Shown: in pieces, positions 1 through 34,247 of the stretch
Layout of the letters: each line of letters begins with the position of its first letter
Numbering within the stretch: position 1 is the stretch's first letter
NCBI GenBank assembly: GCA_013154175.1
Contig: JAADCZ010000042.1
Location: 1-34,247, forward strand
From: Thermodesulfobacteriota bacterium
GTDB lineage: Bacteria > Desulfobacterota > Dissulfuribacteria > Dissulfuribacterales > QOAL01
DNA length: 34,247 bases
Direction of reading: 5' to 3'
Translations under genes and position numbers: made by a program
Notes under the pieces: generated by a model
Databases searched by the model: none
What the model was told of the DNA's origin: nothing
What the model saw: the letters and a program-made list of their open reading frames with translations, nothing else

Positions 1-318
1 AGCCTTAAGAGGCTCCTTACTGAGAAATGTTTCTACTGCGAGGGCACAGGGGTTCTCAAATCGAGGCGCACCATCTGTTACGACATCTTCAGACAGATAA
101 GCAGGGATGCCCCAGGGTACAAAACCAACGGGATTCAGGTAGCTGTGCATCCCAAGATCGGACACATGCTTTTAAAAGAGGAATCATCCTTTGTTGAAAT
201 GCTCGAGAAGGGTTTGGAAAAAGAGATAGTCATAGTGCCACGGCCTGACTTTCACGTTGAGCAGTTTGAAATAAGTTACATTCATCTTGACAAGGAGCAG
301 AGGGTTTCGCCTAATTAA
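1..318 (+). CDS. rng: Ribonuclease G/E family protein, C-terminal part (5' end outside window)
   Basis: The frame is open from base 1 to the TAA at 316-318, giving about 105 residues of the C-terminus of an RNase E/G family endoribonuclease. The piece begins SLKRLLTEKCFYCEGTGVL, which matches the 'zinc-link' CxxCxGxG region that follows the catalytic DNase I-like domain and joins protomers in this family. The short tail after it, with no long disordered scaffold, suits an RNase G-like enzyme rather than a full RNase E. The protein would act in the cytoplasm in 5S/16S rRNA maturation and mRNA decay; this is family knowledge. The catalytic S1 and DNase I domains are upstream of the window, so RNase G and a short RNase E cannot be separated here. 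The next gene follows after about 35 bases. Confidence 0.8.
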   Translation, partial: SLKRLLTEKCFYCEGTGVLKSRRTICYDIFRQISRDAPGYKTNGIQVAVHPKIGHMLLKEESSFVEMLEKGLEKEIVIVPRPDFHVEQFEISYIHLDKEQRVSPN

Positions 319-353
319 AAGTGGCTCCGCACACAGTTTCCGGGAGAATGAGT

Positions 354-1412
354 ATGACCTTTAAGCCAAATGCCTTGCCTACATTGATTGGTTCAATCCC
401 CCTGAAAGACCACAGGGAGGCAATGAAACTGATACTGAAATATACACCAGAGATTCCACTGTGGCCCCAGTTGCCCTGCTACAAGGAAGAAAGGCTCCTT
501 AGCCAGTTTGCAGAGGGCTTGCCAGGAATCAGCCAGAAGGACGACACCATCTTTTTCGATACAGCATCCCCAGACTTTGACACCGAGGTCCTGTCCTTCT
601 TTGAGGATTATCTGGCAGTAAAGGAGGGGGGAGCCCCCCTCGAGGGCTCGAGATTTGCCTTTTCAAAGGAGACATCAAGGGGCTTCGATGCCTTTCTGGA
701 ACTTGTAAGTCAGCCAGAGGTCAATCCCGTTGCCTTAAAGGGGCAGATAACCGGCCCCTTTACCATGCTGACAGGCATAAAGGATCAGGACGGGAAGCTG
801 TCTTACTTCAATCCAGTGGTCAGGGACGCCGTGATAAAGGCCATATCCCTCAAGGCAGTCTATCAGATCCAGAAGATGAAGGAGATTTGCCCCAATGTTA
901 TCCTGTTTCTCGATGAGCCGGCCCTTTCAGGCTTTGGCTCCTCTGCAATGGTGGGTATTACGAGGGAAGAGGCCCTGAAGGATTTAAAGAGTGTCGTGGA
1001 AGAGGTGAAGGACGCAGGAGCCATAGCAGGAATACACGTTTGCGCCAATACCGACTGGTCTTTGGTGATGGATTCAGGAATCGATATATTGAGTTTCGAT
1101 GCCTATGGTTACTTCGACAAGCTCGTCCTCTACAAAGACGCCCTGGACAAATTTTTCAATTCTGGTGGAATAATAGCATGGGGGCTCGTACCGACCCTGA
1201 ATCCAGACGATCTTGCCAAGGAGGATGTGGAAAGCCTCTTTGACAGGTGGCAGGAGTGTACGAGATCTTTGGGGTATGATGGTGAAAGGCTTGTAGGCCA
1301 GTCTCTCATAACACCCAGTTGTGGGACTGGTTTACTTTCAATAGAACAGGCCGAAAGGGCCTTGGCCCTTACGAGGGCCCTATCAGAAAAGGTCAGGGGA
1401 GATGGTACTTGA
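354..1412 (+). CDS. Small MetE/UROD-superfamily protein, candidate folate-independent ('core') methionine synthase
   Basis: This protein of about 352 residues belongs to the uroporphyrinogen decarboxylase / cobalamin-independent methionine synthase superfamily. It has the size of a single TIM barrel, far shorter than two-domain MetE (about 750 residues). The MetE-type zinc ligands can be recognised: an HVC motif (H228, C230) and a C-terminal TPSCGTGLL segment (C323). A decarboxylase would not need them, so methyl transfer to a thiol such as homocysteine is the likely reaction. The methyl donor is not visible; short MetE relatives in anaerobes can use methyl-corrinoid proteins instead of methyl-folate. 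I chose ATG 354 because GGGAG lies 7 bases upstream; ATG 348 and GTG 321 are alternatives in the same frame. Its TGA overlaps the next ATG (TGATG), which suggests coupled translation. Confidence 0.72.
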   Translation: MTFKPNALPTLIGSIPLKDHREAMKLILKYTPEIPLWPQLPCYKEERLLSQFAEGLPGISQKDDTIFFDTASPDFDTEVLSFFEDYLAVKEGGAPLEGSRFAFSKETSRGFDAFLELVSQPEVNPVALKGQITGPFTMLTGIKDQDGKLSYFNPVVRDAVIKAISLKAVYQIQKMKEICPNVILFLDEPALSGFGSSAMVGITREEALKDLKSVVEEVKDAGAIAGIHVCANTDWSLVMDSGIDILSFDAYGYFDKLVLYKDALDKFFNSGGIIAWGLVPTLNPDDLAKEDVESLFDRWQECTRSLGYDGERLVGQSLITPSCGTGLLSIEQAERALALTRALSEKVRGDGT

Positions 1413-1951
1413 TGAGTGGAAAGAAGGAGAAGAGCCTTGAAAAGATAGAGGTGGCCAAGGAGCTGGCACGACTTTCTGGTCAGTTGGCAGACGGCTTTCT
1501 CGAGGTGGAGGGTCGTCGGGTGGAGCTTCCAGAAAAGGTGGTGCTGACCAAGGTCCTCAAGACAAAGAAAAACGAGGTCTATTTCGAGCTTTCCATCAGG
1601 ACGAGGCTTGAGCAACGTGAGCCAAGGGAGGAGCGAAAGGGCAGGGGCAAGAAGGGTGGCAAGCGTCCCTACAAGGCCAAGCGTGTCAAGAAAGAGATAA
1701 GCATGTACTGGAAGGCCCTCAAGAGGTGTGTGAAAAATGGTGAGCATTTCAGGGACAAGGAAGGATTCATAAAGGCCCTTTCAAAGTATTCCCAGGGGGC
1801 CGAGAAGGAGTGGGTGCAGGAGTGGGAACGCTGCGCCGAGCTTGTGAAACAGGTTCTCGAATTGGCTGAAAAGGGGCAAGTTCAGGAGGCACTCGACAGG
1901 TGCAAGGAGGTGGACGAGCTCTCCAAGGCTTGTCACAAACAGTTCAAATAG
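1412..1951 (+). CDS. XXXCH-type protein with amphi-Trp-like N-terminus
   Basis: A basic protein of about 179 residues that starts at the ATG overlapping the stop of the previous gene (TGATG). Residues about 8-60 follow the pattern of the amphi-Trp domain (helix, GxVEV, a hydrophobic strand, then charged strands ending YFELSIRTRL). A Lys/Arg/Gly-rich linker follows, then a helical C-terminal part ending in LSKACHKQF. This tail resembles the 'XXXCH' signature of Desulfobacterota proteins linked to the so-called GAK systems, in which the first Cys of a heme-like CXXCH is missing. There is no signal peptide, so it should be cytoplasmic and not a cytochrome. No GAK ATP-grasp or kinase gene is visible nearby. 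The function is unknown; the family match is by eye. Confidence 0.6.
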   Translation: MSGKKEKSLEKIEVAKELARLSGQLADGFLEVEGRRVELPEKVVLTKVLKTKKNEVYFELSIRTRLEQREPREERKGRGKKGGKRPYKAKRVKKEISMYWKALKRCVKNGEHFRDKEGFIKALSKYSQGAEKEWVQEWERCAELVKQVLELAEKGQVQEALDRCKEVDELSKACHKQFK

Positions 1952-2089
1952 GTTTCGGTTTTGACGTTTCAGCCTATTTAGCTGCCTTCAAGGGCGTGGC
2001 CAGTCTAAAAAATTCCCTCAATTACTTGCCCTTTACGAAAAAAAAAATTAATTATCCAGGTTAAAAAGAGATAGGGAGGTTAATAAGTC

Positions 2090-3025
2090 ATGGCATGTGC
2101 ATCCAGGGCCAAAAAGCAGACGAAGAAAGAGTCCAGCAAGAAGAAGGAAATCAAAGGCGCCATAGTGGCAATAGTTACCCCATTCAAGGATGGCGAGTTA
2201 GATGAGCAGGGGCTCAGGAACCTGGTGGAGTGGCATGTCAAGTCAGGAACCCACTGCATCGTGCCCTGTGGTACCACCGGCGAGTCTGCCACCCTTTCAC
2301 ATGATGAGCACATGAGGGTTGTGGAGATTACCATTGACCAGGTCAGGGGAAGGGTGCCCGTGATTGCCGGAACGGGTTCCAACTCCACAGAAGAGACCAT
2401 CATGCTTACAAAGCATGCCAAAAAGGCCGGTGCAGATGCCGCTCTCGTAATTACGCCTTACTACAACAAGCCTAGTCAGGAGGGGCTTTATCAGCATTTC
2501 ATGGCAGTTGCCAAGGAGTGCAAGTTCCCAATGATTCTCTACAACGTCCCTGGCAGGACAGGCGTCAACATGCTTCCCCAGACAGTGGCCAGATGTGCCA
2601 AGAACAGATATGTCATTGGAATCAAGGAGGCCACAGGAAGCCTGAAACAGGTTGCCGATGTGATAAGGTTCTGCCCAAGGAACTTTATCGTGCTTTCAGG
2701 TGATGATTTCACTGCATTTCCAACCATGGCCATAGGCGGCAAGGGAGTTATTTCTGTATGCTCCAATGTCATGCCAAAGGAGATGGCCAACATGATGAAC
2801 TATTTCTTCAAGGGCGACATAGACAAGGCAAGAAGGCTTCACTTCAAGCTCTTTCCACTCTTTGAGGCCCTCTTCTATGAAACCAACCCAGTGCCTGCCA
2901 AGACGGCCCTTGCTGCAATGGGCAAGATAGATTCGGATGAGGTGCGCTTGCCCCTTGCCCCAATGAGCGATGAGAACAAGGAACGTCTCATGGAGGTACT
3001 AAAGTCATTGAAGCTTGTGAAGTAG
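2090..3025 (+). CDS. dapA: 4-hydroxy-tetrahydrodipicolinate synthase DapA
   Basis: DapA condenses pyruvate with aspartate semialdehyde in the first committed step of lysine and meso-diaminopimelate synthesis. The 311-residue protein has the family marks: GAIVAIVTPF near the start, CGTTGES at residues 60-66, the active-site Tyr in LYNVPGRT (Y151) and the Schiff-base lysine in IGIKEATG (K179). GGGAGG lies about 10 bases before ATG 2090. Before the usual start of the fold there is a Lys/Ser-rich extension of about 20 residues, not typical of the family. It may be a real N-terminal tail, or the start could be further in, although no better ribosome-binding site is seen there. It is followed 82 bases later by dapB, with dapL further on, so the window holds most of an aminotransferase-type DAP pathway. 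Confidence 0.95.
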   Translation: MACASRAKKQTKKESSKKKEIKGAIVAIVTPFKDGELDEQGLRNLVEWHVKSGTHCIVPCGTTGESATLSHDEHMRVVEITIDQVRGRVPVIAGTGSNSTEETIMLTKHAKKAGADAALVITPYYNKPSQEGLYQHFMAVAKECKFPMILYNVPGRTGVNMLPQTVARCAKNRYVIGIKEATGSLKQVADVIRFCPRNFIVLSGDDFTAFPTMAIGGKGVISVCSNVMPKEMANMMNYFFKGDIDKARRLHFKLFPLFEALFYETNPVPAKTALAAMGKIDSDEVRLPLAPMSDENKERLMEVLKSLKLVK

Positions 3026-3107
3026 GCACTGGTTACACCTTTTTTTGCCACTTGAAGGTGACGGTACATTCAGGCAACACAACGTATTTTAGCGCAGGAG
3101 AGGAACT

Positions 3108-3911
3108 ATGGTTCGTGCAATTGTAGCAGGTGCAGGCGGCCGTATGGGCGGTCGTATCATTACCATGATATCCCAGACGGATGGGATAGAGCTTTCAGCC
3201 GCCTTTGAAAGGCCGGACAGCCCGGTCATAGGTCAGGATGCCGGGGTGGTAGCCGGTGTTGGCGAGCTTGGAGTAAAGATAGAAGACAGTCTCGATGCAG
3301 TGATAGACAAGGGGGATGTGATAATAGATTTCACCTTTCACGAGGCTAGTGTTCAACATGCAAAGAAGGCTGCAGAGAAGGGAAGGGCCATGGTTATTGG
3401 AACCACTGGCTTTTCCAATGAGGAATATGCAGCCTTAGATGAATATTCGAAGAAGTTTCCATTGGTCCTTGCGCCCAACATGAGCGTTGGGGTCAACCTT
3501 CTCTACAAGCTTCTGGAAACAGCAGCCACAGTGCTGGGTGACGACTACGATGTGGAGATAGTCGAGGCCCATCACAGAATGAAAAAGGACGCCCCTAGTG
3601 GCACTGCGCTTCAGCTTGGCCGGGTGGTGGCCAAGGCACTTGGCAGGGATTTTGACGAGGTTGCAGTGTTTGAGAGGCACGGGCTGATAGGTGAGCGTTC
3701 CAAAAAGGAGATCGGCATACAGACCATCAGGGCCGGAGACATTGTTGGTGAGCATACGGTTCTCTTTGGGGGAATCGGGGAACGCATCGAGATAACCCAT
3801 AAGGCATCCAGCCGTGACACCTTTGCAAAGGGTGCTGTAAGGGCAGCCCTTTGGGTGGTTGGCAAGCCTGCAGGGCGATACTCCATGCAAGACGTACTGG
3901 GTTTGTCATGA
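3108..3911 (+). CDS. dapB: 4-hydroxy-tetrahydrodipicolinate reductase DapB
   Basis: DapB reduces the product of DapA to tetrahydrodipicolinate with NAD(P)H. The 267-residue length is normal. The N-terminus has the dinucleotide-binding loop GAGGRMG (residues 8-14), then DFTFHEA and GTTGF, and the catalytic/substrate segment EAHHRMKKDAPSGTA with H155, H156 and K160. GGAG lies just upstream of ATG 3108. The stop overlaps the start of the following fumarylacetoacetase-family gene by ATGA, so the two are probably co-translated. Its partners in the pathway, dapA and dapL, flank it on the same strand. Confidence 0.96.
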   Translation: MVRAIVAGAGGRMGGRIITMISQTDGIELSAAFERPDSPVIGQDAGVVAGVGELGVKIEDSLDAVIDKGDVIIDFTFHEASVQHAKKAAEKGRAMVIGTTGFSNEEYAALDEYSKKFPLVLAPNMSVGVNLLYKLLETAATVLGDDYDVEIVEAHHRMKKDAPSGTALQLGRVVAKALGRDFDEVAVFERHGLIGERSKKEIGIQTIRAGDIVGEHTVLFGGIGERIEITHKASSRDTFAKGAVRAALWVVGKPAGRYSMQDVLGLS

Positions 3912-4672
3912 AAATTGTAAGATTTCTTCCACCTGGCAAGGATGCGCCCCTTTACGGGGTATTGAAGGAAGGGGGCATAATAGCCACCATAGTGGCTAGC
4001 CCCTTTGAAGGCATGATTGTCGAGACCAGCGAGGAGTATGATGAAGATGCCTGTTCACTGCTTGCTCCTTGCGTTCCAACCAAGGTTGTTGCAGTTGGTC
4101 TCAACTATAAGGATCATGCCCAGGAACTTGGAATGGAGGTGCCTGAGGAACCACTAATTTTTTTGAAGCCTCCAAGCTCGGTCATAGGTCATGGCCAGAG
4201 CATAGTCTGCCCTGGGGTAAGCCAGCAGGTGGAATATGAGGCAGAGCTTGCTGTCGTCATGGGCAAGAAGGCAAAGGATGTCGTGGCGGCAGATGCTGCA
4301 GACTACGTGCTTGGTTACACCTGTCTCAATGATGTGACCGCAAGAGACCTCCAGAAAAAGGACGTACAGTTTACCAGGTCAAAGTCCTTTGACACATTTT
4401 GCCCCATTGGACCTTGGATAGAGACAAGGTTGGACCCCTCTTCCGTGCAGGTGCGTTCCTTTGTCAATGGGGAGAAGAGGCAGGATTCCAACACCTCTCA
4501 ATTGGTTCATCCAGTCAATAAGCTCATAGAGTTCATCTCTTCCATCATGACCCTTGAGCCAGGAGATGTGATCGCCACTGGCACACCCTTCGGGGTTGGC
4601 AGGATTCAGCCTGGGGATGAGGTTACTGTTGAAGTAGAGGGAATAGGACGTCTCGTAAATCCAGTTTCTTGA
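3908..4672 (+). CDS. Fumarylacetoacetate hydrolase (FAH) family protein
   Basis: A 254-residue FAH-fold enzyme starting at ATG 3908, which overlaps the dapB stop (ATGA). Family marks are VGLNYKDHAQELG, the metal-binding acidic pair in VEYEAELAVVMGKKA, the GYTCLNDVTARDLQ stretch, and the ending GDVIATGTPFGVG. These proteins are metal-dependent C-C hydrolases, decarboxylases, tautomerases or acylpyruvases; the exact substrate cannot be read from the sequence. The neighbourhood (dapB before it, dapL 27 bases after) is lysine synthesis, where no FAH step is known. It may be a housekeeping acylpyruvase or oxaloacetate tautomerase/decarboxylase that recycles a keto-acid; that is inference. A longer start at 3851 inside dapB was rejected because the ATGA overlap and family length favour 3908. 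Confidence 0.88.
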   Translation: MKIVRFLPPGKDAPLYGVLKEGGIIATIVASPFEGMIVETSEEYDEDACSLLAPCVPTKVVAVGLNYKDHAQELGMEVPEEPLIFLKPPSSVIGHGQSIVCPGVSQQVEYEAELAVVMGKKAKDVVAADAADYVLGYTCLNDVTARDLQKKDVQFTRSKSFDTFCPIGPWIETRLDPSSVQVRSFVNGEKRQDSNTSQLVHPVNKLIEFISSIMTLEPGDVIATGTPFGVGRIQPGDEVTVEVEGIGRLVNPVS

Positions 4673-4699
4673 TAAGTTTTTTGGTAGAAAGGAATAGTT

Positions 4700-5863
4700 A
4701 TGAAGTTTGAGCTCACTAGAAGGATTAAGAATCTTCCTCCGTATCTTTTTGTGGAACTAGACAGAAAGAAGCAAGAGGCAGTGGCCAAGGGAGTGGATGT
4801 CATTGATCTGGGCATAGGTGACCCTGATCTGCCCACTCCAGACTTTATTGTGGAGCGTATGGTAGAGGCCGTGAGGAAACCTTCTAACCACCGGTATCCT
4901 TCATCAGAGGGCAGCCTTGCATTCAGGACGGCTGCTGCCCAGTGGTGTAACAGAAGGTTTGGGCTCGAGCTTGATCCTGCTAGCCAGGTATGCTGTGTGA
5001 TTGGTTCAAAGGAGGCCATTGCACACTTTCCTCTGGCATTTGTGGAGGAGGGCAGTGTCGTTCTTGTTCCCACGCCAGGGTATCCGGTCTATCACATTGG
5101 GACCCTCTTTTGCGGTGGGGATACCTATTACATGCCCCTTGTGGCAGAGAATAATTTTCTTCCCGATCTCGAATCCATTCCTGCAGACGTTGCCCAGAAG
5201 GCAACGATAATGTGGTTGAACTATCCAAACAATCCAACGGCGGCATGTGCCACAAAGGAATTCTTTGCCAAGGTTGTGGAGTTTGCCAAGGCAAACAACA
5301 TCATTGTATGCCACGATGCTGCCTACAGTGAAATGACCTATGACGGCTATGTGGCCCCAAGCTTTCTCGAGACACCAGGTGCAATGGATGTTGGCATTGA
5401 ATTTCATTCCCTTTCAAAGACCTACAACATGACGGGCTGGCGCATAGGTTTTGCCGTTGGAAATCCCGAACTCGTAGGGGCACTCAAGAAGGTAAAATCC
5501 AACGTGGATTCCGGTCAGTTCGAGGCGGTTCAGGAGGCAGCCATTGCGGCTCTTGACAGCGATCAGTCCTGTGTCGAGGAGATGAGAAAGATCTACACTG
5601 AAAGGCGCGACACCCTGGTTGACGGGCTCAATGAGCTTGGACTCAAGGCTGAAAGGCCAAAGGCCACCTTTTATGTGTGGTTCAAGGTACCGGAAGGTGA
5701 AACCTCCGCCTCTTTCTGCGCAACCCTTCTCGATAAGGCAGGGATAGTTTGCACCCCTGGCAATGGATTTGGAGACCCGGGTGAAGGCTATGCAAGGATG
5801 GCCCTGACAGTTGGAAAGGAACGGCTGGAGGAGGTGCTGGAAAGACTCAAGAACGTGCTTTGA
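4700..5863 (+). CDS. dapL: LL-diaminopimelate aminotransferase DapL (class I/II PLP aminotransferase)
   Basis: A 387-residue fold-type I PLP aminotransferase. The PLP lysine is K240 in HSLSKTYNMTGWRIG. Other family residues visible are the NYPNNPT segment (N178), the Asp that binds the pyridine nitrogen in CHDAAYS (D206) and the GIGDPDLPTP motif near the N-terminus. DapL transfers an amino group from glutamate to tetrahydrodipicolinate and gives LL-DAP in one step, bypassing the succinylase or acetylase branch. Location directly downstream of dapA and dapB makes this role much more likely than aspartate aminotransferase, which has similar sequence. The stop overlaps folK (TGATG). Confidence 0.9.
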   Translation: MKFELTRRIKNLPPYLFVELDRKKQEAVAKGVDVIDLGIGDPDLPTPDFIVERMVEAVRKPSNHRYPSSEGSLAFRTAAAQWCNRRFGLELDPASQVCCVIGSKEAIAHFPLAFVEEGSVVLVPTPGYPVYHIGTLFCGGDTYYMPLVAENNFLPDLESIPADVAQKATIMWLNYPNNPTAACATKEFFAKVVEFAKANNIIVCHDAAYSEMTYDGYVAPSFLETPGAMDVGIEFHSLSKTYNMTGWRIGFAVGNPELVGALKKVKSNVDSGQFEAVQEAAIAALDSDQSCVEEMRKIYTERRDTLVDGLNELGLKAERPKATFYVWFKVPEGETSASFCATLLDKAGIVCTPGNGFGDPGEGYARMALTVGKERLEEVLERLKNVL

Positions 5864-6381
5864 TGTCTGGAACAAAGAGGAGTCTAAGGGCCTTCATAGC
5901 AGTTGGCTCCAACCTGGGTGCAAGGGTAAGTAACTGCAAAAGGGCCGTTTCCATGGTGGATGAAAGCCCGGGGGTGGATTGCCTTTCACGTTCCAGCCTC
6001 TACGAGACGGCCCCAGTGGGCATAAACTCCCAAAGGCCCTTTGTTAACGGGGTGTTCGAGGTCAGAACCACCCTTGGCCCCCTGGATCTTCTGGATGTCC
6101 TCCTCGAGGTTGAAAAGCAGATGGGGCGAGACAGGAGCCAGGGGCCAGACAGGGTGATTGATCTTGATTTGCTCAACATGGAAGGGGTTACGAGGCAGCC
6201 CGATGAACGAAGTGATCTGGAACTGCCGCATCCCCGCCTTGCAGACAGGGATTTCGTCCTGGTTCCTTGGGCTGAGATAGCTCCCGATGTTGTGGTAGAG
6301 GGCCTTGGCAAGACGGTAAGGGAGCTTTTGGAATGCCTATCTTCACTGGAGTCTGTCATTAGAAAGGTGGAGGAGCTTTAG
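5863..6381 (+). CDS. folK: 2-amino-4-hydroxy-6-hydroxymethyldihydropteridine diphosphokinase FolK
   Basis: FolK transfers pyrophosphate from ATP to the pterin alcohol in folate synthesis. The 172-residue protein shows AVGSNLG at the N-terminus, SSLYETAPVG, the nucleotide and metal-binding GRDRSQGPDRVIDLDLL segment, and the C-terminal ELPHPRLADRDFVLVPW motif. Length is normal for the stand-alone enzyme; no folP or folB fusion is present. It starts at the ATG that overlaps the dapL stop. Its 3' end contains the GGAGGAG that probably serves the next gene. Confidence 0.94.
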   Translation: MSGTKRSLRAFIAVGSNLGARVSNCKRAVSMVDESPGVDCLSRSSLYETAPVGINSQRPFVNGVFEVRTTLGPLDLLDVLLEVEKQMGRDRSQGPDRVIDLDLLNMEGVTRQPDERSDLELPHPRLADRDFVLVPWAEIAPDVVVEGLGKTVRELLECLSSLESVIRKVEEL

Positions 6382-6645
6382 TTGCAGCGGCTAATCTTTT
6401 TTCTCATAATCGTTTACCTCATCTATTACCTGTTCAAGAGGTTTGTTTCCGGAATTTTCAGGCCAAGGCCTCCCAAGAGGCAAAAGCATCTTCCACCAAT
6501 TACCGATGAGCTAGTCAAAGACCCTGTGTGTGGCACCTATGTTCCAAAGAAAGAGGCCATTGTCTATGGCAGAAGGGGCAAGCTTTACTATTTCTGTTCC
6601 AAGGAGTGCCTTGAAAAGTTCAAACAGCAAAAGGCCAAGGGGTAG
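6382..6645 (+). CDS. Small single-pass membrane protein with YHS-type metal-binding domain
   Basis: An 87-residue protein beginning with a TTG directly after the folK stop codon. The start is supported by GGAGGAG 6-7 bases upstream and by a hydrophobic helix right after it (residues about 4-22). A basic, proline-rich stretch follows, then a YHS-like domain: DPVCGTYVPKKEA and YYFCSKECLEKF. The Cys pairs (CG..., CxxxC) resemble the small metal-binding modules of copper ATPases and related proteins. It is likely anchored in the inner membrane with the domain on the cytoplasmic side (positive-inside rule). Metal handling is a family inference; the partner is unknown. It is the last gene before the tmRNA. 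Confidence 0.82.
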   Translation: MQRLIFFLIIVYLIYYLFKRFVSGIFRPRPPKRQKHLPPITDELVKDPVCGTYVPKKEAIVYGRRGKLYYFCSKECLEKFKQQKAKG

Positions 6646-6658
6646 TTTTTAACGACCC

Positions 6659-6687
6659 TTGACTTCCTGGGCAGTCATGCTTATTTT
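6659..6687 (+). promoter_or_regulatory. Sigma-70-type promoter for the tmRNA gene
   Basis: A -35 TTGACT (6659-6664) and a -10 TATTTT (6682-6687) are separated by exactly 17 bases. Initiation near 6694 would give a 5' leader of about 34 bases, removed by RNase P from the tRNA-like precursor. Confidence 0.65.
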
Positions 6688-6727
6688 TTGGGCAAAGGCA
6701 GCTAGCCTTCAATCCTTGTTGGAACCT

Positions 6728-7081
6728 GGGGGCGACACGGTTTCGACGAGGGTATGGAAGCTCAAGCTGCGTGCCGGGGTCCGCGACCTCGTTAAAAACG
6801 CGGAAAAAACACAAACGCCGACTCTGAATACGAGTACGCACTGGCTGCATAGTCAGCCACGTCCTGCAGGCCCTGCCTGTTGGACCTGTAGGGCGCCAAG
6901 CTAACAGGCTCGCCCGATCCAGTTACCTGCGCTGGAAAGGGTTAAACATTTTGCAGGTTAGCCCTGGAAAGATCCTGCCCAGATGGAGCTTTCCGGGCGA
7001 AAATGAAAAATCTGGGCTACGCACGTAGACGCTTGAGTGGAATGCTTTCGGACGCGGGTTCGACTCCCGCCGCCTCCACCA
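6728..7081 (+). ncRNA. ssrA: Transfer-messenger RNA (tmRNA, ssrA)
   Basis: The gene begins with GGGGGCGACACGGTTTCGACG and ends in a T-arm GCGGGTTCGACTCCCGC followed by CGCCTCC and an encoded ACCA. The first seven bases (6728-6734) pair with 7071-7077 (one G-T pair) to form the tRNA-like acceptor stem. The tag reading frame ends at TAG 6850-6852 and reads back as TNADSEYEYALAA from 6811, with the ALAA degradation signal typical of tmRNA tags. The exact resume codon (ACA 6811 or AAC 6814) is uncertain. Pseudoknot-forming inverted repeats follow the tag. With SmpB it rescues stalled ribosomes. This is the one-piece form. A T-rich run follows directly at 7082. Confidence 0.97.
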
Positions 7082-7377
7082 TTTTTTTATTTTTCATCCC
7101 CTTACGACCTTCCAAGAAGATTCGGGCTTTGGCCCCTTTTTTCAATCATTTAGTTATCCACTTATCCACGCACATTCCCTTTATCAATCCTATCCAGCCA
7201 ATTTTCTTCATTTCATGCCTACATTCTGCACCATACCCAGGTGATCTACTCGAAGGGCAATGACCATGTCATCGATGCCGTCTGAAGGGCACTGCCTGTC
7301 AAGTAACAGGCCAAGCACAACCAGAATGGGGAGGAGACCCTTTCCCTGAACCTTATGCTGCCAGCCTCTTTGTCTAC
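7082..7377. other. Intergenic stretch between tmRNA and the abiE operon
   Basis: No gene was recognised. The first 15 bases are T-rich and, with the tRNA-like hairpins before them, probably end tmRNA transcription. At 7154-7170 two DnaA-box-like nonamers, TTATCCACT and TTATCCACG, overlap by one base. I found no copy of the tmRNA 3' end further downstream that could mark the far end of an integrated island. Confidence 0.5.
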
Positions 7378-8373
7378 CTAATCATTGGTAGGGGCGCCGT
7401 CGGAAAATCCTTTGTATTGCCGAACGTTGAGGGCTTTCCATTTAAGGAGAGGCTGCTGTCTGATGCGTTTTTGGAGGGTTTTATCGGTGGTCAAAAGCGT
7501 CGCATCGATTTCGCCTTTATCGAGCAGTAAATCCAGAAATTCTCGCTCAGCATCATTGAAAGGCAATACTGCGGATAAGGCCTGCCGGCATTGGTTCACG
7601 AGCGTCTTTCCATAATTCTCAGCGTCCTTGGTTCCCTGCTTCGCACCGAGGCGGAGCGTAGGAATAAGTTGGTTTGCCAATTCCGCAGCGTCGAAATCCA
7701 CATCTTCGACCGAAACCGTGCGCCAGTCCTTCCGGTTCATCGCGCCGTAGACGACGAAAGCGATTCGAAGTCGTTCAAGGTCGAGACCGTACATGCGAAG
7801 AATTCGGAGACTGTCGAATAGGTCTCTGGCCTTACGACGTGATAGCAATGCCGCGAGTTTCCCTGCCGCAAGTTCATGAATATCCATAACCGGGATATTA
7901 GTGGCCCGCCAGGTGCCTAGTGGGTGGGAGTCCATCATCATGATTGGCCACAAAGGCACACGGTACATGAAGTTAATATCCACTTCGAGTTTGCCGCTTT
8001 GCCCGAAGGCACTTTGGTAGCGAAGCGACCACTTTCCTCCTGCATGTTCTTCCGGCACACGCCTGACCGTAAAACCCTCTCGTTTGAAAACTGCCTGCAC
8101 CGCCTGTTCGATCTTGGGACGCTCTTCAAGCATTGCATCCTTACTCTCGGCTCCCACGTAATTCAGGTCGATATCTACCGATAACCTTGGGATATCAAAG
8201 ACAAAGAGATTCAAAGCGGTTCCACCTTTGAGAACCAACTTCTTCTTTAGGAAAGGGTGGCTTTGCAAGGTATCGAGCAATCCCAGCAGGCGTGCGACCT
8301 TTTCGAGCACCTCCGGTCTGAAGCCGGTAGATTCCGCCTCGACGGCAAGTTTTTCGGCTGAGAGGAGTCTCAT
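7378..8373 (-). CDS. abiEii: AbiEii-type nucleotidyltransferase toxin
   Basis: A 331-residue protein of the AbiEii/AbiGii family, the toxin of type IV AbiE toxin-antitoxin and phage-exclusion systems. The nucleotidyltransferase core is visible: LVLKGGTALNLF followed by SVDIDLNYVG, then LEVDINFMYR, HELAAGKLAAL and RKARDLFDSLRIL. Related toxins transfer nucleotides, and MenT-type relatives target tRNA; which substrate is used here is unknown. I chose ATG 8373 because it overlaps the antitoxin stop (ATGA) and has GGAGG 5-6 bases upstream; a GTG at 8388 would add five glycine-rich residues. The antitoxin gene lies immediately upstream. The pair sits just downstream of the tmRNA gene, a common place for acquired DNA. 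Confidence 0.9.
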   Translation of the reverse strand: MRLLSAEKLAVEAESTGFRPEVLEKVARLLGLLDTLQSHPFLKKKLVLKGGTALNLFVFDIPRLSVDIDLNYVGAESKDAMLEERPKIEQAVQAVFKREGFTVRRVPEEHAGGKWSLRYQSAFGQSGKLEVDINFMYRVPLWPIMMMDSHPLGTWRATNIPVMDIHELAAGKLAALLSRRKARDLFDSLRILRMYGLDLERLRIAFVVYGAMNRKDWRTVSVEDVDFDAAELANQLIPTLRLGAKQGTKDAENYGKTLVNQCRQALSAVLPFNDAEREFLDLLLDKGEIDATLLTTDKTLQKRIRQQPLLKWKALNVRQYKGFSDGAPTND

Positions 8374-9176
8374 AACACCTCCGCCCACGTCCGTTCAAAC
8401 ACCTCTCGGGGAACCACTAGATTCCATTCCGAAACCAGGCGACCCGATTTCCTTTTGTCCCGGTCCAGGTAATGCGGCTGCCGCGGACGGAGAGCGTGGA
8501 GTGACTTGAGATGTTTTTCCTCGACCATTAAAGATTCGCGGTGCTGTTCCAGGAAGAAGCCAACTTTGGCAGCCGTAGTTGCATTTCCAAGCAGGAGAAC
8601 GTATTCAACCACCTTGTCAAGGTCGAAGAACTCAACCGATTCGAGGGACCGCCAAATCTCTTCCCAACCGCCGGAAAGATCCGGACGATTCAAGACGTCA
8701 ACCAGCGTTCGTTCCAAACTTGTGACACGGACCTCCAGGCCAGATCGGTCCATTGTGACGACTCCGAAGTCCTCCTTGCCTGCACGGCGAAGTGACTCAG
8801 GGAATCTCACGCCACGGAAAACATGGGAGCGGTATGTAAACGGACTTAGCGGACGGGAAGCTGAATAGATGAAATGCTCGTGGACAGTGTAAGCATGACC
8901 GTGAAACTCCAAGGCCGTGTGGTACGATAAGACAGCATCTTTAGTCAGTTTCGCAGCCACAAGAAATGGATCGACTGGATATGAAGCTGGATTGGCACCA
9001 GGCGGTACAACGGCGTAGAGTCCACGTCGTATGGAAATGACGCGCCCTGTTTTCTTGTAGTAGGCCAGCAAGGCCTCCTTGGTCCTGGGGCCAACTTTTC
9101 CACAGGAGGCGAGGTATCTGCTCATTTCTTCTCCGGTAAACACCGGATGTTTACGAAAGAACTCCTCATGCTTCAT
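8370..9176 (-). CDS. abiEi: AbiEi-type antitoxin / autorepressor
   Basis: A 268-residue protein with the two-part layout of AbiEi antitoxins. The N-terminal winged-helix part (residues about 1-55) contains FTGEEMSRYLAS and the strand pair GRVISIRRGLYAVVPPG. The larger C-terminal domain contains DPFLVAAKLTKDAVLSYHTALEFHG and the segment RVTSLERTLVDVLNRPDLSGGWEEI, both typical of the family. Family members block the AbiEii toxin and repress their own promoter. The start ATG 9176 is about 31 bases from the palindrome described below, which fits autoregulation. Its stop overlaps the toxin start by ATGA. Confidence 0.9.
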   Translation of the reverse strand: MKHEEFFRKHPVFTGEEMSRYLASCGKVGPRTKEALLAYYKKTGRVISIRRGLYAVVPPGANPASYPVDPFLVAAKLTKDAVLSYHTALEFHGHAYTVHEHFIYSASRPLSPFTYRSHVFRGVRFPESLRRAGKEDFGVVTMDRSGLEVRVTSLERTLVDVLNRPDLSGGWEEIWRSLESVEFFDLDKVVEYVLLLGNATTAAKVGFFLEQHRESLMVEEKHLKSLHALRPRQPHYLDRDKRKSGRLVSEWNLVVPREVFERTWAEVL

Positions 9177-9206
9177 ATCGGGTTACCTTGACAAAAAGAC
9201 GCATTT

Positions 9207-9244
9207 CCCATAAAAATTTTATGGGTTGTGCGTTAAAAGGTCAA
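9207..9244 (-). promoter_or_regulatory. abiE promoter overlapped by a perfect palindrome (likely AbiEi operator)
   Basis: On the minus strand TTGACC (9239-9244) and TAAAAT (9216-9221) are separated by 17 bases, a good sigma-70 promoter for abiEi. The -10 box lies inside a 19-base inverted repeat at 9207-9225, with arms CCCATAAAA and TTTTATGGG around one central base. This placement would let a bound protein block the promoter. AbiEi proteins are known to bind inverted repeats in their own promoters. Confidence 0.65.
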
Positions 9245-9278
9245 GTCAAACATCCAAGCCTGCCTGACAATCATCTTT

Positions 9279-9304
9279 GTAATCCATACTGATTTATGGG
9301 TTAC
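9279..9304. repeat. Second inverted repeat sharing TATGGGTT with the abiE operator
   Basis: GTAATCCATA (9279-9288) and TATGGGTTAC (9295-9304) form an inverted repeat with 9 of 10 matches around a 6-base spacer. The right arm repeats TATGGGTT, which also occurs at 9220-9227 in the first operator, in the same direction about 75 bases away. It may be a second AbiEi binding site upstream of the promoter. Confidence 0.45.
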
Positions 9305-9639
9305 ATGTATGATTATCAACTATTAGAATTCCATTTCTGTCCCATTTCATAATAAAGCTACGGCGGTTATTTGGGGCAGGAGCGTTAGCTTCAGGCCATT
9401 AAAAAGGGCTCGGCAGGTTTTTCGGAGCGATTAAGTCACCGACCCAGTAAGCCACCAAGTTAGAGGAACGTTTTTGTTCAGGTATGAAGTATTTTAAACT
9501 TCGCCAGATTTAGTAGCCTGTCATCTGTTTTGGGTTTTCCCAGCCTATTTTTAGGTCATGTATCCAAAAACCAGGATAGGAGATGTCTATATATGGGCGG
9601 GCCTAAGGGGTTATTCCTCTGCCTGCCCCCTACCTATTC
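9305..9639. other. Intergenic stretch between abiE and the HTH regulator
   Basis: No credible gene was found. The stretch is of mixed composition with no transposase remnant, tRNA or array. Just past the regulator stop (about 9599-9630) GC-rich complementary blocks could fold into an imperfect hairpin on the minus strand, without a clear T-run. Confidence 0.4.
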
Positions 9640-10041
9640 CTACTCATTTCCTGCCTTTTCCAAGAGCCTGGCAATGGGGCGAAAGGCCTTGCACCTTTTG
9701 CACATGTCGATTTTTTGCCTTGGGTCGTCAGTTAGGCATTTGGCGCAGAAGGTGCCGCTGATGAACCAGCACAGGTTTCCCACATTAAACTCCCAGGCTG
9801 GGCAGCCCTTTTTCACCTCTTCGGAGCAACCATTCACTTCCCAGCAAGGTTGCAGGGCCTCTGTGACCCCTGTGAGCCGAGAGAGGAAGAAATAGATTTG
9901 TCTTTCGATGTGAAGTGGCACGGCCCTCCAGCCCTGCTCGTAACTCGAGACGGCCTTAACAGAAGTACCAAGGAGCTGTGCCATCTCCCTTTGGGTCTTG
10001 CCTAATATTCTTCTTGCGTGTGCAAATTCTGTTTTTGTCAT
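9640..10041 (-). CDS. XRE-type HTH regulator with eight-cysteine 'two-CW'-like domain
   Basis: A 133-residue protein. Residues about 5-42 form an XRE/Cro-like helix-turn-helix (ARRILGKTQREMAQLLG, then VKAVSSYEQGWRAVP). After a short helical linker comes a Cys-rich domain with C66, C72, C80, C91, C99, C102, C114 and C117, including PCWEVNGC, GCPAWEF, LCWFISGTFC and MCKRCKAFRP. The two CW pairs match the 'two-CW' domain seen in many Desulfobacterota regulators and sensors, which probably binds a metal or Fe-S cluster. It lies back to back with the selenocytochrome operon, with 194 bases between the two starts, so it is a good candidate to control that operon in response to redox state or a sulfur/metal ligand. 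That role is inference. Confidence 0.82.
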   Translation of the reverse strand: MTKTEFAHARRILGKTQREMAQLLGTSVKAVSSYEQGWRAVPLHIERQIYFFLSRLTGVTEALQPCWEVNGCSEEVKKGCPAWEFNVGNLCWFISGTFCAKCLTDDPRQKIDMCKRCKAFRPIARLLEKAGNE

Positions 10042-10122
10042 GATTACAGCCCTCTAAGGTTACCCCAAAAGGAAATCGTTGCAAGTTTACATTAGGGTTT
10101 GAACTTTTTGTAGAAAAAAATA

Positions 10123-10184
10123 TTGACATTTAAATTTTTCTGAGATATGTGAAATCATACACTACTACCACAATGTGGTATAGT
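10123..10184 (+). promoter_or_regulatory. Promoter region and palindromic operator of the selenocytochrome operon
   Basis: Two overlapping promoter candidates are visible. One has TTGACA at 10123-10128, with only a weak -10 (TATGTG, 10146-10151). The other is an extended -10, TGG plus TATAGT, with TATAGT at 10179-10184. The second is overlapped by a perfect 15-base palindrome at 10166-10180 (TACCACA, central A, TGTGGTA). The palindrome could be the site of the divergent HTH regulator. It does not match the FNR, CRP or NikR consensus. Confidence 0.5.
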
Positions 10185-10235
10185 CCAAGCCTGATGTTTA
10201 GGCAAGGCGAATTTGGGAGAAGAGGAGGTATCCGA

Positions 10236-11585
10236 ATGAAGAAAGTAGTTTCCAAGGGATTGTTTCTGTCCATGTTCTTGTCCATGGTTCTGGCTGCGCT
10301 CTTTGCCTGGGCGGCGCCCTCAGAGGACCAGTCCGACTCGAGCGAATGTATCAACTGCCATACGGACCTGGAGGAGATGGACGACTACGGTGCAAAGGCG
10401 GCTAGTGCAGCGGCTGCCGTGGCCGGCTGAGGCGTCTCTGCGCCCCAGGTTAGGGGGCGCGACACCTACGGGGTTGCCAAGGATTTCTTGGACACCCCTC
10501 ATGGAGAGTTGGGCTGTAGATACTGTCACAAGGGCAAAAACGTAGATGACGAGGAAGAGGCCCACGAAGGAATCATCAAGGATCCGTCCGATGCCGGTGG
10601 AGGAGGAGTCTGTAAGGAGTGTCACGAGGACATAACCTCCACGTACAAAGACTCCATGCACTACAACCTCACGGGCATCATGGACATCGTCAAGACCATA
10701 ACCAAGCCCCACAAAATGGAAGACACCCTGCTGCCTGCTGCATGGAAGCTTGACTGTGCAGAGTGTCACGCAAGCTGCGGAAGCTGTCACGTTGCATGGC
10801 CCCATGTCTCAAAGGGCGGCCTTATAGACAGGCACAGATTCCAGAAGAAGCCCCCAATGGAAAAGACATGCTTTGGTTGTCACGGCTCCCGTTTCGCTGG
10901 TGAATACGTGGGATTCCTGGGAGAGACAGCCGATGTGCACTATGAAAAGGCTCAGATGGAATGCTACGACTGCCACAAGGGCTCACAGTTTCATGAAACA
11001 AAGCCCAAGGGTGTAAAGCGCTACTACGCAACTGAGACCCCAAGGTGTGAAAACTGCCATCCAGATGCTGTTCCTGGAAGGTCAAAGATTGCAATGCACA
11101 ATGCCCATGGGGAAAATGTTCTGGCATGTCAGGTTTGCCACGCAACGACCTACTTCAACTGCCAGAACTGCCACGTTTCCCTTGATGTAAAGGAGAAGGG
11201 CAAGATCAAGGTTATCTTCCCATCTGACCCACTTTACACCTTCAAGATTGGCAAAAACATCGATATCGGACCAAACAATCCGTACAAGTACAACTTGGTT
11301 CGTCACTCACCTATGCGTAAGGATTCCCTTGCGTCCCTGCGCTACTTCCAGGCCGTTCTCAAGGGTAAACCAGGTCCAAAAGACCTCATTTCCAACTGGG
11401 ATGCGCTTCCCACCTGGAACTCCGCCGCTGTTCACAGCATTCAGAGAAAGACCAAGCAGAATCAGTCCTGTAATTCCTGTCACGGGGTCAAGGAGCTATT
11501 CCTGACAAAGGATGACATAAGGCCCGAAGATCCCAAGGCGAATTACAAGATCGTGGTTGATGTGCCGCCAAAAATCGAAAGGTAG
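10236..11585 (+). CDS. Selenocysteine-containing 11-heme c-type cytochrome (in-frame TGA read as Sec)
   Basis: The frame runs from ATG 10236 to TAG 11583-11585 (449 residues) with a single in-frame TGA at 10428-10430, which would be Sec65. GAGGAGGT lies a few bases before the ATG, and residues 1-26 form a clear Sec-pathway signal peptide ending AWA. One CXXCH (CINCH, 38-42) precedes the TGA. Ten follow in the same frame: CRYCH (94-98), CKECH, CAECH, CGSCH, CFGCH, CYDCH, CENCH, CQVCH, CQNCH and CNSCH. The Sec sits in a flexible Ala/Gly-rich segment (AAAVAG-Sec-GVSAPQ). Continuous coding sense on both sides, a SECIS-like hairpin directly after the TGA, and selB in this window all favour readthrough over a broken gene. 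The mature protein should be periplasmic or outer-surface. Two rhodanese-like proteins and a beta-barrel follow in the operon, pointing to electron transfer coupled to a sulfur or selenium compound. Standard annotation would give a short fragment ending at 10430 and a second gene starting near 10488. Confidence 0.88.
10428..10430 (+). other. In-frame TGA, predicted selenocysteine codon (Sec65)
   Basis: TGA interrupts a reading frame that has a signal peptide and heme motif before it and ten heme motifs after it, with no change of frame. The codon that follows is GGC and the local protein context is VAG-Sec-GVS. Confidence 0.87.
10431..10466 (+). promoter_or_regulatory. Bacterial SECIS-like hairpin after the selenocysteine TGA
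   Basis: The upper stem is 7 bp: 10440-10446 (GCGCCCC) pairs perfectly with 10454-10460 (GGGGCGC). The 7-base loop is AGGTTAG, with G at positions 2 and 3; the AGGU start matches the loop of the E. coli fdhF element. Below the stem, a TCT bulge (10437-10439) gives the expected unpaired U. The lower stem 10431-10436 pairs with 10461-10466 with one C-A mismatch. The loop begins 16 bases after the TGA, at the near limit of the usual bacterial spacing. Confidence 0.82.
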
Positions 11586-11612
11586 CGGAAATTTCAGGAA
11601 AGGAGTGCTTCT

Positions 11613-12590
11613 ATGGAAAAGAGAACAATAATTAAAAATATTTTCTTGCTGGCTATTTTTACGGTCATTGCTTTTGGCCTAAACACACCTGTAAGCCTCT
11701 ATGCCTGGGGTGGTGTATCACCACTGGTGTCCACATCCTGGCTGGACAAGCATAAGGGGGACAAGAACGTCGTCCTGATAGATGTCAGGACCGAGGCCAA
11801 CTACGGCTTCGCACACATCCCAAATGCCGTAAGCATCCCTTATGGCAAGCTCGAACCAAAGTGTGCAAAGGAATGTTACATGATTCCCCCTACAAAGGAG
11901 ATAACCAGGCTGTTTCAAAACGCCGGGGTCAACAAAAATTCCCACGTGGTTGTCTACGCCCACGGTAACACCACCAGTGATGCATCAAAGGCAGCGGCCG
12001 CCTACTGGGTCTTGAAGGCCATGGGGCATAAGAAGGTCTCCATGCTCAATGGCGGCTTTACCAAGTGGACCTTTGAAGGCCGGGTGGTCACCAACGAGGT
12101 GCCAAAGGTCAAGAAGGGAAACTTCCAGGCCAAAAGGAACCCTGCTGCAGTAGCAGATTTTTCAGAGGTGGCCAAGGTGGTCCAGAAGGGTGGGGCCGTC
12201 CTGGTGGATGCCAGGAACTCTGTGCAGTATTTCGGACATGAAAAGAGAATGGATGTGACCTGTTACGGACACATCCCCGGTGCAATAAACCTGCCAGCGG
12301 ACTTCCTCAACAACTCTGGTGTCAACCGTGCACCAGCCACCATAAAGGACGAAAAGGATCTGGCAACAATGGTGGTGGGAGTTGGCATCCCCAAGGCCAA
12401 GTCCACTCCCATAATAGTTTATTGCAACACTGCACAGCTGGCTGGCCTCAACTATCTGGTGCTGAAAGACATCCTTGGCTACCAAGATGTAAAGGTATAC
12501 GACGGCTCCATGCTGGAATATTGCAAGGTCCGGGGAAAGCTTCCGGTTGAGCGTTTTTCCTGGAGCATCGGCTCGCTGAGAAATCTGTAG
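11613..12590 (+). CDS. Exported tandem-domain rhodanese (sulfurtransferase), active Cys in second domain
   Basis: A 325-residue exported protein with an N-terminal hydrophobic signal (about residues 1-31) and two rhodanese domains. The first (about 37-160) has VVLIDVRTEANYGFAHIPNAV and an active-site loop reading VVYAHGNTTSD, without Cys. The second (about 175-310) has VLVDARNSVQYFGHEK, YGHIPGAINLP and the loop IIVYCNTAQLAG with C271, the likely persulfide-carrying residue. Family members move sulfane sulfur to cyanide, thiols or partner proteins. GGAG lies just upstream of ATG 11613, 27 bases after the cytochrome stop. With the selenocytochrome before it and an outer-membrane barrel after it, it may deliver or receive periplasmic sulfur (or selenium) for the cytochrome; this is inference. 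Confidence 0.88.
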   Translation: MEKRTIIKNIFLLAIFTVIAFGLNTPVSLYAWGGVSPLVSTSWLDKHKGDKNVVLIDVRTEANYGFAHIPNAVSIPYGKLEPKCAKECYMIPPTKEITRLFQNAGVNKNSHVVVYAHGNTTSDASKAAAAYWVLKAMGHKKVSMLNGGFTKWTFEGRVVTNEVPKVKKGNFQAKRNPAAVADFSEVAKVVQKGGAVLVDARNSVQYFGHEKRMDVTCYGHIPGAINLPADFLNNSGVNRAPATIKDEKDLATMVVGVGIPKAKSTPIIVYCNTAQLAGLNYLVLKDILGYQDVKVYDGSMLEYCKVRGKLPVERFSWSIGSLRNL

Positions 12591-12612
12591 CAGGAGAAGG
12601 AGGGATAAAGAT

Positions 12613-13566
12613 ATGCACCAAAGATTACGTTTTAACGTGGCCTTTTTGATAATTGCCGCTGTGCTTCTCTTGCATGGCCCCGTCATGGCCAGTGAGGCTG
12701 CACAGGTAAATGGATTGGTATCGGTTGAATGGCTTTCAAACCATCTGAACGATAAGGGCATAGTCATCCTGGATGTGAGGACGTTTCCCAAGTATCTGAA
12801 GAGTCACATTCCAGGAGCTGTCCGGGCCTTTGGTCCGTGGCAAAAGATGAATGACAAGTTCGTAGGCTTCATGGCGCCACCAGTGGATGAGCTGCAGGAT
12901 ATGCTCCAGAGCTATGGCGTATCGAACGATTCCCTTGTCATCATCTATGACCAGGGTCTCACCTCGACAGATACGGCCAAGAGTGCCAGGGCCCTGTGGA
13001 CCCTTCACTATCTTGGTCATGACAAGTGTGCCATCCTCAACGGTGGTTTCAATGCCTGGGAACAGAAGGAGAAACCCGTTACTGCAAAGCCTGCCATCCC
13101 TCTAAGGGGTGATTTCAAGGCAAATGTAGTGGCCAACAAGGTGATAACCCTGGACGAGGTGAAGCAGAGGCTCAAGTCCAAGACGAGCTGTTTTCTCGAT
13201 ACGAGGCAGCCCCACGAGCATTTTGGGCATGAGAAGAAGAGCTTCATCCCTCGCTATGGACATCTTCCTGGGTCACTGCTCATTCCTGCCGCCTACATAA
13301 CCATCGGCGGGCAGAATTTTTCACCAGCTTATCTCCGCACCACCAAGGAGCTCGGGGATATGGTCAGGGGGGCCGGAATCCCTTCAGACAAGAGTGCAGA
13401 GATAATTGTCTACAGCAACACAGGGCTCCAGGCTGCACTGGGCTACTTTGTGCTGAACAATGTGCTGGGCTACAAAAATGTCAGACTTTTTGATGGTTCC
13501 GTGCTCGAGGCATCGAAAGACAAGGATGTCCCCATGAAGAGATATTCGTGGGGATGGAACGACTGA
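12613..13566 (+). CDS. Exported tandem rhodanese-like protein lacking the catalytic cysteine
   Basis: A 317-residue paralogue of the preceding gene, with signal peptide (cleavage after about VMA, residue 26) and two rhodanese domains. The first loop reads IIYDQGLTSTD, the second IIVYSNTGLQAA: Ser268 stands where the neighbour has Cys271. Neither domain therefore has an active-site cysteine, so normal persulfide chemistry is unlikely. The fold marks remain (VILDVRTFPKYLKSHIPGAV, FGHEKK, RYGHLPGSLLIPA). It may bind a substrate or its active paralogue, or act as scaffold. The gene is preceded by GGAGAAGGAGGG and begins 22 bases after its paralogue, which suggests a local duplication followed by divergence. 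Confidence 0.87.
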   Translation: MHQRLRFNVAFLIIAAVLLLHGPVMASEAAQVNGLVSVEWLSNHLNDKGIVILDVRTFPKYLKSHIPGAVRAFGPWQKMNDKFVGFMAPPVDELQDMLQSYGVSNDSLVIIYDQGLTSTDTAKSARALWTLHYLGHDKCAILNGGFNAWEQKEKPVTAKPAIPLRGDFKANVVANKVITLDEVKQRLKSKTSCFLDTRQPHEHFGHEKKSFIPRYGHLPGSLLIPAAYITIGGQNFSPAYLRTTKELGDMVRGAGIPSDKSAEIIVYSNTGLQAALGYFVLNNVLGYKNVRLFDGSVLEASKDKDVPMKRYSWGWND

Positions 13567-13602
13567 CCCTGAAGCTAAGGGAAAGGAGGGAGGTATTTAC
13601 CT

Positions 13603-14478
13603 ATGAGGAAACGTTGTTTTATGGTTGCTGTATCGTTGTTTGCTGCACTAGTGCTAATGGGATTTGAACAGGCCCAGGCGGGGGCACCTTTTACCAATGC
13701 AGAAGGTGTCGGGGGAGTGGCCTTGAATCCCATGGCCTACATCGCAAATCCAATGAAGAAGGGCGATAAAGGCCTTTTCGGACTTGGTATTGTGTCGAAA
13801 CCCCAGCTAGGCATCTGGAATATCAGGCTGTGCGAAAGCGGAGTCAACTGGTTCGCAGTTGGTGGTAACATATCCTTTTTCAACAGGCTCGAGCTTGGCT
13901 ATTCCCACGAGTTTGTTGATATCGATGGTGTCCAAAGCACGGTGGACAAGGATAACTTTTCCTTCAAGTTGAACCTGCTGAAGGAAAATGATTTTGGCTT
14001 GAAGTTCCTGCCAGCCGTATCCTTCGGCGGTATCTACAAGACCACCGATGCTGATGACAACTTCCCATTGAAGGACACGGAAGACATCGACTTCTACTTT
14101 GTTGCAACAAAGATGGTTCCTGGTCTGCCCGTCCCGGTAATATTGAACGCAGGTCTCTTGAATACCAAGGGATATGTCAGGGGCGTGTTGGGCTTCGGAG
14201 ACGACCGCGAATGGATATTCTTTGGAAACATAGACGTGGTCGTGTTCGAGAAGTTCATAGTAGGCTGGGAGTATGAGCAGGAAGCAGAGGTTGGTGATGT
14301 ATTTAAGGGCGAAAAGGGCATGAAACACACCACACATTCCATGTGGGAGACCCATATCGCCTGGATGTACAATGAGCATCTGACCCTGATCGGCTCCTAC
14401 GCCTATACGGGAGATAGCAAGTCAAGCGAGGCGGCATTCGATAGCGCCTACGTCTTGTCACTCCAGTACGCATTCTAG
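13603..14478 (+). CDS. Outer-membrane beta-barrel protein of the selenocytochrome operon
   Basis: A 291-residue protein with a signal peptide (cut after AQA, about residue 26). The rest alternates polar and aromatic residues in amphipathic strands and ends in SLQYAF, the C-terminal phenylalanine signature of outer-membrane barrels. About 250 mature residues would allow 10-14 strands, smaller than classical 16-18 strand porins. The start NAEGVGGVALNPMAYIANP may belong to a DUF-type barrel family that I cannot name with certainty. As last gene of the operon before a strong terminator it may carry a sulfur or selenium compound, or form the outer-membrane partner of the cytochrome. GGAGGGAGG precedes ATG 13603. 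Confidence 0.8.
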   Translation: MRKRCFMVAVSLFAALVLMGFEQAQAGAPFTNAEGVGGVALNPMAYIANPMKKGDKGLFGLGIVSKPQLGIWNIRLCESGVNWFAVGGNISFFNRLELGYSHEFVDIDGVQSTVDKDNFSFKLNLLKENDFGLKFLPAVSFGGIYKTTDADDNFPLKDTEDIDFYFVATKMVPGLPVPVILNAGLLNTKGYVRGVLGFGDDREWIFFGNIDVVVFEKFIVGWEYEQEAEVGDVFKGEKGMKHTTHSMWETHIAWMYNEHLTLIGSYAYTGDSKSSEAAFDSAYVLSLQYAF

Positions 14479-14537
14479 AATAGCCATGTGATTCCTGGAG
14501 CACACATAGAGGAACCATCAATACCTGAGTACTCGAA

Positions 14538-14561
14538 GGGCCCCGAAAGGGGCCCTTTTTT
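14538..14561 (+). terminator. Intrinsic terminator of the selenocytochrome operon
   Basis: GGGCCCC (14538-14544), a GAAA tetraloop and GGGGCCC (14549-14555) form a perfect 7-bp GC stem followed by six T. This closes the unit that begins near 10180. Confidence 0.95.
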
Positions 14562-14742
14562 GTTTAAGTTGCGCCTTTTGAAGCAATTTCTTTCCTTGGC
14601 GCATTGCCCCTGATGTCCTTTTCCCTTAACTTAACAAGTGAAATAGATTCGTTGGTCTGGCCAATTCTATGGGCCGATAAGTCAAAAGGGCAGTCGATTC
14701 TTCACACTAGGTAAGAAACAGGCTTATTCAAAAGGAGCGAGC

Positions 14743-16587
14743 ATGGAACAGGGCGTACTTACCCCCGACATGATAAAGGTCTTCATCATTCTTGTTAGCG
14801 CCATTGTCATATTCATATTCGATTGGCTCAGGGTAGACGTGGTGGGAATCCTCATCATGATTGTGCTCACCCTGACAGGCGTCTTGAGCGGGGATGAAGC
14901 CACGGCAGGGCTCAGTTCAAATGCCGTGGTGTCCATAATCGCCGTGATGATAATAGGTGCAGGGCTAAACCGCACCGGAGTCATGGATCTTCTGGCAAAG
15001 AGGATCATCAAGATTGCCGGCAAGAGTGAAACCAGAATAATGGTGGTCATCTCGGCGACTGTCTCATTTATTTCAAGCTTCATGCAAAATATCGGAGCAG
15101 CAGCCCTTTTCCTTCCTGCAGTATCCAAGATAAGCAAGGAGCTAAAGGTCCCGATTTCCAGGGTCCTAATGCCCATGGGGTTTTGTGCAATAATCGGAGG
15201 GTGCCTGACCCTGGTGGGCTCAAGCCCCCTGATCATGCTAAATGATCTCATGGGTGCGTGGTGGGCAAACAACCAGGCTGCCCTCAAGGGGGCTTCCTTC
15301 GAACCCCTTGGGCTATTTAGCGTAACACCTGTCGGCCTTGCACTCCTTGCTGGAGCCCTTACATATTTCGCCTTTTTTGGCAGATACGTTTTGCCAAGGT
15401 CTGGAAAGAGCGAGGAGACTGGCAGGCTAAGCTCCCAAAGGGTGAGGAAGATTTATGAAGATGCCCTGGATCATGCAATCTTCGAGGTGCCAGAGGACTT
15501 TTCGCCCAAGAGGATAGGGGAGCTGGGCCTTGGCAGACGCTTCAATGTGACTGTGGTTGGCATCGTCAAGCCCTCCAAGGGGAAAGTGGACCTCAGCCCA
15601 GGGCGTGATTCATTGATAGAGCCAGGGGATCTTGTAGCGGTTATTGCCTCAAAGGAGAACATAGAGGAGGTAGCCCAAAACCTTGGCTTTAGGCTCAGGG
15701 AGCTGGAGGATGAATTTACAAAGAAGTTTATAAGTTCCGACTATGGTATCGTTCAGGGCATAGTGCCGCCTGGTTCCTCGTTGGTAAATCATACAATGGA
15801 AGAACTCGACTTTCGTGATCGCTACAAGGTCAATGTGCTCGCCCTCTACAGGGGAGACAAGGTAATTCATGAAAATATAAACCAGTTGAGACTCCAGGCA
15901 GGAGATGCGATGTTGCTCCTTGGGCCTTGGAAGAAGCTGGCGAAAATAAAGAAGAATCTGGATCTTGTCTTCACAGATGAACTCAAGGGGGAAGAGGAAC
16001 GGCACCCGGAAAAGGCGGTGCCGGCCCTTGTGTGTCTTGCAGTGGCTCTGACCCTGGCAATGGTCTTTCACGTAAAGCTCTCAATAGCCCTTTTTACAGG
16101 CGCCATTGGCATGGTGCTCATGAATATCATCTCAATAGATGATGCCTACCGTTCCGTCGACTGGATGACGATCTTTCTCTTGGGCGGGCTTATTCCCCTT
16201 GGAACAGCCTTTGAAAAGACGGGTGCTGCCAACTTCATAGCCTACAAAATAGTTGGACTCTTTGGTGAATTTTCTACAATAACCCTGCTTTTAATCGTTG
16301 GAATCTTGACATCATTCTTTTCCCTTGTTGCATCAAACGTGGGTGCAACTGTACTGATGGTGCCCCTTTCCATGAATCTGGCCCTCCAGGCAGGGATAGA
16401 CCCTGTTCTGGCAGGTCTCACAGTGGGTGTTGCAGCCTCCAATACCTTTATCCTGCCAACCCACCAGGTAAACGCCCTCATCATGCGTCCAGGGGGCTAT
16501 TCCACGAAGGATTACGTTCGTGCAGGCACGGGGATGACAATCATATATCTGGTCATCATGACCCTGGTGATTGGATTTCTCTACTAG
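14743..16587 (+). CDS. SLC13-type permease with two RCK_C (TrkA_C) domains
   Basis: A 614-residue inner-membrane transporter. Two blocks of hydrophobic helices (about residues 10-225 and 425-614) flank a central cytosolic part with two TrkA_C/RCK_C-like domains (LGRRFNVTVVGIV...GDLVAVIAS and RDRYKVNVLALYR...GDAMLLLG). This is the layout of bacterial SLC13/DASS-related permeases annotated as sulfate, thiosulfate or dicarboxylate carriers. The helix-breaking motifs NIGAAALFLPAV and ASNVGATVLMVPLS are inverted-repeat substrate loops. AGGAG lies 7 bases before ATG 14743. It is separated from the preceding operon by a terminator, so co-function with the cytochrome is only suggestive. The substrate cannot be read from sequence. 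Confidence 0.88.
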   Translation: MEQGVLTPDMIKVFIILVSAIVIFIFDWLRVDVVGILIMIVLTLTGVLSGDEATAGLSSNAVVSIIAVMIIGAGLNRTGVMDLLAKRIIKIAGKSETRIMVVISATVSFISSFMQNIGAAALFLPAVSKISKELKVPISRVLMPMGFCAIIGGCLTLVGSSPLIMLNDLMGAWWANNQAALKGASFEPLGLFSVTPVGLALLAGALTYFAFFGRYVLPRSGKSEETGRLSSQRVRKIYEDALDHAIFEVPEDFSPKRIGELGLGRRFNVTVVGIVKPSKGKVDLSPGRDSLIEPGDLVAVIASKENIEEVAQNLGFRLRELEDEFTKKFISSDYGIVQGIVPPGSSLVNHTMEELDFRDRYKVNVLALYRGDKVIHENINQLRLQAGDAMLLLGPWKKLAKIKKNLDLVFTDELKGEEERHPEKAVPALVCLAVALTLAMVFHVKLSIALFTGAIGMVLMNIISIDDAYRSVDWMTIFLLGGLIPLGTAFEKTGAANFIAYKIVGLFGEFSTITLLLIVGILTSFFSLVASNVGATVLMVPLSMNLALQAGIDPVLAGLTVGVAASNTFILPTHQVNALIMRPGGYSTKDYVRAGTGMTIIYLVIMTLVIGFLY

Positions 16588-16611
16588 CCTGAAGAAACGT
16601 GATTGGGCTTT

Positions 16612-17016
16612 CTAGCCGCTCACCCACAGGTCCCAGGCAATGGCCAGTATGGAGAAGAAGAATATGACAAAATAGTTCCATCTCTCCTTGGAGACATAGA
16701 TACTCGAGACGAGATACTGCAATGCAACATAGTCCCTTTCCGTTAGGCTAGAGCGTTTTTCTAGTTTTTCCAGGATGTTCAAGGCCATAATGAGCCTTCT
16801 TCTCCTCCAGGTTATAAAGGTCCTGAAGAGAAAGAAGAGCATGTTTCCAATGACTCCAATGTACCAGTAGAGCCTGACCAGTTCCGGACTATAGAGGCGT
16901 GCCACAAGGATGAGTCTCAGGGAGAGGGCCCCGGTGAGCCCCACTGCAAAGGCGAGCCATGTTACCCAAATGGGCATCTGATGTGGCAGTTCGTAGGCAT
17001 CTATCTCATTTTCCAT
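16612..17016 (-). CDS. Small membrane protein of unknown function
   Basis: About 134 residues if it starts at ATG 17016 (MENEIDAYELPHQMP); a TTG at 17124 would add 36 charged residues. Neither start has a good ribosome-binding site. Three hydrophobic helices are visible (about residues 15-40, 49-65 and 113-131), separated by a basic segment TWRRRRLIMALN and a helical EKLEKRSSLTERDYVALQYLVSS stretch that could be cytosolic. I do not recognise a family. It is a lone minus-strand gene converging on the SLC13 gene with 24 bases between the stops, and divergent from the APC permease. Confidence 0.6.
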   Translation of the reverse strand: MENEIDAYELPHQMPIWVTWLAFAVGLTGALSLRLILVARLYSPELVRLYWYIGVIGNMLFFLFRTFITWRRRRLIMALNILEKLEKRSSLTERDYVALQYLVSSIYVSKERWNYFVIFFFSILAIAWDLWVSG

Positions 17017-17154
17017 GGGGAGAGAATAGCCCCGTCTTTCCTTGTCTTCAACAGTTGCCTGGCGGGCAAAAATTGCCACTTTCTTGCAAGAATCTTTGAC
17101 GCCCCACCTTGTCTTTGTTCCCAAGGACCTTATTCTTAAAAGGTATATCCCGTT

Positions 17155-17191
17155 TAGGAGGAGAAAATGGCTGACTAGGAGGAGAAAATGG
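17155..17191 (+). repeat. Duplicated ribosome-binding site and start codon creating a 3-codon upstream frame
   Basis: TAGGAGGAGAAAATGG occurs twice in tandem, at 17155-17170 and 17176-17191, with a period of 21 bases. The first copy starts a mini-frame ATG GCT GAC TAG (17167-17178). Its stop codon overlaps the second Shine-Dalgarno, and the second copy starts the APC permease at 17188. Confidence 0.8.
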
Positions 17192-18807
17192 TTGAAAAGA
17201 AAATCGGTTACTTAGAGGCGGTTTCCATTGGCATCGGTGGAATGATAGGTGGCGGAATCTTCGCCGTCCTAGGTCTCACCGTGCTACTTGCCAAGGGAGC
17301 GGCTCCAATTGCATTTCTCATCGCTGGACTCATCGCTCTCGTTACCGCTTATTCCTATGCAAAACTCTCGGTCCGTTTTCCCAGTGAAGGGGGGACGATA
17401 GAATTCATAGTCAGGGCCTTTGGAACCGGGGTGATCCCTGCGTGGCTGAACACACTGCTCCTTGGAAGCTATATAATAATGCTTTCCCTCTATTCCTATG
17501 CCTTTGGAAGCTATGGAGCAGTGTTGATCCTGGGGGTGGAGAACATCCTGGTGAAAAAGCTGCTGACTGCAGCGGTCATCATCCTGTTCACGGTGCTGAA
17601 CCTAATGGGCGCCTACATAGTCGGCAAGGCCGAGGACTACATGGTGGCCTTCAAGGTTTTCATCCTGCTATTTTTCTCTGTCTTGGGTTTTATGACAATT
17701 GACCCGTCGAGGCTTTCACCAAGCCACTACCCCCACTTCCTGCACGTGTTTGCAGGTGGGCTGATTATCTTTTTGGCCTATGAAGGCTTTGAGCTCATAG
17801 CCAATACCGCAGCAGACGTAAAGGACCCAGACAAGACCCTGCCCAAGGCCTTTTATACCGCAGTGATCTTTGTGATCTTAATCTACATGCTGGTTGCCTT
17901 GGTGGCAGTGGGCAATCTTGACTATCAGGAAGTGGTCAAGGCCCAGGACTATGTCCTTGCAGAGGCTGCAAAGCCCTTTCTAGGAGATGCCGGTTTCATC
18001 CTTATCTCCATTGCCGCTTTGGTATCAACGGCATCTGCTATCAATGCCACCCTGTATGGTACTGCCAGGATCAGCTACATGGTTGCAAAGTTTGGCGAGT
18101 TGCCCCAGGTATTTGCCAAACGTATATGGAAGGGAGCCTACGAAGGGCTAATTATCCTTGCGGCACTCACGGTTATTGCTGCCTTGAGCTTCAACCTCGA
18201 GAACATATCTGTCGCAGGCAGTTTGGGCTTCTTGATGGTCTTTGGCGCTGTCAATCTTGCCAATTTCAAACTGGCAGAGCATACCAAGTCCAGCCGCTTC
18301 ATTTCGGGCCTTGGGTTCGTGGCCTGCCTCGTTGCAGTGGTCGTCCTGTTTGGTCATAACCTCAAGACATCACCCGATTCCCTAAAGTCATCGGTGATAG
18401 TCATTCTCGCAACCTTGGTCTTCGAGGTAATCTACAGGTTCGTCACCAAGAGGAAACTTTCAGAGTTTATAGATTGGAGGCTCAGGGAAAAGGAGGAGTT
18501 TCTCGATAACTTCGAGAAGTATCTGGGCCCGATCCTCCATGCCATCCGCACCCATCTCAAGGGTGCAGAGGTTTACATCCTCGATGATCTGGCAAGGGGT
18601 GAGAGAAAGGGTGCGAACAAGCTCCATCTGGGTGTGACCGTAAGCCGTAAGTTGAGCAAGGACGAAATGGAGCAACAGGAGCAAAAGATAAAAGAGGCAG
18701 CAGGATTAAAGGAACATCATCCACTTAAAATATCTTTTGTAACTACCGATGAAAAGGACAAATTATTAGAGCATAGCCCTAGAAGGCTCGCAGACGAGCA
18801 AAAGTAG
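17188..18807 (+). CDS. APC-superfamily amino acid permease with extra C-terminal cytosolic domain
   Basis: A 539-residue inner-membrane protein. The APC signature is at the N-terminus: SIGIGGMIGGGIFAVLGL in helix 1, then SYAKLSVRFPSEGGTIEF. About twelve helices span residues 12-425, including FLAYEGFELIANTAADVKDPDKTLPKA, the conserved helix 6-7 region. Residues about 432-539 form a soluble domain not needed by plain permeases. It contains GAEVYILDDLARGERKG followed by LHLGVTV, and may be a regulatory or degenerate nucleotidyltransferase-like module. Substrate unknown, probably an amino acid or polyamine. Translation starts at the second of two identical ribosome-binding sites. Confidence 0.87.
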   Translation: MVEKKIGYLEAVSIGIGGMIGGGIFAVLGLTVLLAKGAAPIAFLIAGLIALVTAYSYAKLSVRFPSEGGTIEFIVRAFGTGVIPAWLNTLLLGSYIIMLSLYSYAFGSYGAVLILGVENILVKKLLTAAVIILFTVLNLMGAYIVGKAEDYMVAFKVFILLFFSVLGFMTIDPSRLSPSHYPHFLHVFAGGLIIFLAYEGFELIANTAADVKDPDKTLPKAFYTAVIFVILIYMLVALVAVGNLDYQEVVKAQDYVLAEAAKPFLGDAGFILISIAALVSTASAINATLYGTARISYMVAKFGELPQVFAKRIWKGAYEGLIILAALTVIAALSFNLENISVAGSLGFLMVFGAVNLANFKLAEHTKSSRFISGLGFVACLVAVVVLFGHNLKTSPDSLKSSVIVILATLVFEVIYRFVTKRKLSEFIDWRLREKEEFLDNFEKYLGPILHAIRTHLKGAEVYILDDLARGERKGANKLHLGVTVSRKLSKDEMEQQEQKIKEAAGLKEHHPLKISFVTTDEKDKLLEHSPRRLADEQK

Positions 18808-19020
18808 GCTCTGGTGATAAATTCCTTCCATGAATTCTGCTTTTTATTTGTCTTGCAACTGGTCAGGCTTTCCAAAAGGGTTTACCCTTGGGAGCCCTTT
18901 TGGTAGCCCTGACCAAATTCACTGTGACCATTAGATAGAAGAATTAGATAAAAAAAGAGTAGTTGTTGATTGTAGAATTGTGATACCCGTGCCCGGTTTG
19001 GGCACTCCAGTGCATCTGTT
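18808..19020. other. Intergenic region with two hairpins before the rRNA methyltransferase gene
   Basis: A long imperfect inverted repeat spans 18861-18914: arms of about 20 bases beginning GGTCAGG and ending CCTGACC, with inner CCAAAAGGG pairing to CCCTTTTGG, around a 14-base loop. No T-run follows, so it is not a standard terminator, though it may act as one or as an mRNA 3' end for the permease. A second perfect hairpin, GTGCCC-GGTTT-GGGCAC, lies at 18989-19005, only 15 bases before the next ATG. Confidence 0.65.
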
Positions 19021-20169
19021 ATGAAAAATAAGACCAAATACAGACTTTTTGCCGCTTGTGCCCCTGGCATCGAGCAGATTTTGTTTCAGGAACTGAACAA
19101 TATCGGAATTGAAGGAAAGGTCACCCATGGAGGTGTCGAGTTTTCAGGGGATCTTCTCACAATCTATTCCACGAACCTGTGGCTAAGGACTGCCAGCAGG
19201 GTATTGGCCAGAATAGCCAGTTTCCCCCTGGCTTCCCTCGAGGAGGCAAAGGGTAGGTTTTCCCGCTACCCCTGGGAGATCTACATGGGGTCATCGGACT
19301 ATGTACGGGTAAGGGCGAGTTGCCACAAGTCCAAGATCTACCACAGCGGTGCAATAGCCCAGAGGCTTGTCGAGGCAATTTCAGAGCGCCTTGGCAAGGA
19401 GGTGCGGCTCGTAAAGGAAAGCTCAGGTAAGAAGGCCCCATTGATATTTGTGCGAATCGTCAAGGATTTTTGCGTCCTAAGCATTGATACCTCTGGGGAA
19501 CATCTCCATAAGAGGGGTTTTAAGAAATTTTCCGTAAAGGCACCCCTTAGGGAAAACCTTGGGGCAGCCATGCTTATTGCTTCGAAATACGACGGGAGCA
19601 AACCCCTTGTAGACCCATTTTGTGGCTCTGGTACCATAGTGCTCGAGGCAGCAATGATTTCTGCCCGCATCCCCCCTGGAAGGGGAAGAAGGTTTGCCTT
19701 CATGGGGTGGCGAACCTTCGACAAGGCATTGTGGAACGAGGTGTTGAGGCGCTCAGAGGCCTTTTTCAGGAGACCGCCCCAGCCAATACTGGGTTTTGAC
19801 AGGGATGAGGCGGCCATACAGGCCTGCATCGCAAATGCAGAGGCAGGTGGTCTGCTGGATCTGGTGAATTTTTCAGTAAAGGACGTCACAAAGTTGTGGC
19901 CCCCTTCAGATGTGGGGCCAGGCATCATTGTCACAAATCCGCCCTATGGCAGACGTCTCAAGGAAAATAACAGCCTCCTTGCATTTTATGCTGAATTCGG
20001 GCAACTTTTTAGGGAAAGGTTCAGGGGTTGGGACCTGACCCTGATCCTGCCCTCTGAGGCACCCATGCTCAAAAGAAGCCTCGGATTACGACTTCACAGA
20101 CTAGGGGCCTTCTCCAATGGAGGTCTGCCTGTAGAGCTCCTATCGACAGTCAAGGGTAAACAGGTTTAG
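19021..20169 (+). CDS. rlmL: THUMP-domain 23S rRNA (guanine-N2) methyltransferase, RlmL-like
   Basis: A 382-residue protein with an N-terminal THUMP RNA-binding part (residues about 50-165) and a C-terminal SAM-dependent methylase. Motif I is VDPFCGSGTIVLEAA and the catalytic NPPY motif is IVTNPPYGRRL. This matches the RlmL half of E. coli RlmKL and stand-alone YpsC-type enzymes, which make m2G in 23S rRNA; the RlmK half is absent. No convincing Shine-Dalgarno precedes ATG 19021, while a hairpin lies just upstream, so the start is less certain than the family. It is followed 13 bases later by the sensor kinase gene. Confidence 0.87.
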   Translation: MKNKTKYRLFAACAPGIEQILFQELNNIGIEGKVTHGGVEFSGDLLTIYSTNLWLRTASRVLARIASFPLASLEEAKGRFSRYPWEIYMGSSDYVRVRASCHKSKIYHSGAIAQRLVEAISERLGKEVRLVKESSGKKAPLIFVRIVKDFCVLSIDTSGEHLHKRGFKKFSVKAPLRENLGAAMLIASKYDGSKPLVDPFCGSGTIVLEAAMISARIPPGRGRRFAFMGWRTFDKALWNEVLRRSEAFFRRPPQPILGFDRDEAAIQACIANAEAGGLLDLVNFSVKDVTKLWPPSDVGPGIIVTNPPYGRRLKENNSLLAFYAEFGQLFRERFRGWDLTLILPSEAPMLKRSLGLRLHRLGAFSNGGLPVELLSTVKGKQV

Positions 20170-20182
20170 GAAATTTCTTCTC

Positions 20183-21238
20183 ATGGCGTTGGCGGAAAAA
20201 GGTATTCCAAATATCCTGCTGGAGAACTGGCGTGAAATAAAAGAGCCATCGGTTATTCACGAGGCAGACAAGTGTCTCGTGGCCAACGAGGCCTTTATGG
20301 ATCTTTTCCACATTGGCCGACGCCAATCTATCCAGGAGATGTTCATGGCCCAGTTTATTTCCCCCTGGCCATCCTATCACCTGCGGCTGGGCATAAGGCA
20401 GGCCCTTGGGCGCAGACTCGACGGAAGCGAGTTCGACGTTGAGGTAATCTCCATGCCCTTTTATGCCGCAGGCGACGGCATGTTCTACCAGAGCATAGTG
20501 AGGGACATCTCCCGTATGAAGCTATGGGAAGACAAGATGCTCCAGTCTGAAAGGCTTACCGCCATGGGAAAGCTGGCAGGGGAGATAGCCCACGAGATCA
20601 ACAACCCCCTGGGGGGGATCCTTCTTTATGCAAACCTCGTAAAGGAGGACTTGAGCCCAGATCACGACGCCTCTGTCAATCTTGAAAAGATAGTAAAGCT
20701 TGCTACCAAATGCAGGATAATAGCCAAGGGGCTTCTAAACTTTGGGCGTTCATCATCCAGAAGCTATGCCCCTGTGGACTTGAACCATGTCATCACAGAG
20801 ATGTTTTCCCTCATCGAGGACCATAAGCTCTTTGCCGGGGTGAGGACGGATTTCGAGCTGGAACCGGAGCTTCCACATCTCATGGGTGACAGGGGCCAGC
20901 TGGAACAGGTAATAATTAATCTATTGATAAATGCCGCTGAGGCCGTAAACGGGCACGGACGCATCCGTGTTGCAACAAGGAGCCAAGGCCTTGGCCCAAA
21001 TGTGGAGCTCGTTGTGGACGACTCAGGCCCAGGGATAACGGATGAGCTGAGGCTAAAGATATTCGAGCCCTTCTTTACAACCAAACAGCACAGGGGCGGC
21101 ACAGGGCTTGGCCTTTCCATCACCCACGGCATTGTTCAGCGCCATGGGGGCAGGATAGACGTTGAGGAAAGCCCCTTTGGAGGGGCAAGATTCAGAATAT
21201 GGTTGCCCCTGGACAGAACATACGGCTCTAGAACCTAA
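20183..21238 (+). CDS. NtrB-like PAS sensor histidine kinase
   Basis: A cytosolic 351-residue kinase with no transmembrane helix. Residues about 12-115 form a PAS-like sensor domain (KCLVANEAFMDLF ... FYQSIVRDIS). The dimerisation/phosphoacceptor helix carries H137 in AGEIAHEINNPLGG. The ATPase part has the N box NLLINAAEAV, the G1 box DDSGPGITDE, FEPFFTTK and GTGLGLSI. The order and the HEINNPLGG box are typical of NtrB-type kinases paired with sigma-54 activators. The cognate regulator gene starts 11 bases after the stop. The signal is unknown. Confidence 0.92.
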   Translation: MALAEKGIPNILLENWREIKEPSVIHEADKCLVANEAFMDLFHIGRRQSIQEMFMAQFISPWPSYHLRLGIRQALGRRLDGSEFDVEVISMPFYAAGDGMFYQSIVRDISRMKLWEDKMLQSERLTAMGKLAGEIAHEINNPLGGILLYANLVKEDLSPDHDASVNLEKIVKLATKCRIIAKGLLNFGRSSSRSYAPVDLNHVITEMFSLIEDHKLFAGVRTDFELEPELPHLMGDRGQLEQVIINLLINAAEAVNGHGRIRVATRSQGLGPNVELVVDDSGPGITDELRLKIFEPFFTTKQHRGGTGLGLSITHGIVQRHGGRIDVEESPFGGARFRIWLPLDRTYGSRT

Positions 21239-21249
21239 TTTCAGGAGAT

Positions 21250-22641
21250 ATGAAGGAAAGTATTCTCATCATAGATGACGATTCGGCCATTCGTGATGGC
21301 TGCAGTCAGGTGCTAAGAAAGAGCGGCTACGATGTCATCGAGTCGGCAACGGGCAAGGATGGCCTGGATAAGATCGACAAATATGAGTTTGACCTGGTGC
21401 TGGTGGATCTGAAGCTGCCAGATATAAATGGGCTGGATCTCATTCGGAGCACCAGGGAAAGGGACCTGTCCGTTCCAATAGTCGTCATTACCGGTTATGG
21501 CACCATCCAGAATGCCGTAGAGGCCATGAGGCTTGGGGCCAACGACTTTTTACCCAAGCCCTTTGAACCAGACGAGCTCAGACTCGTGGTTCAGCGAAAT
21601 CTCAAGGCACACCGTTTGGCCCTTGAGAACCTCTATCTAAGGGAGGAGCTGAAGAAAAAAGAAGGCGAGAAGAAGATAATAGGAAAGAGCCCCCAGATGG
21701 AGGCACTTTTCCGTCAGGCCACAACCATTGCCTCGACAGACAGCACGGTTCTCATCACTGGTGAAAGCGGGACGGGTAAGGGCCTTCTTGCACGATACAT
21801 CCACGATCACAGCGACAGAAAGGACTTTCCCTTCGTGGCCGTGGACTGTTCAACCCTTGTTCCCACACTCTTTGAAAGCGAGCTCTTCGGCCATGTCAAG
21901 GGCGCCTTCACAGGTGCGGAGTCAAACAAGATCGGCAAATTCGAAATGGCAAGCGGTGGCACCCTGTTCCTCGACGAGATAGGCAATGTCAACCTCGAGC
22001 TCCAGGCAAAGCTCCTCAAGGCCGTGGAGGAAAAGGAGATTTCAAGGGTTGGAAGCCACAGGGTCACACGGGTGGACGTCCGCATTATTGCAGCCACCAA
22101 CAAGGATCTGAGGCGAGAGGTGGAAAAGGGAGCCTTTCGGGAGGATCTTTTCTTCAGGCTGAATGTCCTTGCCCTGCGCACCCCGCCCCTCAGGGAGCGG
22201 CAGGGGGACATTGCAGAACTCGTCCGATATTTCCTCGATGTCTTTGGCAAGAAGTACAATCGCATGGATCTTACCGTAACCCCGGCCTTGCTTGCAATAT
22301 TCGAAGAATACCACTGGCCAGGGAATGTGAGGGAGCTCGAGAACATAGTCGAGCGGCTTGTCATCTTTTCACGGGGAAGGGTGATAGACGTCGAAGACCT
22401 TGGCCTTGCTGGCATAAGAATCGGGGAGAGAATAGAAAAGAAGGAGGATGCACCGGAGAGGTTGCAGGAACCCCAGACCCAACCCGCCTCAGATGGTGTG
22501 CTCAGCCTGAGCGAGATAGAAAGGAGGCACATTCTGTCGGTGCTCGAGCAGACAGGCGGAAACAGGAGCGAGGCTGCAAGGCTCCTTGGAATCGACAGAA
22601 AGACCTTGAGGCAGAAGCTTAAGAAATGGGGAATCCAGTAA
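21250..22641 (+). CDS. Sigma-54-dependent NtrC-family response regulator
   Basis: A 463-residue protein with three parts. A receiver domain has the phosphoacceptor D53 in LVDLKLPD and conserved K103-type lysine in PKPF. An AAA+ domain has Walker A GESGTGKG (171-178), the sigma-54 contact loop GAFTGA (218-223) and the sensor motif RREVEKGAFREDLFFRLNVL. A Fis-type helix-turn-helix ends the protein (GNRSEAARLLGIDRKTLRQKL). An intact GAFTGA means it should activate sigma-54 promoters. It pairs with the kinase directly upstream. I did not find a convincing -24/-12 promoter in this window, so its targets are probably elsewhere. The last 16 bases overlap the glycosyltransferase gene. Confidence 0.95.
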   Translation: MKESILIIDDDSAIRDGCSQVLRKSGYDVIESATGKDGLDKIDKYEFDLVLVDLKLPDINGLDLIRSTRERDLSVPIVVITGYGTIQNAVEAMRLGANDFLPKPFEPDELRLVVQRNLKAHRLALENLYLREELKKKEGEKKIIGKSPQMEALFRQATTIASTDSTVLITGESGTGKGLLARYIHDHSDRKDFPFVAVDCSTLVPTLFESELFGHVKGAFTGAESNKIGKFEMASGGTLFLDEIGNVNLELQAKLLKAVEEKEISRVGSHRVTRVDVRIIAATNKDLRREVEKGAFREDLFFRLNVLALRTPPLRERQGDIAELVRYFLDVFGKKYNRMDLTVTPALLAIFEEYHWPGNVRELENIVERLVIFSRGRVIDVEDLGLAGIRIGERIEKKEDAPERLQEPQTQPASDGVLSLSEIERRHILSVLEQTGGNRSEAARLLGIDRKTLRQKLKKWGIQ

Positions 22642-23498
22642 GCTGTGATGTAGGCATAGTAAACTATGGCAATTTTCAGGGCCTCGGTCGATGTCTGGAA
22701 AGCCTTTTCAGCGTGGAGACACCCCTTCCTGGAAGGGTTTTCGTGGTGGAAAATGGGCCAAATGACATCCCCGCTGAACTTTCTGCCAGATTTCCAAGTG
22801 TAAGATTCCATAAGAATCGGCAAAACCTGGGCTTTGCCCGGGGGTGCAACCAAATAATTGAAGGCTCGAGGGCCCCATTCATTTGCTTTCTGAACCCTGA
22901 TACCATCCTTGAGAGACCTTTCATAGCCAGGGGTGCAAAGTGGCTCCTGGATCACAGGGATGTCGCTGTTCTTGGGCCAAAGATCATAGACCCTGACGGA
23001 AGGGTACAGGGTTCAGCCCGTGGGTTTCCAACCCTCGCCACTGCCTTTTTTGGCAGAACCTCCATTCTCACACGCCTTTTTCCCCACAACAGTCTTGCCA
23101 GAAGGAATATCAAGACCTTGGCCGCGGGTGATGGGCCCCAGGAGGTTGACTGGGTCTCTGGTGCCTGCATGATAGTCAGGCGCCAGGCCATTGATGAGGT
23201 TGGCGGCCTCGATGAAGGCTTTTTTATGTACTGGGAGGATTGCGACTGGTGCACCCGCTTTCGGCAAAGGGGCTGGAAGGTGGTGTATCATCCAGGCATT
23301 GGCCCTGTGATTCACGAGGCGGGCTCGTGTAGCAAAAATGTTCGCCTTCGCAGCCTTTACTGGTTCCACAAGAGCGCTGCAAGACTATACTTGAAGTATG
23401 ACACCTCCCCACTGAGGCTTGGCTCTGCCTTAGCCATAGGCGGAAGCCTGCTCAGGTTCTTGCTTTTTCTTCCAAAGACCCTCCTGCCATCTAGGTAG
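22626..23498 (+). CDS. Family 2 glycosyltransferase (rhamnosyltransferase-like)
   Basis: A 290-residue GT-A fold glycosyltransferase. Typical segments are VGIVNYGN at the start, FVVENGPND, RQNLGFARGCNQII, the metal-binding FLNPDTIL (in place of DXD), GAKWLLDHRDVAVLGPKIIDPDG, WVSGACMIVRRQAIDEVGGLDEGFFMYWEDCDWCTR with the catalytic-base region, and a C-terminal hydrophobic stretch that may touch the membrane. Related enzymes transfer rhamnose or other sugars to cell-surface polysaccharides. No other polysaccharide gene is adjacent. It overlaps the response regulator gene by 16 bases in another frame, so it is probably co-transcribed with the two-component pair. Confidence 0.88.
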   Translation: MGNPVSCDVGIVNYGNFQGLGRCLESLFSVETPLPGRVFVVENGPNDIPAELSARFPSVRFHKNRQNLGFARGCNQIIEGSRAPFICFLNPDTILERPFIARGAKWLLDHRDVAVLGPKIIDPDGRVQGSARGFPTLATAFFGRTSILTRLFPHNSLARRNIKTLAAGDGPQEVDWVSGACMIVRRQAIDEVGGLDEGFFMYWEDCDWCTRFRQRGWKVVYHPGIGPVIHEAGSCSKNVRLRSLYWFHKSAARLYLKYDTSPLRLGSALAIGGSLLRFLLFLPKTLLPSR

Positions 23499-23535
23499 GT
23501 TTCAAGGGATTTTCTGGTAGCACGAAATAAAAATA

Positions 23536-23564
23536 TTGACTACAAAATCTTAATGTCGTATCAT
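23536..23564 (+). promoter_or_regulatory. Sigma-70-type promoter of the nickel/cobalt transporter operon
   Basis: TTGACT (23536-23541) and TATCAT (23559-23564) are separated by 17 bases. Initiation near 23571 would leave a leader of about 157 bases before the first gene. Confidence 0.65.
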
Positions 23565-23570
23565 TTTCTT

Positions 23571-23727
23571 TTATTGATTTCCGCCCCCTAAATAATTTTC
23601 GTGGGGTGATGGTTCGGGGCGGTTTATGAGCCCTTGAGCATCGAGTCCTAGGGATGTAGAAACGTGCAAGACGGTAATTTGCTGTTCTTTCCTGGGAGAG
23701 GAATAGGTATGAAAGGGATCTAGTATC
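23571..23727 (+). promoter_or_regulatory. Long leader of the nickel/cobalt transporter operon with hairpin and mini-frame
   Basis: CCGCCCC (about 23580-23586) can pair with GGGGCGG (about 23615-23621) around a loop that also holds GTGGGG, so alternative folds are possible. Near the 3' end GGGAGAGG precedes a four-codon frame, ATG AAA GGG ATC TAG (23709-23723), four bases before the transporter ATG. I could not match the leader to a cobalamin, Moco, NiCo or c-di-GMP riboswitch from memory. Confidence 0.4.
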
Positions 23728-24978
23728 ATGCACATTTCTGAAGGAATTTTAAGTGTGCCAGTCTTGACTGCAGGCGCACTGGTGACAGTAACTGGTTTAG
23801 CGATTGGTATAAAGAGGGTGAAGCCCGCCGATATACCCAAGGTAGCTCTCCTCACGGCAGCCTTTTTTGTGGCAAGTCTCATCCACGTTCCCATTGGACC
23901 ATCCAACGCACATCTGGTGCTGAATGGTCTTTTGGGCGTATTGCTCGGCTGGGCTGCCTTTCCTGCCATATTCATTGGACTCCTTCTGCAAGCGGTGCTC
24001 TTTCAGTTCGGCGGGCTAACTACCCTTGGGGTCAATACAGCAAATATAGCCATCCCAGGAATTTTCTTCGGACTCTTGGCGCGCAGATTCATGAGCCTTG
24101 ACAGGCCGGTCTTCTCCGCGGTCCTTGCAGGAATTGCAGGGGGGCTGAGCATCTTGGGTTCGGGGCTCCTGGTGGCGATGAGTCTCGGGTTGTCTGGAGA
24201 CAGTTTTTCCCTGGTTTCAAAGATAATCTTTACTGCCCACGTTCCAATTGCAGTAATTGAGGCCCTTGTCACAGGCTTTATAATCAGATTCCTCATGAAG
24301 GTGAAACCTGAAATAATAGGTCTTACCTTTGAATCGAGACAGCCCTTGGCCAGACACATGACTGCGGTGACGACCTTGCTGTTCGCCCTTGTCTTGGTGC
24401 TTTTGCCAACTCGGGCCAGTTGTCACAGGGTCAATGTGTTTGCCTGGTTTGACGGGGACAAGGTTACTGGAACTGCATATTTTTCAAGTGGAAGGCCAGC
24501 AGTGGCTTCCAAGTTGCTCGTAAGAAATCTCGAAACAGGCAAGGAATTTGAACTCACCACCGGCTCCAAGGGCGAGTTCTCCTTTGTGCCAGAGGGCCCG
24601 GGCAAATATGAAATTGAGCTCTATGCAGGGGAGGGCCACAAGGCTACCACTGCCGTACTGGTGAAACCGTCCACCGAGGGCACCGGGGCTCTGGACAAAA
24701 AAAAACCCCTTTTCGCTGCTAGCGCAGATCCTCCACTGTCACACCAGGATGTGGCACAAGGTGGCCCTTCAAATGATACCGGGGCTGTCCAGTGCAAGGA
24801 CATTGGCAAGGTCGTAGATCGTATTCTGGCAAAGAGACTCGAGCCAATCAAGGCAGAGCTCCAGCGCCTTGCCATGGCCCAAAACCGTGTAACCGTTAAG
24901 GATGTGGTTGCAGGGCTTGGATATATCGTGGGAATAATGGGCATCTGGGCCTACATATCATCTAGAAAGGGTGGCTAG
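23728..24978 (+). CDS. cbiM: ECF-type nickel/cobalt transporter, M component fused to a NikL-like extracytoplasmic component
   Basis: A 416-residue protein. Residues 1 to about 215 are the CbiM/NikM substrate-binding membrane component, with the diagnostic N-terminus MHISEG (the N-terminal amine and His2 are metal ligands in the family) and the segment HVPIGPSNAHLVLNG. The fixed MHISEG start supports ATG 23728. After another helix (about 219-232) comes an exported Ig-like or carbohydrate-binding-like domain (RVNVFAWFDGDKVTGTAYF...PEGPGKYEIELYAGEGHKA), a linker, a helical KVVDRILAKRLEPIKAELQ segment and a final membrane helix. That second half has the layout of the NikL auxiliary component, usually a separate gene. 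Ni2+ versus Co2+ cannot be decided from sequence; a NikL-type part favours nickel. Confidence 0.88.
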   Translation: MHISEGILSVPVLTAGALVTVTGLAIGIKRVKPADIPKVALLTAAFFVASLIHVPIGPSNAHLVLNGLLGVLLGWAAFPAIFIGLLLQAVLFQFGGLTTLGVNTANIAIPGIFFGLLARRFMSLDRPVFSAVLAGIAGGLSILGSGLLVAMSLGLSGDSFSLVSKIIFTAHVPIAVIEALVTGFIIRFLMKVKPEIIGLTFESRQPLARHMTAVTTLLFALVLVLLPTRASCHRVNVFAWFDGDKVTGTAYFSSGRPAVASKLLVRNLETGKEFELTTGSKGEFSFVPEGPGKYEIELYAGEGHKATTAVLVKPSTEGTGALDKKKPLFAASADPPLSHQDVAQGGPSNDTGAVQCKDIGKVVDRILAKRLEPIKAELQRLAMAQNRVTVKDVVAGLGYIVGIMGIWAYISSRKGG

Positions 24979-24986
24979 GATATAAG

Positions 24987-25748
24987 ATGACATGCGAACG
25001 CATGGCAAAGGGGGAGTCTCTCTTGCACCTTGCCGACCCAAGGGTGAAGATTATTGCAGCATTGGTGCTCTCCCTAGAGCTGGTATTCCTGGAATGCCTT
25101 CTTGCCCTTATTATCGCCCTCCTTTGTGCCATCCTGATGCTTCTCATCACAGATATCGACAAGAGGCTTCTTGCCAAGAGGCTGGCAATAGTAAATGTTT
25201 TTCTGGTGTTTCTCTGGCTTGTCATACCAATAAGCACGCCGGGGGATTCCATTTTCAGGTGGGGGCCACTTAACATAACGGACAGGGGAGTTTTCCTCTG
25301 CACCCTCATAACAGTCAAGTGTAACGCCATTGTCATGTTCAATATTGCCCTTCTTTCTACTTCCTCCATTTTTTCCCTTGCCCATGCCCTGGATCACCTG
25401 AAGGTACCCCCCGTACTTGTCCAGCTTTTCTTCTTTTCATGGCGTTATCTACACGTTCTAGAGGAGGAATATGCCAGAATAAAGCGTGCAGCCCTTCTTA
25501 GAGGCTTTCAACCTGGATCAAATCTGTTAACCTACAAAACCTATGCGAACATCCTTGGAACCCTGTTCGTTCGAAGTTATGACAGGGGGCAAAGGGTCTA
25601 TTGGGCAATGGTGTGCCGGGGCTTCAATGGCACCTTTTGGCTCTTGTCCCACTTTGAACTGAAGCCAAGGGATTTCTTTCTGATTCTTTGGACTCTGGTT
25701 CTGGCATCGTCTTTGATTTTTTTGCAGTGGAGTATGAATTGTCACTGA
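24987..25748 (+). CDS. cbiQ: ECF transporter transmembrane (T) component CbiQ/NikQ
   Basis: A 253-residue inner-membrane protein with several hydrophobic helices and the two coupling-helix signatures of the family: AALLRGFQPG and RVYWAMVCRGFNG, which contact the ATPase subunit. It begins 8 bases after the M component and its end overlaps the ATPase gene. It links metal binding by the M component to ATP hydrolysis by the O component. Confidence 0.93.
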   Translation: MTCERMAKGESLLHLADPRVKIIAALVLSLELVFLECLLALIIALLCAILMLLITDIDKRLLAKRLAIVNVFLVFLWLVIPISTPGDSIFRWGPLNITDRGVFLCTLITVKCNAIVMFNIALLSTSSIFSLAHALDHLKVPPVLVQLFFFSWRYLHVLEEEYARIKRAALLRGFQPGSNLLTYKTYANILGTLFVRSYDRGQRVYWAMVCRGFNGTFWLLSHFELKPRDFFLILWTLVLASSLIFLQWSMNCH

Positions 25749-26419
25749 TTAGGCTTGATAATATCTCTTTTGGATATCCAAATTGCGGGCAGGTTTTGAA
25801 AGGGCTTGATTTTGTCGTGGAAAAAGGCGACAGAATCGCCCTTACCGGAGGCAACGGAGCAGGCAAGACCACTTTGTTTCACATCATTTTGGGCCTTCTG
25901 ACGCCCCAGTCAGGGCGGGTCCTCCTGTTTGGAAAAGAGTGCAGGGAAGAGGAGGACTTCAAAGAGCCCAGGAAGAAGATTGGCCTCCTCTTTCAGGACC
26001 CTGACGATCAGCTCTTTTCCCCCTCTGTCATAGAAGATGTCAGTTTCGGCCCACTGAATCTTGGCATGTCCCGGGAGGATGCCCTGGCCGTTTCGAGGAA
26101 GTGGCTGGATAGGCTTGGCATTGCCCATCTTGAGAAAAGGGTGCCCTATGAACTTTCTGGCGGCGAGAAGAAACTGGTGGCCCTTGCATCAATTTTGGCA
26201 ATGGAGCCAAGGGTTCTGCTTCTTGATGAGCCAATGGCAGGTCTTGAAAGCCAGGCAATAAAGAGGTTTCTTTCCACTGTGGAAAAGGGAGACTTTGATG
26301 CAGTGGTTATAATCACCCACATGCCCCAAATGCTAGGTAGCCTAGTGAATAAGAAATTGCGCCTGGAAGAAGGGAAGCTGAAAGAGGTACTGAGTCCTAC
26401 TGACGAGCCTCTTTGTTGA
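25739..26419 (+). CDS. cbiO: ECF transporter ATPase CbiO/NikO
   Basis: An ABC ATPase of about 226 residues. Walker A is GGNGAGKTT, the Q-loop is LLFQDPDDQLF, the signature is LSGGEKK and Walker B with the catalytic Glu is VLLLDEPMAGLES; a switch histidine lies in VIITHMPQM. I chose TTG 25739, with GGAG 6 bases upstream, giving an N-terminus SLIRLDNISFGYP typical of the family and a 10-base overlap with the T component. GTG 25727 or TTG 25688 would extend further into it. Its 3' end overlaps the end of the opposing hisA gene by 23 bases. Confidence 0.92.
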   Translation: MSLIRLDNISFGYPNCGQVLKGLDFVVEKGDRIALTGGNGAGKTTLFHIILGLLTPQSGRVLLFGKECREEEDFKEPRKKIGLLFQDPDDQLFSPSVIEDVSFGPLNLGMSREDALAVSRKWLDRLGIAHLEKRVPYELSGGEKKLVALASILAMEPRVLLLDEPMAGLESQAIKRFLSTVEKGDFDAVVIITHMPQMLGSLVNKKLRLEEGKLKEVLSPTDEPLC

Positions 26420-27167
26420 AACGAACAACCTCCTGGAACGTGACCCCGCTTCCACCAAAGATATCCAGTGCGCTTCCAATGGTCAGGTCGATCCTGTCGC
26501 GCCCCCTTTCCTTGACTGCATAGGCATCCTCAATGGACTTTGCCCCCCCTGCATAGGTGGTTGGAATGGGGGAGAAGTCTGCAAGCATCTCCACTAGAGT
26601 GAGATCCACTCCCAAACACTTTCCTTCCACATCTACGCCATGAACCAGGAATTCGTCACAATAGGAGGCCAGTCGCTCCAGGGTATCCCTTGTGATTTCT
26701 TCTTGAGTGAATTTCTGCCACCGGTTGGTGACAACGAAGTATCTTCCATCCTTCTTTCTGCAGCTAAGATCCAGGACGAGCCTTTCCTTGCCCGTTACTT
26801 CCACCAAGGAGCGGAGCCGCTCCATGTCCAATCGGCCCTGATAGAAGACAAAAGAGGTGACTATGACATGGCTTGCACCGCTATCGAGCCAAAACTTTGC
26901 ATTGGCATCTGTAATGCCTCCCCCTACCTGCATGCCACCTGGCCAGGCCTGCAGGGCCTCGAGTGCTGCCTCCTCGTTTCCGGGCCCAAGCATGATAATG
27001 TGGCCCCCGGTCAGGTCATGCTCACGAAAGAGCCTTGCGTAATAGCCTGGCGGTTTGGTGGAGACAAAATTTTCCTTGAGGGCATCCCTTTTTGAATCTG
27101 AAAGGGTGGAGCCAACTATCTGTTTTACCTTTCCGCCGTGTATGTCTATGCAGGGTCTAATCTTCAT
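26397..27167 (-). CDS. hisA: Eukaryote-type phosphoribosylformimino-AICAR ribotide isomerase (HIS6-like HisA)
   Basis: This TIM-barrel isomerase carries out the fourth step of histidine synthesis (ProFAR to PRFAR). The 256-residue sequence resembles yeast HIS6 rather than usual bacterial HisA. Shared segments include PCIDIHGGKVKQIVGSTL, NFVSTKPPGYYARLF, HIIMLGPGNEEAALEAL, MQVGGGITDANAKFWL, RLVLDLSCRKKDG, YAGGAKSIEDA and DLTIGSALDIFGG. The start is ATG 27167, which overlaps the metVF stop by 11 bases; an ATG at 27185 is possible but buried deeper in metVF. Bacteria with this variant are a minority. It is the last gene of the minus-strand operon. Confidence 0.92.
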   Translation of the reverse strand: MKIRPCIDIHGGKVKQIVGSTLSDSKRDALKENFVSTKPPGYYARLFREHDLTGGHIIMLGPGNEEAALEALQAWPGGMQVGGGITDANAKFWLDSGASHVIVTSFVFYQGRLDMERLRSLVEVTGKERLVLDLSCRKKDGRYFVVTNRWQKFTQEEITRDTLERLASYCDEFLVHGVDVEGKCLGVDLTLVEMLADFSPIPTTYAGGAKSIEDAYAVKERGRDRIDLTIGSALDIFGGSGVTFQEVVRFNKEARQ

Positions 27168-28725
27168 TTTTCTCAGTTCCGTCAATATGGTGATGATCCT
27201 TGCCCAGGTAGAAGTTCAGCCACGAAGAACGCCTGTCGAGGGCCCAGTCCCGAGGGGGAAGGATGGTCTGCTCCCTGAAAAGGATGTCCAGATCCCAAGA
27301 GGCCCTTTCAAACTGCCTCACGAACAAGCACCGTTTCTCCTTGGGTAACACCTCGCACCATCCGTTTTGGCTGCCTCCACACGGGCCATTTACCAACTTC
27401 TTGGCACATTGTGACTGTGGGCAAATGAATTCAATGTCTCCCAGGTAGCAGTCGCCACATCTTTGGCAATCATAGAGAAGTTCCTTTATGAAATATTCAA
27501 ACTTGGCAAGCCATGATGCGCAGCCCCTTTGTGCGCAAAAGTGTGCAAACCTCTTTGCATATCCATAAAGCCCCTTTCCTGGCTCGAAGATGAGTTCATG
27601 GATGACCTTTCCAATGAGGTAGCCGGGGCTGAATGACCTAAAGGGCCTTGGTTTGAGGGATATGAGAGAGGGCTTGTTTAGCCCGCTCTTTGAATCTGCA
27701 TGAAATATGAAGGAATTCCACTCCTCTGGGAACAGAAACTCCTCAACGAGCGACGGCCAGTTGTGGGAATAGTCTTCGGCCTTTGAGATTACATGGGCAA
27801 TGTGTTCATACTCGAGGCCAGGGCCGCTGAGATGTATGCCCTGATAACCCAGGCCATAGAGCAGGGCAACGAGTTTGGCAGCCTTGTCCAGGCGAACATC
27901 CAGAGAACCGCCAGATGCCTCGAGCTCCCGAAGGTAGCGGGTCGGCATGGTGCAGCCAGGTATCACGTTGTTATGGATTATTTTGGCAAGTCGCAGGTTT
28001 GGAATGAGTACTGTTCCAAGCAATGGGACGCCAGGGGCTATCCTGTCCAGCAGGAGCCTTACCTCTTGGTATTTTCTTATGTCATAGCCCATCTGGGTTA
28101 TTACGTACTTGGCCCCTGCCTGTATCTTCCTCTTGAGCTTTATGTATTGTTGCACCTGTTCTGGAAGGGTGCGTTTGAAGGGGGAGACGACGCAGCCTGC
28201 ATAAAAGTCCATTGGCTCAAGGCGCACCCCGCCACCAAGGGCCTTGCTGTGGATCACGAGCCCCTTTCTCATCTCCTGGATCATGGATAGCACGAGCACT
28301 GAATCCAGATCGAACACAGGCTTTGCCCGACCCTTGTAGCCGTACCTTGGAAAGTCCCCAGTAAGGACGAGCAGTGTGTTCAGGCCTGTGCGATCCAGTT
28401 CAAATAGTTCCGACTCGATGAGATTGCGGTTTTTGTCCTTGCATGAAAAATGGATGATGGGCGCTATGCCAAGGGCCTTTATCTCTGTGCCCAAGGAGCG
28501 GGGAGTAAGGGCAGGGTGGCCTCCGGCGTTTTCCGTGATGGAAAGGGCGCATACCCGCCCGTGGTCTGCCGCCTCCCTGGCAAACCTTATGATGTCGTCC
28601 AGGGCCTTGCCCTTTGAGGCCCTTGCCGGGACGAGCTCAAAGGTGAACACAAGGCGTGAGAAGCCCGAGGCGTGTTCGTCTGGCCTCGGAGGCATCATGC
28701 ACTGTTCGAGGGCTGTTCTCAACAT
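27157..28725 (-). CDS. metF: Methylenetetrahydrofolate reductase fused to MetV-type zinc/Fe-S domain (MetVF)
   Basis: A 522-residue protein in two parts. Residues about 20-320 form the MetF-like TIM barrel (VFTFELVPARAS, ALSITENAGGHPALTP, LLVLTGDFP, AKYVITQMGYD). Residues about 400-480 hold a Cys-rich module reading CQRCGDCYL, FICPQSQCAKKLVNGPCGGS and GWCEV, the signature of the MetV / MTHFR C-terminal domain of acetogens and sulfate reducers. There MetV is often a separate subunit; here it is fused. The enzyme reduces methylene-THF to methyl-THF for methionine synthesis or the methyl branch of the Wood-Ljungdahl pathway, and the electron donor (NADH or ferredoxin via partners) is not evident. 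It starts 13 bases after selB. Confidence 0.9.
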   Translation of the reverse strand: MLRTALEQCMMPPRPDEHASGFSRLVFTFELVPARASKGKALDDIIRFAREAADHGRVCALSITENAGGHPALTPRSLGTEIKALGIAPIIHFSCKDKNRNLIESELFELDRTGLNTLLVLTGDFPRYGYKGRAKPVFDLDSVLVLSMIQEMRKGLVIHSKALGGGVRLEPMDFYAGCVVSPFKRTLPEQVQQYIKLKRKIQAGAKYVITQMGYDIRKYQEVRLLLDRIAPGVPLLGTVLIPNLRLAKIIHNNVIPGCTMPTRYLRELEASGGSLDVRLDKAAKLVALLYGLGYQGIHLSGPGLEYEHIAHVISKAEDYSHNWPSLVEEFLFPEEWNSFIFHADSKSGLNKPSLISLKPRPFRSFSPGYLIGKVIHELIFEPGKGLYGYAKRFAHFCAQRGCASWLAKFEYFIKELLYDCQRCGDCYLGDIEFICPQSQCAKKLVNGPCGGSQNGWCEVLPKEKRCLFVRQFERASWDLDILFREQTILPPRDWALDRRSSWLNFYLGKDHHHIDGTEKNED

Positions 28726-28738
28726 AGGGGCAGCCTTG

Positions 28739-30718
28739 CTATGACTTTGACCTCAAGCGTCTTTTGTCTCCGATCCTGATGGTAACCTTCTTTGAGTCCA
28801 GATATTCCAGAAGTGGTATCATAAATTTTCTTGAAAGACCTCCGCAGAGCTTTCTGAATTCAGGTACGGACATTTCCTGGTGTTCCTTGAGATAATCAAC
28901 GACCCTTTGCTGAATGTCCTCGAGGGCATCTGGATGATAAAAGATTCCATCCTTTACCTTGACGAGTTTGCCCTCTCTTACAAGGAGGAGAAAGAACTGT
29001 TTGGCCTGTTCCTTGTCGCCATTTGGGCCCACTGCCTTCTCGATTGCTTCATCCATGGAAGGGGGTAAGAGACCCGCCTCCTTGAATATCTTTTCCAGTT
29101 TGGCCTTTATCCGTTCTTCCTCACCCTTGAGCTTGATCTTGTGGGTGGAAAGCCTGACGCTGTCCTTGTCTGAGGCAATCTTGCCCTTGCGACTTAGACC
29201 TTCCAGGACCTTGTTGAAAAGCTTTTGTATGGGGACCTTGGACGTGGCATCAAGACCACGGGAAACCCCTGTGCGTGTTGAGGCAGTCACTGGAAAGAGC
29301 TTGGACTTCAACTCCTCCTTGGGCATCGCCTCCACCAGGGGATTGTTCTTGTGGTATTCTTCCAGAATGGAAAGGGTCCGTTCCATGAGGTCCTCCAGGA
29401 CCTTCATGGCCACGAAGCGATCCTCTGCATCGAATTTTATTATCTTTCCAGAGCTGAGAAGGCCATCCAGGAGTTTCTTCAGGGTCTTTCCATAAAAACC
29501 TGTACGAATGGCGAGCTCTGAGCGTGAAAGGCCCCTGTAGCCTGCGTTTTTAAGGTGGATTTCAATGATTTCTTCTGGCTCACCCTTGGCGAGTCGTTCC
29601 AGCTCCTTCCACATCCACTCCTTGTGACGCTTCCTCTTTCGTGGAAGGGGGTTGAGTATGCGGCCTCCACCAATGGTGCGGATGGGCGAATAGGAGCGGA
29701 TGACGTACCTGTCCCCGGGAAGGACTGCCACAGGTTCTTCCAGCTTTATCTGGCAGTAGTTCATTGTGCCAGGTTCGATCTCGTCTTCCTTTAGAAGTAT
29801 TCTGCCAATGACCTCTGCGGTGCCCACGTGGAGCCTTACGGGCGCCCGATGTTTGAGGGGCTTTGCAGCACTCTTTAGATAATAGAACTCGAGGTCCAGG
29901 AGGTAGCTTGGCTGAAGGGAGGAGGGCAGGGCAACCACCATGCCCCTTTGAACCATCTCCTTTGAGATTCCTTGAAGGTTCAGGGCGGTTCTGAGCCCCG
30001 GCACGGTTGTTTCGCTCTCCTTGCCGTGTATCTGGATGTTTCTGATCCGGCTTTCGTGGCCTGGAGGGTAAATGGTGACCTCATCCCCAACAGAGGCAGT
30101 TCCGGATATGGCCGTACCAGTGACCACGGTGCCAAAGCCCTTCATCACAAAGCTTCGGTCCACAGGAAGCCTGAAGGGGCCCTTTACCTGCCGCCCAGGT
30201 ATCTTGGCAATTATCCTGTCCAGTTCCTTTAGGAGTTCATCTAGGCCTTGGCCAGTCACGGCCGAGACAGGGATGATTGGGCTGTCTTCGAGGAACGTCC
30301 CCTTAAGAAAATCCCGGACATCATCCCGCACGAGCTCCAGCCACTCCTCGTCCACCATATCTGCCTTGGTAAGCACCACGAGGCCATGTTTGACGCCAAG
30401 GAGCTGGCATATCTCAAGATGTTCCTTGGTCTGGGGCATCACACCCTCGTCGGCTGCAATCACAAGGGCCACGAGATCGACTCCGGCAACACCTGCCACC
30501 ATGTTTTTCACGAACCGCTCGTGGCCTGGCACATCCACCACACCCACCGAGACCCCGGATGGCAGATCCAGCTTGGCAAAACCCAGCTCAATGGTGATGC
30601 CCCGCTCCTTCTCCTCCTTCAGACGGTCGGTGTCCGTACCGGTAAGCGCCTTGACCAGGGTCGTCTTACCGTGGTCGATGTGGCCTGCAGTGCCTATGAT
30701 TACAGTCTTGGTTTCCAA
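28739..30718 (-). CDS. selB: Selenocysteine-specific elongation factor SelB
   Basis: A 659-residue translational GTPase. The G domain shows [19 protein letters not shown], the switch I region [26 protein letters not shown] and [12 protein letters not shown]-Tu-like domains II-III follow ([38 protein letters not shown]). The long C-terminal part (about 390-659) consists of winged-helix modules, ending [23 protein letters not shown], which bind the SECIS hairpin. This tail separates SelB from EF-Tu. It begins with TTG 30718, two bases after the metG stop, so it is translated from a housekeeping operon. selA, selD and selC are not in the window. Its presence directly supports Sec decoding of the TGA at 10428. 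Confidence 0.96.
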
Positions 30719-30720
30719 TT

Positions 30721-32667
30721 TTAGCTTACCTTTGCCCCAGGTTCGGTTTCTGGATCAACGCTCAGCAGGTGGAGACCCGAAGAATCCTTTGCCACGAGCA
30801 ACATGCCCTGGGAGGTTACACCCCTCAGTTTTACAGGCTTTAGATTTGCCACAATTACCACCTTTTTGCCAACCAGCTCCTCAGGTGAAAAATGCTCTGC
30901 GATGCCCGCAACTATTGTGCGTTCTTCAGGGGCCTTGACCGTAAGCTTGAGGAGACGATCGGCATTTGGATGCTTTTCTGCCGAAACGATCTCGGCAACC
31001 TTGAGCTCGATCTTTGCAAAGTCGTCGATTGTTATGAGATTCTCGGTGTTTTTGTCTTCTTCCTTCTTGTCCATCTTCTTTGTCTTGTCTCCTTGGGATT
31101 TCTTCTTTGCGCCCTTGGCCTCTTTTGCCTCCTTCTTTGACGGGCCAATCCTTGGGAACAGTGGGGGAATCTTTTCAACACAGGCCCCTTCCTTGAGCCT
31201 GCCCCATAAGAGGGCTTCATCGCAAATCTCTGATTCCGGGTCGAGTCCCATGCTGGAGATCATCTTCTTTGCGGTGTCCGGCATGACAGGGCTCAACATC
31301 ACACCGCCGAGCCTGAGGGTTTCCATCAGGCAATAAAGAATGTCATCAAGGGCCTCGGACTTTGTCTCATCCTTGGCAAGCTGCCAGGGGGCTGCCGAGT
31401 CTATGGCCTTGTTGGCAGTGTTGAACAGGCGCCACAACATCTCCAGGGCCGAATGAACCTTGAATTCCTCCATCAGTTTCTTCCACTGGGGGATTATTTC
31501 CCTGGCCATGTCTCTTAGTTGCGCCTGGGGACCTTCCAGCCCCCTCTCAGGAGGCACGATACCCTTTCTGAACTTGTGGAGCATGGTCACAGAGCGGCTG
31601 AAGAGGTTTCCAAGGTCATTTGCAAGGTCTGCATTTATCCTGGTCACAAAGCCTTCATGGCTGAAGGATGCATCCAGACCAAAATTCATCTCCCTCATGA
31701 GGCAGTACCTGGTTGCATCCACGCCAAACTCTTCCACTAGCCAGCCAGGCCTTATTATGTTGCCAAGGCTCTTGGACATCTTTTCTTCCTTTATCTTCCA
31801 GTAGCCGTGGACGTGGAGGGCCTTGTAGGGCTCGAGACCGATTGCATGAAGCATAATGGGCCAGTAGATGCCGTGGGGTTTCAAAATGTCCTTGGCAATG
31901 ACATGGTTGGCAACTGGCCAGAATTTTGAAAAGTTCTCCCCATCCGGGTAGTCGAGGCCCGTGAGGTAGTTTATGAGGGCGTCGAACCAGACGTAGGTTA
32001 CAAAGTTTTCATCAAAGGGCAGGGGAACGCCCCAGGTGAGCCTTGAAACAGGCCTTGAAATGCAAAGATCGTCCAGGGGGTCTCTTAGAAAGGACAAAAC
32101 CTCGTTTCTGTATCTTTCAGGCCCGATAAAGTCAGGGTGTGACTTTATGTGGTCGATGAGCCAGTCCTGGTATTTGCTCATTAGGAAAAAGTAGTTCTTT
32201 TCCTTGAGGGGAGTAGGCTCGACCTTGTGATCCGGGCACTTTCCGTCTTCGAGCTCTCGTTCAATGAGGAAGCGTTCGCAACCAAAGCAGTAGAGCCCCT
32301 CATATTCCCTGAACTCTATGTCCCCCTGGTCATAGACCTTTTGAAGCACCCTTTGCACCGTGGCAATGTGTTGAGGGTCTGTGGTCCTGATGAACCGGTC
32401 TGGATGTATGTTCAAAAGTGGCCAAGTCTTTCTGAACTTGTCACTGATGAGGTCTGTGTATTCCTTGGGAGAGACCCCCATCTTCTCGGCGGCCTGAACA
32501 ATCTTGTCTCCGTGTTCGTCTGTGCCTGTGAGAAAGAACGTCTCATCCCCAATGAGTCTGTGAAATCTGCTCTGCACGTCGGCAACCACAGTTGAATATG
32601 CGTGTCCAAGATGTGGTTCAGCATTCACGTAGTAAATTGGTGTGGTGATGTAGAAACGGCTACTCAT
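30721..32667 (-). CDS. metG: Methionyl-tRNA synthetase with C-terminal tRNA-binding domain
   Basis: A 648-residue class I synthetase. The HIGH equivalent is HLGH (19-22) and KMSKS is at 296-300. The zinc knuckle is a single CFGC...CPDH set (C127, C130, C144, H147), as in the Thermus-type enzymes. After the helical anticodon domain comes a Lys/Glu-rich linker (about 540-580), then a tRNA-binding EMAP/Trbp111-like domain ([23 protein letters not shown]...[23 protein letters not shown]) that dimerises and binds tRNA. ATG 32667 overlaps the ricT stop by 8 bases. A reading frame extending 91 residues upstream inside ricT is Arg/Pro-rich and not part of the protein. Confidence 0.97.
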
Positions 32668-33826
32668 TTGACTGGCCCTTGCCTTTCTTTTTGGAATTTT
32701 TGTTACCCTGCTTGGCCTTGGAAGCGTTCTTTTTCTTGCCCTTTTTCTTTGCGGACTTTGACTGCTTGGAGCGGTGTCTGCGTCTCCTGGAGGACTTTCG
32801 ATTCTTCTGCTCCTTTTGCTGGCCGCCTCCCTTCTCCTGCCCCTTGGACCCTTCCTGGGCCTCCTCTGAAGGGGGTGTGGGAGTGGACGAATCAGAATCC
32901 GTAGGGTGCTCCTCTGGCTTCTTCTTCCCCTCCAGCTCATCCATTGTGTACTCGATGATGCTTCCGTCTGGCATGGCGACAGTTACTGCCTGCTTGAAGA
33001 TGTTCTGCCTGATTACCTTGCCCTGGCCCGTGGGCGTTTGACACGCCTTGCCAAGGGTGGGCAGATTCTGGGCCATCTCCTTGTAGGTCTGGTACTCATA
33101 GGTGAGGCAACAAAGAAGCCTGCCGCATAGCCCCGAGATCTTGCTGGGGTTTAGGGGAAGATTCTGGGTCTTTGCCATCTTGATGGATATGGAATCAAAG
33201 GAGTTCAAAAAGCTTGCACAGCAAAGTTCCCTGCCGCAGCAGCCAATGCCGCCAACGAGCTTTGCCTCGTGACGGATGCCTATCTGCCTCATTTCCACCC
33301 TCATTCTGAGGTCCCGCACCAGGGCCTTCACCAGCTCCCTGAAATCCACTCGGCCATCAGCAGAGTAGTAGAAGATTATCTTGCTTCCATCAAAAAAGCT
33401 TTCAACCTTGATGAGCTTCATCTTGAGGCCAAGGCGGTCTATGTGCCCCTGACAGATACCCCAGGCCTTTCTCTCGAATTCAAGATTCTTGTAATAGTCC
33501 TCTATCTCGCTGGTGGTGGCCAAACGTTCCACCGCAGGGGGCAGACACCTCTCTGGCAACTTCACCTTGACAGGCTTGGCGATTATCTGGCCAACCTCGA
33601 GGCTGCCGGTTGTAGGAACCACAACCCACTCTCCCTCCTTGAGGTCAAGGCCTCCGGAGTGAAAGGTCATGGCCGTGGTTTCTGGCCTTATGCGAACACG
33701 ACACAATACGCAATCGACCAGCTTTTCTTCCTTGGCCCCTTGGTCGCTATCCTGATCTGCCGTTGTTTCTGGCTGTTTTATCTCGAGGGTGTTGTTTTCT
33801 TCTTCCATCATATGTTTGCCTGGCAT
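32660..33826 (-). CDS. ricT: PSP1-domain protein RicT (YaaT-like) with long basic tail
   Basis: A 388-residue protein. Residues about 35-285 contain the PSP1 domain, with the Cys motifs GCCGRELCCASFL and SGLCGRLLCCLTYE that bind Fe-S in the B. subtilis RicT (YaaT) complex, which works in RNA maturation and phosphorelay control. The last 100 or so residues are low-complexity: acidic/Ser-Pro-rich, then very Lys/Arg-rich (RRRRHRSKQSK and similar), suited to nucleic-acid binding. The gene begins 7 bases after holB. ATG 33826 is taken, but ATG 33811 or 33808 (MMEEENN) are also possible, since no clear ribosome-binding site is seen. The holB-ricT-metG order is common in bacteria. Confidence 0.92.
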   Translation of the reverse strand: MPGKHMMEEENNTLEIKQPETTADQDSDQGAKEEKLVDCVLCRVRIRPETTAMTFHSGGLDLKEGEWVVVPTTGSLEVGQIIAKPVKVKLPERCLPPAVERLATTSEIEDYYKNLEFERKAWGICQGHIDRLGLKMKLIKVESFFDGSKIIFYYSADGRVDFRELVKALVRDLRMRVEMRQIGIRHEAKLVGGIGCCGRELCCASFLNSFDSISIKMAKTQNLPLNPSKISGLCGRLLCCLTYEYQTYKEMAQNLPTLGKACQTPTGQGKVIRQNIFKQAVTVAMPDGSIIEYTMDELEGKKKPEEHPTDSDSSTPTPPSEEAQEGSKGQEKGGGQQKEQKNRKSSRRRRHRSKQSKSAKKKGKKKNASKAKQGNKNSKKKGKGQSNE

Positions 33827-33833
33827 CTCTAGA

Positions 33834-34247
33834 TCATGCCAATTGTAGCCAGAATAACAGTAACATATCGGTAACCATCTCTGGCTTCACATTTCTGTCG
33901 AGCATTGCCTCGGCCTTGGCCAAGACCCTTTCATAGCCTTCCAAAGTATCATAATTGTTTCGTTGAGCCAACTGGCCAAGGAGGCTTGCCATATCGCGGT
34001 TTATCAAAATGTTCATGTCTTGGCCAGAAACCCCCTGTCTCAATATGAACATATCCCGCAAAAAGAGCCTTAAAATGGTGATTGTATCCTCGACCTGCTG
34101 CCTGGAACTTGAAAGAAAGGCGCAAAGGGCGAGCATGGAAAGGACGTCTCGTCTGTTTCCAAGAAATTGGGCCACCCTTTTACGAATGTCCAGGAGGCGT
34201 TCGATGTCTTCCTGCTTCAACACCGACAGGTTGGTCACCACATAGTC
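33834..34247 (-). CDS. holB: DNA polymerase III delta' subunit, C-terminal part (5' end outside window)
   Basis: The frame is open from the window edge to TGA 33836-33834, giving about 137 residues. They are helical and match the C-terminal collar domain of the clamp-loader delta' subunit: LLDIRKRVAQFLGNRRDVLSML, then QQVEDTITILRLFLRDMFILRQG and DTLEGYERVLAKAEAMLDRNVKPEM. The N-terminal AAA+ part, with its zinc module, is outside the window. Identification rests on this pattern and on the ricT neighbour, which often follows holB. Confidence 0.75.
   Translation of the reverse strand, partial: DYVVTNLSVLKQEDIERLLDIRKRVAQFLGNRRDVLSMLALCAFLSSSRQQVEDTITILRLFLRDMFILRQGVSGQDMNILINRDMASLLGQLAQRNNYDTLEGYERVLAKAEAMLDRNVKPEMVTDMLLLFWLQLA

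Follow-up and report, generated by a model that had tools for sequence, protein, structure and literature searches.

An 11-heme c-type cytochrome with a predicted selenocysteine arm and a neighbouring rhodanese in a Thermodesulfobacteriota bacterium and its relatives

The locus and its reading frame

The window, which is the whole stretch of 34,247 nucleotides that we analyzed from a Thermodesulfobacteriota bacterium, contains an operon in which a gene for a multiheme c-type cytochrome is followed by genes for two exported rhodaneses and a probable outer-membrane barrel protein (Table 1). The cytochrome frame runs from ATG 10236 to the stop codon TAG at 11583-11585 and contains a single in-frame TGA. 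The original prediction had described such a lone TGA in a 449-codon frame, preceded by a strong ribosome-binding site, and our reading agrees with it in both respects and also in the number of heme motifs: of the 11 CXXCH motifs in the 449-residue cytochrome, one precedes the TGA and ten follow it. Pfam cytochrome c7/c3 matches above the cut-off were found for this protein, and it combines a probable signal peptide with multiple CXXCH motifs, as expected from a multiheme c-type cytochrome. A TTG-started frame that could be regarded as an alternative second gene is present at 10488-11585, yet it has no signal peptide, although the attachment of c-type heme requires export.

Table 1. Features of the cytochrome locus and the selB gene in the window
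Feature	Position	Strand	Basis
Divergent Cys-rich helix-turn-helix protein, possible regulator	9640..10041	-	HTH_3 8.3e-05
Ribosome-binding site AGGAGG	10223..10228	+	Read directly; 7 nt spacing to ATG 10236
11-heme c-type cytochrome with predicted selenocysteine at residue 65, 449 aa	10236..11585	+	Frame and homologues
Probable Sec-type signal peptide, residues 1-26, MKKVVSKGLFLSMFLSMVLAALFAWA	10236..10313	+	Judged by eye
Flexible Sec arm, residues 60-68, AAVAGUGVS	10413..10439	+	pLDDT <50 at 60-68
In-frame UGA, predicted selenocysteine, residue 65	10428..10430	+	TGA conserved in homologues
Predicted SECIS hairpin, 7-bp stem GCGCCCC/GGGGCGC, loop AGGUUAG with GG	10440..10460	+	Fold and homologue covariation
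Exported tandem rhodanese, last domain with Cys active loop CNTAQLAG	11613..12590	+	Pfam PF00581 3.2e-36; weak ExtH match
Second exported tandem rhodanese, Ser replaces active Cys (SNTGLQAA)	12613..13566	+	Pfam PF00581 2.3e-30
DUF3034 protein, probable outer-membrane barrel	13603..14478	+	PF11231 3.4e-16; signal peptide, C-terminal Phe
selB, selenocysteine-specific elongation factor	28739..30718	-	TIGR00475, 391.5 bits, cut-off 242.25

The divergent helix-turn-helix protein is possibly the redox-sensing regulator of the operon; its relatives adjoin the cytochrome gene in 7 loci of the window's close clade, and the DUF3034 gene is conserved in 6 loci of the same clade. Elsewhere in the window a tmRNA gene is located at 6728-7081 on the plus strand (RF00023, 219.7 bits), which is the sole Rfam match, and at 7378-9176 on the minus strand an AbiEii nucleotidyltransferase gene (PF08843, 2.9e-36) overlaps a 268-aa gene in the AbiEi position, resembling a type IV toxin-antitoxin pair.

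Evidence for selenocysteine at residue 65

Homologues were searched in 99 related genomes, and all 12 near-full-length homologues found there have exactly one TGA at the same column. When 84,980 species genomes were scanned, 281 relatives were confirmed and 80 of them retained. By whole-genome search the family occurs in 49 of 395 Desulfobacterota genomes, about one in eight, as well as in 12 of 350 genomes of the Chloroflexota, the phylum of Thermanaerothrix daxensis, and in 7 of 296 genomes of the class that includes an Acidimicrobiia MAG. The homologues with TGA at the same column are 31-88% identical and were assigned to three phyla. In members from the Chloroflexota and from the Acidimicrobiia-type class, the N-terminal sequences look by eye like lipoprotein signals (e.g. 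LLLLVAGCSS), which is consistent with a predicted surface anchoring of these members. Altogether TGA was found at the selenocysteine (Sec) column in 112 loci with 88 distinct 51-nt sequences; some of the loci are the same contig taken twice. The original prediction expected either Cys or Sec at this column; the TGA was indeed recovered, while a Cys form, which is a usual though not an obligatory trait of selenoproteins, was not found among the loci examined. The Sec motif, located between the first and second hemes, reads GxGU(G/A)G, or AGUG in the window's clade. Across an alignment of 58 sequences Gly64 never varies and Sec occupies position 65 in 57 of them, with flanks that vary freely, and the peptide from the TGA to heme 2 is conserved across the family.

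Three exceptions exist at the Sec column. In one locus (L130) a Tyr is found, the hairpin described below is lost and the cytochrome forms a fusion with a rhodanese, which indicates that some lineages can dispense with Sec. Another locus (L082) has TGG (Trp), and its intact hairpin does not differ from the one in L074, a relative with TGA; this Trp codon may have arisen recently or be an error in the sequence. The third (L175) is a distant 13-heme relative in which the whole Sec arm is missing. Loss of the Sec machinery was considered as the cause of the Tyr and Trp variants and rejected, since both genomes retain SelB. L082 and L094 also show very large heme ORFs, with 24 and 18 CXXCH motifs in an open frame, and these are apparent fusions with further heme domains.

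A hairpin had been claimed just after the TGA, and one is present there (Table 1) and covaries across the family. It begins 9 nt after the UGA in the window and 9-11 nt after it across the family, and its apical loop carries GG or GUU. Taken alone, the window hairpin does not stand out from dinucleotide shuffles in its fold (z -0.83); it does stand out from synonymous recodings, of which 2.5% fold equally well. Because the shuffle test of a single hairpin gave no signal, covariation was used instead. Among 589 possible helices in a set of 62 distinct sequences that do not belong to the window's clade, the top rank goes to a 6-bp helix starting 11 nt 3' of the UGA. Its cells are paired in 95.7% (shuffle mean 82.6, maximum 86.8) and double-change cells number 29 (shuffle mean 5, maximum 13), in comparison to shuffles that do not preserve relatedness. 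The strongest single point, which is independent of the shuffles, is a complete swap of the stem between GGCUCC-GUU-GGAGCC and GGAGCC-GUU-GGCUCC that turns the peptide VAPLEP into VEPLAP, so that the RNA pairing is preserved while the protein changes. In the window's clade (clade A) the paired positions vary little and add little covariation, and the SECIS argument thus rests on the wider family together with the structural agreement in clade A. Judged by comparison of sequences, this evidence is decisive for a predicted SECIS hairpin.

The machinery for Sec insertion is also in place. The claim that SelB is present was confirmed in the window itself (Table 1), and selA (623.6 bits), selD (375.1 bits) and a tRNA-Sec gene (selC) with the anticodon UCA were found in the genome; the absence of selA, selC and selD had been named beforehand as a reason to give up the Sec reading. 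The selD gene of this genome (L148; G000:C152:35-958) has its own in-frame TGA, and Sec-containing SelD is known. The UGA of the cytochrome gene is predicted, with near certainty, to be decoded as selenocysteine.

An AlphaFold2 model built with 58 sequences has a mean pLDDT of 83.5 and drops below 50 only at the Sec arm (Table 1) and at residues 26-28, the end of the signal peptide. The conserved TGA, the covarying hairpin, the full Sec machinery and this disordered arm together support the placement of Sec65 in a flexible, Gly-rich arm that links hemes 1 and 2, with Sec 29 residues ahead of heme 2. Foldseek with the cytochrome model against the PDB gave nothing at E 0.001 or better, and a structural template for the Sec site is therefore absent; a sequence search of solved structures returned only a weak cytochrome c552 stretch. 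All 33 heme-motif residues (11 Cys pairs and the heme His) are invariant in the 58 aligned sequences, and so are nine further His residues (89, 110, 142, 200, 235, 253, 288, 291 and 400). His357 occurs in 51 of the 58 and Met241 in 56. The comparison of eleven hemes with nine invariant His as distal candidates suggests that one or two hemes may have an open or unusual sixth site.

Rhodanese neighbours and the known selenoproteins

In 84 of 100 informative loci a rhodanese gene lies directly 3' of the cytochrome gene and in 3 others the two are fused, giving 87 of 100. This tally was done from the heme end of each locus, and a tally by ORF calling left 33 loci unassigned. L130 is an additional cytochrome-rhodanese fusion, and several downstream neighbours that were checked with Pfam are also rhodaneses. 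No rhodanese lies within 1.8 kb in the other 13 informative loci, which means that it is not strictly required in cis. In the Desulfobacterales, no rhodanese was found downstream of the copies L056, L077, L075 and L084. A radical SAM/SPASM gene is located divergently upstream of the rhodanese-less Desulfobacterales copies (L077 was tested), and in L056 a TerC family gene lies downstream of the cytochrome. Based on the linkage, the predicted seleno-cytochrome and the downstream rhodanese quite probably act as one module.

By sequence comparison, the nearest known seleno-cytochromes are ExtKL and the Sec-containing members of the octaheme family TIGR04315, and both are different families. In Geobacter sulfurreducens, ExtKL is encoded with the rhodanese ExtH and the outer-membrane porin ExtI (PMC5877670, PMC6148476). 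Like the window protein, ExtKL (NF040886, cyt_C_like_Sec, GSU2937-2936) is a multiheme c-type cytochrome of the periplasm for which one Sec is predicted, and it has rhodanese and porin neighbours. However, it has five hemes and its Sec is in NKAGHxIPDGUP after the heme domain, whereas the window protein has eleven and its Sec precedes heme 2. The window protein has no match to NF040886 and ExtKL was not found in the window genome. The original prediction had named related cytochromes of the Geobacter ext cluster as the first to be checked, and the Sec cytochrome of that cluster belongs to a different family. What is shared with the ext-type selenite/tellurite operon is the plan alone (Sec cytochrome, rhodanese and porin), while the components are not orthologous by curated cut-offs; of the two nearest families, only ExtKL is known to share this plan. 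The Sec subtype of TIGR04315, which appears as GenBank-annotated in a selenoproteome review (PMC13188914), is also multiheme and has its Sec (TGA) between heme 1 and heme 2, but it has eight hemes and its U, in the motif NxFU, stands 8-10 residues ahead of heme 2. The window protein has no match to TIGR04315 at E 0.001 or better, and it falls outside both the curated cut-off and the eight-heme definition. The octaheme family itself has a large TGA-bearing Desulfobacterota branch with NxFU (L187, L190, L191, L195, L197, L199, L203, L206, L210, L212 and L214).

Weak profile similarity to ExtM, a 12-heme protein of the ext operon (NF040943), exists in 36 of 58 family members (best 1.5e-13), and the window protein has no match to this profile at 0.01. 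No report of ExtM as a selenoprotein was found in the ext-cluster literature that was searched. Thioredoxin reductase has a C-terminal GCUG arm that receives electrons from FAD. The window protein would be like it in having a Gly-flanked selenol on a mobile arm; in the window protein, unlike in thioredoxin reductase, the arm is internal, has no adjacent Cys and would take its electrons from hemes. The hypothetical protein DG selenoprotein (NF049953), with its GUxG motif, is described with Cys homologues and no conserved domain (PMC12013277), and was rejected as an identity for the window protein, which has no NCBIfam match to it.

A possible function of the selenocysteine arm

The mechanism that we propose starts with the SECIS hairpin and SelA, SelB, SelC and SelD, which would direct the insertion of Sec65 at the UGA. 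Sec65, on its Gly-rich disordered arm (GxGUG), would swing beside the heme chain and work together with the rhodanese encoded directly downstream. Sulfane sulfur derived from thiosulfate, polysulfide or S0 may be held by the rhodanese as a persulfide on its Cys and handed to the selenol, after which electrons from the hemes could cleave the Se-S bond and sulfide would be released. The opposite direction is also possible, in which case the reaction would serve sulfur oxidation or disproportionation. We tentatively suggest, somewhat short of even confidence, that the Sec arm exchanges sulfane sulfur with the periplasmic rhodanese and electrons with the hemes, where the substrate, the direction and the Sec-rhodanese contact are what we infer. 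Among the roles raised in the original prediction, the conserved rhodanese partner favours a nucleophile for sulfane sulfur over a heme ligand or a redox switch. Against a sulfur module, the second rhodanese of the window operon has no catalytic Cys.

One possible option is that Sec65 is real but that the system reduces selenium or tellurium oxyanions, as in the Geobacter ext cluster. This main rival is unlikely, yet it has some weight, as the plan is the one of extHIJKL, the first rhodanese matches ExtH at 1.9e-23, and without ExtI the reduction of selenite and tellurite is impaired (PMC5877670). However, the ExtH match reaches 83 bits against a cut-off of 200, the window cytochrome is not ExtKL, and the lineages of the carriers would not seem to have such reduction as an obvious main trade. 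Another hypothesis, more doubtful still, is that Sec65, as a heme ligand or a redox sensor, serves to tune the cytochrome and is not a catalytic nucleophile. The shortage of invariant non-motif His (nine for eleven hemes) would leave room for it, and in the model a Gly-flanked loop might reach a heme; but an ordered region is expected for a fixed ligand while the arm is disordered, and the linkage to the rhodanese is left without explanation.

Two other readings are very improbable. A divergent ExtKL or a Sec-containing octaheme tetrathionate reductase (TIGR04315) would also be a Sec multiheme cytochrome, and weak matches to TIGR04315 exist in 10 of 58 family members (best 5.3e-08), yet the window protein matches neither model and differs from both in heme count (5 and 8) and Sec position. 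The reading of the TGA as a true stop, due to a sequencing error, a pseudogene or two genes with a start near 10488, is refuted in practice. It can point to the TTG-started frame and to the isolated hairpin not being extreme, whereas the recurrence in 112 loci, always as TGA, the conserved peptide between the TGA and heme 2 and the covarying hairpin all speak against it; moreover, a signal peptide would be missing from the second frame, and the first ORF on its own would be a fragment with a single heme.

No model of NCBIfam release 20 fits the 11-heme Sec cytochrome family, and the family is not listed in the table of a 2026 selenoproteome review (PMC13188914). We found no paper on such a cytochrome in a literature search, from whose coverage subscription papers were mostly absent. 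It could be, and we put it forward with reserve, that this is an undescribed selenoprotein family of at least three phyla, in which a near-obligatory selenol on a swinging arm exchanges sulfane sulfur with an exported rhodanese and electrons with eleven hemes, making it a new extracytoplasmic sulfur oxidoreductase. Ordinary gene callers would place the start after the TGA, so that the signal peptide and the first heme would be lost, and as no Cys form was found, the family would escape searches built on Cys/Sec pairs. Selenium beside a heme chain is rare. A cultured carrier of the family exists, Thermanaerothrix daxensis GNS-1 (L109), which makes 75Se labelling and proteomics feasible, and the pairing with the rhodanese offers a directly testable hypothesis on extracytoplasmic sulfur redox chemistry.
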